Source: Lachnospiraceae bacterium A4
Lineage (GTDB): Bacteria > Bacillota > Clostridia > Lachnospirales > Lachnospiraceae
Length of the DNA stretch: 64,000 nucleotides
Direction of reading: 5' to 3'
Assembly: GCA_000403215.2 (NCBI GenBank)
Contig: KE159538.1
Span: forward strand, 69,973 to 133,972
The notes under the pieces are model-generated. The model saw only the letters and a list, made by a program, of their open reading frames with translations. It made no database searches and had not been told where the DNA came from. Below are positions 1 to 64,000 of the stretch, piece after piece. How positions within the stretch are numbered: position 1 is the first letter of the stretch; each line of letters begins with the position of its first letter. A program made the translations under genes and the position numbers.

Positions 1-85
1 TCACTATCTTTATATATATCGTACATGTTTTGACCATTCTTTAGACTATTAGTATCCCTTTTATTCTATATCTTAATGAGGACAT
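1..85. repeat. 85-bp direct repeat, copy 1 (window edge)
   Basis: Matches 4652..4736 in the same orientation with two visible mismatches. It supplies the last codons and stop of the decayed ATPase gene that runs into it. The other copy covers the natural 3' end of the M56 gene, so this copy may be the tail of a lost second M56 cassette. It may continue to the left of the window. Confidence 0.85.
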
Positions 86-833
86 AATAATTGGTCTCAA
101 ATATAACAGAAAAAACTTGCGTCCGTAGTCCTCTACAAACTTATTGTTGTTTTCTCCATATATATCATTAAAATGTTCCACAAACTTTTCCAATATCCGT
201 TCCATATTCAACCTGCCATCGTAAACAAACTGGCTTTTATTTTCTTTCGCCTCCCTACATATCGCATTTGAGAGTTCTTCCTCCGACAAAAAAAGATTGT
301 ATAAACGAGTTTCAAAAATGCGATTTGCCACTTTTACACTAATACCATCATCTTGAATGTATCCAAACATACACGCAAGTTCTATTGTATGATTATCCTG
401 ACTGTATACAATTTGTTCCCCTTTAAGCAGCATCGCATACAGCATCTCTTTCAAATCTGGATATTCTGTGATATGCTTTATCATGCTATCAAACAAAGCA
501 GCCTTCATCCTCAAAATAATCCTGACTGCCGCTTCGATTCCTTCCATCGTCCAAATATTGTGCTCATCTGCAAAAGCTTCTTGTAACGGCAATTTTTCAT
601 CTATAATTTTGCAAAGTGCGGACACAAGATATGGATACCCTGATGTATATTGATAAAGATACTCTGCAACAGCCTCAACATCCATCCCTGTATGATGGTC
701 GGTCTCATACTCCCATAACATAGCCGCAATCTGTTCTGCCGAAAAGCTCATATCGACATCAAAATCTGCAGCAATATTCCACGGACTGTTTTTTGGGAAT
801 GCAGCGTCCTTCTGTATTAAAATAACGTAACAT
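41..833 (-). pseudogene. Decayed AAA-like ATPase (PD-(D/E)XK-tailed family)
   Basis: Remnant of the Clostridia AAA-ATPase family whose members carry a P-loop ATPase followed by a PD-(D/E)XK-like domain. The true start is ATG at 831..833, behind a GAAGGGAGACAG ribosome site, giving the family's N-terminus MLRYFNTEGRCIPKK. About 15 codons later the sequence jumps, out of frame, to NSPWNIAADFDVDMSFS, which belongs after the P-loop in intact members. The Walker A/B region is therefore missing. The C-terminus runs to ...FLLYLRPII and then breaks into the 85-bp repeat, losing the nuclease-like tail. There are three lesions: internal deletion, frame change and 3' truncation. Family assignment is from remembered sequence patterns. 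A protein starting at ATG 871 could still be made but would lack an ATP site. Confidence 0.7.
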
Positions 834-1074
834 TTTCTGTCTCCCTTCAATAAGCTCTGCGTAAAAGGCATACAATTTATATATTGTATTTGTAATTCTA
901 TTATAAACCTTTTTCAGCCTAACACAAGCTGCTTTTTGTTTCCGAAGCATAGTGCAGTTACCCTTTTTCCCAATAAACGTCTGGTAAAATTGCAAATTAA
1001 AAAGGCGTATAGCCTTATTCATGAAATAAGACCCTACACCTTTTGATTCAATCGTTAAAACTGTTATTTCGCTG

Positions 1075-1172
1075 CTATTCTTTTATTTTATCAAGTACTG
1101 TGAGATTCACGTCGGATACATTGAGGAGCGCTTTTAATACCAAGTATTCATCTTTTAGTTTGGCATATAATC
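1075..1172 (-). pseudogene. C-terminal relic of a paralog of the 63-aa protein
   Basis: Read on the minus strand this gives YAKLKDEYLVLKALLNVSDV and on to a stop. It aligns closely with the end of the intact small gene at 6617..6808 (YADLKEEYILLKVLLNTAGV). The first half of the gene is missing, yet a near-identical promoter is still present just upstream at 1194..1222. It is a duplicated cassette that lost its 5' coding part. Confidence 0.75.
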
Positions 1173-1193
1173 CATATTGATTGTTGTGTTTTT

Positions 1194-1222
1194 ATCATAA
1201 CAGATTATGTAAAAGGTGTAAA
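1194..1222 (-). promoter_or_regulatory. Sigma-A promoter of the relic paralog
   Basis: TTTACA, 17-bp spacer, TATGAT, with TG one base upstream of the -10 (extended -10). Nearly identical to the promoter at 6855..6883, including spacer sequence, so the duplication included the promoter. Confidence 0.75.
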
Positions 1223-1253
1223 GCCTTATTAACATCCTATTTCCCCTTTCCCG

Positions 1254-1871
1254 CTATACCCCGTGACTCTCTAATATATGTGTCAGTCTCTTTCCCTGCA
1301 TGAACAAATTCGTAACACTTATTTCAGAGACATCTTTTAACAGATCGCACGCCTGCTTGCAGATCTGTACCCAGTCCTTTTTGGCATTCATAAAGTTGTC
1401 CACCGCTGACACCCCATCACTCACTGTCGGCGTAACACCACTTGTCTGTGCAGTATCCTGCATCATTCTCAGCGTATGATAGGAACCAAAGGTACTGCCA
1501 GTTCCGTCCCCCATATAATCTGCATAGCTACACAGTGCAAACATCTCCATCTGTGATGTATGTTGTGGGTTAATCTTGTTAATCTCCACCGAATACACTT
1601 TATTTTCGCCGTTTAAATTCGAACGAATCTGCACAATAGGATTGTCTGTTGTAGACTTTTCAGAGAGCATTGCTGACATACCATAGACCACCTGCTTCCC
1701 TTCCTCTGGAATCATGGTAAATCCTAATGCTTCCCCGCCTGTTTCTGCCTGCTGAACCTGCTTTATGCTGGCTGGAAGGGCTGCTGCAAATTCTTCCTGA
1801 AATGTCTTTGGCTGATTTGTTTTGTGAGTCATTCCATAATAAACTTGATTGGATATATCATAAACCTGCAT
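1254..1871 (-). CDS. Conserved hypothetical protein, 205 aa
   Basis: No recognised domain, no signal peptide and no membrane segment; it looks like a soluble cytoplasmic protein. The start is set by GGAGG nine bases before ATG 1871. A stretch VVYGMSAMLSEKSTTDNP followed by an acidic/polar segment resembles a group of uncharacterised Lachnospiraceae proteins of similar size, recalled without a named domain. Its promoter has the four-copy GACA array described at 1937..1976, shared with the amidase gene about 2.2 kb upstream, so the two are probably switched together. Function unknown. Confidence 0.75.
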   Translation of the reverse strand: MQVYDISNQVYYGMTHKTNQPKTFQEEFAAALPASIKQVQQAETGGEALGFTMIPEEGKQVVYGMSAMLSEKSTTDNPIVQIRSNLNGENKVYSVEINKINPQHTSQMEMFALCSYADYMGDGTGSTFGSYHTLRMMQDTAQTSGVTPTVSDGVSAVDNFMNAKKDWVQICKQACDLLKDVSEISVTNLFMQGKRLTHILESHGV

Positions 1872-1906
1872 GAACCTGCGCCTCCTTATAAACTGTTTCT
1901 ACGAAT

Positions 1907-1976
1907 ATTATCGTCCATATTCCACCATTTGCGCAGTGACAATATCACGACAAATTTTACGACAGGACGGCGGCAA
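1907..1976 (-). promoter_or_regulatory. Phased GACA operator array and -10 of the 205-aa gene
   Basis: On the plus strand GACA/GGCA begins at 1938, 1949, 1961 and 1972 (steps 11, 12, 11). Read in the transcribed direction it is a run of TTGTCGT-like units ending in TTGTCA (1937..1942), then 24 bp to GATAAT (1907..1912). The layout matches the array at 4118..4186, including the exact 24-bp gap. Repeats of one helical turn upstream of a -10 without a normal -35 suggest tandem activator binding, as with OmpR/PhoB-type response regulators. The regulator is not known. Confidence 0.65.
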
Positions 1977-2069
1977 AAACCAAAAAGCTCTTACATTATA
2001 TATCGTTTTAGGAACTGTTCAAAAATAATATATGCAGCTTGCACAGGATATTTCTACGAAGCTAAATTA

Positions 2070-2873
2070 TCACTCTGTAATTTCATCAGTTATCAAATCT
2101 TTTATTATATATGAAACTAAATTATTTTCCTTATATGCAGCATAAATCATTGCAATTGGAGGCATGTCAACAGCCTCTGCTATTTCTGCTGAATATACCA
2201 TCACTCCATCCTGCTCAAGAACTCCCCTGAACAAAAACATATGGTAAGGCTCTTCACCAAACCTATTTTCTATACACTTTTCAATAGCAGCATATTCTTG
2301 ATTACAATACCGAAGTTGCTTTGTGTCAAGACTGATAACTGCCATTTCCTTTTCGCCGGCAATAAATATGTTATCCTTTATGCGATAACAGACCACATCC
2401 CATCCAAATAGATCTGGCGGTTCAATCGTATAAGACCAGATTTTATACTCTTGTGGCTGCCCAGAAGAAAATTCTATTAATAATAATTGTGGATCCTGTA
2501 CGATATCATCTTCATAGAGTATATTATAATCCTGTAAGCATATATAATTTTTATCCTGCCCCTCATCAATAAAAATTCCAGCTGCTCTCCAATGCCACTG
2601 CTCTCCATTTGTCAATTCTGCTGTAAGATCAAAAGAAAAAGTATCTTTACCTATATTACATGTATATACTTTATCTGAATACGCTTCATTGTAATGTATA
2701 CCATAATCCCACCACACGTCCATAATAGGAATCATTTCCTCTCCCGACGACTGCAATTCCTTAATGACTGGGGCAAGATAATTAACTGCATCCGCAGTAT
2801 TTTCATCTTTCTTCGTAGAGCATCCACTTAAAATTAACACAATGCTTGTTATCATTAATATATTTTTCTTCAT
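2070..2873 (-). CDS. Putative lipoprotein, 267 aa
   Basis: The N-terminus is a type II signal peptide: Lys-rich start, hydrophobic ITSIVLILSG and a Cys at residue 18 (lipobox LSGC), so the protein is probably anchored outside the membrane. The mature part is acidic with many Tyr and Trp residues and no recognised fold. It follows the amidase gene on the same strand at a gap of about 134 bp. A 9-bp inverted repeat (CAGCTATGA / TCATAGCTG) lies in that gap at about 2903..2940 and might be an operator or leader hairpin. Function unknown. Confidence 0.75.
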   Translation of the reverse strand: MKKNILMITSIVLILSGCSTKKDENTADAVNYLAPVIKELQSSGEEMIPIMDVWWDYGIHYNEAYSDKVYTCNIGKDTFSFDLTAELTNGEQWHWRAAGIFIDEGQDKNYICLQDYNILYEDDIVQDPQLLLIEFSSGQPQEYKIWSYTIEPPDLFGWDVVCYRIKDNIFIAGEKEMAVISLDTKQLRYCNQEYAAIEKCIENRFGEEPYHMFLFRGVLEQDGVMVYSAEIAEAVDMPPIAMIYAAYKENNLVSYIIKDLITDEITE

Positions 2874-3007
2874 TTCTGCCCTTTCTTCATATTGAAATTC
2901 CAGCTATGAGCTGAAAATCAATCCATTTCATTCATAGCTGTAATTATAAAAGATTCTTGATAAATCCTGAGAAAAATGAAAAAATTCGATTTTCCTAGGA
3001 TTTACTG

Positions 3008-4037
3008 TTAACTTACCCTATAGAACTTATAATTGGATGCTGTATTGGTATTGATATTAATAACTGTATTTTTTCGGTCATTAGAATGACCGGAATATTT
3101 ATGTGTAGTACCATCATAAGATGTAATCATAACAACATGCGAATAGCTTGTATAACTAACTATATCCCCCTTTTTTACGGAACTATAACTGAGGCTCGTC
3201 CAATATTTGTTATCAGTCATATATTTCGTAAGTGCACTTACTCCAATCCAAGCTGAACTGCCAGCTTTCCATGTATCATCAGTTGAAATTCCTCCCTCAT
3301 ACAATGCTTGAGACACATAATTAGCACAATCTACATGTTTTCCTACAGAAATATAATGTGTATAAGCTGAATTATATTTTGTTGTATCAACTTTGTTGCT
3401 ACACTTGCCTTTTCCACATATATTACATGAGGAAGCGTTAGATGTATATTTCAGCATATAATCAACAGCATCATCTACTGAATATGAAGCTCTAGCTTGC
3501 TGCAATGATGTATCTTCCTCAATTAAATCATCTTCTATACTTGCCATTCTTGCGTAACCATTTTTCTGAAGTTCCTCATGCCCAGATGGCAGCATTACTT
3601 CCCAAGAAACATAATCATTCTTTTTCGCAAGAAAGTGCCTTCATACGCAATCTGCTGTCCTCCGAATTGATACGGCTGACATTTTCCTCCGCCATTTCAT
3701 AATAAGATTCTATTCCCTGAAAATAATCCATTTGCTCTACACTGTCTGCCTTTAACACCACTTCCATCTCCAGAAGATAAATGTTTTCTATATTTCCATT
3801 TATTTCATCACTAGAGCACAATGTTGTTTCTGCATCCATAATATCATAATATTCTGAATATCCGGTTTTCAAGTTAGATACTGCTTCAAGGAGTTGAGGA
3901 GATTCCTCATCTTTAATTTCTGTTGCGTTTGTTATCGTGCTAGTACCCATCAGCAAAACGGTTGTAAGCATCATTGATAATATTCTTTTTACTTTCGTAT
4001 CATTTCCTCTTTCTTGTATTCTAATTAATATGTTCAT
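3008..4037 (-). pseudogene. Secreted amidase-domain protein, frameshifted
   Basis: Two reading frames make one protein. The first (4037 to 3615) has a signal peptide (KRILSMMLTTVLLMG) and a helical N-domain. The second (to 3008) is an Amidase_6-type domain: a CNICGKGKC segment, HVDCANYVSQALYEGG with the likely catalytic Cys, a GDIVSYTSYSHVVMI His motif and a final NDRKNT. Near 3630 the first frame reads RMKALSCEKE-stop, while the next frame reads HFLAKKNDYVSWEVM straight into the second part, so a single-base shift separates them. The upstream start is unclear; V/M before KRIL is also possible. The promoter has the phased GACA array. Sequencing error or phase variation cannot be excluded. Confidence 0.7.
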
Positions 4038-4117
4038 GTTGCATTTAATTCTGCTAGACTGCTTCTCTCCTCTCTCTTTTTTGATTTATAATCTTCTCTA
4101 ACAGAATTTATACTACA

Positions 4118-4186
4118 ATTATAATCCAAAATCTTTCAAATTAATAGTGACAATACTACGACAAAATCACGACAGATATGCGACAA
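4118..4186 (-). promoter_or_regulatory. Phased GACA operator array and -10 of the amidase gene
   Basis: GACA begins at 4149, 4160, 4171 and 4182 on the plus strand, an exact 11-bp period. In the transcribed direction this gives four TGTCG-like units, the last TTGTCA, followed by 24 bp and TATAAT (4118..4123). There is no good -35 at 16-18 bp, which fits activator-dependent transcription. Twin of the site at 1907..1976. Confidence 0.7.
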
Positions 4187-4204
4187 AAAATTAAAAACTC
4201 GCCA

Positions 4205-4561
4205 TCATATATAATTCACCAATAACTGCTCCAGCTCGCTGTTCTCAATAATCTCCCGAATCCGTTTCAATGCTTTTCGCTGTATCCGTTCATACGTCCT
4301 CTTGCAATACCCATTCTGTTTTCCATGGCACTTCTCATACTGTATCACCACCTGTTCCCATGTAAGTTCATCAATCAAATGCATTTGAAGAACCTCACGT
4401 TCGCTTTCATTTAAGATTTCCAAGTTGCTTTCTATCATATAAATAATTTTAGAGAGCTTTTCATACTCGTCATCTTCCTTTTTTACGCAACTTAGAATCT
4501 CTTTCTTCGCTTTTAATTTTTTTATGGATTTGAGCAGTACTTTCACATCATTTTCAGACAT
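4205..4561 (-). CDS. Small sigma-region-4-like DNA-binding protein
   Basis: 118 aa, cytoplasmic. The N-terminal half is a Lys/Glu-rich helix. The second half (about residues 50-105) has ESEREVLQMHLIDELTWEQV followed by RTYERIQRKALKRIREI, the helix-turn-helix pattern of sigma-70 region 4 and phage ArpU/YlxM-like regulators. No region 2 is seen, so it is probably not a complete sigma factor. ATG 4561 is preceded by AAGGGAGG. It lies downstream of the BlaI/M56 pair and directly upstream of the amidase promoter array, so it is a candidate regulator of that promoter. That link is inference only. Confidence 0.7.
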   Translation of the reverse strand: MSENDVKVLLKSIKKLKAKKEILSCVKKEDDEYEKLSKIIYMIESNLEILNESEREVLQMHLIDELTWEQVVIQYEKCHGKQNGYCKRTYERIQRKALKRIREIIENSELEQLLVNYI

Positions 4562-4618
4562 TGGTTACTCACATCCTCCCTTATTTATATTTCATCACTG
4601 TAGTACTTTTTGTTAGAA

Positions 4619-4639
4619 TTAAAAGGCTTTTCAGCCTTC
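4619..4639 (-). terminator. Short terminator hairpin after the M56 gene
   Basis: AAGGCT-GAAA-AGCCTT stem followed by TTAATT on the minus strand, between the 85-bp repeat and the sigma-like gene. The T-run is weak, so it may be leaky. Confidence 0.5.
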
Positions 4640-4651
4640 TAATTTATAGAC

Positions 4652-4736
4652 TCACTATCTTTATATATATCGTACATGTTTTGACCATTCTTTAGACTAT
4701 TAGTATCCCTTTCATTCTATATCTTAATGAGAACAT
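4652..4736. repeat. 85-bp direct repeat, copy 2
   Basis: Second copy of the sequence at 1..85. It begins with the last codons (TCSH, stop) of the M56 gene and extends into its 3' flank, so this copy is probably the original context. The 4.65 kb between the copies could be lost or duplicated by homologous recombination. Confidence 0.85.
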
Positions 4737-6028
4737 GTTAAAAAAGTTATAACATACATCAACTCTCCCAGTTTTATGTATCCGCATTTACTACATTTCT
4801 CCGCCTCATAATATTCTACTTGGCAGCAATTATCTGAATTTTTAATATGATTCGTTGATTTACCAGCTACATATTTATGTACACACGAACTATGCACTTC
4901 CAAATCATGATTTAATTCGCCTGCCACTTTGATCACCTCTCCTTCATCATTAAAAAATACCCAGCCGCCACATTCATTTACTGGCAGGCTTACATCGGTA
5001 TTCCCCCACATGATATCTTCCTCGGAAAAATACATATCAGTCGCTATACTATTTGAATACATAATCATTTTCGGGCTATAGGCAAACACTGTCAATGATG
5101 AGGTAAATACAGTAATTCCCATAACACCAGCTCCGATTACTTTCCGAAACAAACTTTCTTTTCCCACTCCGTTTTTCATTTGATAAATCCTCTCTTTCAT
5201 CATTTTATTTTGTATATTCAGTCCCATAATAGGCTGTTTTGTATCGCCAGCCGAGCGCTCTGCGATCTCTACTATCAAAAATCCATATTGTTTTATTTCC
5301 TCCTTCGTCTTACCTGTTATTACTTTTCTGTCGCAAGATAGCTCTGCGACCAGATTCCACTGGTACATAACATACCATGCCAAAGGATTATAAATATTAA
5401 ATGCCAGTACTACAAAAGACAGCAGTTTGATCAGATTATCGCAGTGGTGAATATGTATTATTTCATGTTCCAATACCATATTCAGCTCTTCTTCATTCCA
5501 GTCTCTATTCGGCAATACTATAGCGGAACGGAATATGCCAATCGTAAATGGACTTTTGATATATCTGCATTGATAAACTTTATACCTGCAATGCTTCACG
5601 TTACCGTATACTGGCATTGAAACCAGTTCTGTATTCTGCCGAAGATAACCTTTGATCCTTTTATATTTGATAAGATACCGGTTTACGATTGCTATACCAA
5701 TCACCGCCAAAACTACTGACAACAGGTACGCCGCACTGTTTGGAATACGTATCTTGTATGGCGCAATTTGTATAACTTGGTCTGTATAGTTTAAAAAAAG
5801 CGGGGGCTCAGTCTGCCTTTCCGGAAAGGGCCAGAGCCGTAACGCCTTTAATAAACTTTTATATCGAGAGAAGTAATAGGGAAATGGAAAGAGATACTCC
5901 ACAATATTCAATATCAAATACCCTCTTCTCCATTGTATAGAAAAAGATTTGTTCACAAAAGGAGACAGTACAATATAAAAAAGAGTACCTGCACTGCCAA
6001 ACAATGACATAGTTCCAAACAAGGACAT
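4724..6028 (-). CDS. M56-family (BlaR1/MecR1-like) membrane metallopeptidase
   Basis: 434 aa, chosen from ATG 6028, which has GGAGGAAGAATAGC in front and lies one base after the blaI stop; a longer frame would overlap blaI. There are about four membrane helices (near residues 12-30, 36-52, 100-118, and after 320). The zinc site H188-E-I-I-H192 sits in VLEHEIIHIHHCD, with the downstream ligand E229 in VAELSCD. This is the BlaR1-type sensor protease that cleaves the partner BlaI repressor. The extracytoplasmic C-terminus is not a penicillin-binding domain but a short Cys-rich segment (CCQVEYYEAEKCSKCGYIK), so the inducing signal is probably not a beta-lactam. Confidence 0.85.
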   Translation of the reverse strand: MSLFGTMSLFGSAGTLFYIVLSPFVNKSFSIQWRRGYLILNIVEYLFPFPYYFSRYKSLLKALRLWPFPERQTEPPLFLNYTDQVIQIAPYKIRIPNSAAYLLSVVLAVIGIAIVNRYLIKYKRIKGYLRQNTELVSMPVYGNVKHCRYKVYQCRYIKSPFTIGIFRSAIVLPNRDWNEEELNMVLEHEIIHIHHCDNLIKLLSFVVLAFNIYNPLAWYVMYQWNLVAELSCDRKVITGKTKEEIKQYGFLIVEIAERSAGDTKQPIMGLNIQNKMMKERIYQMKNGVGKESLFRKVIGAGVMGITVFTSSLTVFAYSPKMIMYSNSIATDMYFSEEDIMWGNTDVSLPVNECGGWVFFNDEGEVIKVAGELNHDLEVHSSCVHKYVAGKSTNHIKNSDNCCQVEYYEAEKCSKCGYIKLGELMYVITFLTCSH

Positions 6029-6029
6029 G

Positions 6030-6419
6030 CTATTCTTCCTCCAAAATTTTCCGAAGCTCCTCCGCTGTATTTTTGTCCAGCTTCTGACCGCCAGAGAAGG
6101 TGGACAGAAAAGCATACATAGAGCCGCCATACAATTCATTGATGAAATCTCTTGCTTCCCCCTGCTTATATTCTGTGTACGTCATTGCCGGATAATAGAC
6201 CTTTTTGTTTCCTGTGTTTTGAGATACGATGATCAATCCCTTATCAATTAACCTTCTGATAAACGTGTTGATTGTCTGCTTTTTCCAATCCTTCTTGCAG
6301 GTATCATTCAGATACGCTGTAAGCTCTCTGAATGTCTTGCCGCCCTCCTGTCTCCACAAATATTCCATAATCATACTTTCGGATTCACTGATTAAATATT
6401 TGATTTTTGTTTCTGACAT
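6030..6419 (-). CDS. BlaI/MecI-family transcriptional repressor
   Basis: 129 aa from ATG 6419, set by GGAAGGAG just upstream (an earlier in-frame ATG at 6443 lacks a site). The BlaI winged helix spans residues about 5-75: SESESMIMEYLWRQEG, TINTFIRRLIDKG and the wing GLIIVSQNTGNKKVYYP. The C-terminal helix mediates dimerisation, and family members are cut between the two parts by the M56 partner encoded next. It probably represses its own promoter; an inverted repeat lies upstream at 6489..6512. Confidence 0.9.
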   Translation of the reverse strand: MSETKIKYLISESESMIMEYLWRQEGGKTFRELTAYLNDTCKKDWKKQTINTFIRRLIDKGLIIVSQNTGNKKVYYPAMTYTEYKQGEARDFINELYGGSMYAFLSTFSGGQKLDKNTAEELRKILEEE

Positions 6420-6488
6420 TGTTTTTCTCCTTCCGTGCACCAATTTATGACAACATAAGTTTTATTTTTATCCTAACTATAAAATACC

Positions 6489-6512
6489 ACATTTCTGTAA
6501 TACTGTAAATGT
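6489..6512. promoter_or_regulatory. Putative BlaI operator
   Basis: ACATTT and AAATGT arms enclose a TGTA/TACA-rich centre about 70 bp upstream of blaI. BlaI/MecI family operators are dyads built on TACA/TGTA. A TATAGT -10 candidate lies just downstream. Confidence 0.45.
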
Positions 6513-6561
6513 GTATTTTTATTTATTTCATCTCGCCCCATGCGCACAAAAAAAGAGCCGC

Positions 6562-6589
6562 ATATACAGCACGCTGCCCTCTTTTCTCT
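6562..6589. repeat. Direct repeat flanking the 63-aa gene, distal copy
   Basis: ATATACAGCACGC followed by an imperfect CCCTCTTTT tail. It recurs at 6890..6916, on the other side of the small gene. It also forms part of the likely 3' hairpin of that gene. Confidence 0.65.
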
Positions 6590-6616
6590 GGTGATACTCC
6601 TCACACCTTTAATTTG

Positions 6617-6808
6617 TTATTCTTTTATATAGTCAATTTCTGTCAGATTGACGCCCGCTGTATTGAGTAATACTTTTAATAATATATACTCTTCTTTAAG
6701 GTCAGCATATGTTTCAGGTGCATTTTCCTTTTTAGCCAACACCATGCGCCTTTGTACCTTTGCAAAATCATCAAGCGCAGTTTTCGTAATTTCAAGACCG
6801 CTTGGCAT
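6617..6808 (-). CDS. Small conserved hypothetical protein, 63 aa
   Basis: A charged, helical cytoplasmic protein (about residues 5-50: TKTALDDFAKVQRRM, then ADLKEEYILLKVLLN). It has no recognised domain. ATG 6808 has GTAGGTGAT upstream. It has its own extended -10 promoter at 6855..6883, is flanked by 27-bp direct repeats, and has a truncated paralog with the same promoter at 1075..1222. This makes it a small mobile or easily duplicated cassette. Function unknown. Confidence 0.7.
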   Translation of the reverse strand: MPSGLEITKTALDDFAKVQRRMVLAKKENAPETYADLKEEYILLKVLLNTAGVNLTEIDYIKE

Positions 6809-6854
6809 ACAATCACCTACTTTCTTTATAATCTCTATTCATTGTTACATCTTT

Positions 6855-6883
6855 ATCATAACAGTTTATGCAAAAGGTGTAAA
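6855..6883 (-). promoter_or_regulatory. Promoter of the 63-aa gene
   Basis: TTTACA, 17-bp spacer, TATGAT with TG upstream of the -10. The spacer and flanks are conserved with the relic promoter at 1194..1222. Confidence 0.8.
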
Positions 6884-6889
6884 GACTTA

Positions 6890-6916
6890 ATATACAGCAC
6901 GCCACCCTCTTTTTCT
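6890..6916. repeat. Direct repeat flanking the 63-aa gene, proximal copy
   Basis: Second copy of the repeat at 6562..6589, just upstream of the promoter. The repeated unit between copies is about 330 bp, consistent with a collapsed tandem duplication. Confidence 0.65.
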
Positions 6917-6929
6917 ATTTCAGTCAATT

Positions 6930-7097
6930 CTATATCGTACTCTTAATGATTCGCTCAATCACACAACTATGCGGTTTCTTGATACTATTCTTGTCATAGT
7001 TGATTCCAACAAGCAGAATTTCCCCAGCATAGTTTTCCAGCGCTTTTGTATACTGTCTGTCCTTAATCTGCTGTATCGCGGCAGCGGCTTTTTGACA
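6930..7097 (-). pseudogene. C-terminal fragment of an AAA/PD-(D/E)XK family protein
   Basis: The minus-strand frame reads AAAAIQQIKDRQYTKALENY, then GEILLVGINYDK and HSCVIERI before the stop at 6930. This is the typical end of the PD-(D/E)XK tail in the AAA-ATPase family that the relic at 41..833 also belongs to. No start or ATPase part is present, and the fragment abuts the pckA terminator. It may be the lost end of a related gene, separated by rearrangement. Confidence 0.6.
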
Positions 7098-7098
7098 A

Positions 7099-7128
7099 AA
7101 GGAGACACACTTTCGTGTGTCTCCAAAA
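7099..7128 (-). terminator. pckA terminator
   Basis: GGAGACACAC-GAAA-GTGTGTCTCC followed by TTTT on the minus strand, about 20 bp after the pckA stop: a strong intrinsic terminator. Confidence 0.9.
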
Positions 7129-7145
7129 ATATCAAATATAAAATC

Positions 7146-8864
7146 TTAGCACTGCTCAACGAGCTTCTTCAATGCTGCGAGTGCTTCGTCTGGAAGCTTG
7201 TCATAGCCTTCCTTCTTGGTTGCGAAGCCTTCCACTGCATCTACACGGTTCTGCATAGCTGACTTCAATGCTGCCACATACTCTGCATTGTTCATATCCG
7301 GCTTGAATGCATCACTTGTCTTTCCTGACCAGTCATACATAATCTCGATATCGTCGAAATTGCCCCACTTCTCGAAGTTTGCCTTTCCTTCAACGATTGT
7401 CTCAAGAATACCTAATGTGTCTGCCGGTTTTACCTTTGTGCCCATGAAATCGCCTGTGTTCACGATATAGCATGCAACGTCCTTCTCCTCAACCAGCTTC
7501 TTGAACTTCTCGTAGTCGTTTACCAACGGATAGGTTCTGAACGGATTTGCATAAGGAACGATTCTCAGTGCATTCAGGTCTGTACCTGCTGCAACACGCT
7601 CTGCGGTAGAAGTCTTGGTAGCAAGTGTAGCACCCATAACAGATGCAAGCGCTGCGCCCTTTAATTTTACTACAGGAGGAATTGTCGGGTCCTTCATAAT
7701 CCAGAAGATTGCATTTACAGGCGCGTCAATCTTGTCCACACGGTTTGGCGACCACAGTTTAGACTTGATTGCACGTCCGTTACCATTTCTGATATCCTCT
7801 GTTACCAACTGAATCTTGCCATCTTCATCCATCGTAGCGGAGCAGTTCTGTGCAGATAATAAGTACTCATTGTCAGGACATCCTGTAGGATAGTCTGCTG
7901 TCTTGTCAAAATAAGTAGGCTCCAGTGCGATAGATGCACAGGTATCTGTATTAATGATGAAAGCGTCATCGTGAAGCACTTTGATGCCGCCAAATGCATC
8001 GTACTTGCCGCCATGCTTTGCATGTGTCAGTGTAGATTTGCCTGATCCTGACAGTCCGTATACGGATGCCACAAACTTCTTGCCGCCTTCCAGAGAATAC
8101 TCTTTCTGTCCGCCGTGGCAGGAAGCATAGCCATTTCTGTTTGCGAGCGCCCATGCCATTGTCAGTGTGCCCTTCTTGTGCTCACCAAAGTACTTCATAC
8201 CAAGAATTGCTGCGCAGTTCTGGTTTGTATCGAAATAGCAGAGTGTCAGAGGATCACTTAAACAGCTATAATCAACGTCCGGTGCCTCGTGTGGTGCCCA
8301 CTGAGGATCAGAGAAGATGTAGATATCCGGCTCATTGCCATCGCCAACCGGCTTAGAGGTCTTGTACATTTTTACATACTCGTCAGACATATACTGGAAG
8401 TTGATCATCCAGTTGTAAAGAAGGTTCTCTTCTCCTTCTGGAATCAGGAGATGTGCCTTTACCATAAACTCAGGGTCAAGACCTACGAAGCACTCTGCAT
8501 GATACATTGTTTTCCAGCGTGTCTCATACACAGCATCCATAACCACTTTGTCAAGCTTTGTCTGATCTACGCCCGGCTCGCCTTTGATGCGGCGTGCTGC
8601 TGCGTAGCGCCCTGTAACCGCTCCATCATTGAATAACAGAACTCTTGAATCCTTCTCAAGACCGAATGTCTCTCCGTCCTTGATCTTCATATCGGTAACA
8701 ATTGTTCCCGGTGAATTCTTTGCTAACTCATAGGCTTCCTTTAAAGTGTTTACCTTCACTACGTTGTTTCCGTAAAAAGCAGCCTCGATGATAGAACGTG
8801 TCTTAGAAAATCCTACCTTTCCAGCACCAATCTCGGAAATGGGATAATACGCTTTCGTTGACAT
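7146..8864 (-). CDS. pckA: Phosphoenolpyruvate carboxykinase (ATP)
   Basis: 572 aa, full length for the ATP-dependent family. It interconverts oxaloacetate + ATP with PEP + CO2 + ADP in the cytoplasm; in fermenting gut anaerobes it often runs in the carboxylating direction. The kinase P-loop GLSGSGKST lies at residues 270-278, followed by FGGIKVLHDDAFIIN (metal-binding Asp pair), with the substrate Arg in ETRWKTMYH earlier. ATG 8864 follows TAAGGAGGATC. It is a single gene with its own promoter and terminator. The leader has a hairpin candidate (AACCGT/ACGGTT arms, about 8900-8936), possibly regulatory. Confidence 0.97.
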   Translation of the reverse strand: MSTKAYYPISEIGAGKVGFSKTRSIIEAAFYGNNVVKVNTLKEAYELAKNSPGTIVTDMKIKDGETFGLEKDSRVLLFNDGAVTGRYAAARRIKGEPGVDQTKLDKVVMDAVYETRWKTMYHAECFVGLDPEFMVKAHLLIPEGEENLLYNWMINFQYMSDEYVKMYKTSKPVGDGNEPDIYIFSDPQWAPHEAPDVDYSCLSDPLTLCYFDTNQNCAAILGMKYFGEHKKGTLTMAWALANRNGYASCHGGQKEYSLEGGKKFVASVYGLSGSGKSTLTHAKHGGKYDAFGGIKVLHDDAFIINTDTCASIALEPTYFDKTADYPTGCPDNEYLLSAQNCSATMDEDGKIQLVTEDIRNGNGRAIKSKLWSPNRVDKIDAPVNAIFWIMKDPTIPPVVKLKGAALASVMGATLATKTSTAERVAAGTDLNALRIVPYANPFRTYPLVNDYEKFKKLVEEKDVACYIVNTGDFMGTKVKPADTLGILETIVEGKANFEKWGNFDDIEIMYDWSGKTSDAFKPDMNNAEYVAALKSAMQNRVDAVEGFATKKEGYDKLPDEALAALKKLVEQC

Positions 8865-8946
8865 ATAAGATCCTCCTTATATAATAAAATTTTATTTCAA
8901 ACCGTCGTGACGCGTTGAATTGTCTGAAACGGTTGTGATTGTAATA

Positions 8947-8975
8947 ATTATCTCAAAACCTTAGATAAAAGTCAA
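8947..8975 (-). promoter_or_regulatory. pckA promoter
   Basis: TTGACT, 17-bp spacer, GATAAT, giving a leader of roughly 75 nt. Confidence 0.75.
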
Positions 8976-9000
8976 TAAAATTAACATAAACTTCTAAAAA

Positions 9001-10797
9001 TTATACCGCGCGCGTTGCCTTTTGAAGCATCTCAAGCTCCTTTCCCTCAAAATAAGGTGAAAGCTTCTCATAAACACTTCTGTGATATGCATTCAGCCTG
9101 CAAAGGTCGGAAGGCTCCATATACTGTGTGTCGATGGCATCTAAGTCAACCGGCACATAGGTCAGATGCCGGAAGCCCATAAACTGCCCATATTCATTTT
9201 TCTCCTCATTGACAATCTCAACGATATTCTCCGTGCGGATTCCATGACTGTCCTGCACATACATGCCCGGCTCGTCCGAGACAATCATTCCCTCCTCGAG
9301 CTCTGTTTCCGGCAGCTCCGGTCTGTACTGCCATCTCAGGCTATGCGGCCCTTCATGGACATTTAATATATAGCCGATGCCATGCCCCGTGCCATGCTTG
9401 TAGTCCAGCCCGCACTGCCAGAGCGGTTCACGCGCCACGATATCAAGGTTCCTGCCCGTGCAGCCGTGTAAAAATTTTGTGTCTGCCAGCCGCAGCATCG
9501 AACATGCAACCTTCGTAAAATGCAGCTTCATCTCATCGGTGACAGGTCCCAGCGCGATCGTCCTTGTCACATCTGTCGTGCCGCCCTCGTATTGTCCGCC
9601 TGAGTCCACCAGATAAAATCCGTCCGCCTCAATCGTGCTGAAATTCTCCTCGTCCGCGCTGTAGTGCGCCATCGCCGCATTTGCCTTGTAGGCGCTGATT
9701 GTCGGAAAAGACAAGTCAAGAAAGCCCGGAAGCTCCGCTCTCATGCTGTCCAGCTTCGCTGCCACACTCAGCTCATCCATCGGAACTTTTCCTGCATTTT
9801 CTTTCATCCAAAAGAGAAACTTTGTCAGGACAGCACTGTCTTTGATATAACAGTCCCTGATATGTTCCAACTCCACCGGATTCTTGACTGCCTTTAGCAC
9901 CTCTGTGGGATTGTTCTTGTCCACCAGTTCTGCGCGGCTCTGAACCAGCTTGTATAACATATAGCTGAGATCTGCACTCGAACACCATACTTTTCCACTC
10001 ATCTCGCAGGATTTGAGATACGTTATAACGCTGTCATAATCCTCACAGCACACGCCGCTCTTCTCAAAATGCTGCTCTGCCTCGTCTGTCAGCGCCTCTT
10101 TTTGAATAAATAACACCGCTTTGTCCTTTGAGACATACGTATAAGAAAGCGCTACGGGGTTGCAGTCAACATCATTTGCACGGATATTATAAAGCCACAT
10201 AATATCATCGAGCTTTGAAATCAGAAGCTGCTCTGCCCCCTCTTCTGCCATTTTTTCACGCACTTTGGCAAGCTTCTCTGCGACGCTCATACCGCAGCTT
10301 TCCTCCGGCACTATCCACAGCTTGCTCACAGGTCTTGCCGGTCTGTCCTGCCAGAGCTGTGCCGCAATATCCTGATCATAAACAAATGTTACATTTTTAC
10401 CGTCAAGTGTTTCCTCCAACTCTTTTCCAAAAAAAGCGTCCACAACCCTGCCGTCAAAACCGATTGTCTGCCCCTCCGTGACATTCTTTTCAAGATACTC
10501 CTTGATTTTGGGAACGCCCTCCTCCAGCATCTTATATAAGACAATGCCGGAGCCCTTCAGCTCATTTTCCGCCTGCACAAAATATCTGCCGTCCGTCCAA
10601 AGCCCTGCCTCCTTGGCACTCACAACAAGCGTTCCGGCAGAGCCGGTAAATCCAGACAAAAATTCCCGCAGCTTAAAATGTGCATGGACGTACTCCGAAT
10701 TGTGGTAATCTGCTGTCGGCACAATATAATAATCAATTCCAGCCTCTTTGAGCAGTTTTTGCAGCGCTGCAATCCGCTGTTTTTCTATTTCTCCCAT
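9001..10797 (-). CDS. Xaa-Pro aminopeptidase (M24 family)
   Basis: 598 aa, the long three-domain aminopeptidase P form. It removes N-terminal residues preceding proline, in the cytoplasm. The C-terminal pita-bread domain shows the metal ligands: LVDSGGQYEGGTTDVTRT (two Asp), HGTGHGIG (His), SDEPGMY (Glu) and GIRTENIV (Glu). Two creatinase-like N-domains precede it. Start ATG 10797 is preferred because AAGGAG lies 8 bases upstream; a TTG two codons earlier is too close to that site. It is probably cotranscribed with the small membrane protein just upstream. Confidence 0.93.
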   Translation of the reverse strand: MGEIEKQRIAALQKLLKEAGIDYYIVPTADYHNSEYVHAHFKLREFLSGFTGSAGTLVVSAKEAGLWTDGRYFVQAENELKGSGIVLYKMLEEGVPKIKEYLEKNVTEGQTIGFDGRVVDAFFGKELEETLDGKNVTFVYDQDIAAQLWQDRPARPVSKLWIVPEESCGMSVAEKLAKVREKMAEEGAEQLLISKLDDIMWLYNIRANDVDCNPVALSYTYVSKDKAVLFIQKEALTDEAEQHFEKSGVCCEDYDSVITYLKSCEMSGKVWCSSADLSYMLYKLVQSRAELVDKNNPTEVLKAVKNPVELEHIRDCYIKDSAVLTKFLFWMKENAGKVPMDELSVAAKLDSMRAELPGFLDLSFPTISAYKANAAMAHYSADEENFSTIEADGFYLVDSGGQYEGGTTDVTRTIALGPVTDEMKLHFTKVACSMLRLADTKFLHGCTGRNLDIVAREPLWQCGLDYKHGTGHGIGYILNVHEGPHSLRWQYRPELPETELEEGMIVSDEPGMYVQDSHGIRTENIVEIVNEEKNEYGQFMGFRHLTYVPVDLDAIDTQYMEPSDLCRLNAYHRSVYEKLSPYFEGKELEMLQKATRAV

Positions 10798-10809
10798 ATA
10801 CAAAGCTCC

Positions 10810-11151
10810 TTATCCCACCAAATATTTTTTCTGTGCATACATCAGCACCATACCATACACTACAATCACGGCTGCCAGCGCAACCCGCATTGCAGTCTCC
10901 GCAAGCGGATATCCCGCGAGAACCTCAAACGCGCCAAACAGCCCCGACAGCAACAGGGCAATTCCTGTCCCAAACGCATAGGGAGAGATAAACCGTTTAA
11001 AGTCCGCCGGCGCTTTTGCTTGGTCAGCCAAAATACCCTCTCCTGCAAACATCTCTGGAATTTTGCTGCCTGTTCTCATCTGGACTGTCCCGTAAATTAC
11101 ATAAACACCACAGATCATAATCACGAGGTCCAATACTGTTCCAAAGTTCAC
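10810..11151 (-). CDS. Small membrane protein, 113 aa
   Basis: Three predicted membrane helices (about residues 4-22, 58-76 and 86-106) with a hydrophilic loop between the first and second. No named family recognised. GTG start at 11151 behind AGAGGG with 7-base spacing. It lies 12 bp upstream of the aminopeptidase gene on the same strand, so they probably form an operon. Function unknown. Confidence 0.7.
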   Translation of the reverse strand: MNFGTVLDLVIMICGVYVIYGTVQMRTGSKIPEMFAGEGILADQAKAPADFKRFISPYAFGTGIALLLSGLFGAFEVLAGYPLAETAMRVALAAVIVVYGMVLMYAQKKYLVG

Positions 11152-11185
11152 CTATACACCCTCTTTCCCTGTGAACAATAAAAAC

Positions 11186-11222
11186 TCCTGTCCCATTGCG
11201 GACGAAGAGTTTTTATGTCGGC
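11186..11222 (-). terminator. thrC terminator
   Basis: AAAAACTC..GTCC-GCAAT-GGGAC..GAGTTTTTATT hairpin just after the thrC stop, with A- and T-runs on the two sides. Confidence 0.75.
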
Positions 11223-11227
11223 ATTTC

Positions 11228-12718
11228 TCACTGAATATCAAGGAAACGCATCACAACGGATTTCATGTCCTCTTTGTCACACACTGTCGTGTGGAGAACT
11301 GGCGCTGTGCGGATTTCTTCGATTGCCTTTGGCACGGTGACATTGGCAAGCTTGGACAACTCGTCCACAAGCTCGAAATCCCCCATTGCATCGTACTTTG
11401 CATCAATCGCATTCATCACGCTTCTGGTGAATTTAAATGGACTTGCTGTCGAGGCTAGCACGGTCTTGGTATTGTCACCTGTCTCTTTTTTGTATTTGTA
11501 ATTGACGGCGGCAGCGACAGCCGTGTGCGTATCAATCACATAGCCTGTCTTTTCATACAGGTTCTTGATCGTCTCTGCCGTCTCTGCTTCCGACGCATAA
11601 TTTCCATAAAAATCCTCCATCTGCGCCTTCATACCAGCAGTGATCTCATACTTTCCAGATGTAGATAAATCCTGCATAAACCCTGCATTTTTATCAGCGT
11701 CTGCGCCTGCGGTCAGATAGATCAGACGCTCAAGATTGCTGGAGATCAGAATATCCATAGAAGGTGAGCTTGTGAGAACAAACTCGCGGTTCCTGTCATA
11801 GACGCCCGTCTCAAAGAAATCATAAAGCACTTTGTTCTCATTGGAGGCACAGATTAATTTTGCGATGGGAACACCCATATTCTTCGCAAAGTACGCCGCA
11901 AGGATATTGCCAAAATTTCCGGTGGGAACGACCACATTCATCTTCTCCCCCTTCTCAATTTTGCCCTCCTTCAATAACTGCGCATACGCGTACACATAAT
12001 AAACCACCTGCGGCACAAGCCTTCCTATATTGATGGAATTTGCTGAGGAAAACTGAAATCCCGCCTGATTCATCGTCTCAGCCAGTTCCTTATCGCCAAA
12101 TAACTGCTTTACGCCGGTCTGGGCATCGTCGAAATTCCCAGTGATGCCAACGACAAACGTATTGTCCCCCTTCTGTGTAACCATCTGCTTTTCCTGAATC
12201 GGGCTGACACCATTTTTCGGATAAAAGACGATAATCCTCGTTCCCTCCACATCTGCAAAGCCTGCCAGCGCCGCCTTGCCTGTATCACCGCTCGTCGCCG
12301 TGAGAATCACGATTTCATTCTTTACATGATTTTTCTTGGCCGATGTGATCAGTAAATGCGGCAGAATGGAGAGCGCCATATCCTTAAATGCGATGGTTGC
12401 ACCGTGAAACAACTCGAGATAATAAGTTCCATCTGCCTCCACAATCGGCGCGATCACCTCCGTGTCGAACTTGCTGTCATATGCTTTGCTGATGCACTCC
12501 TTGAGCTCTGACTCTGTAAAATCCGTCAAAAACAGCTTCATTACTTCGTATGCGGTCTCCTGATAGCTCATTTGTGCTAATTCTTCAAGACTCTTGTCCA
12601 GTCTGGGAAGAGTCTCAGGCACATACAGGCCGCCGTCTTGCGCCAGCCCCTGCAATATCGCCTGCGATGCACTGACTGCCTCACTGTTGCTTCTTGTGCT
12701 TTTGTAACGTAACTCCAT
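11228..12718 (-). CDS. thrC: Threonine synthase
   Basis: 496 aa. PLP enzyme converting O-phospho-L-homoserine to threonine. The PLP Lys is K112 in HGATIAFKDMALS; LTATSGDTGKAAL is the phosphate-binding loop and VVPTGNFGNILAAYFAK a second conserved segment. Length and the extended C-domain fit the long thrC class. Start ATG 12718 is chosen because AGAGGAGAAAGTGAA precedes it and MELRYKSTR is the family N-terminus; an upstream in-frame start at 12760 would add a non-conserved hydrophobic stretch. Single gene between terminators. Confidence 0.96.
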   Translation of the reverse strand: MELRYKSTRSNSEAVSASQAILQGLAQDGGLYVPETLPRLDKSLEELAQMSYQETAYEVMKLFLTDFTESELKECISKAYDSKFDTEVIAPIVEADGTYYLELFHGATIAFKDMALSILPHLLITSAKKNHVKNEIVILTATSGDTGKAALAGFADVEGTRIIVFYPKNGVSPIQEKQMVTQKGDNTFVVGITGNFDDAQTGVKQLFGDKELAETMNQAGFQFSSANSINIGRLVPQVVYYVYAYAQLLKEGKIEKGEKMNVVVPTGNFGNILAAYFAKNMGVPIAKLICASNENKVLYDFFETGVYDRNREFVLTSSPSMDILISSNLERLIYLTAGADADKNAGFMQDLSTSGKYEITAGMKAQMEDFYGNYASEAETAETIKNLYEKTGYVIDTHTAVAAAVNYKYKKETGDNTKTVLASTASPFKFTRSVMNAIDAKYDAMGDFELVDELSKLANVTVPKAIEEIRTAPVLHTTVCDKEDMKSVVMRFLDIQ

Positions 12719-12823
12719 TTCACTTTCTCCTCTAATAACAATTATCAACGCTTCTAACACTTGTATGCTATATTCTTTTCAATGGAAAGTATATCATAGT
12801 GTTTTGCGAACTGCAAGGTGAAT

Positions 12824-15250
12824 TTATGCCAGTTCTCCCTGCTCGTAAAGCGCATTCGCATACCGCACAGACCCCATGGCATCTTTGGAATAAAAATCAG
12901 CACCGATCATGTCCGCGTACTCCTGCGTGAGCACTGCGCCGCCCACCATCACTTTGCAGCCCGCATGGTGCTCGCGCAGAAGTTTGATGGTCGCCTCCAT
13001 ATTGACAACTGTAGTGGTCATGAGCGCGCTGAGCCCGACCAGCTTCACCTGATTTTCCTGCACTGTCTTCAGAATGAGCTCAGGGTCCACATCTTTTCCA
13101 AGATCGAGCATGTCAAATCCATAATTTTCTAATAAAGTCTTGACAATATTCTTCCCGATATCATGAATGTCTCCCTTCACGGTGGCAATCACAATCTTTC
13201 CCTTGCTCTCACTGTTTTTTCCCTGCTTTGACAGCGTCGCCTTGATTGCCTCAAAAGACGCTTTCGCCGCATCGGCGCTCATCAATAACTGCGGAAGGAA
13301 CATTTTCTTTTCTTCAAATCCCTTTCCGACCACATCGAGCGCTGGAATCAACTTCTCATTGATGATTGCCAAGGCGTCCATGTTTTGCTCTAGCAGCCTG
13401 ACTGTCGCCTCACCAGCGCTTTCCGACAAGCCCTTTATAATTGCCTCCTCCAGCGTAAGCGCACTGTTTTTTTGAGCAGGCGCCGCACTGGGTTTGTCCG
13501 CCGTCTGCGATGCGTTTGCAATGTATGCCATGCACTGTTCGTCCTCGCCAATCAATGCATTAAAGCTGTAGTAAGCGGACATCATCGGCTCACTGGAGGG
13601 ATTCACGATGCCCGCGCTCAGGCCGTTGTTCATCGCCATCGTAAAAAATGCAGTGTTGATGCGGCTTCGCTCTGGCAGCCCAAAAGAAATATTCGACACG
13701 CCAAGCACTGTGTGAAGCCCCATCTCATAGCGGATTCTGCGCATGGTTTCCAACGTGACATTCGCATTGTCCTGTCCTGTGCTAATGGTGAGCACGAGCG
13801 CATCTATCACCAGATTTTTCTTGGGAATGCCATATTCCGCAGCAGTTTTCACAAGCTTTTCCGCCACGCGAAGCCGCCCTTCAACCGTCTCGGGAATCCC
13901 GCTCTCGTCGAGACACAGGCACACCAGCACCGCCCCATATTTCTTGGCAATCGGAAATACGCTCTCCATCGACTCCTTTTTGCCATTTACAGAATTAAGC
14001 ATTGGTTTTCCATTATAATATCTTAGCCCGCGCTCCATCGCCGCGGTGTCAGAGGTGTCAATCTGCAAAGGCAGGTCAATGATTGCCTGTATCCCAGTGA
14101 CAGCCTCCTCCATCAGCCGCGGCTCATCAATCTCAGGCAGTCCCACATTGACATCAAGAATCTGCGCGCCCTTCTCCTCCTGTGCCAGCCCTTCTTTGTA
14201 GATGTATTCCATGTCGTGCTCGCGCAGCGCCTGCTTGAATTTCGACTTGCCTGTCGGATTGATCCGCTCTCCTATAATCAGCGGCTTTCTGGTAAAGTAA
14301 ACGGCGTGGTTATAAGATGACACGACTGTCAGATTTTTATCCGTGACAGGCTTGATCTCCATATCCTTGCACAACTCCACGACACGCTGGATATGCGCTG
14401 GTGTGGTTCCGCAGCAGCCGCCGACAATGCCTGCCCCCATCTCCACCAGCGTCTTTACACTCTGTGCAAACTCCTCCGGCGCCACATGAAATACGGTCTG
14501 TCCATTGACCACCACTGGCAGTCCTGCGTTTGCATTGACCACAACCGGCAGAGAACAGCACGCTGTGAGCTGCGGCAGCAGGTTTTTCATCTGCTCCGGG
14601 CCCAGACCACAGTTAAAGCCAACCGCATCGACGCCCAGCCCTTCCAGCATCGCTGTCACGCTTGCCACATCACCGCCGGTCAGCAGCTTGCCGCTCTCAT
14701 CAAAAATCATTGTGACAACGACTGGCAGATTACTGTTTTCTTTCGCCGCAAGAACTGCTGCCTTGATCTCATAGGAATCGCTCACAGTCTCGATTAGAAT
14801 CAAGTCTGCCCCCGCCTTGTCTCCCGCTATGATAATTTCCTGAAACGTTTTGTATGCCTCGTCAAAAGAAATCTCACCGAGCGGCTTTAACAGTTTCCCA
14901 ATCGAACCGATATCCAATGCCGCGTACATTGGCTGTTTTTCGCCGCCATTACTTGAGCTGCGCACCTCCTGTATCGCTTCCTGCACAAGCTGGATACCTG
15001 CGGTCACAAGCTCGTCCACGGTATACGGCAGATTTTTGCACTTGAACGCATTCACCCCAAAAGTATTGGCAGAAATAATATTGCTTCCCGCCATCAGATA
15101 CTCTTTATGAATCTGCCTGATACACTCTGGGTGCACAATATTCCATGTCTCAGGCACCTCGCCAGCCTTCAGCCCGCGCTCCTGCAACAAGGTTCCCATT
15201 CCGCCGTCAAAAAAAAGTATCTGCCGTCCTAACACTTCTCTAAAATTCAT
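12824..15250 (-). CDS. metH: Cobalamin-dependent methionine synthase, catalytic part
   Basis: 808 aa with three MetH modules: homocysteine methyltransferase (residues about 1-290, zinc Cys in VGFNCG and GGCCGTTP), a pterin-binding methyltetrahydrofolate domain (about 320-570, LIIGERINPTGK, ILDVNVG) and cap plus B12-binding domains (about 600-808, D694-I-H696-D-I-G699). The C-terminal S-adenosylmethionine reactivation domain of E. coli MetH is absent; it is encoded by the next gene downstream (15291..15980 is transcribed first). Both are on the minus strand with a 40-bp gap, so the activity is split over two subunits. Confidence 0.96.
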   Translation of the reverse strand: MNFREVLGRQILFFDGGMGTLLQERGLKAGEVPETWNIVHPECIRQIHKEYLMAGSNIISANTFGVNAFKCKNLPYTVDELVTAGIQLVQEAIQEVRSSSNGGEKQPMYAALDIGSIGKLLKPLGEISFDEAYKTFQEIIIAGDKAGADLILIETVSDSYEIKAAVLAAKENSNLPVVVTMIFDESGKLLTGGDVASVTAMLEGLGVDAVGFNCGLGPEQMKNLLPQLTACCSLPVVVNANAGLPVVVNGQTVFHVAPEEFAQSVKTLVEMGAGIVGGCCGTTPAHIQRVVELCKDMEIKPVTDKNLTVVSSYNHAVYFTRKPLIIGERINPTGKSKFKQALREHDMEYIYKEGLAQEEKGAQILDVNVGLPEIDEPRLMEEAVTGIQAIIDLPLQIDTSDTAAMERGLRYYNGKPMLNSVNGKKESMESVFPIAKKYGAVLVCLCLDESGIPETVEGRLRVAEKLVKTAAEYGIPKKNLVIDALVLTISTGQDNANVTLETMRRIRYEMGLHTVLGVSNISFGLPERSRINTAFFTMAMNNGLSAGIVNPSSEPMMSAYYSFNALIGEDEQCMAYIANASQTADKPSAAPAQKNSALTLEEAIIKGLSESAGEATVRLLEQNMDALAIINEKLIPALDVVGKGFEEKKMFLPQLLMSADAAKASFEAIKATLSKQGKNSESKGKIVIATVKGDIHDIGKNIVKTLLENYGFDMLDLGKDVDPELILKTVQENQVKLVGLSALMTTTVVNMEATIKLLREHHAGCKVMVGGAVLTQEYADMIGADFYSKDAMGSVRYANALYEQGELA

Positions 15251-15290
15251 TCTACTCTAATCCTCCCCATATACTACAATTGCACGTACT

Positions 15291-15980
15291 TTATGACAAT
15301 TCACGAAACGCGCATTCTTTGTTGTCGCACTGCGCACATTTGCCAATATGGCAGCTCTGCGGATTGGCAGTCAGCCCAATCAATGCTGTCACGCTTTTCG
15401 TGGGATACATCAGCAGGCTGTCCGTGAGTGTCAGCCCTATGCGCTTGGTGCACTCTAGCGCCTGAAAGATTGTACGCTGATATTGCAGTGGCAAATCTCC
15501 GTATCCGGGACTAAACCGCGGTCTTAGGTACAGCCTCCTGCCGTGTTCTGACTGTGCTTCACAGATTTGCTCCTGTAAAATATTACAGTACGCCTCAATA
15601 CACGCTGCACCGCACGCCTGCGCAATTGCCGCCTTTGTCATATTGACAATCTCATATTTTTGCAGCAGCTTGTCCGCCTCAAGTCCCAGCGTCGCAGCCA
15701 TCAAAACCACCTTTTCGCACTGTGCGAGGTTGTCTGCTAGATTCTGGCTCTCAAAAAGAATTGTTTTGTCTGACGCGCCCAGCATGACCTGATTACCTGT
15801 CACGCGGCTGTCATATACCTGATACAAATTCTTAGGCTTTACGGCGCACATTAGTTCTTCGAGCACTTCCGTGATCATGACGCCAACGCTGTCATCGGGC
15901 ATCTTTGCGCCATATCCCAGATATCTGTTGATTTCCCTGATGTTCACCCTGTTTCTGATATCATTTTGAATGTGATCCAT
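15291..15980 (-). CDS. Methionine synthase activation (reactivation) domain protein
   Basis: 229 aa, matching the Met_synt_B12 reactivation domain as a free protein. The diagnostic segment RPRFSPGYGDLPL carries the SAM-binding Arg and Gly-Tyr. A C-terminal CHIGKCAQCDNKECAF cluster is typical of the stand-alone Clostridia form. It reductively remethylates oxidised cob(II)alamin on MetH using SAM. It lies directly upstream of metH in the same operon. ATG 15980 starts MDHIQNDIRNR. Confidence 0.92.
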   Translation of the reverse strand: MDHIQNDIRNRVNIREINRYLGYGAKMPDDSVGVMITEVLEELMCAVKPKNLYQVYDSRVTGNQVMLGASDKTILFESQNLADNLAQCEKVVLMAATLGLEADKLLQKYEIVNMTKAAIAQACGAACIEAYCNILQEQICEAQSEHGRRLYLRPRFSPGYGDLPLQYQRTIFQALECTKRIGLTLTDSLLMYPTKSVTALIGLTANPQSCHIGKCAQCDNKECAFRELS

Positions 15981-16018
15981 TTATTATACTCCATACTTTT
16001 CTCTATGCCAAACACATC

Positions 16019-16054
16019 ATGAAAGCGTGCAGCGCCACTGCACGCTTTCATGAC
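16019..16054. terminator. Bidirectional terminator-like hairpin
   Basis: A long perfect stem, ATGAAAGCGTGCAG-CGCCA-CTGCACGCTTTCAT, between the Cys-rich gene and the metH activation gene. It separates the two transcription units. Confidence 0.8.
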
Positions 16055-16058
16055 GGTT

Positions 16059-16319
16059 TTAGTTTTCTTTCTCTTCACATCCGCAGGTATTGTTGTCTCC
16101 AAATCCAGCAAAACCGCGCGGCTGTATCATGTCATTGCCGCAGCCGCAGCCGTTGTTTGGAGGGCATGGCGGAACGACAGGTGTCGGCATTACGACAGGA
16201 TTGCAGTCGCAGTCACAATCGCAGTCACGGTTACGGTCACACATACACATGCAATTGTTCTGGCAGCCGCCTTTTCCGCAGAAACACGACAGTAAAATAA
16301 TCCAAATCCAACAATTCAT
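16059..16319 (-). CDS. Cys-rich small protein with N-terminal membrane segment
   Basis: 86 aa with 17 Cys. It starts with a hydrophobic segment (NCWIWIILLSCFC), followed by clusters CQNNCMCMCDRNRDCDCDCDC, a Pro-rich linker and CGCGND...CGC. The pattern suggests a small exported or membrane-tethered metal-binding or disulfide-rich protein; no family is recognised. ATG 16319 has ATGAGGAGTT upstream, and that ribosome site lies in a 10-bp inverted repeat (16326..16375), so translation or transcription may be controlled. The opposite strand is also open but has no ribosome site. Confidence 0.65.
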   Translation of the reverse strand: MNCWIWIILLSCFCGKGGCQNNCMCMCDRNRDCDCDCDCNPVVMPTPVVPPCPPNNGCGCGNDMIQPRGFAGFGDNNTCGCEEKEN

Positions 16320-16325
16320 AAAAAC

Positions 16326-16375
16326 AACTCCTCATGCATCAAGCGCTTTTTCTAATACTTAATATATGAGGAGTT
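16326..16375 (-). promoter_or_regulatory. Hairpin covering the ribosome site of the Cys-rich gene
   Basis: AACTCCTCAT (16326..16335) and ATGAGGAGTT (16366..16375) are perfect complements 30 bp apart. In the minus-strand RNA the 3' arm is the Shine-Dalgarno sequence and is followed by GTTTTT. It could sequester translation or act as an attenuator. Confidence 0.6.
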
Positions 16376-16398
16376 TCCACATCGGCAACTTGTATCTC

Positions 16399-16953
16399 TT
16401 ATTTTTTAGACTTTTGTTTTCTGGCGCCGGGAAGGACTCTTTTGCGGATATACTGCATCGTGTACGCTTCCCCCCGTTCCGCCAGCATATACAGCAGCTT
16501 TTCAAGCTTCCTTTTCGTTTCCTTATGCATAAAATTACCGGGATTGCCGCTCAGATAATACTTTAGCGGATCACCGTCTGTATACTTTTCTTTATTGTAA
16601 TTTTTGGAGGCGGCTATCCTGTCGATAAACATCTCCACGATATAGCGGTCTGGCATTTTTGCCGGAATAATCCCATCTCCCGCATGTGCACTGTAATCCA
16701 TCCAGTACTCATAATGATGCTTATTCCTTCCTTTGTGGTGCAGCCATGCGGAGGAATAGCCTTTGTCCTTCCGCTCCGCATTGTTCGGGCTCTGTGTCCC
16801 CTGATAATATTTGGCGCCGACCAGAAATTCACTCGGCATATATTTAGAAAGATCATGTAACAACCCCTGTTTATACAGTCCGACAGAGAAACAGCCCTTC
16901 ATCACCATAAACTTGTGATGTGTAATTGTCTTAAAATGTTGCCATATATACAC
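16399..16953 (-). CDS. DUF5662 family protein
   Basis: 184 aa, cytoplasmic, matching the uncharacterised DUF5662 family. The N-terminus has HFKTITHHKFMVM and then LLHDLSKYMPSEF, an HD-like pair seen throughout the family; a WLHHKGRNKHHYEYW block follows, giving a His-rich core that could bind metal. The C-terminus is basic (GARKQKSKK). GTG start at 16953 with GAGGTAAAGAGCA upstream. Only 6 bp separate it from the GH13 pseudoenzyme gene, so the two are cotranscribed. Biochemical role unknown. Confidence 0.8.
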   Translation of the reverse strand: MYIWQHFKTITHHKFMVMKGCFSVGLYKQGLLHDLSKYMPSEFLVGAKYYQGTQSPNNAERKDKGYSSAWLHHKGRNKHHYEYWMDYSAHAGDGIIPAKMPDRYIVEMFIDRIAASKNYNKEKYTDGDPLKYYLSGNPGNFMHKETKRKLEKLLYMLAERGEAYTMQYIRKRVLPGARKQKSKK

Positions 16954-16959
16954 TGCTCT

Positions 16960-18930
16960 TTACCTCTTCAGATTTTTAGACTTTCTCGCTTTTTTAGGCG
17001 GCGCTGCGCCCTCCTTTGCCGGCATAGAATTTTTTTGCTTCTGTAGCTTTTCTTCTTCTGTCAGGGTTCTTCCTACCAAAATGGAGATACTGCGCGGTGC
17101 AATGTCAATATATTCCATTCTTTTTTCTTCATTGTAGAGCACCACATTCTGTTCCGTGCTAAGCTGGCATACCCACACATGGTTTGCAATCGAAGGCAGC
17201 GCAAAAAGATGGGCATTCCAGTGCATGTTATAAGCGATATAGATATAATCGCCCTCTTCGCCGCCGGCACTTTTTCCGCAGTACATCATGCCGACATACC
17301 GGTTGTCACTCTCCCACTGCACTTTCCATGCTTCCTCACCGTGATAGGAGAGGTCTGGATAACCATATCCATATCTGTCCAGTGTCGTTAAGTTCTCGTC
17401 CAGATGAAGTATACTGTGGTTTTTTCGAAAGGCAATCAAGGTTTTGGCAAACTCAAACACCTCATGATTCCGCTCAATACCCCGCCAGTCTACCCAGCCA
17501 GTCTCGTTGTCCTGACAATAACAGTTGTTATTTCCATTTTGGCTGTTTCCAAACTCATCCCCTGCAAAGAGAAGCGGCGTCCCCTGTGCTGTATACAGAA
17601 AAACCAGCGCATTCTTCATCTGTTTATACCGGAGTTCCTTGACGTATTTCTTGCGCGACGCCCCTTCCGCACCGCAGTTCCAGCTATAGTTGCAGTTCGT
17701 GCCGTCCGCGTTGTTCTCGCCGTTTGGCTCATTGTGCTTTCTGTCATAGGATACAAGGTCACGCAGCGTAAATCCATAATAATTTGCCATATAATTAATC
17801 ACACCGCACTTGGGATGAATATTCCTTATATGATAGCGGAAGTTTTTGAGCATATCCTGATCGCCCTTGAGATACCTGCGCATATCGTACATAAATTCAT
17901 CCCTGTAAAATCCCAGCGTCTTATTCGCTGGCGTTGTTGTCCCCGGATAAATCTCATGCAGATAAAAATTTTCACCCAGAAGCTTCGTGTTCGCCAGCAG
18001 CGGCTCTGTGGCAATCAGTGTCATGGGCAGCCTGCTGCCTTTGAGGTGCACACCGTCAATCTGATATGTCAAAACCCAGTATTTGATAATTTCGAGAATA
18101 TATCCCTGCTTGATATGGTCTGGAAAATAAAACTGCATAATAAGCTCAATACCGTTCTTATGAAGCATGCGCACCATGCGGCGAAATTCCTCGCAGGGAT
18201 TGCCGCTTGCTGCGTAAGATGCCTTGGGCGCAAAATAAAATGCCTCTTTATACCCCCAGCAATTGAGACGTTTTGCCTTCTGCGGCGCTGTATTCAGCGC
18301 CAAATCCTCATCAATATGGTCTACCTGATATGCAATCTGCGCCCTTGTCTCCGCGGGGGTCTGCTCCCACTCACATTCCTCAAATTCATATGCGGGCATC
18401 AGCTCGATCGAATTGACTCCTAGTTCTCTCAGATAGGGAATCTTTTCCATCAGTCCCTCAAAAGTCCCTTTTTTCCTGACCTTCGATGAAGCGTGTCTCG
18501 TAAAACTCCTGACATTGAGACAGTACATGATACTCTCATGATATGGTATATGCAGCCGCTCGGCTCCCTGCCAGTCAAACACACAATGATCAAAGCCTCC
18601 CCGCAGAAGAGGACGCACATACTCACCAGAACGCCATTTCTCATTGCCGACAATCCTTTTGGCATAAGGATCTACAAATACATTCTCTCCAATGAAAAAA
18701 TTATATTCACAATCAAAGGCGGAAATTCCCTCGACAAAAACACAGCAGATATTGCCAATCCTATATTTTTGGTCAAAAAGAATACGCCCCTTTTGTTCAA
18801 CTCCTTTTCGGTAGAAAATAATGCCGCACTCCTCTTCCGAAGCATTTACCATGGAAAAATTAATCCCATTATCTTGAACTGAGGCTCCCAAAGGATAAGG
18901 TTGTCCCATATATATTTTTATTTTTTTCAT
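16960..18930 (-). CDS. GlgX/isoamylase-like GH13 protein, predicted non-catalytic
   Basis: 656 aa. The architecture is that of glycogen-debranching GH13 proteins: an N-terminal CBM48-like domain (residues about 8-110), an (alpha/beta)8 barrel (about 130-560) and a C-terminal beta domain, then a basic tail (KKARKSKNLKR). GlgX landmarks persist (GFTLRDLVSYDRKHNEPNGE, GDEFGNSQNGNNNCYCQDN). The catalytic motifs do not: region I DVVxNH is MQFYFPDH; region II GFRFDLA is GVHLKGS, so the nucleophile Asp is K297 and the Arg is H295; region IV HD is YY (384-385). Only the region III Glu (E320) seems kept, and the loop between regions I and II is shortened. Hydrolysis is unlikely; it may bind glycogen or regulate. 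Confidence 0.85.
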   Translation of the reverse strand: MKKIKIYMGQPYPLGASVQDNGINFSMVNASEEECGIIFYRKGVEQKGRILFDQKYRIGNICCVFVEGISAFDCEYNFFIGENVFVDPYAKRIVGNEKWRSGEYVRPLLRGGFDHCVFDWQGAERLHIPYHESIMYCLNVRSFTRHASSKVRKKGTFEGLMEKIPYLRELGVNSIELMPAYEFEECEWEQTPAETRAQIAYQVDHIDEDLALNTAPQKAKRLNCWGYKEAFYFAPKASYAASGNPCEEFRRMVRMLHKNGIELIMQFYFPDHIKQGYILEIIKYWVLTYQIDGVHLKGSRLPMTLIATEPLLANTKLLGENFYLHEIYPGTTTPANKTLGFYRDEFMYDMRRYLKGDQDMLKNFRYHIRNIHPKCGVINYMANYYGFTLRDLVSYDRKHNEPNGENNADGTNCNYSWNCGAEGASRKKYVKELRYKQMKNALVFLYTAQGTPLLFAGDEFGNSQNGNNNCYCQDNETGWVDWRGIERNHEVFEFAKTLIAFRKNHSILHLDENLTTLDRYGYGYPDLSYHGEEAWKVQWESDNRYVGMMYCGKSAGGEEGDYIYIAYNMHWNAHLFALPSIANHVWVCQLSTEQNVVLYNEEKRMEYIDIAPRSISILVGRTLTEEEKLQKQKNSMPAKEGAAPPKKARKSKNLKR

Positions 18931-18957
18931 AAAACCTCGCTATTCTTGCTGTAATAT

Positions 18958-19704
18958 TTAATTGATAATTAGAGGTAAAAATTCGCTGATATCATCTCTG
19001 ATAATAAAGTCAACTTTGCTGTTGCGCTCAAATTCATTTTTGGAAAAAAGCACTTTTAACTGCTCATGCTCAGGCGCCACACTGTACTCAAGCTTGTCAT
19101 GGTACATATTCTTCCCAAGAATCAGCAGGACATCTGCCTTGTCACATGCAACCGCCGCCTGTGTCATAAGCTCTGCATCGACACGCTCGCCAATCAGACG
19201 GATACCGGGCCTTATCGCCATCTTGCATCGGTCACACTGGGGAATTCCTTTTGAGTTGATGATGTACTCTATATCAAATCCTTTATCGCAGTGCGGGCAC
19301 TGGTTTATATAGATATTTCCATTCAGGTCTATCACTTTGTCCAGATGGACAGTCTTAGGAATCCCATGAAAATTCTGGCAGATTACCGCCGAAAGTTTTC
19401 CCTGCTGCTGAAGCTTCTCAAGCCCCTCATAAGCCGGTGTGGAGTGGAGCTGCATACCAAGTATTTCTTTTTTGTAAAAGCGGTAAAACTTCTCCACCTT
19501 GGCATTAAAAAAACTCGTCGAAAGCATGTCCTCAGGACTAAAGCCATACTTTTCCTCCACGCGGTAGTTCTCTTCATTCGTATCAAGATCGTATCCCCCG
19601 CCCTCCACAAGCATCTCGATGCCAAGCACTGCCACAATGCTTTTGCAGTTTTTTATTTTTCTTTTTATAAAATTAACGATTCTCTCATCCGTTTTTAATC
19701 CCAT
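18958..19704 (-). CDS. Sir2-like protein with degenerate active site
   Basis: 248 aa from ATG 19704 (GGCCGAGGT upstream). An upstream in-frame ATG at 19791 is excluded because it overlaps the -35 of the promoter at 19762..19791. The fold is recognisable as sirtuin: AVICQNFHGIP stands where TQNIDGLH belongs, the zinc ribbon keeps C136, C139, C157 and C160, and RPGIRLIGE matches RPxVVxFGE. The catalytic His of ELHG is N128 (DLNGN), the Asp of QNID is His, and the GAGxS NAD loop is altered (LGIEMLVEGGG). NAD-dependent deacetylation is therefore doubtful. It is 27 bp upstream of the GH13 pseudoenzyme on the same strand. Confidence 0.8.
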   Translation of the reverse strand: MGLKTDERIVNFIKRKIKNCKSIVAVLGIEMLVEGGGYDLDTNEENYRVEEKYGFSPEDMLSTSFFNAKVEKFYRFYKKEILGMQLHSTPAYEGLEKLQQQGKLSAVICQNFHGIPKTVHLDKVIDLNGNIYINQCPHCDKGFDIEYIINSKGIPQCDRCKMAIRPGIRLIGERVDAELMTQAAVACDKADVLLILGKNMYHDKLEYSVAPEHEQLKVLFSKNEFERNSKVDFIIRDDISEFLPLIIN

Positions 19705-19761
19705 CGAAGTACCTCGGCCGCCATAAGCAATGAACGTGTTCTTTTCATAATTTACATATTT

Positions 19762-19791
19762 ATGATACTCGCTTTGTATACTCCATGTCAA
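19762..19791 (-). promoter_or_regulatory. Promoter of the Sir2-like/GH13 operon
   Basis: TTGACA, 18-bp spacer, TATCAT. The predicted start is about 50 nt before ATG 19704. Confidence 0.75.
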
Positions 19792-19925
19792 GTAATTCGC
19801 ATAGGATTCCTATCAATTTGACGATACACGGCACAAAATCCGGCTATTTTTTCATGAATCTCGACTAATTTTAGAAATTTCTTGATTTGTCTATTTAATT
19901 TGGGTAAGATATAAGTATTGGCATC

Positions 19926-19953
19926 CTGACAAAAGGCTGCATAATATTATAAT
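19926..19953 (+). promoter_or_regulatory. Promoter of the DUF1292/DUF2225 genes
   Basis: CTGACA, 16-bp spacer, TATAAT. The -10 ends right at an in-frame ATG (19954), which argues for the next ATG, 19978, as the true start. Confidence 0.65.
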
Positions 19954-19977
19954 ATGAAAGGTTTGGTACGCAGTTTT

Positions 19978-20304
19978 ATGACAGATCAAAATACAAACGG
20001 ATACGATGATGAAGAAATGACAGTAGAGCTTGAGCTCGAAGATGGACAGATGGTCAATTGCGCGATCATCACGATTCTGACTGTTGACAAAAAAGATTAT
20101 ATTGCCCTCCTGCCGCTCGACGAGGACGGAAACAACGAGGACGGCGAAGTGTGGTTCTACCAGTATGAGGAGGACGAATACAATCCAGACGCAGAGCCTA
20201 AGCTGACATATATTGACAATGATGAGGAATACGAGAATGTCGCCGACGCATTTGACGAATATCTCGATAATGCGGAGTTTGACGAAATCGTTGACAACGA
20301 TTAA
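19978..20304 (+). CDS. DUF1292 family acidic protein
   Basis: 108 aa, very acidic, cytoplasmic. DUF1292 features: ELEDGQMVNCAIITIL, DKKDYIALLPLDEDG and EVWFYQYEEDE. Function unknown; in Firmicutes such genes often sit near the RNase/ruvX-type yrrK cluster, which is not the case here. Start at 19978 (MTDQNTNG) is preferred over 19954, which lies within the promoter. Followed 42 bp later by the DUF2225 gene on the same strand. Confidence 0.85.
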   Translation: MTDQNTNGYDDEEMTVELELEDGQMVNCAIITILTVDKKDYIALLPLDEDGNNEDGEVWFYQYEEDEYNPDAEPKLTYIDNDEEYENVADAFDEYLDNAEFDEIVDND

Positions 20305-20346
20305 GCAGATCACCCAAAAACATAATCTAATCTGGAGGACTCTAAG

Positions 20347-21120
20347 ATGGACGCAAATGAAAAAAATGATAAAGAGAAAATAGATTTAGAAAAGGCAGCA
20401 ATCATCGAAAAAACCTACACCTGTCCTGTCTGTGACAAAAATTTCCACACCAAGGCAGTGAAAGCCAGCTCTGCAAAGTTTGTTGCCACAATGGCTGACC
20501 TGCGGCCCATTCACAGCAATATCAACGTCACGAAATATGATGCGATCTGCTGCCCGAACTGTGGATTCTCGGCGCTAACCAAAAATTTTACCAGCTCTAC
20601 CGCTTCGCAGCGCAAACTGATCCGTGAGAAAATACAGACCAATTACAAATCCCATGAGGAGGCAGCATGCGACATCTATACGACAGAAACGGCAATCAGC
20701 CGCATGAAAATGGCGCTGCTGTGTACTGTCACCAAGGGCGGCAAGGACAGCGAGGTCGGAAACGTATGTCTCAAGATTAGCTGGCTGTATCAGGATCTGG
20801 CAGACGAACTGCCCGAAGATGCACCCGATGCCGCTGCGAAAAAAGAGCTGTATCTAAAAGAGGCTGACAATGCGGCAATGAACGCCTACGAGCGCCTGAC
20901 TAACGCCCGCATGCGCGAAAGCTTCCCCATCGCAGGCATGAATGAGACCACACTTGACTATCTGCTGGCATACTACGCCTCCAAAAAAGGCGAGTATCAG
21001 ACGGCGATGCGTCTCTTGTCCGGCGTCGTCACCAGCAGAAGCATCAGCCCGCGCCTAAAGGACAAGGCGCTTGAGCTCAAAGAACAAGTCACCCATCTTC
21101 GTGAGCAGGAGGAACAGTAG
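20347..21120 (+). CDS. DUF2225 family zinc-ribbon protein
   Basis: 257 aa. The N-terminal zinc ribbon has CPVCDKNF (residues about 26-33) and CCPNCGFSAL (about 74-83), as in DUF2225. The rest is TPR-like helices (LCTVTKGG..LKISWLYQDL..AMNAYERL..YLLAYYASKKGEY). Probable cytoplasmic adaptor of unknown role. ATG 20347 follows CTGGAGGACTCTAAG. It ends exactly at the end of the convergent helicase gene (21121). Confidence 0.88.
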   Translation: MDANEKNDKEKIDLEKAAIIEKTYTCPVCDKNFHTKAVKASSAKFVATMADLRPIHSNINVTKYDAICCPNCGFSALTKNFTSSTASQRKLIREKIQTNYKSHEEAACDIYTTETAISRMKMALLCTVTKGGKDSEVGNVCLKISWLYQDLADELPEDAPDAAAKKELYLKEADNAAMNAYERLTNARMRESFPIAGMNETTLDYLLAYYASKKGEYQTAMRLLSGVVTSRSISPRLKDKALELKEQVTHLREQEEQ

Positions 21121-23001
21121 TCAGCCAAGCTCATCAAGAAAACGCGAGGGCAGGAGATTTCCTGCCTCTTTTTCTTGAATATAAAAGATGAAAAGATGCT
21201 GTTTTGCGCGCGTCATCGCCACATAAAACATTCTGCGCTCCTCCTCTAACTCCGCGTCTGTCACTGCCTTTTTGTGCGGAATAACGCCTTCATTCACATC
21301 TGGAAGTATCACGACATCCCATTCAAGTCCCTTGGAAGCATGCATCGTCACCATGCTCACGGCATCGGTGTTCATTTTTTTCAGCCGTTTTTCCTGCTGT
21401 GCGATTTCATATAAGATGGCGTCGTAGTTCTCTATATGCTCGAGCCAAAGTTCGATTGTCTCAAACTCCCTCGACAGCCGCATCAGTTCTTCAAGCTCTT
21501 CAAACTCCTCTGACACATCTTTGCCCTTCTCCGCCGCCTGCTTTTTTAGATACGCATCATATCCCGTCCCGTTTCCTACGCCTTTTCTAATAAAATTCAC
21601 TGCCGAAAAAGGATTGAGGCTCTTGATAAAATGAAGCTCATCATAGAATTCAAGAATATTCTGCACTACATAGCCCGTCGCATGATTATTGTCGATTAAC
21701 TCCCGCATCTTGAATACCCCGCGCGGTACTGTACTTCTCTTGATATACCGCACAGGCTTATTCATGATTCTCAGAAAGTCCTCTTGATTCGCTTCATACA
21801 AAGCATATCTCATATAGGCGATGATGTCCTTCGCCACAGGGCTCTCATAGATATTTTTGGGTTTTTCCTTCATGGTGAAGGGAATCCCTTCTCTCATCAG
21901 ACGGTCCGCAGTGTAAATAGTATGATTGTTTGTGCGGTATAAAATCGCAATATCGCTGTATTTCGTATCCGGCAGCGCGATGTACTGCTTGATTAACAGC
22001 GCGATACTCTCCGCCTGCTTTGATTTTGACTGAAAGGAATAAATCTTCACACCATCGTTTTGCCTGTTCTGCGCCCGGACTGCCTTGTCAAAGCGCATCT
22101 TATTATGCGCAATCAGACGCGCTGCGGTATCGACAATCCCCTGCCGGCTCCTGTAATTCACATCCAGAAGCACCTGCTCTGCCTTGGGATACTCCTTGGT
22201 AAAGTTCAGCATAATTTCAGGCTTCGAGCCGCGAAAACCATAAATCGACTGGTCATCATCGCCCACAATAAAGAGATTATCCTGCGGCTTGGCAAGCATT
22301 CTTACCACCTCATACTGCAAAGGGCAAATATCCTGAAATTCATCGACAAGAATATACTGAAAACGCTGCTGCCATAATTTCAGCGTATCGGGTCTCTCTG
22401 CTAACAGGTTGCGGCACAAGAGCACCATATCATCAAAGTCAATCAGCTTATTGCGGTTCATCTCCTGCTTGTACATCTGGAAAATCCGCTCGAACACCGC
22501 CTGCGGTACCGTCGTGCTTCTGACCTCCTGCGGCGTGACGCCATTATTTTTGACAGTGCTGATTTCCGATAATAGATTCTGTAGTGTCTCTGTGCTGTAA
22601 TCTAGCTGCGCCTGTCCCAAAATTTCATCTGGAAGCTCACGGATAATCTGTGACAGCAGTCTGTACTTGTCATTTTCCCGAATAATATTCTGCGCTGTAA
22701 AACGGTAGGTGTGCCGTAAAATCTGGAAAAAAACGGAATGAAACGTACCAAAACAAACCGGATTGCACTTCTCTGCACTGAGTTTGGCAAAGCGCTCCTG
22801 CATCTCCTCCGCAGCCGCTTTGGTAAACGTAATGACAAGAATGTCCTCCGGTTTGACATGGTGTTGTTCAATTAAATATTTGATTCTCTGCGTGACGACA
22901 AAGGTCTTGCCGGAGCCGGGACCTGCCAATACCAGCATCGCGCCGGCTCCGTGGGTGATCGCCCTGTACTGGGCATTATTTACACTGTTTTTATCAAGCA
23001 T
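21121..23001 (-). CDS. UvrD/PcrA-type ATP-dependent DNA helicase
   Basis: 626 aa, superfamily 1A helicase. Motif I is [17 protein letters not shown] near residue 25, followed by [12 protein letters not shown] (motif II), [12 protein letters not shown] (III), LDVNYRS (IV) and [18 protein letters not shown] (V/VI region), ending [14 protein letters not shown]. It unwinds DNA 3' to 5' in repair or replication. It is somewhat shorter than PcrA and lacks the C-terminal extension. ATG 23001 overlaps the end of gltX by 8 bp, so they are translationally coupled. An upstream start inside gltX (23079) is not supported. Confidence 0.93.
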
Positions 23002-24454
23002 TTTCAAGTAACTCAATACCCTTTCTGATGCGAAGCAGGGTCTCCTCTTTGCCAAGAATTTCCATAATCTCCGTAGCACCCGCAGGCGTCATCTGCAAAC
23101 CTGACACCGCTGTCCTAATTGGCCACATGACATAACCATTCTTTACTTCCTTCTCTGCCACATAATTTAAAAGCATCTGATAAAGCGCATCATTTGAGTA
23201 CTCCTCCTGCGCCTCAAGCAGCGGCAAAACATCTTTCAGCACCGCCAGCGCACTCTCTTTGGTCGTTTTCATCTTCTTGTGCGCGTACATCGCTGTATCG
23301 TACTCCGGCAGCGTCTCAAAGAATGCGATTAATCCCTGAATATCAGGAAATACCTCGATGCGGGTCTGAACCATAGCCGCGATTTTTTTGAAGTCAAATT
23401 CCTTGTGGAGAACTTCTTTCATATAGGGAAGCGCCATGTCATAAAAGCGGCCGGCGTCCATTGCCTTAATGTACTCTCCATTCATCCATTTGAGCTTGTT
23501 CATATCAAATACCGAGGGGGACTTATTGATTCTGGTATAGTCAAAATCGCGAATCAGCTCGTCGAGTGTAAAGATTTCGCGGTTGTCCTCCGGGCTCCAG
23601 CCAAGCAGTGCGACAAAGTTGACAATCGTCTCTGGCAGAATCCCCTGTTCTACAATATCCTCAAAAGAAGAGTGGCCGCTGCGCTTGCTGAGCTTCTTGT
23701 GCTCCTCGTCTGTGATGAGCGGCAGATGCACATAGACTGGAATCTCCCAGCCAAAAGCCTCATACAGACGATTGTATTTGGGTGTGGAGGAAAGGTATTC
23801 ATTTCCGCGCACCACATGCGTAATTTCCATCAAATGATCATCGACCACATTGGCAAAATTATAGGTAGGATATCCGTCTGATTTGATCAGAATCATGTCG
23901 TCTAGCTCTGAATTGTCAATCGTGATATCTCCGTAAAGCTCATCGTGAAAACTCGTCGTGCCCTCTGCGGGGTTGTTCTGGCGGATTACATAGGGTATGC
24001 CGCTTGCAAGCTTCGCCTCCACTTCCTCCTTGGATAAGCCAAGGCAGTGCTTGTCATAGACTGTGATTTCCTTGCCCTCCACAACCTCTGATTTGAGCGT
24101 GGCAAGCCTGTCCTTATCACAGAAGCAATAGTATGCCTCCCCTTTATCAATCAGCTCCTTGGCGTACTTCATGTAGATGCCCGCCTGCACGCGCTCACTC
24201 TGCACATACGGGCCAAAGCCCTTGTCCTTGTCCGGGCCTTCATCGTAGGTCAGACCTGTCTTTTCCAGCGTATTGTAAATAATATCTACTGCGCCCTCCA
24301 CATAGCGCTCACGGTCTGTATCCTCAAGGCGGAAGATAAAATCTCCCCCTGCATGCTTTGCGATCAAGAACTCATATAATGCCGAACGCAGATTTCCCAC
24401 ATGCATCCGTCCTGTGGGACTCGGTGCAAACCTGCATCTTACTTTCTTAGCCAT
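22994..24454 (-). CDS. gltX: Glutamyl-tRNA synthetase
   Basis: 486 aa, class I synthetase charging tRNA-Glu (and in many Clostridia tRNA-Gln, later amidated). The HIGH motif is in [20 protein letters not shown] and the KMSKS motif is KLSKRSG; the C-terminal anticodon-binding helices are complete. ATG 24454 follows GGAGGAATAATAAC. It overlaps the downstream helicase gene. Its own promoter lies at 24539..24568. Confidence 0.97.
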
Positions 24455-24538
24455 GTTATTATTCCTCCATCTTATTCTTTTGGTTTTGTCTCAGTCTTAA
24501 TTCGGTATACCTTTGATAGCCCTGTTTTTCCTTACAAA

Positions 24539-24568
24539 ATTATACACTTCGAACACAGTTTTTGTCAA
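24539..24568 (-). promoter_or_regulatory. gltX promoter
   Basis: TTGACA, 18-bp spacer, TATAAT, directly after the terminator hairpin of the preceding small gene. Confidence 0.8.
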
Positions 24569-24570
24569 TC

Positions 24571-24614
24571 GAAAAGATGTAAAGCCTTGACAACATCTGG
24601 CTTTACATCTTTTA
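24571..24614 (-). terminator. Terminator of the 44-aa gene
   Basis: AAAAGATGTAAAGCC and GGCTTTACATCTTTT are perfect complements around a 12-base loop, ending in a T-run on the minus strand. Confidence 0.85.
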
Positions 24615-24622
24615 TAATACGC

Positions 24623-24757
24623 TTATTCGTTTTCCTTTGTCTTTGGCTTCCACACCTTTACACCGATAAATCCGCCAATCCCTGACACGACGACAATCAC
24701 TGCAAATACCATCAGATACGACAAAACCATTCTAAAAAATTCTATGAAATTAGACAT
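24623..24757 (-). CDS. Single-span membrane peptide, 44 aa
   Basis: A short frame, MSNFIEFFRMVLSYLMVFAV..., with one strongly hydrophobic helix (residues about 8-35, VFAVIVVVSGIGGFIGV) and a basic/acidic tail KVWKPKTKENE. ATG 24757 is preceded by GAGAGGTAAAGAG. It has its own promoter (24822..24851) and its own terminator, strong evidence for a real gene. Similar short peptides occur widely in Lachnospiraceae; function unknown. Confidence 0.8.
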   Translation of the reverse strand: MSNFIEFFRMVLSYLMVFAVIVVVSGIGGFIGVKVWKPKTKENE

Positions 24758-24821
24758 CTCTTTACCTCTCATTCCGCTGCCTGCTGTTTTTCCTGAAAAC
24801 CTGACAGCAATTTATATACTT

Positions 24822-24851
24822 ATCATACCACTATCATAATCATGCCGTCAA
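24822..24851 (-). promoter_or_regulatory. Promoter of the 44-aa gene
   Basis: TTGACG, 18-bp spacer, TATGAT. Confidence 0.7.
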
Positions 24852-24883
24852 GCGGTTCATTCTATTAAAATCTATTATCAAAA

Positions 24884-25111
24884 TCAAGCCTGCTCAAACT
24901 GCGCCCTGTACATCTGATAATCATTGAAGGCTGCCTCCGCGATACGGTTCGCCGAGGCAACTGCTTTGGAAACGATCACGAACATCTTTGAGATATTGAT
25001 CATCGCATTCAAAATAATCGTAAAATACGTAAGAAAAGATTCGTCGCTGGATTGACAATTCAGCATTCTTCCGTAATATGGTTTTAGATAAACTGACAGC
25101 ACCTTTTTCAT
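24884..25111 (-). pseudogene. Collapsed ABC-exporter gene, 75 codons
   Basis: The frame begins MKKVLSVYLKPYYGRML, a typical N-terminus of Clostridia ABC exporters. It then jumps to FLTYFTIILNAMINISKMF and VIVSKAVASANRIAE, which in such proteins forms the last transmembrane helix and the linker near residue 300. A short tail (YQMYRAQFEQA) follows that resembles an exporter C-terminus. The transmembrane core and nucleotide-binding domain are missing, but the frame is still open. It looks like an in-frame collapse of a roughly 1.7-kb gene. A small functional membrane peptide cannot be excluded. It follows the MutS-like gene by 10 bp. Confidence 0.6.
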
Positions 25112-25121
25112 GACAGCCTCC

Positions 25122-26822
25122 TTAGATTGCCTTCCACTCGCCAGTTCTCAGAAATGCACCTGCCATATCATCAGCTTTACGGATAATCTCCTTGGAAAAT
25201 CCGATGATTTCCAGCAGCTTGATCGCATTTCTGGTGTGCGCCCGCCCCTCGAGCAGCCTGTATGAGAACAGAACATCTCCATCTCTGACTTCCTCCTCGA
25301 AATGACAGTTTTCATAGTCCTGTTCTAATAAATGCGTCAGCTCAATATCATGTGTCGCCGCAAAACAATAAATCCCTTTTTGCGAAAGCCTTTTTAAAAT
25401 CTGTGTCGAGGCTGCTATGCGCTCTACCGTATTTGTCCCGCGCAGCACTTCATCTACAAAGCACAACAGCGGCGCAGCATCTTTTGTATCGGCGGCATCT
25501 ATAATGCGCTTTAATGCCTTGATCTCCACAATATAATAACTCTCCCCACTGTCGAGATTGTCGCGCAGCGACATGGACGAATAAATTCTGTAATAATTCC
25601 CCTTATACATCTTTGCCGCACAGGTGTAGACGGTCTGCGACAGGATCGCATTGATTGCCGTCATTTTCAGAAACGTCGATTTGCCCGACGCGTTAGAGCC
25701 TGTGATAATCATTCCCCTGCTCTGTGCGAAACTGTTTGCCACAGGATTTTCAATACAGGGATGAAATCCCTCACTGATCACGAAGCGGCCGTCGCTGCCA
25801 GTCTGCAAAAGGGGCGTACAGTAATACGGCAGCGCAGCCCTGAAATACCCAATAGAGATCACGGCGTCGATGTAGCCGATCTCCCCTGCCAGCCCAATGA
25901 TTGCAGCTTTATTCTGATGCACGATATGGAGCATTGTATTAAAACGAATCAGATCAATATGGGTCAGCATCTTGATATAGTCAAACAATAATTCATCAAT
26001 ATTTCCGGTCGATGCATTCATTTTGAGCACCATTCCTGAATGCTTCTCAAAGTCCTTGAACCCGCTGCGTTTTGCCTTTAAACCAGCAACATAGTTCTCC
26101 ATCTCTGGCCCCAATGAATGTCCCGCAATCTCGTCTGCACAGTGCAGCAGCCGAATAATATACGCAAAAGTTGTCACATACGGCGCCGCGATGCCCTTCT
26201 CTTTCATGTATGTCACAATATTAAAACACGCTGTTCCAATCAGCATCGGCACGCCCAGCGAAGTCCGCACAAACAAAACCGCGGCCGATACCAGAAGCAG
26301 CAATATGCACCCATAATGTACTTTGTTGCTGCGCACGCCCAGTTCATCGAGATAGTCCAGATAGTCAGAGAGGGAATATTTGCCTGTATATCCTAGTTCC
26401 TTGAGCGACATCATTGTGTCGAGCCGCTCTTTCTCATGTTCCATCATGTACTCAATCTGTGCCGACATCTGCGCCTTGGCACCGTCTCTGTCATCTGTGA
26501 CCGGCTGCCGCAGCATCGCATACAGATATTCTTCCCCCGACGAGGACTGCGTAAAATTCATGCGCGCAAAGATGCTGTCCATCCCCAGATCATTCCATGT
26601 GATTTCATCAATATCATGAATCGATGCCTCGCGCTTATGCCAGTAATACCGAGAAATCTTGTCTAACTCCTCGGCACTGTAGGTCCTGTCTGGAAAGCTA
26701 CCATACAACTCCTTTAGCTGCCTGCGGTATTTCTTTTTGCGGCTCTTTTCATCCAATGCACCGCGGACCATCACATATAAGAACACAGCGATCAATATGA
26801 TTAGTAATACCAACAATTCCAT
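25122..26822 (-). CDS. Membrane-anchored MutS-family ATPase
   Basis: 566 aa. Hydrophobic segments at residues 3-19 and about 170-200 anchor it to the membrane. The core and ATPase domains of MutS follow: Walker A G375-SNASGKS, the YSSMSLRDNLDSGESYYIVE helix, Walker B LLCFVDE (457-458) with VLRGTNTVER, and the FAATHD switch. There is no mismatch-recognition domain, so it is not a repair MutS; it belongs to the short membrane MutS-like group of unknown function. ATG 26822 follows AAAGGAGTC. The cytidine deaminase gene lies 6 bp upstream, so they form an operon. Confidence 0.85.
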   Translation of the reverse strand: MELLVLLIILIAVFLYVMVRGALDEKSRKKKYRRQLKELYGSFPDRTYSAEELDKISRYYWHKREASIHDIDEITWNDLGMDSIFARMNFTQSSSGEEYLYAMLRQPVTDDRDGAKAQMSAQIEYMMEHEKERLDTMMSLKELGYTGKYSLSDYLDYLDELGVRSNKVHYGCILLLLVSAAVLFVRTSLGVPMLIGTACFNIVTYMKEKGIAAPYVTTFAYIIRLLHCADEIAGHSLGPEMENYVAGLKAKRSGFKDFEKHSGMVLKMNASTGNIDELLFDYIKMLTHIDLIRFNTMLHIVHQNKAAIIGLAGEIGYIDAVISIGYFRAALPYYCTPLLQTGSDGRFVISEGFHPCIENPVANSFAQSRGMIITGSNASGKSTFLKMTAINAILSQTVYTCAAKMYKGNYYRIYSSMSLRDNLDSGESYYIVEIKALKRIIDAADTKDAAPLLCFVDEVLRGTNTVERIAASTQILKRLSQKGIYCFAATHDIELTHLLEQDYENCHFEEEVRDGDVLFSYRLLEGRAHTRNAIKLLEIIGFSKEIIRKADDMAGAFLRTGEWKAI

Positions 26823-26828
26823 ACGCTG

Positions 26829-27245
26829 TCACGACTCCTTTAAATTTTCGGGACCAAATCCATGCGGAAGCATCGCCGCAAGTGTCTGCTCCATATATTG
26901 TTCCTCGGAAACTGCTGTGATAATCCGAAATTCTTCTGGATTGCAAAATTCCATCATCACCTGCCTGCACACGCCGCAGGGATATGCATAGTCTGTTGGA
27001 TTGTCCTGCGAACCGCCCACGATCGCAATCGCTTCAAATCCACGTTCTCCCTCGCTTACCGCCTTAAAAAACGCCGTCCGTTCTGCACAGTTTGACGGTG
27101 TGTACGCGGCGTTTTCGATGTTGCATCCTTGATAAACTTTGCCCTGTTTTGTCAAGAGCGCAGCGCCCACCCTGTATTTTGAATAGGGTGCATACGCCAT
27201 TTGACGTGCTGCCAGCGCTAGTCTGATCAGTTCTCTGTTATCCAT
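26829..27245 (-). CDS. cdd: Cytidine deaminase
   Basis: 138 aa, the homotetrameric type. It deaminates cytidine and deoxycytidine to uridine forms in pyrimidine salvage. Catalytic zinc site: NCAERTAFF (Cys and proton-shuttling Glu) and PCGVCRQ. Start ATG 27245 (MDNRELIRLA) is chosen with GTGAGG nine bases upstream; a GTG 5 codons earlier is part of that ribosome site. It is the first gene of an operon with the MutS-like protein. Confidence 0.95.
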   Translation of the reverse strand: MDNRELIRLALAARQMAYAPYSKYRVGAALLTKQGKVYQGCNIENAAYTPSNCAERTAFFKAVSEGERGFEAIAIVGGSQDNPTDYAYPCGVCRQVMMEFCNPEEFRIITAVSEEQYMEQTLAAMLPHGFGPENLKES

Positions 27246-27324
27246 ATCTTTTATCCTCACTTCATTATTATGCTCTATATGCTACTGTTTTACTATACCA
27301 TATATTTCAACCCAGAACAACCAA

Positions 27325-27352
27325 AAACAGGAGACCGCTCTGGTCTCCTGCG
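27325..27352 (-). terminator. spoIVA terminator
   Basis: CAGGAGACC-AGAGC-GGTCTCCTG followed by TTTTTGG on the minus strand, just after the spoIVA stop. Confidence 0.9.
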
Positions 27353-27354
27353 TG

Positions 27355-28857
27355 TTATATGATAATGCAGACCATTCCACCATTGGAGTCATTGACAATC
27401 TTCTGCATGGTATCCTGTAATTTAATCTGGCTCTCCTCCCCAATCATAGAAACCTTGCTCGTGATGCCGTCGTTGACAAGCTGTTCGACTGTCTTGCCAA
27501 AAATATTCGTCTCCCAAATCCCCTCTTTGGAAGTTTCCGCATCTGAGATGTAGCTGATCAAATCTTGCGCCTGCTGCTGTGTGCCGACGATCGGTGCGAT
27601 TTCTGTCTCGATATTTGCCTTAATCATATGTATTGACGGACTCTGCGCCTTGATCTTCACGCCATATTTATTGCCGTGTTTGATGAGTGTCGGATTCTCG
27701 AGCATAATCTCATCGCGCTCTGGCGTGACGACGCCATAGCCTTTTTGCCGCACACTCTCAAGCGCATTGAGCACCTTTTTATACTCCCGTTTCATATCTG
27801 CCAGACTTGACAAGAGCTGCATAAGCTGATATTCTCCCGACACATTTTCTCCGGTCATAGCGCTTAACAGTTCATAATAATATTTTGTGTCACCCTCTAA
27901 CAAGAACGCTGCCGAACCGTCTGCAATATTCACTTTGTCATACTTGCAGCGTTTGATGTACTCACTGTCCTTCTCTAGTAACTGGCTGAAATCCTTCTCC
28001 ACCAGATCACGCACAGTTCTGACCTTCTCCATAATGATGTGCAGCTTCTCAATCACTTCTTTTTTCATCGGATTGTCGATTTCCATGATATCCATCCACT
28101 TCGGTGTATAAAACTCAATGACAGACACCGGAAACTCATACATCACCTGCTCTAAAATCATCGTGATATCATCTCTTCTGAGCTGTTCGATATTCACAGG
28201 AATTGCCTTTACCATATATTTCTTTTCCAGTTCTGCGGCAATCTCCTTTGCCTCCTCAGCGTATGGCTTTGTCGTGTTCACCAGCACGACAAACGGTTTG
28301 CCAAGCTCTTTTAACTCTGTGATTGTCTGCTCCTCTGCCGCTTTGTACGAGCTGCGCGGTATCTCGCCAAAGCTGCCGTCCGTCGTAACGACAATTCCAA
28401 TGGTGGAGTGATCCTGTATCACCTTTCTGGTGCCAATCTCCGCCGCCTGTGTGAATGGAATCTCCTCTTTGGACCACGGCGTTTTGACCATGCGCTCCAC
28501 ATCTTCCTCCATATGTCCGGCGGCGCCCTCCACCATATAGCCCACACAGTCAATCAGACGCACTTTCACATTGATGCCGTCACTAATCTCGATCTGTGCT
28601 GCCTCCTTTGGTATAAATTTCGGCTCTGTGGTCGTGATGGTGCGCCCGCCGCTGCTCTGTGGCAGTTCATCCTGCGTGCGCGTCCTCTCATGCTCATTTT
28701 CAATCTGCGGCAATACCATCAAATCCATAAATCGTTTAATAAATGTGGATTTTCCCGTTCTGACAGGCCCCACTACGCCAATATAGATTTCCCCGCCGGT
28801 GCGCTGGCTGATATCCCTGTATAAATTAAATTCCTGAGTTCCGTCAAGCTGTCCCAT
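27355..28857 (-). CDS. spoIVA: Stage IV sporulation protein A
   Basis: 500 aa, the usual size. SpoIVA is an ATP-hydrolysing cytoskeletal protein that polymerises around the forespore and forms the base of the spore coat. Walker A GPVRTGKST lies near residues 30-38, then SSGGRTITTTEP and DCVGYMVEGA; the conserved hydrophobic end GGMVCIII is intact. Start ATG 28857 (MGQLDG) is set by AAAGGGG; an ATG at 28875 overlaps that site. A monocistronic unit with a strong terminator. It shows that the organism is an endospore former or descends from one. Confidence 0.97.
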   Translation of the reverse strand: MGQLDGTQEFNLYRDISQRTGGEIYIGVVGPVRTGKSTFIKRFMDLMVLPQIENEHERTRTQDELPQSSGGRTITTTEPKFIPKEAAQIEISDGINVKVRLIDCVGYMVEGAAGHMEEDVERMVKTPWSKEEIPFTQAAEIGTRKVIQDHSTIGIVVTTDGSFGEIPRSSYKAAEEQTITELKELGKPFVVLVNTTKPYAEEAKEIAAELEKKYMVKAIPVNIEQLRRDDITMILEQVMYEFPVSVIEFYTPKWMDIMEIDNPMKKEVIEKLHIIMEKVRTVRDLVEKDFSQLLEKDSEYIKRCKYDKVNIADGSAAFLLEGDTKYYYELLSAMTGENVSGEYQLMQLLSSLADMKREYKKVLNALESVRQKGYGVVTPERDEIMLENPTLIKHGNKYGVKIKAQSPSIHMIKANIETEIAPIVGTQQQAQDLISYISDAETSKEGIWETNIFGKTVEQLVNDGITSKVSMIGEESQIKLQDTMQKIVNDSNGGMVCIII

Positions 28858-28941
28858 TGTTTTCCCCTTTCCCATACGATAATCCTGTTCGTTTCATTAA
28901 AATCTTTTCAATTTTCTACTTAAACTTATGCATGCTCCTAC

Positions 28942-28986
28942 AAAAAAAGAACCTAAACTGTCCTTTTTCAGTTCTGGTTCTTTTCG
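28942..28986 (-). terminator. Terminator of the zinc-finger-like gene
   Basis: GAACC..AACTG - AAAAAGGA - CAGTT..GGTTC hairpin with a TTTTTTT run on the minus strand. Confidence 0.85.
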
Positions 28987-28990
28987 GTGA

Positions 28991-29407
28991 CTACTGATTC
29001 ATATTTTGATTTATCTTTTTATTAAAATTCTTTTTCTGTTTCTGTGGCTTTGCCTTATATCCTGCCCTGCGCCCAAACGGTTTTCTTTTTCCTTTGGCAG
29101 CATGTTTGACAGCATCTGCGGCGCGTTTCTGGTCGCGCGCCTTCACTTCCTCACAGTTGTATATACACAGTCCGCCGGTTTCTGTCAGACGCACATAGTT
29201 GGGATACGCTGTGTATTTCATATGACATTTATTGCATTCGTAAGTGTTGAGCGCATCGCCGTTTGGCATGATCACCTTGAGCGTAAGACCATATTTGACT
29301 ATCCCTTCACAATCTTCCCTGATACACCTATTGATCCGCTTATCATAGACGTAAAAAACGTCACCCTCTTGCAATCGTACCTTTCTCTCAGGCGCCTTCT
29401 TTTCCAT
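28991..29407 (-). CDS. Hypothetical protein with Cys pairs and basic tail
   Basis: 138 aa, cytoplasmic. The first 90 residues contain CIREDCEG and CNKCHMKYTAYPNY, which could make a four-Cys zinc site, followed by CIYNCEEV. The last 45 residues are Lys/Arg/Asn-rich (KGKRKPFGRRAGYKAKPQKQ) and may bind nucleic acid. No named family recognised. It is the third gene after moxR and the VWA gene on the same strand, about 50 bp downstream, and ends at its own terminator. Confidence 0.75.
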   Translation of the reverse strand: MEKKAPERKVRLQEGDVFYVYDKRINRCIREDCEGIVKYGLTLKVIMPNGDALNTYECNKCHMKYTAYPNYVRLTETGGLCIYNCEEVKARDQKRAADAVKHAAKGKRKPFGRRAGYKAKPQKQKKNFNKKINQNMNQ

Positions 29408-29457
29408 CTCCTCGTCCTTCTCTCTTACGTACTAATTCCCTTTTTACATCTGTATTG

Positions 29458-30660
29458 TTATTTATTCGCCATCAGCTTGACCATCGCTTCATTCAGCCCC
29501 TTCACTGTCAGCTTATACATGGGAAAAATCTCCTTCACCGCTGTCTCCGCCTCGCGCCACGGCGCTCTGCCCGGCGCCATCTTGGGATTCATCCACACGA
29601 TCTTTTTGTAATGCAGTTTCATCAGATGAAGCCACTCAAAACCAGACAAGCCGCCGTTTGGTCCCCTGTAATTGCCTGTGTTTGAATAAAGCTCCTCCGG
29701 CGCCATCGCCGCGTCCCCCACGATGATGACTTTATAATCGCTGCCAACATTGCGGAACAGCCACTCCGTGTCAATCCAGTCGCCGTTCTCACACTCTGGC
29801 GTCTTGTACAGCTTAGAATAGATACAGTTATGGAAATAATAGACTTTCACATCCTTAAAATGATTGGATTTATTGACTGACTGAAACAAATCGTTCATCA
29901 ATCTCGTATACGGAATCATCGTTCCGCCGGAATCCATCAAAAGCAGAAGCTTCACTGCATTTTTGCGCGGCTTCATCATCTCGATCTGTAGATATCCGCC
30001 GTTGTTACAGGTTTTGTCGATCGTCTGGTCTATATCGAGCTCTGACTTTGGGATGTCTAATTTTGTAGAAAACTGGCGCAGACGGCGCAGTGCCATCTGG
30101 AATTGACGGTTATCAATCACCTTGTCGTCCCTGAAATCCCGGTACTTGCGTGCCCCGACCACGGAGAATGCCGACTGGTAGCCTGTCTGTCCGCCGACGC
30201 GCACGCCGCCGACATTGCCGCCCATATTGCCAAAGGACGTTTTTCCCATGGTGCCAATCCAGAAGCTTCCCCCGTTATGCTCTTCATTCTGGTCTTTGAG
30301 GCGCTGCTTGAATTTCTCCTCCACATCGTCTTTATCTACCTGAATCTCTTCGACTTGGTTCAGATGTTTCCTTGCCTCCTCGTGGGCAAGCTCCATCATG
30401 TCGGACTTGTCGAGCCAGCGGAGCATATTTTTGCCGACCTCTGTCTCCGTCTTTACCCCCTTAAAGCACTCCTCAAAAGCCATGTCAAACTTGTCAAATT
30501 CGGTCTCGCTCTTTACCAGTATCATTCTCGCCACATAGTAAAACTGTGTCAGCGAGCTCTCACAAAGCCCCTTGTCAAGCGCCTCCTGCAAATCAAGCCA
30601 CTCTCCCAGCGAGACTTCAAGCCCTTTTTCTTTTAATGTATAGAAAAATTTAGAAAACAT
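29458..30660 (-). CDS. VWA-domain (CoxE-like) protein, MoxR partner
   Basis: 400 aa. The C-terminal half has a von Willebrand A fold: LLLLMDSGGTMIPYT (MIDAS DxSxS in the variant DSGGT), YYFHNCIYSKLY, and VIIVGDAAMAP. The N-terminal half is helical and charged, with a Gly-rich linker near residue 135-160 (TSFGNMGGNVGGVRVGGQ). Such proteins work with MoxR ATPases as metal-dependent adaptors for remodelling or activating other proteins. The moxR gene lies 31 bp upstream. The client is unknown; the next gene downstream encodes a Cys-pair protein. Confidence 0.88.
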   Translation of the reverse strand: MFSKFFYTLKEKGLEVSLGEWLDLQEALDKGLCESSLTQFYYVARMILVKSETEFDKFDMAFEECFKGVKTETEVGKNMLRWLDKSDMMELAHEEARKHLNQVEEIQVDKDDVEEKFKQRLKDQNEEHNGGSFWIGTMGKTSFGNMGGNVGGVRVGGQTGYQSAFSVVGARKYRDFRDDKVIDNRQFQMALRRLRQFSTKLDIPKSELDIDQTIDKTCNNGGYLQIEMMKPRKNAVKLLLLMDSGGTMIPYTRLMNDLFQSVNKSNHFKDVKVYYFHNCIYSKLYKTPECENGDWIDTEWLFRNVGSDYKVIIVGDAAMAPEELYSNTGNYRGPNGGLSGFEWLHLMKLHYKKIVWMNPKMAPGRAPWREAETAVKEIFPMYKLTVKGLNEAMVKLMANK

Positions 30661-30691
30661 GCTTTTCCCTCATTCTATCTACTATGAACTG

Positions 30692-31507
30692 TTAATGAAT
30701 CTCCTGCCGCACTGTCTCCAAATCCTCATCCTTCTTCACGACCACACCGACAAACGGCAGTTTCGACCGCAGTGTATCCGCCGGAATTCCGCCAATCTGA
30801 AGCGCGTTAATCCAGTCGATCAACTCTGAAGTGCTCGGCTTCTTGCGCACATCACGAAGTGCACGGATATCATAAAATACCTGCATCGCATGTTTCATCA
30901 GATTTTCCTCAACATTGGGATAATGCGTCTTAATGATCTCCTCCATGAGCGCTGCATCTGGGAAATCAATATAATGGAAGATACACCTCCTCAAAAATGC
31001 ATCTGGCAACTCCTTCTCAGCATTTGATGTAATAATGACAATCGGGCGGTGTTTTGCCTTGACTGTGCGCTTTGTCTCATGGATATAAAACTCCATTTGG
31101 TCTAGCTCCCAGAGCAAATCATTCGGAAACTCCAGATCTGCCTTGTCAATCTCGTCGATCAACAAGATCACCTGCTCATCGCTCTCAAAAGCCTCGCCAA
31201 GCTTTCCAAGCTTGATGTATCTGGCGATATCATCGACGCCCTCAACCCCAAACTGCCCGTCATAAAGACGCTGAATCGTATCATACATATATAAGCCGTC
31301 CTGTGCCTTTGTCGTGGACTTGATATTCCATATGATAAGCTTTTTGCCGAGCGAGTTCGCGACTGCCTGCGCGAGCATGGTCTTGCCTGTGCCCGGCTCC
31401 CCCTTGATCAGAAGCGGCTTTTGCAGTGCGATCGCTACATTCACACTCGCGAGAAGTTCTTCGCTCGCCACATAATCCTGCGTACTGTTAAACTGTGTGT
31501 TTGTCAT
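30692..31507 (-). CDS. MoxR-family AAA+ ATPase
   Basis: 271 aa. Walker A GEPGTGKTMLAQA (residues about 37-49), Walker B VILLIDEIDKAD, sensor 1 VIITSNAEKELPDAF with the arginine finger in FLRRCIFHYIDFP. MoxR ATPases act as chaperones or activators with a VWA partner, encoded immediately downstream. It lacks the extra domains of RavA. ATG 31507 starts MTNTQFNSTQDYVAS. Cytoplasmic. Confidence 0.92.
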   Translation of the reverse strand: MTNTQFNSTQDYVASEELLASVNVAIALQKPLLIKGEPGTGKTMLAQAVANSLGKKLIIWNIKSTTKAQDGLYMYDTIQRLYDGQFGVEGVDDIARYIKLGKLGEAFESDEQVILLIDEIDKADLEFPNDLLWELDQMEFYIHETKRTVKAKHRPIVIITSNAEKELPDAFLRRCIFHYIDFPDAALMEEIIKTHYPNVEENLMKHAMQVFYDIRALRDVRKKPSTSELIDWINALQIGGIPADTLRSKLPFVGVVVKKDEDLETVRQEIH

Positions 31508-31587
31508 TTTGTATGTTTTCCTTTCTGTTTCTTTTATTTTTAATCGCAGATTTTCGCCTGTTTATTATCGCAGCACGTGATCTCATT

Positions 31588-32607
31588 TCAGTGCTCGCCC
31601 CAGTCCTCATCATGCGCGATCTCAATCTTTTTGTCGCGTATCATTAAGTCCTTCACTGCCGCCGCTGCCGGCTTTCCATGAAACAGCACCTCATTCACCT
31701 GCTCAATGATTGGAAGCTCAACCTGATACTTCTGTGCCAGACGCATTGCCGCCTTTGCCGAATAGACACCCTCGACCACCATTTTGACCTCCGCCATCGC
31801 CTCCTCCATCGTCCTGCCCTGACCAATCAGGATTCCGGCGCGCCTGTTGCGGCTGTGCATACTCGCACAGGTCACGATCAGATCGCCAATGCCAGACAAC
31901 CCGCAAAATGTCTCAAACCTGCCGCCCATCTCCATGCCAAGCCGTCCGATCTCTGTGATGCCGCGCGTGATAAGCGCAGCCTTTGTGTTGTCGCCATAGC
32001 CAAGACCGTCCGCGATGCCAGCAGCCAGCGCAACCACGTTTTTCAATGCCGCACCAAGCTCAATCCCCAGCACATCCGGGCTGGTATAAACACGGAACAC
32101 ATCGCTCATAAACACCGATTGGATAAATTCCGCTGTCTTTTTTGTCTGTGCACCCACCACGATCGTTGTCGGAATACACTTGCCAACCTCCTCCGCATGG
32201 GAAGGACCTGACAAAACTGCCACATCTGCCTGCGGCACCTCCTCCTCGATCACCTGTGAGAGCGTCATAAGCGTGGCTTCCTCAATTCCCTTTGCCACAT
32301 TCACGATAATCTGCCCCGCCGATACAATCTCCTTCATGCTGTGCGCTGTAGTCCTCGTGTACGAAGAAGGCACAGCAAGTACCAGAATATCCTTATCTTT
32401 AACAGCCTCCGCAAGCACTGTCGTGAACACAATGTCCTGCGCAAGTTTTACCCCCGGAAGCTTATCCTTATGCTCATGCTCCCTGCTTAGCATATCAATT
32501 TCATCTTTTAATGCCGACCACACGGTAATGTCATGTCCATTGTTGTGCAGAAGTACCGACAATGCGATGCCCCAGCTTCCTGCTCCAATCATTCCTACCT
32601 TTGCCAT
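31588..32607 (-). CDS. gpsA: Glycerol-3-phosphate dehydrogenase (NAD(P)+)
   Basis: 339 aa. Reduces dihydroxyacetone phosphate to sn-glycerol-3-phosphate for phospholipid synthesis. N-terminal Rossmann motif GMIGAGSWGIAL, SGPSHAEEV, the catalytic Lys region GIELGAALKNVVALAAGIADGLGYGDNTKAAL and GLSGIGDL are all present. It lies 19 bp downstream of plsY, the next enzyme of the pathway, in the order der-plsY-gpsA. Confidence 0.97.
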   Translation of the reverse strand: MAKVGMIGAGSWGIALSVLLHNNGHDITVWSALKDEIDMLSREHEHKDKLPGVKLAQDIVFTTVLAEAVKDKDILVLAVPSSYTRTTAHSMKEIVSAGQIIVNVAKGIEEATLMTLSQVIEEEVPQADVAVLSGPSHAEEVGKCIPTTIVVGAQTKKTAEFIQSVFMSDVFRVYTSPDVLGIELGAALKNVVALAAGIADGLGYGDNTKAALITRGITEIGRLGMEMGGRFETFCGLSGIGDLIVTCASMHSRNRRAGILIGQGRTMEEAMAEVKMVVEGVYSAKAAMRLAQKYQVELPIIEQVNEVLFHGKPAAAAVKDLMIRDKKIEIAHDEDWGEH

Positions 32608-32626
32608 AACGAACCCCCTTCAATCA

Positions 32627-33280
32627 TTATTCACTCTTTTTACTCAAATAGGTCTTTCTTTCCTCCTTATGTAACAACCGTTTGATATTTGCCCGATGTC
32701 CCCAAAAGGCAAGTGCTGCCAAGAGAACCGTGACCAGATACAGCTCATTCAGCGCAGCCTGTTCCATTCCCCATACGCCCATCTGCCCAAAAATGACCAT
32801 CTCTGCAATCAGCACAATTTCCACAACCAAGGAACCCAGTGACACATAATGCGTCGCAAAAAAGATTCCGAAAAAGGTAATAACCTGTGGAATGAGCATG
32901 TACGGGTGAAAGAATATCACAAGCCCTGCTGTGCAGGCAATTCCCTTCCCTCCCTTGAAACCAAGATAAAAAGGAAAATTATGTCCCAAAATCGCCCCCG
33001 CTGCCGCATAGATTGCAAGCAGATACAAGATCTCACCGTACTGCTCGCGAAACAACAGCCGCACGGCAGTCATTGCAAGCCCTGTCTTAATAATATCACA
33101 AAATAAGACAATTGCACCTGCTTTTTTTCCAAGAACGCGGAGAGAATTTGTCGTGCCCGCATTCCCACTTCCATATTTCCTAATATCAATGCCGTGCAGC
33201 CTGCCATAAATATATGAAGTCTGGAAGCAGCCAAAGACATAACCAATCAATAAACATACGAAACGAATCATTTTACACAA
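32627..33280 (-). CDS. plsY: Glycerol-3-phosphate acyltransferase (acyl-phosphate)
   Basis: 217 aa, five predicted membrane helices. Transfers the acyl group from acyl phosphate to glycerol-3-phosphate, giving lysophosphatidate. PlsY motifs: GSGNAGTTNSLRVLGKKAG, GHNFPFYLGFKGGKGIA and THYVSLGS. The C-terminus is basic (HRANIKRLLHKEERK). It forms an operon with der upstream (18 bp) and gpsA downstream. Confidence 0.95.
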   Translation of the reverse strand: MCKMIRFVCLLIGYVFGCFQTSYIYGRLHGIDIRKYGSGNAGTTNSLRVLGKKAGAIVLFCDIIKTGLAMTAVRLLFREQYGEILYLLAIYAAAGAILGHNFPFYLGFKGGKGIACTAGLVIFFHPYMLIPQVITFFGIFFATHYVSLGSLVVEIVLIAEMVIFGQMGVWGMEQAALNELYLVTVLLAALAFWGHRANIKRLLHKEERKTYLSKKSE

Positions 33281-33298
33281 AGTCCTTTCCTAAAGCAT

Positions 33299-34654
33299 TT
33301 ATTTCTCCTCTTTGCGTTCCCTGATAATAAATTTTAACGGCGTTCCCCGAAAGCCAAACGCCTCTCGGATCTTATTTTCAAGGTATCTGGTATATGAAAA
33401 GTGCATCAACTCCTTATCATTGACAAATACCACAAACGTCGGCGGCTTCACACCTGCCTGCGTTGTATAGAAAATTTTGAGCCGCTTTCCCTTGTCTGAA
33501 GGCGGCTGCTGGAGTGCCACAGCCTCGGTGACAATCTCGTTGACAACCCCAGTTGATATGCGGAGGGACTGGTTTTCAATCACCATGTCGATCGTCTCAA
33601 AAAGCTTGTTCAGTCGTTGACCTGTGACCGCAGATATAAATACGATCTCCGCATAGAGCATAAAGGAGAGTGTGTTGCGCACCCGCTCTGTAAAACGGTA
33701 AATGGTCTTGTCGTCCTTCTCAATCGCGTCCCATTTGTTGACTGCAATGACAATGCCTTTCCCCCTGTCATGTGCGATTCCGGCAATCTTGGCATCCTGC
33801 TCCGTAACGCCCTCCACAGCGTCAATCACAAGCACCACCACATCTGCACGCTCTACAGCACTCACCGTTCGAATAATCATAAAACGCTCAAGCTCTTCTT
33901 TAATTTTATTTTTCCGGCGCAGACCAGCCGTGTCAATCAGCACATATTCCCTGTTATTGTATATGATTTCCGTGTCGATGGCATCCCGCGTCGTCCCGGC
34001 AATATCCGACACAATCACTCGGTTCTCTCCTGCAATTTTATTAATAATAGAAGATTTCCCCACATTCGGTTTGCCCACAATCGCAATTCTAGGTCTGTCG
34101 TCCTCCTCGTCTGTCAGCGCCTCCTTGTCAAACAGCGCTGTCACCGCGTCAAGCATCTCGCCAAACCCAAGCTTGTTCACCGACGATATCGGATAGGGTT
34201 CACCGATGCCGAGATTATAAAACTCATAGACATCTGCCTCCATCTTGGCAAAGCTGTCCACCTTGTTCACGACGAGCACGACAGGCTTGCGGCTTCTTCT
34301 GAGCAGATCTGCCACTTTGGCATCCGCATCAACCAGTCCCTGCCGCACATCGACAAGAAAAATGATAACATCTGCCGTGTCAATGGCAATCTGCGCCTGC
34401 TCACGCATCTGAGACAAGATAATATCCTTGCTGTCCGGCTCGATACCGCCGGTATCAATCATCGTAAAATTCCAGTTCAGCCAGCTCACATCCGCATAGA
34501 TGCGGTCTCTTGTAATCCCCGGCGTATCCTTTACAATCGAAATCTTATCACCCGCGAGCGCATTAAACAATGTCGATTTCCCTACATTGGGCCTGCCCAC
34601 GATCGCCACAATCGGTTTCTTGGTTCTATTTTCCATTTTATTTTGTATCTCCAT
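33299..34654 (-). CDS. der: Ribosome-assembly GTPase Der (EngA)
   Basis: 451 aa with two tandem GTPase domains, [13 protein letters not shown] near residue 20 and [13 protein letters not shown] near residue 195, and a C-terminal KH-like domain. It acts in 50S subunit maturation. Both NKVD (VVNKVDSF) and NKWD (AVNKWDAI) G4 motifs are present. An alternative ATG lies six codons in (34636). It is cotranscribed with plsY and gpsA. Confidence 0.96.
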
Positions 34655-34705
34655 TTCTCGTGTTATAGTATACCCTCCGCAACACGCAGTATCCTGCTGT
34701 GCGTG

Positions 34706-36031
34706 TTACAAAAGTATTGCGTCCAGCAAATCCTGCCCGCTTGATTTTACAATATCTATCCGCACTTGTAAAGCCTTTTCGAGTTCTGCGAGCGTCATAT
34801 CATCCAAAAATACCGGCTCACCGCTCTTTAAAACATTCTGCGGCAGCAGCAGCTTCTCCCCCAGTCTCTGACCCATGAGCTGTGCTGACAAATCCTGCCC
34901 TGTCAACAGCCCGGAGACCGTTATCATCTCCCCGAAAAAGTCGTTTCGTATCGCATATACATGCACTGTTATCTGCGGAAACAGCGCTGTAACCTGTTCG
35001 GCCATCTCTTTTATAAACCGGCAGGCAAGTTTTCCTGTCGCAATCGACAGCTCTCTTGGCGGTATGATCACACCTTCTGTATGTCCGAATGCGTCAAGCG
35101 CCTCCTGAAACTCATTCATCAAAAGGCGCAGCATACCGACTCCGTTTTCCAGTTGCAGATAACCGTCGTAGCGCTCCTCCTCCGGCAGTTTTTCGCCCGC
35201 AAGGATATACCACTCATCGCTTGCATGAATAAAATGCAAGCCGTATTCAGAAAACACCCTGTCCTGCCATTTGTGTACTGTAGAAAGCACCTGCTTTGCG
35301 TCCTCCTTCGTAAAAGGCTCTAGTGGAAACAATCCCTCACGGTATTTGGACAATCCCACCGGAACGACAGATACACTCTCCAGATTGGGCAGATAGTGCG
35401 AGAGGTCCTCAATGCTGCGCTCAAGCTCTGCCCCGTCATTGACGCCCTTGCACAGCACAATCTGCCCATTCATGACAATCCCCGCTGCCGCGAGCCGCCA
35501 TGCCTTTTCCAGCGCCTGCCCTGCAAAGCGGTTGTTGAGCATCTTGCACCGAAGTTCAGGATTGGTTGTCTGAAAGGACACATTGATCGGCGAGAGGTGA
35601 TATCTGATAATGCGGTCCACATCGTCGTCTGACATATTTGTCAGTGTCACATAATTTCCTTGTAAAAACGAGAGTCTGGAGTCATCATCTTTGAAGTACA
35701 GGGTGTCCCGCATTCCCTTTGGCATCTGGTCTATAAAACAGAAAATGCATTTATTATGGCAGGAACGGTACTCGTCCATCAGCCCATTTTCAAAAGTAAT
35801 TCCTAAATCCTCATCGTATTCCTTATCAATCTCAAGAAGCCATTCCTCCCCTGACGGCTTGCGGATCAGCACTTCAATATATTCATCCTGCGTCAGATAC
35901 TGATAATCAAAAATATCTTCTATTTTAGTTCCATTAATTTCCATGAGCGTGTCGCCCGCCTCAATCTCAAGCTCCTCGGCAATACTGCCCGCGGTTACGC
36001 GCGCTACGGTGTGCAAATGCTGTTTGTTCAT
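34706..36031 (-). CDS. DUF512 protein (PDZ + radical-SAM-like)
   Basis: 441 aa. The N-terminal PDZ-like domain (VTAGSIAEELEIEAGDTLMEI) is followed by a radical-SAM-like Cys cluster CHNKCIFCF near residue 93, LSPINVSFQTTNPELR, and the C-terminal DUF512 domain. Found upstream of der throughout Clostridia, as here (51-bp gap), but its substrate is unknown. ATG 36031 precedes KQHLHTVARV. Confidence 0.88.
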   Translation of the reverse strand: MNKQHLHTVARVTAGSIAEELEIEAGDTLMEINGTKIEDIFDYQYLTQDEYIEVLIRKPSGEEWLLEIDKEYDEDLGITFENGLMDEYRSCHNKCIFCFIDQMPKGMRDTLYFKDDDSRLSFLQGNYVTLTNMSDDDVDRIIRYHLSPINVSFQTTNPELRCKMLNNRFAGQALEKAWRLAAAGIVMNGQIVLCKGVNDGAELERSIEDLSHYLPNLESVSVVPVGLSKYREGLFPLEPFTKEDAKQVLSTVHKWQDRVFSEYGLHFIHASDEWYILAGEKLPEEERYDGYLQLENGVGMLRLLMNEFQEALDAFGHTEGVIIPPRELSIATGKLACRFIKEMAEQVTALFPQITVHVYAIRNDFFGEMITVSGLLTGQDLSAQLMGQRLGEKLLLPQNVLKSGEPVFLDDMTLAELEKALQVRIDIVKSSGQDLLDAILL

Positions 36032-36074
36032 ATTCTTATTCCTTATTTAATCTCTGTTATTTTATAATTTTCTG

Positions 36075-36151
36075 CTTTCTTATTTCTAACTTTCCTTATT
36101 TCTAACTTTCCTTATTTCTAACTTTCTTATTTCTAACTTTCTTATTTCTAC
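36075..36151. repeat. Tandem repeat of TTATTTCTAACTTTC units
   Basis: Five copies of a 14-16-bp unit (CTTTC-CTTATTTCTAA) with small length differences, in the leaderless space between the divergent DUF512 and prs genes. Probably a slippage-prone low-complexity array. Confidence 0.8.
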
Positions 36152-36236
36152 TCTTTAAAAACTTTTTTACTTTCATATCTTTTAAACTTATTTACGATCA
36201 CATGACTGCCCTTTTAATAATAATACTAGAAATTCC

Positions 36237-36265
36237 TTGACGTGTCACTACCTGAATGATATAAA
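36237..36265 (+). promoter_or_regulatory. prs promoter
   Basis: TTGACG, 17-bp spacer, TATAAA; about 65 nt leader to ATG 36338. Confidence 0.7.
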
Positions 36266-36337
36266 ATATAATAGACAATTTACGCTGGCAGCATTCATGG
36301 ATAAATTGTAACCCCATCGAGAAAGGAATGGAACATC

Positions 36338-37528
36338 ATGTCATATTTGAAGCAGCTAAAAAATGCCATGCCCGTAGCGCCGCTAAAGTTAATGGTCTTA
36401 AACGGTGCTGCTGAGCTTGGAAATCAAGTAAATAACTATCTGGTCAACTTTCGCAGCAAAGTGAATAATGTTTATATTAATGACCCTGCATTTCAAGGCT
36501 ACTCAGAGAAAAACTATCTGTTTCAATTCAGCACACCCCGCTTTTACAGCGGTGAGGGAAAAGCTGTACTAGATGAAACCGTGCGCGGAAAGGACGTGTT
36601 CATTCTTGTGGATGTGTGCAACCACAGCCTGACATACACCATGAATGGTTATACCAACCACATGTCTCCCGATGACCACTACCAAGATTTAAAGCGTGTC
36701 ATCGCTGCGACAAACGGAAAGGCACACCGCATCAACGTCATCATGCCCTTTTTGTATGAGGGCAGGCAGCACAGGAGAACAGGCAGGGAATCCCTTGACT
36801 GCGCCTATGCATTCAAAGAGCTCACCAAAATGGGTGTGAGCAATTTTATCACCTTTGACGCCCACGACCCTAGAATCCAGAATGCCTCTCCGCTGAGCGG
36901 TTTTGACAATTTTACGGCACATTATCAATTTTTAAGGGCACTTTTGCACTCAGAAAAAGATTTGAAACTGGACAAAGATCATATCATTGTCATCTCACCC
37001 GATGAAGGTGCACTAGACAGGGCAATCTACTTCTCGACAGTGATTGGCGCTGACACTGGTATGTTCTACAAAAGACGTGACTACTCTACCATCGTAAACG
37101 GCAAGAATCCAATCGTTGCCCACGAATTTCTGGGCAATGATATCGAAGGCAAGGATATTATTATCATTGACGATATGATTTCCTCCGGTGAGAGTATGCT
37201 TGACACGGCGAGACAGTTAAAATCCATGAATGCGAAACATGTGTTTATCTGCACAACGTTTGGTCTTTTCACAAACGGCTTTGCCGCCTTTGACAAGGCA
37301 TTTGCGGAAGGCGTGTTTGACAAGGTTATCACGACCAATCTCTGCTATCGTCCGCCTGAATTGCTGACAAAGCCTTATTATCTTGAAGCGGATATGAGCA
37401 AATTCCTTGCCTCTATCATTGATTTCCTAAATCATGACCTGTCGATCGAGCCTGTGTCTACGCCGACAGAAAAAATCCGCCATATTATAAAGCTCTATCA
37501 AAATGGCGGGGAAATTTTTAAAATATAA
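36338..37528 (+). CDS. prs: Ribose-phosphate pyrophosphokinase, long form
   Basis: 396 aa, longer than the usual 315. Makes PRPP from ribose-5-phosphate and ATP. Seen: EGRQHRRTGRESLDCAYAF, VISPDEGALDRAIYFS and the PRPP-binding loop IIIIDDMISSGESMLDTA. N-terminal residues 1-60 extend beyond classical Prs, as in the long Clostridia group, so kinetics and regulation may differ; a PRPP-synthase-like paralog role is possible. ATG 36338 follows GAAAGGAATGGAACATC. Single gene with a terminator. PRPP feeds the trp operon reactions, though it is not adjacent. Confidence 0.9.
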   Translation: MSYLKQLKNAMPVAPLKLMVLNGAAELGNQVNNYLVNFRSKVNNVYINDPAFQGYSEKNYLFQFSTPRFYSGEGKAVLDETVRGKDVFILVDVCNHSLTYTMNGYTNHMSPDDHYQDLKRVIAATNGKAHRINVIMPFLYEGRQHRRTGRESLDCAYAFKELTKMGVSNFITFDAHDPRIQNASPLSGFDNFTAHYQFLRALLHSEKDLKLDKDHIIVISPDEGALDRAIYFSTVIGADTGMFYKRRDYSTIVNGKNPIVAHEFLGNDIEGKDIIIIDDMISSGESMLDTARQLKSMNAKHVFICTTFGLFTNGFAAFDKAFAEGVFDKVITTNLCYRPPELLTKPYYLEADMSKFLASIIDFLNHDLSIEPVSTPTEKIRHIIKLYQNGGEIFKI

Positions 37529-37532
37529 AAAA

Positions 37533-37567
37533 TCACAGGGCTGTCCGAGAAAGACAACCCTGTTTTA
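37533..37567 (+). terminator. prs terminator
   Basis: ACAGGG(C)TGTC - CGAGAAA - GACAACCCTGT followed by TTTTATT. Confidence 0.85.
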
Positions 37568-37594
37568 TTGCGCTCCGCTTTATTTTTTATCGTA

Positions 37595-38815
37595 TTACAG
37601 ACATATTTTTTGGAAGCTCTTTTTTCCTTTTTTCAGTATAAATTCCTCCGCAAAAGCCTCTTTTGTGTAGACTGCCTTTGCGTCTGCCACCTTATCTCCG
37701 TTTACAGAGACGCCGCCCTGCTCGACTGCGCGCCTTGCCTCCGACTTCGACGCAGTCATTCCTGACGCCACAAGCAGTGTCAGAATGTCTATTGTTCCAT
37801 CTGTAAACTGCTCGTCGGAAAGCACGGTCTTTGGCATGTTCTCAGAGTTTGCACCGCCCGCAAACAATGCCGCAGCCGCCTCTTTTGCCTTCTGCGCCTC
37901 CTCTGTGCCATGCACAAGCTGTGTCAGCTCATATGCCAGAATTTCTTTAGCCTTATTCAGCTCGCTGCCCTCCCAGCGCTCCATTGCTTCGATTTCCTCC
38001 AATGGAAGGAAGGTGAGCATTTTCAGGCACTTGATCACATCTGTATCCGACACATTTCTCCAGTACTGGAAAAACTCGTAGGGTGAGGTTTTCTCTGCAT
38101 CGAGCCACACAGCGCCGGACTCTGTCTTGCCCATCTTCTTTCCCTCTGAGTTGAGCAGCAGATTGATTGTCATCGCATGTGCATCTTTGCCGAGCTTACG
38201 CCGGATTAGCTCTGTGCCGCCTAGCATATTACTCCACTGGTCATCGCCGCCAAACTGCATATTACAGCCGTATTTCTGAAACAGCGTGTAGAAGTCAAAG
38301 CTCTGCATAATCATGTAATTGAACTCCAAGAAGGTCAATCCCTTCTCCATGCGCTGCTTGTAGCACTCTGCTGCCAGCATACGGTTCACTGAGAAGTGCG
38401 GTCCAATCTCGCGCAGCACCTCCATGTAGTTGAGGTCTAGCAGCCAGTCCGCGTTGTTGACCATCATCGCCTTGCCCTCGCCAAATTCGATGAATTTACT
38501 CATCTGCTTCTGAAAGCAGTCTACATTGTGCTGGATTATCTCTGTTGTCATCATCTTGCGCATGTCGGTCTTGCCCGAAGGGTCGCCAATCATCGCTGTT
38601 CCGCCGCCAATGAGGGCGATGGGTCTGTTCCCTGCCATCTGGAGGCGCTTCATCAGGCAGAGCGCCATAAAGTGCCCTACATGAAGGCTGTCTGCTGTCG
38701 GGTCAAAGCCGATGTAAAATACAGCCTTGCCGCCGTTAATCATTTCCCTGATTTCATTTTCATTTGTCACCTGTGCAATCAAGCCTCTTGCCACTAATTC
38801 CTCATACAGTTTCAT
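37595..38815 (-). CDS. tyrS: Tyrosyl-tRNA synthetase
   Basis: 406 aa. Class I synthetase. HIGH motif variant [16 protein letters not shown] variant KMGKTES; Tyr-binding [25 protein letters not shown]-terminal S4 RNA-binding domain ([22 protein letters not shown]). Start ATG 38815 ([11 protein letters not shown]) follows GGAGAGAAAGAAC; a longer frame to 38866 covers only leader sequence. Controlled by the T-box leader at 38885..39212. Confidence 0.96.
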
Positions 38816-38884
38816 GTTCTTTCTCTCCTTTTCCTGCGACACAGGAGGCAGCTTTTTGAACATCAAAAAACCTCCTCCCCTGAA

Positions 38885-39212
38885 TATGATAAACTCAAAG
38901 GACGAGGTACGTATCTATACCACGTGTTACCACCTTTTTTCACACAGGACTCACATCCTGTGCCTCAGCAAGTACGGGAAAACAGCTTGAAACTCTATTT
39001 TCCGATACTCTTCCCGATATAACGTTCGGGGACTCCGTCACAGTCTACTATCGCGCAGCCTTGTATTTTGCAGTCCTAGACTTCCATTGCGCAGATTTCA
39101 ATGTGCAGCTCCAAGATGTATTCACTCCCATGTTCCCTTGCGCCTCTCATCAGCCGGCGGCTTTCTGTAAGTTTCCATGAAAGCTACTTATTCTTTTCAC
39201 AGCCTTTTCGAT
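38885..39212 (-). promoter_or_regulatory. T-box leader of tyrS
   Basis: T-box core AAGGTGGTAACACGTGG (38922..38937) followed by a GGTA..TACC terminator arm. A likely Tyr specifier UAC in GAAUACAUC lies at about 39118..39120. Uncharged tRNA-Tyr should favour readthrough. About 330 nt, typical T-box length. Confidence 0.88.
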
Positions 39213-39219
39213 ATTCATG

Positions 39220-39248
39220 ATTATAACTGCTGGAATACTGTTTGTCAA
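39220..39248 (-). promoter_or_regulatory. tyrS promoter
   Basis: TTGACA, 17-bp spacer, TATAAT: consensus. Confidence 0.88.
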
Positions 39249-39277
39249 TAAACTTTATCCTATTTTTGATCCTATTT

Positions 39278-40390
39278 TTAATGCGATTCTATTCCAACCC
39301 ATTCCACCTCTTCCATCTGGTCTATGGCACGGGCGTCGATTCCAAGTGCGCTGCATCGTTCCTCGATGGCTGTGTCTATGGCCTCCTGTGTAACCCACTC
39401 AATACCCATCTCATCATGGCATCTGTTGAGATATGTCTCGCAAACGCTGATTTGATCGTCTGTACATTCACTCAGATCATACATATAAAGATTCTTCTCC
39501 CCGATAATATAGACCATCACAGAAAATATGATCTCTTCATTGCCGGCAAAGACCTCATTGAAAATTGTCTCATTGCTGACAGAACTTGCCCACCAGCCAG
39601 TCAAAATCTCTGCGTTGTAAATATCTGTAAGCTTTCCGCTGCCGAGAAGCGCCATGATGCCTGTATAGTGAGCTCCTGCCCCGGACGAGCCGTCAGACGA
39701 AAACAGTCCGTTTTTGCACGCCTTTGTGCCGCTCCGTGCCCAGCACTCATACGAATCTGTCAAATATAACTGTCCCTGATCTTCTGTAATCACATAGACT
39801 GCATAACTGTCATCATCTGGCGCATAAATCCCAAGTCCTGAAAATTTCACCAGCAGATTTTTCTTGCTGCTGTCTGGACTATCCAGATACACATACTGCG
39901 CGTAGTCATACGAAGTCTTTTGCGAATGTTCCGGGTTCAAATACCGCATATTTACATAGTCTCCCAGCGTTGTAAACGTATAGGACTTGCCCGGTTCTAA
40001 ATTATAAACAAAACAGTCGTTCTGCGGATAGTCCGACGCGACATTCACTGGGACTTCGTTCTTTAGAAAGCCTGCATATAAATCCATCACTGTCCCGTTT
40101 TTTTGTGGATTGTCCTCGGGCGCTTTTGATGAAATTTCCAAAGATTCGGTGGCAATCGCATTTTGCATATTGTCATCATTTTCAGATGTGCTGCTGTTTG
40201 CGTCGTTCTCCTGCTGCTGGTCTGTATCGGAGAATCCGCCTTCTTGATTTTGTATTTCTTGATTTTGTATTTCTTGAAAGTCTATTGTGGCAATTTCCTG
40301 TCCGTCTTGATGCTTTTGATTTTCATTGCCTGCACACCCAGCCAGTATGGTTATTGTGCACAACAGTAGAATAATGCGCCCCTTTTTCAT
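39278..40390 (-). CDS. Putative lipoprotein, 370 aa
   Basis: Signal peptide MKKGRIILLLCTITILAGC with lipobox LAGC, so it is anchored on the outer face of the membrane. A Gln/Glu/Asp/Asn-rich linker (about residues 20-100, with a small repeat QEIQNQEIQNQE encoded by a duplicated 15-bp unit near 40245) separates the anchor from a globular domain with no recognised fold. Start ATG 40390 has GGAGAAGATT upstream; an ATG four codons earlier is part of that stretch. It follows trpA on the same strand after 156 bp of its own leader space; a link to Trp is not evident. Confidence 0.75.
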   Translation of the reverse strand: MKKGRIILLLCTITILAGCAGNENQKHQDGQEIATIDFQEIQNQEIQNQEGGFSDTDQQQENDANSSTSENDDNMQNAIATESLEISSKAPEDNPQKNGTVMDLYAGFLKNEVPVNVASDYPQNDCFVYNLEPGKSYTFTTLGDYVNMRYLNPEHSQKTSYDYAQYVYLDSPDSSKKNLLVKFSGLGIYAPDDDSYAVYVITEDQGQLYLTDSYECWARSGTKACKNGLFSSDGSSGAGAHYTGIMALLGSGKLTDIYNAEILTGWWASSVSNETIFNEVFAGNEEIIFSVMVYIIGEKNLYMYDLSECTDDQISVCETYLNRCHDEMGIEWVTQEAIDTAIEERCSALGIDARAIDQMEEVEWVGIESH

Positions 40391-40546
40391 AATCTTCTCC
40401 ATTCCATCTGCAATTTATAGATTTTACTGTCTGCCTGTATCCCCGCCAATATAAACAAATTGTGCATTTAACGCCGTACAGGATTCAAACATCAAATACA
40501 CTCGCAAAGTGTCCATAAGTTATATCGGCGCGCACAGACAAAAGTT

Positions 40547-41332
40547 TTATACGCACGATGCCGAAACCACTGCTGCTTTCATCTCACGCACATACTGGCA
40601 GACCGGTTCAATGCAGTTTCTTCCATTCTGTGCAATAAGTTTGACGATGGCGCTGCCCACAATCGCGCCGTCCGATACAGCAGCCATTTCCTGTGCCTGC
40701 TGCGGTGTGGCAATGCCAAATCCAACGGCACATGGAATATCAGAAACCTTTTTCACATGGTCGATCATCTCTTTGATATTGGTTGTGATGCTGCTTCGAA
40801 TTCCAGTGACGCCGAGGGACGACACACAATATAGAAATCCCTTTGCCTGACCCGCTATCATTTCAATGCGCTCATTTGACGTGGGGGCAATCATGGAAAT
40901 CAGTTCGATTCCAGACGCCACGCATGCACCACTAATCTCCTCCTTTTCCTCAAACGGAACATCAGGAACAATAATTCCATCAATACCACACTCGGCGCAC
41001 CTTTTTACAAACCGGTCTGTGCCGTATGTATAAACGGGGTTCATATAAGTCATAAAAACGAGCGGAACATCCACCGTTCCCCGAACCCGCTTCACCATGT
41101 CAAACAGTTTGTCAGTCGTTACTCCCGCTTTCAGTGCACGTTCGTCTGCTGCCTGTATGACAACGCCCTCCGCAATCGGATCTGAAAAAGGAATCCCAAT
41201 CTCAATTAAATCGGCGCCTGCCGCCGCCATCTGCGGAATCAACGCCTCTGTCGTCTCTATATCAGGATCTCCACCTGTCACAAATGCAATAAATGCTTTC
41301 TTATTTTGAAATGCTTTGCTGATTCTGGTCAT
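40547..41332 (-). CDS. trpA: Tryptophan synthase alpha chain
   Basis: 261 aa. Cleaves indole-3-glycerol phosphate to indole. LIEIGIPFSDPIAEGVVIQ has the catalytic Glu, with IIVPDVPFEE and VGFGIATPQQAQEMA further on. Last gene of the trp operon. The trpB-trpA gap is 133 bp and holds a stable hairpin (41369..41397), unusual since these two genes usually overlap or abut. Confidence 0.96.
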   Translation of the reverse strand: MTRISKAFQNKKAFIAFVTGGDPDIETTEALIPQMAAAGADLIEIGIPFSDPIAEGVVIQAADERALKAGVTTDKLFDMVKRVRGTVDVPLVFMTYMNPVYTYGTDRFVKRCAECGIDGIIVPDVPFEEKEEISGACVASGIELISMIAPTSNERIEMIAGQAKGFLYCVSSLGVTGIRSSITTNIKEMIDHVKKVSDIPCAVGFGIATPQQAQEMAAVSDGAIVGSAIVKLIAQNGRNCIEPVCQYVREMKAAVVSASCV

Positions 41333-41368
41333 CTTTCCTTCTCCTTATCAAAATTATAGTTATACTGG

Positions 41369-41397
41369 CGGTCAAAAAGACTGACCGCTCAGTATAA
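41369..41397 (-). promoter_or_regulatory. Intra-operon hairpin between trpB and trpA
   Basis: ACTG(A)GCGGTCA - GTCTTTT - TGACCGCCAGT, without a following T-run. It might be an RNA processing or stability element or a weak attenuator. Confidence 0.5.
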
Positions 41398-41465
41398 AGT
41401 TATGCAAACAGCCGCAGTGGATTATCAAAATATCCCTCTGTGATATCAAAAATGACATAACTTCT

Positions 41466-42656
41466 TTAATCAAAAATCTCCACGCCCCTGTATCTTGCAA
41501 TTGCCGCCACATCCTTATCTCCTCGCCCTGAAATGGTTACAACAAGTATCTGGTTTTTGTCAAACTCCGGCGCTGCCTTTTTGGCATAGGCAACTGCGTG
41601 GGCACTCTCAATCGCCGGGATAATGCCCTCTGTCCTTGATAAATATTCAAAGGCTTCCACTGCCTCCGCGTCCGTAACTGGCACATACTGTGCACGGCCA
41701 AGCTCGTTCAGCCGCGCATGCTCTGGCCCGATACCGGGGTAATCCAATCCCGCAGATATGGAGTAGACAGGCGCGATCTGCCCGTATTCATCTTGACAAA
41801 ACAATGATTTCATACCGTGAAAAATGCCAATGCTTCCGTTTGCAATGGTCGCCGCATTCTTGGGATTATCAACGCCGAGTCCTGCCGCCTCGCATCCGAT
41901 TAATCTGACACTCGTGTCAGGTATAAATTCATAGAAAGATCCCATGGCATTGCTTCCGCCGCCCACGCAGGCAATCACTGCATCGGGAAGCCTTCCTTCC
42001 ATTTGCATTAACTGTTCCTTAATTTCCTGTCCGATAATCTTCTGAAAATCGCGTACAATCATTGGAAATGGGTGCGGTCCCATGACAGAGCCCAGCACAT
42101 ACAATGTATCCTCCATTCGGGACGCCCACTCGCGCATGGTCTCGTTGACGGCATCCTTGAGGGTCATCGTTCCCGAAGTTACAGGATGCACCTTCGCGCC
42201 CAAAAGCTCCATTCGATAGCAGTTAAGCACCTGTCTGTCCGTATCCTCTTTTCCCATAAAAATCTCACATTCCAATCCCATCAGGGCTGCCGCCGTTGCT
42301 GTTGCTACCCCATGCTGGCCGGCTCCTGTCTCCGCAATGACGCGCTTCTTGCCCATCTTCTTTGCCAAAAGCACCTGACCGAGTACATTGTTGATTTTAT
42401 GGGAACCTGTATGATTTAAGTCCTCCCGTTTCAAATAAATTTTCGCCCCGCCCAAATCCTTTGTCATTTTTTCCGCATAATACAAAAGCGAGGGTCTGCC
42501 TGCATAGTTTTCCATTAACTGTCTTAATTCTGATTGAAATGCCGGGTCTTTTTTGTACGCATCATATGCCTGCTCGACTTCCTGCACCGCCGGAACCAGT
42601 GTTTCCGGTATGTATTGTCCTCCATATAATCCATATTTGCCTTTTTTTGCTTCCAT
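41466..42656 (-). CDS. trpB: Tryptophan synthase beta chain
   Basis: 396 aa, TrpB1 class. PLP enzyme condensing indole with serine. PLP Lys in [18 protein letters not shown]; phosphate loop [25 protein letters not shown] 42656 is preceded by GGGGAGGAATGAAG. Subunit of the alpha2beta2 complex with trpA. Confidence 0.97.
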
Positions 42657-42780
42657 TCTTCATTCCTCCCCTAGACGTGTTTGAAAAATCATTCCTGCCG
42701 TTTTAATGGCTGAAAGCATTTTCCCAACACACGCTAATACTTTATTTATATTCCAATTTTCCGTAGCAAAATCTATACAT

Positions 42781-43422
42781 TCATAGTTGTCTGACAATAT
42801 TCAAAAAGTTTTTAATCTTCTCCCCGTTTTTTATACCATCTGTCTCAACGCCGGTGCTGACATCTACGGCATAACAATTTGTCCGGCAAATTACCTGTGC
42901 CACACTGTCACAATCAAGTCCGCCCGCGAGAAAGTATGGTTTTATTATCTGATTTCTTTCACGCAGTTTTGTGAAGCTTTCTTGCAATACTTCCATCGGA
43001 AAACGCTCCCCTGTGCCGCCGGGAATGCCTTTTTTATAGGTGTCAAACAGCATAAAATCAGCATTTTCGGACATATCTTCCACCACCTGATCCGAACACT
43101 GAACACGGACTGCTTTTATGACAGTTATGCCGGTTTTATCTTTTATTTGCCGAATATATGATTCCGGTTCATCACCGTGAAGCTGCACTGCATCTATGGC
43201 ATTCATATCGCATAGCCGAATAACATGTGCTATCGGTTCATTCACAAAAACACCTACAGCCTGAATACGCTGATCCAGCATCTGCCGCATCAAAAGCGCC
43301 TGATCGTCTGCAACAAGCCGTCTGGTTTTTGCAAATACAAACCCCACATAGTCTGGCAGATACTGGTTGACAAGCCTGACATCTGCCAAAGTTCTTAACC
43401 CACATATCTTAACCTTTGTCAT
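42781..43422 (-). CDS. trpF: Phosphoribosylanthranilate isomerase
   Basis: 213 aa (beta/alpha)8 barrel. Catalytic Cys in VKICGLRTLADV and Asp in MLFDTYKKG; FLAGGLDCDSV phosphate site; AVDVSTGVETDG. It is a separate gene here, not fused to trpC. It follows trpC by 9 bp; the gap to trpB is 124 bp. Confidence 0.96.
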   Translation of the reverse strand: MTKVKICGLRTLADVRLVNQYLPDYVGFVFAKTRRLVADDQALLMRQMLDQRIQAVGVFVNEPIAHVIRLCDMNAIDAVQLHGDEPESYIRQIKDKTGITVIKAVRVQCSDQVVEDMSENADFMLFDTYKKGIPGGTGERFPMEVLQESFTKLRERNQIIKPYFLAGGLDCDSVAQVICRTNCYAVDVSTGVETDGIKNGEKIKNFLNIVRQL

Positions 43423-43431
43423 CCCTGCCTC

Positions 43432-44220
43432 CTACTTACCTCTTAATTTTCTAATCATTCCCGCCTTATCACTGCTGCGCATCAGCGTCTCCCCAATCAG
43501 TACGCCGTTCACACCCGCATTCCGCAGCGCTTGTATATCTTCAGGATTACGAATGCCGCTCTCCGCAACAAACAAGATATTTTTAGGTACCAGTTTTCTA
43601 AGCCGTATACTGTTCTGAATATTCACTTCAAATGTTTTTAGGTTCCTGTTGTTCACACCAACCAGCCGCGCCCCCGCATCAAGTGCGCTGTATATCTCTC
43701 GCTCGTCATGCGCCTCCACAAGTGCCGACAGTCCCAATTCGTCACACATTGCCCTATACTCCAGAATGGTATTCGTATCAAGCAGCGCCGCAATCAGCAA
43801 AACACAGGAAGCCCCTAACAGCTTTGCCTCATAAATCAGATATGGGTCAACTGTAAAGTCTTTTCGAAGCGTCGGGACAGAAACAATATCACTGATTTCC
43901 TTTAAATATCTGTCATCCCCCTTGAAATAATCAGGCTCAGTCAACACAGAAATACAATCTGCCCCGGCCATCTCATACTCCTGCGAAATATTCCGATAAG
44001 AAAAGTCATCTGCGATCACGCCTTTTGACGGCGATGCTTTTTTTATCTCGCATATGAAGCTGGGATCTTTTCCAACAACTGCCTTCTCAAAGGGAAATTC
44101 AAATCTCCCCTCGTCCGACGCAAGTTTTTCCGCCTGTTTTCTCACCTCCTCAAACGGTATCATTCTCTTTTTTTGCGCTACCCTTGCCTGAGCTGCGGCT
44201 GCCAAATCGTCAAGTATCAT
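43432..44220 (-). CDS. trpC: Indole-3-glycerol phosphate synthase
   Basis: 262 aa. Seen: FICEIKKASPSKGVI (catalytic Lys), ISVLTEPDYFKG, LRKDFTVDPYLIYEA, GVNNRNLKTFEV and VAESGIRNPEDI. It converts CdRP to indole-3-glycerol phosphate. Positioned between trpD and trpF, 18 bp after trpD. Confidence 0.97.
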   Translation of the reverse strand: MILDDLAAAAQARVAQKKRMIPFEEVRKQAEKLASDEGRFEFPFEKAVVGKDPSFICEIKKASPSKGVIADDFSYRNISQEYEMAGADCISVLTEPDYFKGDDRYLKEISDIVSVPTLRKDFTVDPYLIYEAKLLGASCVLLIAALLDTNTILEYRAMCDELGLSALVEAHDEREIYSALDAGARLVGVNNRNLKTFEVNIQNSIRLRKLVPKNILFVAESGIRNPEDIQALRNAGVNGVLIGETLMRSSDKAGMIRKLRGK

Positions 44221-44238
44221 GATAATTCCTCCTAATTG

Positions 44239-45249
44239 TTATGCGTTTGTGAGCCTTACAAAATTCTGTAGTGTCTCATATGCCTTTCCGCTCCTGATGG
44301 TTTCACGTGCGATTTCTACTCCTTGTGCGATATTAGACGCCCCGCCCATCAGATAAATTCCCGCACCAGCATTTAAAATCACTGCGTCCGCCTTTGCGTC
44401 CGTGCACTCGCCTTTGAATATACGCTCCGTAATTTTTGCATTTTCAATGCCGTCCCCTCCTGTCAGCTCGCTCTTTTGGCATCTTTTAAACCCAAACTGT
44501 TCTGGTATAATCACATATCTCTCAAATTTTCCATCTCTGACTTCCACGCAGGTTGTCGGCGCGCTCATAGATATCTCATCGAGTCTGTCCTGCCCATACA
44601 CTACAAGCGCACGCTTTATACCAAGGTTGTTCAGCACATGTGCCAGCGGCTCCACTAATTCCTCACTGTAAACCCCCATAAGTTCCGCATTCGCCTGTGC
44701 AGGATTTGAGAGGGGTCCGAGAATATTGAACACGGTTCTTAGCCCGATTCCCTTTCTTACAGGTCCCACAAAGCGCATTGCCGCATGATATTTCTGTGCG
44801 AACATAAAGCAGATATTACCTTTTTCCAACACCCTTTCATTTTGCTCTGGTTCCAAGTCCAGCTTGACGCCAAGCGCCTCAAGGCAATCGGCGGCACCGC
44901 TTTTGCTTGACACACTCCTGTTTCCATGCTTTGCAACCTTATACCCTGCCGCTGCAGTCACAATGCTTGCCGCCGTGCTGATATTGATGGTGTTTGCCTC
45001 ATCGCCTCCTGTTCCCACAATTTCAAGCACATCACCACTGACAGGAACTTTCAAGCCATGTTTTCTCATACACTTTGCAAATGCGGTAATCTCCTCGACT
45101 GTTTCCCCTTTCATGCGAAGCGCGGTGAGAAATGACGCCATATTTATCTGTTCTGCCTCACCGCTCATCATTTCATCCATTACCTGTGCCGCTTCATCGG
45201 CTGTCAAATCAATGTTTTCCACTATTTTTTTCGTTGCTTCTATTATCAT
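44239..45249 (-). CDS. trpD: Anthranilate phosphoribosyltransferase
   Basis: 336 aa. PRPP-binding VGTGGDEANTINISTAAS, then KHGNRSVSSKSGAAD and GPLSNPA. Transfers phosphoribose to anthranilate. A stand-alone TrpD, not fused to trpG. 30 bp after trpG. Confidence 0.97.
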   Translation of the reverse strand: MIIEATKKIVENIDLTADEAAQVMDEMMSGEAEQINMASFLTALRMKGETVEEITAFAKCMRKHGLKVPVSGDVLEIVGTGGDEANTINISTAASIVTAAAGYKVAKHGNRSVSSKSGAADCLEALGVKLDLEPEQNERVLEKGNICFMFAQKYHAAMRFVGPVRKGIGLRTVFNILGPLSNPAQANAELMGVYSEELVEPLAHVLNNLGIKRALVVYGQDRLDEISMSAPTTCVEVRDGKFERYVIIPEQFGFKRCQKSELTGGDGIENAKITERIFKGECTDAKADAVILNAGAGIYLMGGASNIAQGVEIARETIRSGKAYETLQNFVRLTNA

Positions 45250-45279
45250 TTCCTGCTCCTGCCTTTCCCTAAATATTTG

Positions 45280-45867
45280 TTATACTATTTTCAAAAAATT
45301 ATCTATAAGCTTCTTTCCATATGGTGTCATAATAGACTCTGGATGAAACTGCACACCATATACAGGATTCATTTTATGCTGCAGTGCCATCACCACCCCT
45401 TTCTCATCGACCGCTGTAACGACAAGTTCCTCAGGAATATTGTTTTTATCAACGGCAAGCGAGTGATACCTTGCGACCTTCAGTTCCGCAGGAAGTCCCT
45501 GAAAAAGACGAGTCCCATTGTCTGCTTTTATTACACACTGTTTTCCATGCATCAGCTCTGGCGCATAGACAATGCTGCCGCCAAAGGCCTCACAAATCGC
45601 CTGATGTCCCAGACAGACACCCAGCAGTGGGATTTTCCCGTTCGCTTCCCTGATAAGCGACTCGCACACCCCCGCATCAGACGGCTTTCCGGGGCCCGGT
45701 GAAAGAACAATGCGAGTCGGTGCCAATGCCATAATCTGCGCGGCTGTGTGTGTATCATTTCGGATCACCAAAAGTTCTTCCGGCTCCGCATCTTCTCCCA
45801 GCAATTCTCCAATCATCTGCACTAAATTAAAAGAAAAACTGTCATAATTATCAATTACCACTATCAT
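45280..45867 (-). CDS. trpG: Anthranilate synthase glutamine amidotransferase subunit
   Basis: 195 aa, class I amidotransferase. Nucleophile Cys in LLGVCLGHQAICEAFGG; His-Glu in GVQFHPESIMTPYG. Start ATG 45867 overlaps the trpE stop as ATGA; a longer frame to 45888 is inside trpE. It supplies ammonia to TrpE. Confidence 0.97.
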   Translation of the reverse strand: MIVVIDNYDSFSFNLVQMIGELLGEDAEPEELLVIRNDTHTAAQIMALAPTRIVLSPGPGKPSDAGVCESLIREANGKIPLLGVCLGHQAICEAFGGSIVYAPELMHGKQCVIKADNGTRLFQGLPAELKVARYHSLAVDKNNIPEELVVTAVDEKGVVMALQHKMNPVYGVQFHPESIMTPYGKKLIDNFLKIV

Positions 45868-47318
45868 TTTAATCCCTCCCCAACACATCTTATTGCATCA
45901 ATCACAGCGCCCGCCTTGTCCGCGCACTCCTGATATTCATTCTCCGGGATGGAATCCGCCACAATTCCGGCGCCTGCCTGAACATATACTTTGCTGCCCT
46001 TTTTGACTGCCGTTCGAATCGCAATGCATACGTCCAGATTCCCGCTGAAATCAAGATATCCAATGGCTCCGCCGTACACGCCTCTCGGCACTGGCTCCAG
46101 TTCGTCGATAATCTCACATGCCCTGAATTTCGGGGCTCCTGAAAGCGTTCCCGCAGGCAGTAGCGCCTCGACGGTATCGCTGCAGGTTTTATCAGCTGCA
46201 AGTGTCCCGGTAACAGTGCTTGCAATGTGCATAACCTTGGAAAACCTATGGACTGCCATGTAATCTGTGACCTTGACGCTGCCATACGCTGCAATTTTTC
46301 CAATGTCATTTCTCGCCAAGTCAACCAGCATATTGTGTTCCGCACACTCTTTTTCATCCGCTAAAAGTTCTTTCTCAAGTGCAGTGTCCTGTTCCCTGTC
46401 CTTTCCCCGCCTCCTTGTACCTGCTACCGGAAATGTCATCAGTTTCCTGTTCGTAAGCTTTACCATTGTCTCCGGCGAAGTCCCTGCAATCTGCATTTCC
46501 TTCAGTTTGATAAAATACATGTATGGAGATGGGTTGGTAGTGCGCAGCACCCTGTAAGCATTGAGCAGGCTTCCTTCATAATCGGCTTCAAATCTCCGTG
46601 AAATCACTCCCTGAAATATATCGCCCTCTTTAATAAATTGTTTTGTCCTTTCAACCACCGTGCAATATTCCTCCTTAGAAAAATTACAGGTAAATTCCGG
46701 TGCAGGCGGCTGTTTTTCATGGGGAATCGGTTCAGTGACCCGTATAGTCTCCACAAACGTTTCCAGATCAGCGGCTGCTTTTCGGTAGCCCGCCTCTCCC
46801 TCCTGTGTCTTTGCATTGATGATAAAACACAACTTATGATGCAGATGGTCGAATACAATCAACTTGTCAAACAACATCAGTTCATAATCGTTCATATCAC
46901 TTTGCTTAATCCTCAGCTTCGGCTCCGCATACTGAATCATTTCATATGCAAAATATCCGACCAGACCTCCAGTAAATGGCGGAAGCCCTTCGATCTGTGG
47001 GGAACGGTATGTATTAAGAAGTGTCTGCAACGCCTCTTTTGGCGTTCCGGATAAGACACGTACCATCCCATTTTCTTTCACTTTCACGGTTCCGCCTTTG
47101 CAGGCGACAGTGAGCTTTGGACGGAAGCCCAAAAAAGAATATCTTCCGGAACTGCCACCCTCAACACTTTCCAGTAAAAAATATTGGTCATCCAGTGCCG
47201 CAAGCTTTCTGAGCATCAGAATCGGCGTAATATCGTCTGCTAAAACCTCCTTGCACACAGGAATATATGTATATTCGTTCTCATACTGTCTCATCTGAAC
47301 ATATGTTGGTTTTATCAT
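45864..47318 (-). CDS. trpE: Anthranilate synthase component I
   Basis: 484 aa. Chorismate to anthranilate. The Trp feedback site LLES lies at residues 53-56 (YFLLESVEGG). The chorismate site PVAGTRRRGKDREQD, LVDLARNDIG and AGAGIVADSIPENEY are present. First structural gene of the operon, controlled by the T-box leader upstream. ATG 47318 follows GAAAGGATGATGC. Confidence 0.97.
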   Translation of the reverse strand: MIKPTYVQMRQYENEYTYIPVCKEVLADDITPILMLRKLAALDDQYFLLESVEGGSSGRYSFLGFRPKLTVACKGGTVKVKENGMVRVLSGTPKEALQTLLNTYRSPQIEGLPPFTGGLVGYFAYEMIQYAEPKLRIKQSDMNDYELMLFDKLIVFDHLHHKLCFIINAKTQEGEAGYRKAAADLETFVETIRVTEPIPHEKQPPAPEFTCNFSKEEYCTVVERTKQFIKEGDIFQGVISRRFEADYEGSLLNAYRVLRTTNPSPYMYFIKLKEMQIAGTSPETMVKLTNRKLMTFPVAGTRRRGKDREQDTALEKELLADEKECAEHNMLVDLARNDIGKIAAYGSVKVTDYMAVHRFSKVMHIASTVTGTLAADKTCSDTVEALLPAGTLSGAPKFRACEIIDELEPVPRGVYGGAIGYLDFSGNLDVCIAIRTAVKKGSKVYVQAGAGIVADSIPENEYQECADKAGAVIDAIRCVGEGLK

Positions 47319-47364
47319 TTTTGCATCATCCTTTCTTCTTTTTGTCTCCCCGTGAATATAAAAA

Positions 47365-47676
47365 AAGCTTCTGCCCTAATATCTCTACTAGGGCAAAAGC
47401 TTAAATACTTCTGCGGTACCACCTAATTTGGCGTATCAAAAATACACCCACTCTACACACGCACCATCATGCGCTTTCCCTTGATAACGGGCGGAAATCC
47501 CGTTGGGCATTACTCGAGCCGTGCTTTGCCGGACTCTTTACTCCCACCTTCCCAAGTCCATTCCATGCCTTATTGAATACTGTAATCTCACCGCCTACAG
47601 CTCTCTGTGAATCTCCTAACACATGTACTCCTCTTGGTCATTAGTTTCGTGTCGGTATGAAATTATGTTTTTGATA
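47365..47676 (-). promoter_or_regulatory. T-box leader of the trp operon
   Basis: The T-box core AGGTGGTACCGCAG (47411..47424) is followed by a terminator hairpin AAGCTTTTGCCCTA / TAGGGCAGAAGCTTTTTTT (47367..47402). A likely Trp specifier UGG in GAAUGGAC lies near 47558..47560. Uncharged tRNA-Trp should switch on trpEGDCFBA. Confidence 0.92.
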
Positions 47677-47683
47677 AAACCTA

Positions 47684-47711
47684 TCATAAACGTTCTAAAC
47701 AAATATGTCAA
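47684..47711 (-). promoter_or_regulatory. trp operon promoter
   Basis: TTGACA, 17-bp spacer (16 or 17 depending on end base), TATGAT. Confidence 0.85.
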
Positions 47712-47764
47712 GAAAAAAATAAGGAAATCTCAATAAATTTAAGATTTCCTCTGTTTAAACTCCC

Positions 47765-47848
47765 TGCGGAAGATGGGACTTGAACCCACACGTCGTTACC
47801 GACACAAGATCCTTAGTCTTGCCTGTCTGCCAATTCCAGCACTTCCGC
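47765..47848 (-). tRNA. tRNA-Leu (TAA)
   Basis: 84 nt. Acceptor GCGGAAG/CTTCCGC, anticodon stem CAAGA-CTAAGGA-TCTTG giving anticodon TAA, a long class II variable arm, T-loop GGTTCAAGTCC. The CCA end is not encoded. Confidence 0.95.
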
Positions 47849-48011
47849 ATCTGACATATAGAACAAATCCGCACTAAAATCTGTCTTTGCGCATCTGCAA
47901 GATATATAATAGCACTGCTCTGAATTTCTGTCAATAACTTTTGCGCAATTATTCATTAATTATTTTTTATTCGTTACTTTTCAAGTTTTTTGATTTTTTT
48001 TCATTTTATAG

Positions 48012-48040
48012 TTGACATTTGAATTAAAATACGCTAGAAT
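48012..48040 (+). promoter_or_regulatory. Promoter of tRNA-Leu (CAG)
   Basis: TTGACA, 17-bp spacer, TAGAAT, 12 bp before the tRNA. Confidence 0.85.
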
Positions 48041-48051
48041 ATATATTGTTC

Positions 48052-48135
48052 GCAGGAGTGGCGGAATTGGCAGACGCGCAGGCTTCAGGTGCCTGTGGTA
48101 GCAATATCGTGTGGGTTCAAGTCCCATCTCCTGCA
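48052..48135 (+). tRNA. tRNA-Leu (CAG)
   Basis: 84 nt. Acceptor GCAGGAG/CTCCTGC, anticodon stem CAGGC-TTCAGGT-GCCTG giving CAG, class II variable arm, T-loop GGTTCAAGTCC. CCA not encoded. Divergent from the TAA isoacceptor about 200 bp away. Confidence 0.95.
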
Positions 48136-48141
48136 TATTTC

Positions 48142-48182
48142 AATAACTCTAAATTTTTCAATTGAAAATTTAGAGTTATTTT
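48142..48182 (+). terminator. Terminator of tRNA-Leu (CAG)
   Basis: AATAACTCTAAATTTT and AAAATTTAGAGTTATT are perfect complements, followed by a T-run. Confidence 0.9.
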
Positions 48183-48462
48183 TATTTTCTATAATGTGCC
48201 TGTGTGTAACCGAACAGAAAATCTTCTTCCCCTGTTCGTGCGGCTCGTGTACCGCTTTAGTGGCTTTTTCCTATGCACGGGTCTGTGCAAAAAAGAGTGC
48301 CAAAGTTATTTCCTCCTGACACTCTCTGTAACATGAATTTAATTTCAATCCCATGCTCTTCTTTTTCATTTGCCGGCATATCTCTCACATCCGTTTCCTA
48401 AGCAAAACGACATGTGTTTGTTATGCTTTTAGTATATCATAAGCAGCTTACGAGATCTATTA
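48183..48462. other. Gene-free stretch after tRNA-Leu
   Basis: No frame with a ribosome site, no tRNA and no strong hairpin seen. Perhaps the 3' region of the HPr-like transcript. Confidence 0.5.
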
Positions 48463-48699
48463 TTACGCCACGACATATTTTTCAATTCTGGACATGAACT
48501 CTGCCCGTTCTTCCAGCTCGGCATGCACGTCCAGAAGCAGGGGCTTTCTGCAATCACAGCTCAGTACACCCAGAAGCGATTTTGCATCGAGATATGTATT
48601 TCTGCCGCTGATCAAATCAATGTCATACGGCGCACTCCTCGTAATATCTATAAAATCGCGAACTTTTTCTACTGAATCAAGCAAAACTTTTACTCCCAT
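48463..48699 (-). CDS. HPr-like protein lacking the active-site His
   Basis: 78 aa, HPr size. The segment around the regulatory serine is HPr-like (GRNTYLDAKSLLGVLSCD, compare AKSIMGVMSL). The phosphoryl-accepting His of the GLHARPA motif is absent: residues 1-57 contain no His at all (the region reads DSVEKVRDFIDITRS). It cannot carry phosphate in the sugar PTS as HPr does, but could bind HPr partners such as CcpA or HPr kinase. ATG 48699 follows AGAAAGGAAG. Own promoter at 48780..48808. Confidence 0.75.
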   Translation of the reverse strand: MGVKVLLDSVEKVRDFIDITRSAPYDIDLISGRNTYLDAKSLLGVLSCDCRKPLLLDVHAELEERAEFMSRIEKYVVA

Positions 48700-49046
48700 G
48701 ATAAACTTCCTTTCTAAAATTTTCTTTCAATCGTTTTTCTTTATATGCTTCGTCTAAAAATAAGGCTGCTGCTCTTCTTATTATCGCGTATATTCCCACA
48801 GTAATCAAGTATTTACTTTCTTTTCTCTATTTTAGTGTATTTTCATGATTTTTCGCTCTTATTTTTATGCATATATTATAATCACGAAATAAAATATTAT
48901 CTTTTGCAAACTTATATGCATCTTTTTGCACTATTATTTATGCATATAATTGCATTTTATCAGAATTTACCATGACAATTTTTCATCTGCTGACTCATCA
49001 GTCCCCCTTCTCTCTATAATATATGATTCCTGATCTGCTTTTTATT
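48700..49046. other. AT-rich intergenic stretch with ATGCAT palindromes
   Basis: Holds the HPr-like gene promoter and three ATGCAT palindromes (near 48868, 48914 and 48951), two of them as TTATGCATATA. No gene seen. Confidence 0.6.
48780..48808 (-). promoter_or_regulatory. Promoter of the HPr-like gene
   Basis: TTGATT, 17-bp spacer, GATAAT. Confidence 0.6.
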
Positions 49047-49352
49047 CTATTCTTCGTTTTGTGTGCGCAGCTTCTCAAAATGCCGCTCTAAGAGCGCCAC
49101 AACAGCGTCTTGGTCCTCTGGCTTGTCCAGTATGACACAGGTGCCAAAGACATCATCATACTGATAAACCAACTTGTACGGATCTCCCTTAATCATATAC
49201 TGCGCGTCTCCCTCATAGGGCTGGAACACTTCCTTTCCCATCTCCTCCGCAACGCTCTGCACAAGCAGGCGGACAGGTTCCGATGCCCAGCCGTTCGTAT
49301 CTATCACAATCCAGCCGTCCTCTTCTGTAATCATATTAATCTGATATAACAT
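49047..49352 (-). CDS. Conserved hypothetical protein, 101 aa
   Basis: Acidic, cytoplasmic, alpha/beta pattern (MLYQINMITEEDGWIVIDT..YKLVYQYDDVFGTCVIL..). No family recognised. Start ATG 49352 has GGAGGATTGAACC; the frame extends 12 codons further without a site. It is about 100 bp downstream of the KDPG aldolase gene and may be the last gene of that operon. Confidence 0.7.
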   Translation of the reverse strand: MLYQINMITEEDGWIVIDTNGWASEPVRLLVQSVAEEMGKEVFQPYEGDAQYMIKGDPYKLVYQYDDVFGTCVILDKPEDQDAVVALLERHFEKLRTQNEE

Positions 49353-49451
49353 TGGTTCAATCCTCCTTCTGTATTTTGGGTTACACAAAGAGGCATCACA
49401 TGCACCGTGATACCTCTTTCTTTTATAAAATAGATTCCCTTTAATAATTTC

Positions 49452-50414
49452 TTATTTCTGAACAAGATGAACTGCAAACCCACCGATTTCCTCGTCCATA
49501 TAGATTGCGGTGAGCTTTCCGTTCTTTACCACCGCAGAGTCCTCCGCGAACTTCACCTTTTTCACAGACTCCAGATAATTCTTGGCGCGCACCACGCTGT
49601 TTGTGCCAATCGCAATATGCCCCTTTGCGCCGCGTCCGGTTTGCTTCATTGCCTCGATCTCAATCCCTGCAAAGACCGAGCTGTTTCCTGCCTTCTTGGT
49701 AAATCCAAACAATTCATCATATCTGGAAGCCACCGCGTCCGCCGCTGCCTCATTCTCACAGTTTACACCGATATGTCTGAGTTCAAAGCCGAGCATCGTT
49801 CTCACAGCTTCCTCTGTGAGTGCCTGAATCTCATCATACTTTCCGGCTGTCACAAGGTCTTTCTTCACCATCCATGAGCCGCCGCACGCGATAATCTTGT
49901 CAAATGCAAGATACTCGCAGATATTTTTCGCGGTAATTCCGCCTGTCGGCATAAATTTCATCTGCGTGTAGGGCGCTGCCATGGACTTGATCATATTCAA
50001 GCCGCCTGCTGCCTCTGCCGGGAAAAACTTGACCACCTCAAGCCCCAACTCGATCGCCTGCTCAACGTCTGACGGATTGGAAGTACCCGGTGTCACAGGC
50101 ACGCCTTTGTCAATACAGTGCTTCACCACCTTGGGATTTAATCCGGGGCTTACGATAAATTTTGCCCCCGCATTCACCGCACGGTCAACCTGCTCTGTCG
50201 TGAGCACCGTGCCTGCGCCGACCAGCATCTCGGGAAATTCACTCGCCATAATCCGAATCGACTCCTCTGCTGCTGCGGTTCTGAACGTGACCTCCGCGCA
50301 GGGCAGTCCGCCCTTGATCAGTGCCTCTGCCAGCGGTTTTGCATCCTTTGCGTCATCTAATACAACAACCGGCACAATGCCTACTTTGCTGATTTTTTCC
50401 AATACCTCGTTCAT
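49452..50414 (-). CDS. KDPG/KHG aldolase with C-terminal VOC-like domain
   Basis: 320 aa, against about 210 for classical Eda. The N-domain (residues 1-205) is complete: CAEVTFRT (catalytic Glu), VGAGTVLT, FIVSPG, the Schiff-base Lys in VVKFFPAEAAGG, and FMPTGGI. It cleaves 2-keto-3-deoxy-6-phosphogluconate to pyruvate and glyceraldehyde-3-phosphate. The extra C-domain (about 215-320: LRHIGVNCENEAAADAV..GHIAIGTNSVVRAKNYL..GFAVHLVQK) resembles a glyoxalase/VOC half-fold, role unknown. Start ATG 50414 follows AGAGGAAAAAT. Operon with the kinase and SDR genes. Confidence 0.9.
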   Translation of the reverse strand: MNEVLEKISKVGIVPVVVLDDAKDAKPLAEALIKGGLPCAEVTFRTAAAEESIRIMASEFPEMLVGAGTVLTTEQVDRAVNAGAKFIVSPGLNPKVVKHCIDKGVPVTPGTSNPSDVEQAIELGLEVVKFFPAEAAGGLNMIKSMAAPYTQMKFMPTGGITAKNICEYLAFDKIIACGGSWMVKKDLVTAGKYDEIQALTEEAVRTMLGFELRHIGVNCENEAAADAVASRYDELFGFTKKAGNSSVFAGIEIEAMKQTGRGAKGHIAIGTNSVVRAKNYLESVKKVKFAEDSAVVKNGKLTAIYMDEEIGGFAVHLVQK

Positions 50415-50454
50415 ATTTTTCCTCTTTTCCATCTTATGATATCAATGTATCATT

Positions 50455-51258
50455 CTATTTAGGCTGTTTGCCTATGTAAGCAAGAATACCGCCATCAACA
50501 TACAGTATATGTCCATTTACGCCATTTGATGCTTCTGATGCAAGGAAAACAGCAGGCCCGCCAAGCTCTTCAGGCTGTAGCCATCTGTTCGCAGGCGTCT
50601 TTGCACAGATAAACGTGTCAAACGGATGCCTGCTTCCGTCCGGCTGGCGCTCGCGCAGCGGCGCTGTCTGAGGTGTCTCGATGTAACCCGGCCCGATGCC
50701 GTTGCACTGAATATTGAACTCGCCGTACTCAGAACATATATTCTTAGTAAGCATCTTGAGACCGCCCTTAGCCGCTGCATAAGCAGAAACTGTCTCACGT
50801 CCAAGTTCTGACATCATAGAGCAGATGTTGATAATCTTGCCGTGTCCCTTTTTAATCATAGAGGGAATCACTGCTTTGGATACAATGAACGGCGCATTCA
50901 AGTCCACGTCAATCACCTGTCTGAACTCTGCTGCGGTCATCTCGCACATTGGGATTCTCTTGATGATTCCTGCGTTATTGACAAGAATGTCGATCACGCC
51001 GACCTCCTTCTCAATCGCTGCAACCATACCGTTGACAGCCTCCTCGTTGGTGACGTCGCACACATATCCGTGCGCTTCAATGCCCTCCTCCCTATATGCC
51101 GCAACGCCCTTGTCCACAAGGTCCTGCTTAATGTCGTTAAATACGATGGCTGCACCAGCGCCCGCCATCGCCTTAGCGATCGCGAAACCAATGCCGTAGG
51201 ATGCACCTGTCACAAGTGCGATTTTTCCTTCCAGTGAAAACGGATTTGTGTTTGCCAT
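50455..51258 (-). CDS. SDR oxidoreductase, gluconate 5-dehydrogenase / KduD type
   Basis: 267 aa short-chain dehydrogenase. Cofactor motif TGASYGIG, NNAG, catalytic SAYAAAK, and the C-terminal NGHILYVDGG. The N-terminus (NPFSLEGKIALVTG) is characteristic of gluconate 5-dehydrogenases and 2-deoxy-D-gluconate 3-dehydrogenases. Between the KDG kinase and KDPG aldolase genes, it probably forms KDG or a related keto-sugar acid from pectin or hexuronate breakdown. Exact substrate not determinable. Confidence 0.88.
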   Translation of the reverse strand: MANTNPFSLEGKIALVTGASYGIGFAIAKAMAGAGAAIVFNDIKQDLVDKGVAAYREEGIEAHGYVCDVTNEEAVNGMVAAIEKEVGVIDILVNNAGIIKRIPMCEMTAAEFRQVIDVDLNAPFIVSKAVIPSMIKKGHGKIINICSMMSELGRETVSAYAAAKGGLKMLTKNICSEYGEFNIQCNGIGPGYIETPQTAPLRERQPDGSRHPFDTFICAKTPANRWLQPEELGGPAVFLASEASNGVNGHILYVDGGILAYIGKQPK

Positions 51259-51381
51259 GATTCATTTCCTCCTAATAGACGATATTGATACGATTTCTGA
51301 TGAAAAATTATGTATTTTCCGGGAATCAACAGCCACTCACCTTGAAGGAATGCTGTTCATTCCCGTAAATCCTTTTTATTT

Positions 51382-52416
51382 CTAACGCTGTACGCGCCCG
51401 GACGCGTCCCCGCCTGCCAGTGTCTCCACTTCTTTTCTTGACACCAAGTTAAAGTCCCCCGGAATTGTGTGCTTTAAGGCAGATGCCGCCACGCCAAACT
51501 CCAATGCCGCCTTGAAGCCCTTGCCGTCCAGCAGTCCGCAGATCACGCCGCCCGCAAAGGAATCGCCGCCGCCGACACGGTCTACAATGGGATGAATGCG
51601 GTATTCTTTCGAGTGGTAAAATTCTTTCGTGTCTCTTGCATAAATACATGCAGACCAGCCATTGTCCGAAGCAGAATGGCTCACTCTAAGCGAAGAGATG
51701 CAGTACTCAAAGTTGTAATCTGCAACCATCTGCTCAAAGATCGACTTGTACCCTGCAAGCTCAAGATCTCCGCTCGTGACATCTGTATTGCCCGGCTTAT
51801 ATCCCAGCACAAGCTCTGCATCTTCCTCGTTTCCAATGCAGACGTCCACATACTGCATCAGATTTTTCATCACTTTCTGCGCCTTCTCTGAGGACCACAG
51901 CTTCTTTCTGAAATTCAAGTCCACGGAAACCTTTACACCATGTTTCTTGGCTGCTTTTAACGCCTCCTCCGTGAGCACTGCCGCCGCGTCGGATACCGCG
52001 GGTGTGATGCCTGTAAAATGGAACCAGTCCGCCCCTGCAAAGATTTGGTCAAAATCAAAATCTGCCGCAGTTGCCGTAGAGATGGACGAATGTGCCCTAT
52101 CGTACACAACCTTCGAGGGCCTCATCGCCGAACCGGTTTCCAGATAGTAAATGCCTAAGCGCTCGCCGCACTTTGCAATGTTTGACGTGCCCACGCCATA
52201 TTTTCTCAAGGCTGCGATCGCGCACTCTCCTAACTCATTGTCTGGAACTGCTGTCACAAAGTGGGCGTCATGTCCATAGTTTGCCAGCGATACCGCCACA
52301 TTTGCCTCACCGCCGCCGTAGTTGATGTCAAACTCGTCCGCCTGAATAAACTTCTCATTGTTGGGCGTGGAGAGTCTCAGCATAATCTCTCCCATTGTTA
52401 TTACTTTTTTTGCCAT
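51382..52416 (-). CDS. kdgK: 2-keto-3-deoxygluconate kinase (PfkB family)
   Basis: 344 aa. PfkB fold: GEIMLRLSTPNNEKF (start), NYGGGEANVAVSLANYG (sugar loop), and the anion-hole motif DRVGGGDSFAGGVICGLL with the catalytic Asp. Phosphorylates KDG to KDPG for the aldolase downstream. Start ATG 52416 follows GGAGGAATGATATC; the frame continues 16 codons upstream without support. First gene of the kdg operon. Confidence 0.9.
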   Translation of the reverse strand: MAKKVITMGEIMLRLSTPNNEKFIQADEFDINYGGGEANVAVSLANYGHDAHFVTAVPDNELGECAIAALRKYGVGTSNIAKCGERLGIYYLETGSAMRPSKVVYDRAHSSISTATAADFDFDQIFAGADWFHFTGITPAVSDAAAVLTEEALKAAKKHGVKVSVDLNFRKKLWSSEKAQKVMKNLMQYVDVCIGNEEDAELVLGYKPGNTDVTSGDLELAGYKSIFEQMVADYNFEYCISSLRVSHSASDNGWSACIYARDTKEFYHSKEYRIHPIVDRVGGGDSFAGGVICGLLDGKGFKAALEFGVAASALKHTIPGDFNLVSRKEVETLAGGDASGRVQR

Positions 52417-52485
52417 GATATCATTCCTCCATTTATATCCGCTTTTGTCAGCGCACTCGGTCACGCTGAAAAATATATTTTTCCT

Positions 52486-52499
52486 TGTAAGTGCTTACA
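52486..52499. promoter_or_regulatory. LacI/CcpA-type operator at the kdg promoter
   Basis: TGTAAGTGCTTACA, a near-palindrome like cre or LacI-family boxes (TGTAAGCGCTTACA), placed at about +1 to +14 of the kdg transcript. A repressor bound here would block transcription. Confidence 0.65.
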
Positions 52500-52505
52500 T
52501 TAAGA

Positions 52506-52534
52506 ATTCTAAACTGTTTTACGCAATAAGTCAA
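52506..52534 (-). promoter_or_regulatory. kdg operon promoter
   Basis: TTGACT, 17-bp spacer, TAGAAT. Confidence 0.8.
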
Positions 52535-52598
52535 CTGTCTTTTCTCGTTATTTCTAGTCTATTTTAGTGTTTTTATGAAAATGGTTACATTGCGAGGG

Positions 52599-53759
52599 TC
52601 AATGTTCCACGCGCTGCCTGATCTTTTCGAAGGTTTTCCACCGCCTGATGCGCTCCTGCTGGTCCTTGGCGAGCATCTCGATCATAAAACCGCCAATCTC
52701 CCAAAAGACTTGTTTGGTATCCTCATTCATTCCCGCGTACTCCTGTATCATTGTGTGCAGTTTTTTGGCAATCTCGCCCCCTTTCACATTCTTTAAATCT
52801 GTCAGCGTCTTTGCCTCAGTCATCTCAATCATTCTGAACAAACTTTCGATAAAATCCCCTACCTGCTCGACTTCCAGCGCAAAAATCCAATTGTTGATGC
52901 GGTCATACAGCGCTTTTCTCTTTGGATGCTGCGCCTGTGAGCGCTCAAAGTGATCGCCCTCGACACACCATGAAAAACAAATGTGTTGCTGCACGCCGAT
53001 TTCTGTGCTCTGAATCAGCTCATAATCGTTCTTTTGTTCCATCAGCATACCCACAAAGGACTCGTCTGGAACAATTTTTAAGATTTTATCTTTGACGCCG
53101 TCATAATCCAGTGTATCCATAAAATCGGGCCGGAATCCCGGTCCGTCCATATTATATATTTTTCCAATTCTGCGTTTCACTTCTTCATCGCAGGTCATTG
53201 CTGCGTACACTGCCAGATTTCCGCCTTTCGAATGTCCTCCCAGATAAAATCTGAGATTTCTCTTCCTTGCAAGCAGCTTTGCAACTTGATGAAGATACTC
53301 TGTGCTTCGAAGCTGGGCGCCCACGGGCGTGCGGTATGCCATATAGAAATCCTCTTTCCACCCGATTAGTGCGTCGTCTGTCCCGCGAAATGACACAAAT
53401 GTATCTCCATTTCCCAAGAGAAAGGTCACCGCGCAAAACTGCACGCCCTCCTCGGCATCCATCTCCTCCACAAAAAAATTGGCCCTTGTGTTGCGGTAGC
53501 GCCGCGAAAAAGCCACTTTGTAAAAAAGCTCCCGATTCTTGTCCAACTCCCATTTGACAGATATAAAATGATGCCAGTCCATGCGCTGTGCCACATCACA
53601 CAGCGCAATCGCCGGCATATTGTCATCGATTCCGGGAACAATCCCTCCAAACATAAAATAAGAAAGATGGGCAAAAACAAGTCCATCAATCTCACAAAAA
53701 GGTTTCTCCGTAAAGGTGAAACCGCCAAATTCATATACATATGAGATCAGATCTCCCAT
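52599..53759 (-). CDS. DUF2974 (Mbeg1-like) alpha/beta hydrolase
   Basis: 386 aa. Lipase-like fold: FVSFRGTDDALIGWKEDF and the nucleophile elbow YLGGHSKGGNLAVYAA (G-H-S-K-G). No signal peptide, so cytoplasmic. DUF2974 proteins are common in gut Firmicutes; substrate unknown. Start ATG 53759 (MGDLISYVYEFGG) with GGGAGGCAGTT; 25 codons of extra frame upstream are not conserved in character. Confidence 0.88.
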   Translation of the reverse strand: MGDLISYVYEFGGFTFTEKPFCEIDGLVFAHLSYFMFGGIVPGIDDNMPAIALCDVAQRMDWHHFISVKWELDKNRELFYKVAFSRRYRNTRANFFVEEMDAEEGVQFCAVTFLLGNGDTFVSFRGTDDALIGWKEDFYMAYRTPVGAQLRSTEYLHQVAKLLARKRNLRFYLGGHSKGGNLAVYAAMTCDEEVKRRIGKIYNMDGPGFRPDFMDTLDYDGVKDKILKIVPDESFVGMLMEQKNDYELIQSTEIGVQQHICFSWCVEGDHFERSQAQHPKRKALYDRINNWIFALEVEQVGDFIESLFRMIEMTEAKTLTDLKNVKGGEIAKKLHTMIQEYAGMNEDTKQVFWEIGGFMIEMLAKDQQERIRRWKTFEKIRQRVEH

Positions 53760-53842
53760 AACTGCCTCCCTTTTGCCGGCGCCCGCATGAACACTTTGCT
53801 CAGCACTTCTGGGGCACCGGCACTCATTTTTCATATACGAAC

Positions 53843-55042
53843 TTAATACAGTTCTCCGTCATAGTATGCCAAAAGCAATCCTACCACATTGTTATACTGA
53901 AGCACACCCTCCTCCACGCCATTTAATTTCAGCGTTGTATCCATCAGTTTGTTCGAAACCTTCTTCACTGTGGAGGTCTTGATCACAGCCTTCTTCTCGA
54001 CGGCCTGCCACTCCTCTCTTGTCAAAAATATATTATCGTCCGCAACTGCGTCGCGAATCCTCACATGCCTTTGATACGCACTTTGATTCTTTCCAATGGA
54101 TTCATAAAAATCACTATTGACATAACTGAGCACGCTCAGATAACCGCAGTACTGCAAAAACGGGTCGTCTGAATTGATACACGCCAGAAAGCCAATCATA
54201 TTTGCATCATCCTCGTAGATAAAACCCTTTGTATGTGCAAGCTCATGACAGACTGTCGGAGCCACATTGGTGATATACATGAGCGAATTAATATTTGCTT
54301 CCATCGAGAATGGAAAGTAATATCCCATTATGTACTGCTGGCTGAAAAATTCCGAAAAACTCAGGTATTTGGGTGTCACATAAAACCCTGCAAGCTGGTC
54401 ATACTCTTCGCCGAGCTTCCTCATCGCCTGCCGCGAAGCTTCAATTAAGTCCCCATCATAGCAGATCTCTCCATAATCGTCATGAATTACCTGCTTTTCC
54501 AGCTCATTGCATTTCTCAACGATATAATCTCTTAATACTGCAAGCTCTCTCTTTGTATAGTTTCTCTGCGTTGCCGCCTGTGCGACCGCACGTTCGGAAT
54601 TGCTAACCACCAAAATTTTCTCTGCGAGCTCTTCTGCCAGATATTTCTCTGCAAAACTAGAACTATGATAAAAAATAAAACAATTCAGGGTCATAACATA
54701 GCATACAACCAGTGCTGTCCATGCATAAAATTTTCCAAAACCACTGGCTGCCCGTTGAAATCTCCTGCGGCAGACCAGATTCACAATGCCAAATACGATG
54801 CCAAACAGGGTAAGCGCCACCGCAAGTATCAGCATGAGCTCACCGACGCTGAAGGGGAACTTGCTGGTGAGGCGCGCGTAGGTATTCAGCCAGACCGGAA
54901 AAACCGTTTTGATATACCAGTCGCTAAAAGTTACGCTCTGCCACGACGCGATATTGAGTCCTGCGACACCCGCCGCGCCGACTGCAAACATAATTTTGTG
55001 CATTTTGACTTTTTGGTTCGTATTTTTTCCATTTTTATCCAT
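53843..55042 (-). CDS. DUF3810 membrane protein with HExxH motif
   Basis: 399 aa. Membrane helices at about residues 18-35, 63-90 and 105-125, then a large domain with VCHELAHTKGFIYEDDANMIGF, a zincin-type HExxH. This is the DUF3810 family, probably a membrane-bound metallopeptidase. Start ATG 55042 follows TGGAGGGGAAAAT. It lies between hflX and the DUF2974 gene, all on the same strand. Confidence 0.88.
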   Translation of the reverse strand: MDKNGKNTNQKVKMHKIMFAVGAAGVAGLNIASWQSVTFSDWYIKTVFPVWLNTYARLTSKFPFSVGELMLILAVALTLFGIVFGIVNLVCRRRFQRAASGFGKFYAWTALVVCYVMTLNCFIFYHSSSFAEKYLAEELAEKILVVSNSERAVAQAATQRNYTKRELAVLRDYIVEKCNELEKQVIHDDYGEICYDGDLIEASRQAMRKLGEEYDQLAGFYVTPKYLSFSEFFSQQYIMGYYFPFSMEANINSLMYITNVAPTVCHELAHTKGFIYEDDANMIGFLACINSDDPFLQYCGYLSVLSYVNSDFYESIGKNQSAYQRHVRIRDAVADDNIFLTREEWQAVEKKAVIKTSTVKKVSNKLMDTTLKLNGVEEGVLQYNNVVGLLLAYYDGELY

Positions 55043-55159
55043 ATTTTCCCCTCCAGCAAATGCTTTTATCCATAACTTATTATTCATAATAGCATATTAT
55101 TATGATGAAATTATAAATAAATTGTGAATATTCGCCAAAGGGGCCAAGATATCAGGGGG

Positions 55160-56455
55160 CTATTCGCAGCCCGGAAGCCGCTCATAGCAATTTACTAAAA
55201 ACTGTTCATACCGCGCCGCATCGATACGGCTTACATTGGTCTCCATGTACACGCCGTCCTCGCGGTATTCTGTGCAGTGTATGACAGCATTGTCATTCAG
55301 ATAAGAAACCACATCTCCCCTCTGATACGGAATGATAAATGCACAGTCCTGATAGCGTTTTGACAGCTTTCCCGAGATTAGCGTCATGAGCGCATCTATG
55401 CCGCTCTGCGATTTTGCAGACAGATACAGCCTGTCATCTCCCTGTATTGTCGCAAATGCTCCCATGCCGCACAAATCTGCCTTATTATACGCATAGATCA
55501 TCGGAATCCGCTCTGCGCCGAGATCCTTTAAGGTCTCCTCTGTCACACGGATGTGCTCGGTATAATTCTCGTCGGAGTAATCAATCACTTGTATCAGCAA
55601 ATCTGCCTCCCGCACCTCCTCCAATGTAGAGCGGAATGCCTTCACCAGATTGTGAGGAAGGTTGGAGATAAACCCTACTGTGTCAGACAGTAAAAAATCA
55701 TTCTGGTCAGGCGGCGTGATTCTTCTGACGGTGGTATCCAATGTGGCAAACAGCATATCCTCCTCATATACCATTTTCTCCCCCTCACCATCATACGCTG
55801 ACAGCATTGCATTCATTACCGTAGATTTCCCTGCATTGGTGTATCCCACCAGCGCCACCCTCGGAATCCCCGAAGCAGCGCGCTTTTTGCGCTGTGTTTC
55901 CCGCTCTCCTGAAATTTTTTCCAACTCCCTGCGCATGGTTGTGAGCCGCTGTTCAAGTCTCCGTCTGTCCAACTCCAGCTTTTTCTCCCCGGCGCCCTTA
56001 TTGCTCATCGCACCGCTGGCGCCGCCCTGTCTTGACAGGGCATCATGGAGTCCTACCAGCCGCGGCAGCATATACTGTAACCGCGCCACCTCCACTTGCA
56101 GCTTTGCCTCTCTTGTTTTTGCCCGCGCGGAAAAAATTTCCAGGATCAGCGTTGTTCTGTCCATGACTGGACAATCTAAATCCCTGCTCAGATTTCGAAG
56201 CTGTATCGGTGATAATCCGTTGTCAAATACAACCAAGTCCGCCTCCAGCGCCCTGACCATCTCGCGAACCTCCTGCACTTTTCCTGCACCAATATAGGTC
56301 GCGGTGTTCGCACTCTCCATGTTCTGCTCGATACGTCCCACGGGTTCCATGTCACACGCCTTCACCAGACTGGCCATCTCCTCCATAGCAAGGTCAAAGT
56401 GCTGGCTTTTATGTTCGGTTGTAAAATTCACACCCACAATTAATACTTTGTCCAT
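55160..56455 (-). CDS. hflX: Ribosome-associated GTPase HflX
   Basis: 431 aa. N-terminal HflX domain (TATYIGAGKVQEV, VVFDNGLSPIQLRNL), a coiled coil (LDRRRLEQRLTTMRRELEKI), then G1 GYTNAGKSTVMNA and G3 DTVGFISNLP. Rescues or splits stalled ribosomes. ATG 56455 follows GGAGGGAACG. Confidence 0.96.
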   Translation of the reverse strand: MDKVLIVGVNFTTEHKSQHFDLAMEEMASLVKACDMEPVGRIEQNMESANTATYIGAGKVQEVREMVRALEADLVVFDNGLSPIQLRNLSRDLDCPVMDRTTLILEIFSARAKTREAKLQVEVARLQYMLPRLVGLHDALSRQGGASGAMSNKGAGEKKLELDRRRLEQRLTTMRRELEKISGERETQRKKRAASGIPRVALVGYTNAGKSTVMNAMLSAYDGEGEKMVYEEDMLFATLDTTVRRITPPDQNDFLLSDTVGFISNLPHNLVKAFRSTLEEVREADLLIQVIDYSDENYTEHIRVTEETLKDLGAERIPMIYAYNKADLCGMGAFATIQGDDRLYLSAKSQSGIDALMTLISGKLSKRYQDCAFIIPYQRGDVVSYLNDNAVIHCTEYREDGVYMETNVSRIDAARYEQFLVNCYERLPGCE

Positions 56456-56646
56456 CGTTCCCTCCGTACTCTTTGATAGTCTCCAGAAGCCGCGAGACTA
56501 TTTTGTTCAAAATAATGTATTTTCATACATTTCCAATATATTACCGCGCGAAATTCCTATATAGCGTATGTATCTTTAGTATAATACTTTGCGGCTGGTT
56601 TTTACACCTCTTTCTCAATTTTTTACGATTATTTTATCGCACAATA

Positions 56647-56702
56647 AAGAAAGCTTTTTCCGGCAGCAAATTGGGAGGATACTGCCATGAAAAAGCTTTC
56701 TT
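56647..56702. repeat. 14-bp perfect inverted repeat around a ribosome site
   Basis: AAGAAAGCTTTTTC (56647..56660) and GAAAAAGCTTTCTT (56689..56702), extended by an inner GGCAG/CTGCC stem. The loop holds GGGAGG, and the ATG of the 55-aa frame sits at the base of the 3' arm. Confidence 0.85.
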
Positions 56703-56854
56703 CAAAGGATTACTATATTGAAAAAGAGTTAAGTGAAAAGCATTCACTTGAATGCCGCATTTATAATGCTCATTCGCAATTGAATTATCACGAATCTATA
56801 AATAATATACTAAATTGTCAGACAATTGTCAATAGTTTATGTAAATTTTCTTAA
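56687..56854 (+). CDS. Possible 55-aa protein
   Basis: Begins MKKLSSKDYYIEKELSEKHS and ends CKFS. Mixed charge, no membrane segment, no family recognised. TTGGGAGG lies 6-7 bases before ATG 56687, but both are enclosed by the inverted repeat 56647..56702, so translation may be gated by RNA structure. A TATAAT-like -10 lies about 100 bp upstream. Directly upstream of tRNA-Pro on the same strand. Confidence 0.5.
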   Translation: MKKLSSKDYYIEKELSEKHSLECRIYNAHSQLNYHESINNILNCQTIVNSLCKFS

Positions 56855-56877
56855 TTTAATATTCTTTTATTTTTTTA

Positions 56878-56906
56878 TTGACATTCTGGACTTCTTTATA
56901 TATAAT
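56878..56906 (+). promoter_or_regulatory. Promoter of tRNA-Pro
   Basis: TTGACA, 17-bp spacer, TATAAT: full consensus, 32 bp before the tRNA. Confidence 0.9.
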
Positions 56907-56938
56907 AATAAATGTCGTTTGGGCATACATACGATTTT

Positions 56939-57013
56939 CGGGGTGTGGCTCAGTTTGGCTAGAGCGCCACCTTAGGGAGGTGGAGGCCGCAAGTTCGAAT
57001 CTTGTCACTCCGA
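56939..57013 (+). tRNA. tRNA-Pro (AGG)
   Basis: 75 nt. Acceptor CGGGGTG/CACTCCG with discriminator A, giving the C1-G72/A73 identity set of bacterial tRNA-Pro. Anticodon arm CCACC-TTAGGGA-GGTGG gives anticodon AGG. A34 would be expected to be read as inosine if modified by TadA; A34 is rare in bacterial tRNAs apart from Arg. CCA not encoded. Confidence 0.9.
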
Positions 57014-57024
57014 CTGAACGAAAA

Positions 57025-57068
57025 CGAAAAAATACCGCAGAACCATGGATTCTGCGGTATTTTTTCGT
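57025..57068 (+). terminator. Terminator of tRNA-Pro
   Basis: AAAAATACCGCAGAA-CCATGGA-TTCTGCGGTATTTTTT: perfect 15-bp stem with T-run. Confidence 0.9.
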
Positions 57069-57085
57069 TTTTTGGGGGAAGTGCT

Positions 57086-57265
57086 TTAATTCGCTTTTCT
57101 TAATAATTCCTCCCGCAGCCTTTCCACATCGTCCTGCGAATAGCTCGACACCAGCGATACAATTTCCTCTGTCGAATAAATAATCTTATCCGCAAAAACC
57201 AATATTCCAGCCAACGTAAAAATTTGTTGGTTTCTATCCTTACGACCATGTGGATTATCGGACAT
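57086..57265 (-). CDS. Small protein, 59 aa
   Basis: Frame MSDNPHGRKDRNQQIFTLAG to RREELLRKAN-like end (VERLREELLRKAN). AGGATAAGAAAG precedes ATG 57265, and a TATAAT lies about 40 bp further up. A hydrophobic patch (IFTLAGILVFADKII) is followed by a helical charged tail. No family recognised. It converges on the tRNA-Pro terminator and is the first feature of the accessory island. Confidence 0.6.
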   Translation of the reverse strand: MSDNPHGRKDRNQQIFTLAGILVFADKIIYSTEEIVSLVSSYSQDDVERLREELLRKAN

Positions 57266-57578
57266 TCTTTCTTATCCTGCTGATACCGATTTGCATTGCC
57301 TATTATATCGTTTAGGTATTTCACTTTGTCTTGACGGTTATAGTCTTTTTCATGCGGTGATTACCATAAGAAATACCCAACAACAGTATTCCGCAATCCA
57401 ATCTCCCGACAATTACCGTAAGAAAACCATATATCAGCACCGAAAGCACTCAATCATATCAATCCATATCACAGGAGGGCAAAGACCATGAACAAAAAAA
57501 GATAAGGGACAGTGATACAAAGCAGATAGTAAGCGGCTGACCGTCACCACCAAAAGACGGAAACTGACCGAGCGTGAC

Positions 57579-57721
57579 CACTCCATAAGGACGAGGTATC
57601 TAAGACCTATTCCTTTCCGAAAGCACACGCCGGCTACCGCAAGCCGAGGGCGGTCAGCACAGAGCAGAGGGAACGGGCAAGACAGATGATGATTGCAGAG
57701 AATAAGGCAAAAAGAGATTAA
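57579..57721 (+). pseudogene. Fragment of a mobile-element protein
   Basis: Open frame without a start: HKDEVSKTYSFPKAHAGYRK and on to IAENKAKRD-stop. Basic, Arg/Lys/Gln-rich C-terminus like those of conjugative-element proteins. Upstream, a ribosome site plus ATG at about 57488 leads into only five codons (MNKKR-stop), another broken gene. GC is higher than in the next gene. Assignment tentative. Confidence 0.35.
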
Positions 57722-57807
57722 GCAGAATTTAATGGAATAGTGAGAGTTCTTGTGGTAGAATAAAGTCGTTGAGCAAATCAATAAATTAGCGGCTAAGGAG
57801 ATTAACT

Positions 57808-58572
57808 ATGATAAATAAACGCATATCAATCAGCGTTACTATATTGACAATAGTAATGACATTTATGGAAATGACCGCATTACCTGCGGCTTTATTCTGC
57901 AATATACAAATCAGGGATATTGAACCGATTTATTTCTCTTTGATGATAAATTTTGTATTGGCTTTTGCTTTATGTTATGTATGCAGGAAAACTATTATAA
58001 AAGAGTGGAATTTTGGATTACAATTTCAAAATATTCCGAATGATTTGAAAAAATACGGCATTCCTTCCCTTGTTGCTACGCTTATAGTGGCAGTTGCTTT
58101 TTGCATAGGGCTTTCACCATTCAATAATAAACCAACAATATATAGAGTTATTGTAGAGGGGGTTGTGTATTACATAGGTGTTGCAATAATGGAAGAAATT
58201 TATCTGAGAGGATTGTTGCAGAATATCATTGAAAAATGGTTTGGCATACGAAATAATGCTGCATTATTTGCAGTTATTATATCATCTGCACTATTTGGGT
58301 TTGGACATATTTTTGGCGCACTTGGACAACCGATTTTGACAATTATCTGCAAGGCTGTTTGGGCGACTGCATTAGGAATTTACTTTGGGGCGGTTTATGT
58401 CAAAACCCGAAATTTATGGATACCGATTATTTTACATTTTATAGTGGATTTGTGCGGTATACCTTTTTGCTTTGCTAAAAGTAATCAATATCCAACAATA
58501 GGATTGGTCTGCTGTTTATCAACGTATTTGTTATTAGGACTATATGGCATTTATATTATTCGCAAAAAATAA
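57808..58572 (+). CDS. CPBP-family intramembrane metalloprotease
   Basis: 254 aa, about seven membrane helices. CPBP/Abi motifs: MEEIYLRGLLQ (EExxxR), FGFGHIFGAL (FxxxH) and LHFIVDLCG (HxxxD/N). These membrane proteases act in prenyl-protein-like processing, bacteriocin self-immunity or related roles; the target here is unknown. Strikingly AT-rich compared with the core genes. ATG 57808 follows AAGGAG. Island gene. Confidence 0.88.
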   Translation: MINKRISISVTILTIVMTFMEMTALPAALFCNIQIRDIEPIYFSLMINFVLAFALCYVCRKTIIKEWNFGLQFQNIPNDLKKYGIPSLVATLIVAVAFCIGLSPFNNKPTIYRVIVEGVVYYIGVAIMEEIYLRGLLQNIIEKWFGIRNNAALFAVIISSALFGFGHIFGALGQPILTIICKAVWATALGIYFGAVYVKTRNLWIPIILHFIVDLCGIPFCFAKSNQYPTIGLVCCLSTYLLLGLYGIYIIRKK

Positions 58573-58693
58573 GATAATTTCCGCCCTGTTTGTGAGCATT
58601 AAAATTGTAAAATCATTTAACGGGGTGGAAATAAGCTTTAGGCAGCGATTATCTTAACAGACAATCCGCTACCTTTTTTATTTTCAGAAACAA

Positions 58694-59689
58694 CTAACAA
58701 GCACAGAAAGATAGACAGCTTTGAGCATAACCATTTTGGATATCAAATAATACAATTCCTGCGTAAAGATTATCCTGCACCTCAATACGGAACCACATTT
58801 GGATATTTTGAGGGCGTAACTTTGCCTTTTTTACAATGTAATTTAATCCAGGACAAGTAGATGTATTTCCGTCATAAAATTTTTCATTGCATTTTTCTTC
58901 GTATGTAAAGTAATGAAATTCTTTTTCGGGCTCTAACCCATACTTTGACGTGATTTTCTCCATCTCTTTCTTCAAATCGTCAAATACAAGACGCATGAGC
59001 GTTATCTTTGCCGATTTCATGGACTTTTCGATTGCTATTCCCGCACGAAAATAATCAGGTGACTCATATAATATTTCCAAATTTTTTTCCATCATTTTCC
59101 TGCCCCTTTCGTCTGCCACAACATGAATTGCATCAATATATTGCATAACAGTTGATTTTACCGGCTCGGCTAACTGCGCTGTCAATTTATTAAGCCATCC
59201 GCATATATCTTCCGCCCATGAAATACACTGTATACGGTCAATGGGCAGAATGCCCGTTCCTGATTTCTCTTTCCGACTGTATTCGGAGGGGGCATTCCCA
59301 AACCTTGTCAGATAGACAAGCCGAGAATTTTTCGCATATTGATAATAGTCGTAGCATTGCCCCTCCTGTTCTCCGGCATAAATTTTGACTTCGATAGGGA
59401 CAAAAAAGCGTGGATTTTGAATCACGATGTCAATACGCCGTTCATTATCTATCACATATTCTGCTGCAACCTCTGTACATGCAAGCTGTATATCGCTCAT
59501 GGAGTATTCATTTAATACATCATGCATAAAAGATTTCAAAAACGATATTCCACACCCATGCTGTCCTTCAGGATTTAATAAATCTGCTAAAAAACGGCAC
59601 ATAATAACTTCCTTTGCGCTGATTCCCAATATATGAAACACATTGTAATCAGATAGTGGCACATAGGGCGGAAATTCCTTACAATTCAT
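58694..59689 (-). CDS. PD-(D/E)XK nuclease-superfamily protein
   Basis: 331 aa. The nuclease core matches the PDDEXK_4 group: ERRIDIVIQNPRFFVPIEVKIYAGEQEGQCYDYYQY, with D87, E100 and K102 as the catalytic set. An FLADLLNPEGQHGCG N-terminal segment is typical of the group. The C-terminus (YAQSCLSFCAC) looks abrupt and may be slightly truncated. It lies 70 bp downstream of an HTH gene on the same strand. Possible defence or genome-maintenance role; not proven. Confidence 0.82.
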   Translation of the reverse strand: MNCKEFPPYVPLSDYNVFHILGISAKEVIMCRFLADLLNPEGQHGCGISFLKSFMHDVLNEYSMSDIQLACTEVAAEYVIDNERRIDIVIQNPRFFVPIEVKIYAGEQEGQCYDYYQYAKNSRLVYLTRFGNAPSEYSRKEKSGTGILPIDRIQCISWAEDICGWLNKLTAQLAEPVKSTVMQYIDAIHVVADERGRKMMEKNLEILYESPDYFRAGIAIEKSMKSAKITLMRLVFDDLKKEMEKITSKYGLEPEKEFHYFTYEEKCNEKFYDGNTSTCPGLNYIVKKAKLRPQNIQMWFRIEVQDNLYAGIVLFDIQNGYAQSCLSFCAC

Positions 59690-59759
59690 ATTGATTTGAG
59701 ATAATAATTCTGCCTCATATCACATGTTAAACACCTCCTTTCGATAATCTATTTTGATA

Positions 59760-60359
59760 TTACCAATCGCCCCAAAGAACGGATTTTCCGTCTGTCAATT
59801 TCCATCCCCTTAATATTTTGTCATATTCTATCCATTCCCCCGCCGCTGTTAATGTTGCAATATAGCGTTGAACGGAACGCTGCGAAATCTCCAGTTCTTC
59901 AGATAACTGAACTGTTGTAATGCCGGGGCAACAGCGGATTTTACTTAATATCACAATCGCATTTGCCAGTGTGGCACTGAAATTTACTGTTTTCTTATGG
60001 CTACGGTAAGCCGATAAAAGAATATACTTTAAATCCTGACAGAGTTCCTCAAAACCGAAATATACTTTTATTCGTTTTTTTAGCTGTTTTGGAACGTCTG
60101 TATTTCCCACAACAATAACTGCTTCCAAAGCATTTGTACCTATTTCAAGATAATAATTCCACAGCATTTTAAAATCCTCATCTGCTACAGAAGCAGCATG
60201 AATTAAAATTGCATATGAGTTACAAGCTACCAAATCTGTAAAGCAGTCTGCTGATACCAAAACGCTTTTCTTATCAGGCAGCATTTTCCCTATGATATTT
60301 TCCTCTATGACAGTAAATCCACAGGTGAAAATATGTCCGAAGCATTCTTTCACCTCCAC
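59760..60359 (-). CDS. HTH-domain protein paired with the nuclease
   Basis: 199 aa. The C-terminus (residues about 135-185) is a winged HTH of HTH_11/DeoR type: PGITTVQLSEELEISQRSVQ, RYIATLTAAGEWIEY. The N-terminal 120 residues form an alpha/beta domain (SVLVSADCFTDLVACNSYAIL, AVIVVGNTDVP) with no recognised ligand site. Ribosome site GGAGGTGAAAG precedes the frame start. Likely autoregulator of the nuclease operon or a sensor; inference from order only. Confidence 0.75.
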   Translation of the reverse strand: MEVKECFGHIFTCGFTVIEENIIGKMLPDKKSVLVSADCFTDLVACNSYAILIHAASVADEDFKMLWNYYLEIGTNALEAVIVVGNTDVPKQLKKRIKVYFGFEELCQDLKYILLSAYRSHKKTVNFSATLANAIVILSKIRCCPGITTVQLSEELEISQRSVQRYIATLTAAGEWIEYDKILRGWKLTDGKSVLWGDW

Positions 60360-60485
60360 TATCCAAATTATACCACAACATCATGCCAACAGTATTGCGT
60401 AATGCCAAAAAAAATATTTTCCAGGCATTTATTTTTAATTTTGAAAAATGATTGACTATTTTCAGAGATACGGTATTTATTATTA

Positions 60486-60590
60486 GTGGTGAGTCCTACC
60501 GCAAAGTGGACTGCTAAAAGCGTTAGCAACTCTAATGGAGTTACTACACAAATGGCTATGTGGAAACGCATAGCCATTTTTAACGAGGAG
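60486..60590 (+). ncRNA. Candidate antitoxin RNA (toxI-like) and terminator
   Basis: Three short stem-loops in a row (GTCC..GGAC, TGCTAA..TTAGCA, AACTC..GAGTT) between about 60490 and 60555. An intrinsic terminator follows: AAATGGCTATG-TGGAAA-CGCATAGCCATTTTT. A TTGACT box lies upstream near 60451. Type III toxin-antitoxin loci have this order: promoter, structured antitoxin RNA, terminator, toxin gene. Repeat units are not obvious, so tentative. Confidence 0.4.
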
Positions 60591-60596
60591 ATATAT

Positions 60597-60842
60597 GCAG
60601 ACAGATTTTAAATTATACAAGGTGGATATGAAATATATCCGTAATCTACATAATATAGATGATAAAGTGCTTTCTGTTTCGCCACAAGCAGAACATGAAA
60701 AATTCTATGGACTTTTCTAAAATTGAAAGTTATGTACTTTGGAACTGGAATGGTGTCAGACGAAAAATGAGGTAATCTGCAATAAAGCCAATGTCCTGAA
60801 TAAGAAATACCACGCAACAATATATTCATCTGTTTTTCTGTT
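60597..60842 (+). pseudogene. Remnant of a ToxN/AbiQ-family toxin gene
   Basis: ACGAGGAG precedes ATG 60597, which begins MQTDFKLYKVDMKYIRNLHN, then IDDKVLSVSPQAEHEK. This looks like the N-terminus of the type III endoribonuclease toxins (LYKV..YI..L...D.KV, then normally RPFVG). The frame stops at 60720. Another frame (ELEWCQTKNEVICNKANVLN..) resembles the helical C-terminal part and is cut by the insertion sequence at 60843. Most of the toxin core is missing. Family call from pattern memory. Confidence 0.5.
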
Positions 60843-62455
60843 ACTTGAGAGTAAAAAGTTCTATCAAAAAAATAACTCTTCCATATGGATTTATGGTATC
60901 TTTAAGTTACCACACTTAAGAAAGATACAAACACCACGGAAAGAGTTATTTCATGTGTGAGTTTACCATACTTTCCAGTGGTTGACCATACGATTATGAT
61001 GAATTTTATTGAAATTGTTTTATGCCACTTTGAATCCTGTTTCTCCCGAAAAGCTGCTTTCCGCTGGTTTGTTACCATTACGGTCGGCTTTATGCTGCGT
61101 TCCGATAAACTTGGACTTACTTCTGTTATCCGTGACCTTGCCCTCAGCCCAGGTTCTTATGATTCCATGCTGCATTTTTTCAGGGCATCCTCCTGGTCAC
61201 TGGAAGATATACGCAGACGCTGGTTTTCAGCCGTCATGGATCATGCACCTCTTTATAGGGAAGGCGGCTTCCATGTTCTTGTAGGCGATGGGGTAAAGCA
61301 GTCAAAAGAAGGACGCCGGATGCCGGGAGTCAAAAAACTGTTCCAGGAATCTGAAAATTCCGCAAAGCCTGAGTACATCCACGGGCATATGTTTGGAGGA
61401 CTTGGCATTCTGGCTGGAAGTGTCCGCAGCTGGGCATGTATCCCCTTAAGCATCCGGCTCCACGACGGCCTTCAGGCTGCCAGGGAGTGGAAGGACGCGG
61501 CTGTTTCCAGCTCCTCCCATGTAATACAGATGGTAGAGGATGCTTATCAGGCTGCCCTCACATTTGGGGATTGTCTGCTCCTGCTGGACAGATATTTCCT
61601 TACCGTCCCGGCCCTTGAAAAGCTGAAAACACTTAACAGCAGCGGGGCGGCGCACATGGAGATCATTACCAAGGCAAAGAAATCCTGCACAGCATATGAA
61701 AAACCCGGCCCCCGGAAACCCGGAAGGGGACGTCCTCCCAAAAAGGGAGCCGCTGTCCGCCTGAAAGAATTATTCACCTCCCAAAAGGAACAGTTCCAGG
61801 ATGCAGAGATTGAGCTTTATGGGAAGAAGGAATCCATCCGTTACTACTGCATTGACCTGCTGTGGGGGCAGAAGCTTTATCAGGAGCTGCGGTTTGTGCT
61901 GGTGGAAATGGATGGCATCCAGAGCATCCTGGCAAGCACCAGCCTGGCACTGGAGCCGCTGTCGGTCATCCGGCTTTACAGTTACCGGTTCCGGATCGAA
62001 TGCACCTTCCGGGAGCTGAAACAGCAGGTTGGCGCATTCTGCTATCATTTCTGGTCAAAGCATATGCCAAAATTGAGTTATTACCAGAAGAAAGATGAAC
62101 CGTCACCCCTTGAACGTGTGGGAAATGAAAAATCCCGCCGGAAAGTATTGGAAACGGTACGTGCTATTGAGATGCATATGGCACTGTCCTGTATTGCAAT
62201 GGGAATACTGCAGAGCGTTTCCATTCGTTTTGCCGGAGAGTTCCACCCCGGGCAGATACGTTACCAGAGGACGCCTTCCAGGGGGCGGATGTCAGAAGCC
62301 GCTGTCATGCACTATCTGCGGAAACATTTTTTCCGCCTTTTAGGAAAACAGCCAGAATTATGCATAACGCAGATAATTCAGGAACAGCAGGATGAGTCCG
62401 GAACCTACTGGGGTTCACGGGCTTCTTAAGCAGCGCAAACTTTTTACTCACAAGT
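60843..62455 (+). mobile_element. Insertion sequence with DDE transposase
   Basis: About 1.6 kb. The left end ACTTGAGAGTAAAAAGTT (60843..60860) and right end AACTTTTTACTCACAAGT (62438..62455) are inverted repeats with 17 of 18 matching. TCTGTT lies directly outside both ends, a 6-bp target duplication. One transposase gene inside appears intact, so this is probably a recent insertion. It splits older decayed sequence. Confidence 0.9.
60957..62429 (+). CDS. IS4-like DDE transposase
   Basis: 490 aa, full-length frame inside the element. The catalytic triad is visible as D111 (VLVGDGVKQ), D211 (LLLLDRYF) and E348 in YRFRIECTFRELKQQ, the Y-R-E-K signature of IS4-type transposases. A basic loop (GPRKPGRGRPPKKG, about residues 251-264) lies between the second Asp and Glu. 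GTG start at 60957; an overlapping ATG out of frame precedes it. Codon use and GC exceed those of flanking island DNA. Confidence 0.9.
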   Translation: MSLPYFPVVDHTIMMNFIEIVLCHFESCFSRKAAFRWFVTITVGFMLRSDKLGLTSVIRDLALSPGSYDSMLHFFRASSWSLEDIRRRWFSAVMDHAPLYREGGFHVLVGDGVKQSKEGRRMPGVKKLFQESENSAKPEYIHGHMFGGLGILAGSVRSWACIPLSIRLHDGLQAAREWKDAAVSSSSHVIQMVEDAYQAALTFGDCLLLLDRYFLTVPALEKLKTLNSSGAAHMEIITKAKKSCTAYEKPGPRKPGRGRPPKKGAAVRLKELFTSQKEQFQDAEIELYGKKESIRYYCIDLLWGQKLYQELRFVLVEMDGIQSILASTSLALEPLSVIRLYSYRFRIECTFRELKQQVGAFCYHFWSKHMPKLSYYQKKDEPSPLERVGNEKSRRKVLETVRAIEMHMALSCIAMGILQSVSIRFAGEFHPGQIRYQRTPSRGRMSEAAVMHYLRKHFFRLLGKQPELCITQIIQEQQDESGTYWGSRAS

Positions 62456-62479
62456 TCTGTTATAAGTCTCTTTATTTCG

Positions 62480-62937
62480 ATTTACTAACATAATAACTTT
62501 TCCATTCTCCCCTATCACATTGACCTTTTAGGTGTTACAAATAAGATTCAATCAAAGGATAGCCAATTGGCAATGAACAAACTACATAATCTTTATACAT
62601 TTTCGGTAAAATTAACACGAGATGTTCAAATTGAGGAAAATGAGGACATACAATTCAAAATCTTTAAGATATTGTGAACGAAATCATCCAAAACAGTGTA
62701 CTATGTGAATATTTAAGAAAAGATTTTGATAATTTTTATTTTTTAAACTTTCTGAATGATTGTCATTTTTGCGGCGAAATGTTAATGAATGGATTTCAAA
62801 TTATACAAGAAGAAGCTGGTAGAAAAATAGATGAGAAATTGTATCAGAAATTTAGTTGGCATATGAATTTTGTAAATGCTGAATTAGATAGAAAAAATGA
62901 AAAGAAGGATAGAAAGTATCGCCTATCGATGCTTTAA
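62480..62937 (+). pseudogene. Broken gene after the IS (possible cyclase-like family)
   Basis: Two pieces. The first frame (about 62493 to 62677) reads NFSILPYHIDLLGVTNKIQS and ends EDIQFKIFKIL-stop; HIDLLG plus KIFSDN-like text occurs near the N-terminus of an uncharacterised nucleotide-cyclase-like family. The second piece (GTG 62674 to 62937, 87 codons, MNEIIQNSVLCEYLRKDF to KYRLSML) could be the C-terminal part after an internal deletion. Both are AT-rich. The family call is weak; the second piece could also be a separate small gene. Confidence 0.35.
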
Positions 62938-63059
62938 TACACTTATATGCAAATAGCTTATCAAACATATATTAGCATGAATGAATAAGATACAATTTTA
63001 AAAAGGAAAATCTTAAAGGAAAAAGTCGGAAACACTTTAATTCTTATTCCGGACAATCA

Positions 63060-63118
63060 AAAAGACCATGTGCCGCGGCAGGACTTTTCCTGCATCTGCG
63101 TCGCCACATGGTCTTAAT
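63060..63118. terminator. Bidirectional hairpin
   Basis: AAGACCATGTG..CGGCAGGA-CTTTT-CCTGC..CACATGGTCTT, a long stem with small mismatches, between the island and the Rpn-like gene. Confidence 0.65.
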
Positions 63119-63232
63119 TTCCCCAAATATAAAACGATACCACAAAAAAACAGAATTACGCTAATGTCTGTCTGAGCGATTTTCCCTTGTACTCATTTGA
63201 ATTGCAACACCTTTTTTTCCTGATTACTCCTT

Positions 63233-64000
63233 TTATAGGTATTCTTCCGCCTCTTTCTCGGAAATACCGTATACTTTTACAATTGCATTTTTAATCTCCG
63301 TATCACTTTGCGCACTATCCCTAAAGAATGTGACTAATGATTTAATTCCTTCTCTTGTTACCTCTCTTGTTACCTCTCTTGTTACTTCCCTCGTTACCTC
63401 TCTCGTTACTTCTTCTTTAACATTTTCTTTTATTTTGTTAATCTCCGGTTCCATAATCTCCAACAATGCCTGACACATATTCTCATCTCCTCTCAGCTCA
63501 TCTACGACCTGTCTGTTCGCACTGACGCTTACCTGCAGTACGGAATCCGCTAGCTCCCTGTCAAACTTTGTATTCATTTTTTCAATCTTTTCAAGCAGCC
63601 TTCTCATCTGCTCCTTCTGCATTTCCCTTGACAGCGCCTTAAGCCATATGTGCGCTTCCTCATTTAATTCCTTTATGACAATAATCTGCGTCGGAAACAG
63701 TACTGTATCCGTTACATAATAAATCCCCCTGTATGGGTTTATATATGCAATTCCGTGCTCCTTAAAGTATGATAACGTTCCTTCGGGTTTTTCCTCGCGG
63801 ATTAGTGACACCGTGATGTCATCCGCCTTACGCTCATCTACCGTTTTTCCGTATGCCTTATACAGGCACGCATATGCGGCTGCCTTGTAAAACGTGTCAA
63901 TGTTGAGGTGGTCCCTCGGCGATTTATACTCCACAATATTATGCCCGCGGAACAGTTTCCCTATTTCATTTGTAATCTGTACGTCCGGCTCCTTCTTTAT
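63233..64000 (-). CDS. Rpn/PD-(D/E)XK-like protein, 5' end beyond the window
   Basis: At least 255 codons; the frame stays open to the window edge (upstream of Met 63934 it reads KKEPDVQITNEIGKLFRGHN), so the start is outside. NIVEYKSPRDHLNIDTFYK has the E-x-K of a PD-(D/E)XK core, as in the Rpn/transposase-like family of gut Clostridia. The middle is helical. Residues encoded at 63357..63420 are five exact VTRE units from a 12-bp tandem repeat, and a C-terminal helix follows. Function unknown; Rpn proteins promote RecA-independent recombination in E. coli. Confidence 0.75.
   Translation of the reverse strand: MKKEPDVQITNEIGKLFRGHNIVEYKSPRDHLNIDTFYKAAAYACLYKAYGKTVDERKADDITVSLIREEKPEGTLSYFKEHGIAYINPYRGIYYVTDTVLFPTQIIVIKELNEEAHIWLKALSREMQKEQMRRLLEKIEKMNTKFDRELADSVLQVSVSANRQVVDELRGDENMCQALLEIMEPEINKIKENVKEEVTREVTREVTREVTREVTREGIKSLVTFFRDSAQSDTEIKNAIVKVYGISEKEAEEYL
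63355..63420. repeat. 12-bp tandem repeat inside the Rpn-like gene
   Basis: Five to six copies of TTACCTCTCTTG-like units, in frame, encoding (VTRE)n. Copy change would keep the frame and vary helix length. Confidence 0.85.

Follow-up and report, generated by a model that had tools for sequence, protein, structure and literature searches.

In the classical BlaI/BlaR1 systems (BlaRI, MecRI), a BlaI-family repressor is encoded in tandem with an M56 protease, and a dyad lies in the promoter. A different arrangement is described for phage activators: the Phi13 paper (PMC13123087) gives Alt of TP901-1 four repeats at -76 to -32, and in S. aureus phage Phi13 itself an Ltr protein of family IV is encoded just upstream of promoter P23, which carries four repeats and a TATA box, with both the repeats and the ltr gene being needed for activity.

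This study followed up two repeat arrays in Lachnospiraceae bacterium A4 that lie in the window, meaning the whole 64,000-nucleotide stretch of DNA that was analysed. We consider it likely that these arrays are the operators of an adjacent 118-aa sigma-region-4-like activator whose gene is repressed by BlaI and placed under M56 sensing, with an output confined to neighbouring genes. The features concerned are collected in Table 1.

Table 1. Features of the arrays, the regulatory genes and the array genes (window positions unless a locus is named).
Feature	Position	Strand	Remarks
Array 1	1937..1976	-	four units of TTGTC(G/A) type with 11-, 12- and 11-bp steps; 5' of 205-aa gene
Array 1 units	1976-1971; 1965-1960; 1953-1948; 1942-1937	-	TTGCCG; CTGTCG; TTGTCG; TTGTCA
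Degenerate -35, promoter 1	1935-1930	-	TGCGCA
-10 box, promoter 1	1912-1907	-	GATAAT; 24-bp spacer from final unit TTGTCA of array 1
Array 2	4148..4186	-	four TTGTC(G/A) units, steps 11 bp
Array 2 units	4186-4181; 4175-4170; 4164-4159; 4153-4148	-	TTGTCG; CTGTCG; TTGTCG; TTGTCA
-10 box, promoter 2	4123-4118	-	TATAAT; 24-bp spacer from final unit TTGTCA of array 2
Array 3	L002 14783-14816		precedes 65-aa secreted-peptide-like ORF; just upstream of window
Array 4	L002 9550-9572		precedes second 205-aa gene; just upstream of window
205-aa protein	1254..1871	-	of unknown family; unmatched in Pfam (E<=1) and NCBIfam (E<=0.1)
Lipoprotein-like ORF, 267 aa	2070..2873	-	downstream of amidase; lipobox match below cutoff
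Amidase_6 ORF	3008..3595	-	PF12671, E 7.9e-14
First ORF behind array 2	3615..4037	-	N-terminal part of secreted protein; signal-peptide-like start, by eye
118-aa sigma-region-4-like protein	4205..4561	-	proposed array-binding activator (Alt/Ltr-type)
BlaI-type dyad	4587..4606	.	GTACTACA-N4-TGAAATAT; 5' of activator gene
M56 (BlaR1-type) membrane peptidase	4724..6028	-	PF05569; Cys/His-rich C-terminal tail
BlaI-family repressor	6030..6419	-	PF03965, E 1.4e-24
BlaI-type dyad	6484..6503	.	GTATTACA-N4-TGTGGTAT; blaI promoter, between -35-like TTTACA and -10-like TATTTT

Repeat arrays and their promoters

The preliminary description had reported two four-copy GACA arrays with 11-bp phasing. Both arrays are present at the places it gave, except that the outermost unit of array 1 reads GGCA on the forward strand instead of GACA, and the 11-bp phasing applies throughout array 2 whereas one step in array 1 measures 12 bp. 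The reported distance of exactly 24 bp between the final TTGTCA and a -10 was borne out by the coordinates of both window promoters. Array 2 begins about 20 bp past the stop codon of the gene for the 118-aa sigma-like protein. No good -35 was recognised, in line with the description's statement that a normal -35 is missing, but a spacing of 17 bp allows a degenerate one to be read; the final unit may therefore contact a weak -35 placed at the usual distance (24 = 1 + 6 + 17). Within the window, a 30-bp pattern of array 1 with up to 3 mismatches gave 1 match vs. 0 in 100 shuffles, and a looser three-unit pattern gave 4 matches, array 2 accounting for 3, vs. a shuffle mean of 0.63, with 1 of 100 shuffles reaching 4.

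The same geometry was seen across a range of sites. The best-scoring -10 lies at 24 bp in 15 of 21 tabulated sites from this and other genomes, part of the 21 having come from a model that assumed 24 bp. Array 4 and the G403 C16 site have a -10 at 24 bp, yet another hexamer scores higher in each, and the best -10 lies elsewhere in G416, both G408 sites and one G428 site. Eight sites were found without a -10 condition, through their units or by reading beside the regulator (arrays 3 and 4, G413, G059, G403 C90, G426, G420 C86 and G408 C24); six of these peak at exactly 24 bp among the 28 gaps tried (binomial 5e-8), in a set that was chosen afterwards, with four of its eight sites picked by eye and one of the six positives being a copy of array 2. 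For 11 of the 13 sites examined, the best TTGACA-like hexamer among spacings 15-19 stands at 17 bp, with 3 to 5 of 6 positions matching across the sites, as a raw count with no shuffle background; the exceptions are array 2 and G059.

Scanning the genome for more arrays, as the preliminary description had suggested, revealed two extra strong sites, arrays 3 and 4, both just outside the window. The sequence-only model R1, built from nine sites, returned four matches at E<=4.3e-10 in the 7-Mb genome, all at C12:64514-74146, with the next best at 0.054; 144 of 1812 first-look candidates were scored in this search, and since the genome searches scored part of each genome's candidates, misses are possible. 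Exact and mismatch pattern searches and R1 yielded no additional strong sites in this genome. The genome-wide regulon that had been envisaged is thereby replaced by four strong sites within 10 kb. A 10-N assembly gap just before window position 1 (C12:69963-69972; L002 14964-14973) interrupts another copy of the sigma-like gene, and window positions 1-90 repeat 4651-4740 at 96%, suggesting that the region may be a partly collapsed duplication.

The sigma-region-4-like protein and its linkage to arrays

The 118-aa protein matches the phage families phrog_36 (E 1.8e-7) and phrog_2198, 'Alt-like transcription activator' (8.8e-4), and among 11 members of the regulator group, 8 match phrog_36, 6 match phrog_248 ('transcriptional activator') and 3 match phrog_2198 at E<=0.01. 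Its likeness to sigma region 4 is seen against PDB 8x6g_H (E 0.0013); Pfam gave DUF722 (0.017) and Sigma70_r4 below cutoff and, at E<=1, no sigma region 2 as a complete sigma factor would have. With the AlphaFold model (pLDDT 89, six sequences), ranks 2-15 in Foldseek were sigma factors or their region 4 at high probability, with 0 of 144 matches reaching E<=0.001. A pattern-based scan of viral contigs confirmed no close phage homologues, and a single match (E 0.5) in 50,697 phage records does not mark the protein as phage-encoded; three plasmid matches were found, two of which carry a SigB annotation.

Sixteen genomes were found to contain the regulator, and 12 of them have an array alongside, two of these 12 being variants read by eye (G408, G416). 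The tally comprises 11 of 38 genomes in the genus, G059 and G111 from a family draw (396 others) and G590, G668 and G495 from an order draw (343 others), whereas a phylum draw of 329 genomes contained no new regulator; G422/G423 and G590/G668 are near-identical pairs and therefore not independent. The six named relatives comprise five uncultured Lachnospiraceae and one Roseburia sp. MAG. Regulators next to arrays are 26-59% identical to the 118-aa protein of the window, and a possible relation between unit type and the recognition helix of the regulator was noticed by eye.

The regulator gene lies just upstream of the array at arrays 2 and 3 and in G413, G403, G426, G420 and G408, while in G422/G423 the array is located 0.3-1.1 kb downstream of it; no regulator gene immediately precedes arrays 1 and 4. 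In the remote relatives G416, G059, G590 and G668, the array is divergent beside the regulator gene and faces another small regulator gene (L122 3862-4278, L123 3967-4476, L007 752-1273 and L109 7966-8520), the one in G059 (L007 752-1273) having weak sigma region 2 and 4 matches below cutoff. Recombinase-like genes were seen by eye near L122/L123, which suggests mobile elements. Four units are recognisable in each window array and 2 to 4 in other genomes. The G408 and G416 variants have TGGCAT-type units and 23 bp instead of 24, with model scores of 2.0 and 5.9. G590 and G668, which belong to another family and were retrieved by a protein-profile search of the order after the array rule was formed, both carry TTGTCA-N24-TAAAAT beside the gene, and the array model places its top score in 10 kb there (22.0 in G590, next 5.8; 21.3 in G668, next 1.6). 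The linkage is incomplete in several genomes: G427 and G111 have the regulator with no array seen, G428 has it with two weak array sites, G495 has a broken regulator gene adjoining a decayed array, and array-like sites with no regulator detected occur in G415 (three good units with a poor -10), G410 and G223. A loose unit scan also produced other chains in L117 and L118 lacking a -10 at 24.

Within the genus, R1 matches at E<1e-6 occur in 7 of the 11 genomes that have the sigma-like gene vs. 0 of the 27 where it is missing (Fisher 2.6e-5), a count that is largely circular, with R1 built from sites in 6 of the 7 matching genomes and the genomes being related. Four sites outside the R1 training set have a -10 at 24 bp: G423 (E 3.2e-12), G420 C275 (3.7e-6), G420 C136 (4.1e-4) and G403 C16, which is weak by R1 (E 0.083) yet tops its locus with a simple matrix. 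A matrix from five foreign sites scored arrays 2, 3 and 4 at 30-40 vs. a background of up to 11.5, with array 1 at 10.6 being indistinguishable from that noise. Conversely, a matrix from the four own sites gave its top score to an array at 11 of the 12 foreign loci tried, narrowly in G426 (10.1 vs. 8.1) and with a low score in G059 (6.1), and missed G408. Across the family, 152 of 397 genomes, the present one included, had R1 matches at E<=0.1; these weak matches were regarded as largely noise, given that the scores, own sites excepted, form a continuum from 1.3e-4, and G223 is the sole one among them that was inspected.

Combined, these results support the earlier proposal of tandem activator sites and, judging from the sequence comparisons, the array boxes are very probably docking sites of the small activator encoded beside them. 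The preliminary description had instead favoured an OmpR/PhoB-like activator. An OmpR/PhoB or NisR-type binder was also considered here from the G413 units, which read TTGTCACT, and was given up once the sigma-like gene proved to have arrays next to it. It is very unlikely that an OmpR/PhoB-family response regulator binds the arrays through PhoB-box or NisR/SpaR-like 11-bp repeats, the sigma-like gene being a mere neighbour. TGTCA repeats at 11 bp resemble a Pho box, the repeats of subtilin (spa) boxes stand about 23 bp before the -10, and a response-regulator-like ORF was seen by eye about 4 kb upstream in L041. Against this, no response regulator was recognised among the ORFs listed around the arrays of this genome (by eye, with Pfam on ten of its proteins), all strong sites of the genome lie within 10 kb of the sigma-like gene, and the arrays track that gene across genera and into another family. 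The regulator that is linked and co-inherited is a sigma-region-4-like one.

It is very unlikely that the sigma-like protein, instead of being a tandem activator next to sigma-A holoenzyme, recognises promoters as one part of a split sigma factor, with the units serving as -35-like elements. The modelled region-4-like fold would suit such a role, as would the remote arrays that face a second small regulator gene, one with weak sigma region 2/4 matches; however, the main-clade promoters have a good -10 and a weak -35-like hexamer that sigma-A could engage, several phased units suit an activator array, and reading of the main-clade cassettes by eye turned up no region-2 partner. There is hardly any chance that the arrays are functionless repeats carried by local duplication. 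Nor did the analysis bear out either outcome that the preliminary description named as refuting it, a lack of further sites or one duplicated segment lacking conservation. Arrays 2/3 and 1/4 are indeed duplicate pairs in a region with an assembly gap, but the flanks of arrays 1 and 2 are unlike (ungapped identity 0.40 upstream and 0.33 downstream, with little in common beyond units and spacer), and the same geometry recurs beside diverged regulators in many genomes.

The BlaI/M56 stage, the array genes and the proposed switch

The sigma-like gene and the BlaI/M56 pair had been named in the preliminary description as candidate inputs shared by the 205-aa and amidase genes, a suggestion that is supported here. 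By Pfam, BlaI and M56 genes stand in tandem before the sigma-like gene in this genome and in all five other genomes scanned (G413, G422, G428, G426, G403), and by ORF reading also in G423 and G408, so that the pair was seen in 8 of the 16 regulator genomes. In G427 an M56 gene lies at the edge of its contig, in G420 the contig begins at the regulator, and no BlaI or M56 was seen by eye among the ORFs of the remote loci of G416, G590 and G668. PF05569 is the sole match of the window M56, with no penicillin-binding domain at E<=0.01.

The short BlaI box TACA-N1-4-TGTA is absent before blaI in 7 promoters. A longer dyad, RTAYTACA-N4-TGTRRTAY, was read from blaI promoters and then searched; the informative result is therefore its occurrence before the activator gene. 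At up to 2 mismatches it occurs at two places only in the window, before blaI and before the sigma-like gene, giving 4 matches (both strands per place) vs. a shuffle mean of 0.57, with 4 of 100 shuffles reaching four. Both places recur in G422, G423 and G408; in G428, G426 and G403 the dyad is at the blaI place only, with the sigma-like gene 30-120 bp after M56, and among 11 sequences scanned it is absent in L043 (G413), L045 (G427) and L107 (G420). Six loci gave 18 matches vs. a mean of 1.25 after mononucleotide shuffling, a comparison that is circular for the blaI places. A hairpin (AAGGCT/AGCCTT, window 4623-4638) lies between the M56 and sigma-like genes, with a similar one seen by eye in L041, and possibly separates the two transcripts. 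Additionally, the same 572-aa gene, which may encode PEP carboxykinase, adjoins the cassette here and in G422/G423 (window 7146-8864; L042 1053-2771; L041 118-417, cut).

The 205-aa protein behind array 1 has an 80% identical copy behind array 4 (L002 8863-9480) and a 56% relative in G413 that is likewise behind an array. The amidase coding sequence behind array 2 is split into two ORFs in differing frames (window 3595-3640). Array 3 is followed by the secreted-peptide-like ORF and then by a 733-aa membrane protein (L002 12074-14275) that reaches 98.4 of 189.35 bits, below cutoff, with TIGR01654, 'bacteriocin-associated integral membrane protein'. Array genes in other genomes have, by eye, secretion-signal-like or lipoprotein-like starts, and no Pfam match was obtained for five such proteins and one intracellular-looking protein.

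Under the preferred reading, in which the 118-aa protein acts on the arrays, BlaI would occupy the dyads before blaI-M56 and before the activator gene, keeping the latter off. Once the M56 membrane protease senses a signal, BlaI would be inactivated or removed; the activator would then be made, the arrays would be switched on and the 205-aa and secreted proteins would be produced. Activator molecules would line up on the 11-bp units along one helix face, and the final unit would abut the weak -35 of a sigma-A promoter with a normal 17-bp spacer, so that bound activator could recruit RNA polymerase, a step that parallels the mode of action proposed for phage Alt/Ltr late activators. The local output would comprise the 205-aa proteins, the secreted amidase and the small secreted peptide with the putatively bacteriocin-associated membrane protein.

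More broadly, and tentatively, as a view we hold at slightly under even chances, gut Lachnospiraceae may have recruited a phage-type late activator to serve as the second step of a sensing switch headed by M56/BlaI. The activator would have an operator code of its own that drifts together with the regulator (TTGTC(G/A), TTGACA and TGGCAT types), and each cassette would form an insulated sensor-to-secretion module. In this view the secreted products may even act back on the sensor as the signal, an idea raised by the Cys/His-rich tail of the M56 protein (window 4727-5000), which shows weak similarity to a protein with a signal-like N-terminus encoded near the G426 cassette (L046 7357-7791; pairwise E 2e-4 vs. 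the window M56 and 0.024 vs. the M56 of G426 itself). If true, such an arrangement would join proteolytic derepression by M56/BlaI with a phage-style repeat-array activator and would supply an operator code that can be tested, along with direct targets for function-unassigned secreted proteins of gut commensals. Regulator-operator pairs with differing units would additionally let DNA choice by sigma-4-like activators be studied. A narrow literature search of titles and abstract starts found no description of a cassette combining M56/BlaI with a repeat-array activator.

Comparison with described systems

The layout found here is like that of TP901-1 Alt, in which imperfect direct repeats of 11 bp likewise stand immediately after the activator gene, ahead of a -10; with the -10 taken as -12 to -7, the window units span about -75 to -32, against -76 to -32 for the Alt repeats. 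In the TP901-1 record after alt, a repeat finder located a pair of 11-bp copies (82% alike, spaced 11 bp), with the other two read by eye, and TATACT follows the repeats at a spacing of about 22 bp by reading. In contrast to the present locus, Alt has phage packaging genes as its target, this approximately 22-bp distance to the -10 and no BlaI/M56, and the similarity of the two proteins is weak (hhalign probability 7.6%). Phi13 Ltr shares with this locus a regulator gene upstream of a promoter with four repeats, but differs in its 18-bp repeats, its phage late genes and its control.

Among the traits of the Alt/Ltr/ArpU group, the window has the gene directly upstream of the array promoter that it is proposed to control and about four tandem repeats before the -10. 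It departs from the group in that the published Ltrs are basic whereas the 118-aa protein, at pI 6.75, is not (TP901-1 Alt has 6.33), and in its neighbours, which are BlaI, M56 and secreted proteins rather than a phage setting with packaging or lysis targets. By analogy, it is proposed that the 118-aa protein works like an Alt/Ltr activator without necessarily being a strict member of that family. The window resembles the classical BlaI/BlaR1 systems in its tandem repressor and M56 genes and the dyad in the blaI promoter, and is unlike them in that its M56 protein has no match to a penicillin-binding sensor domain and in that the output is proposed to run through a second, activating regulator. 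Overall, an activator with this kind of repeat layout is already known from phages, and the BlaI/M56 stage ahead of an Alt/Ltr-like activator in the main clade is the new part.
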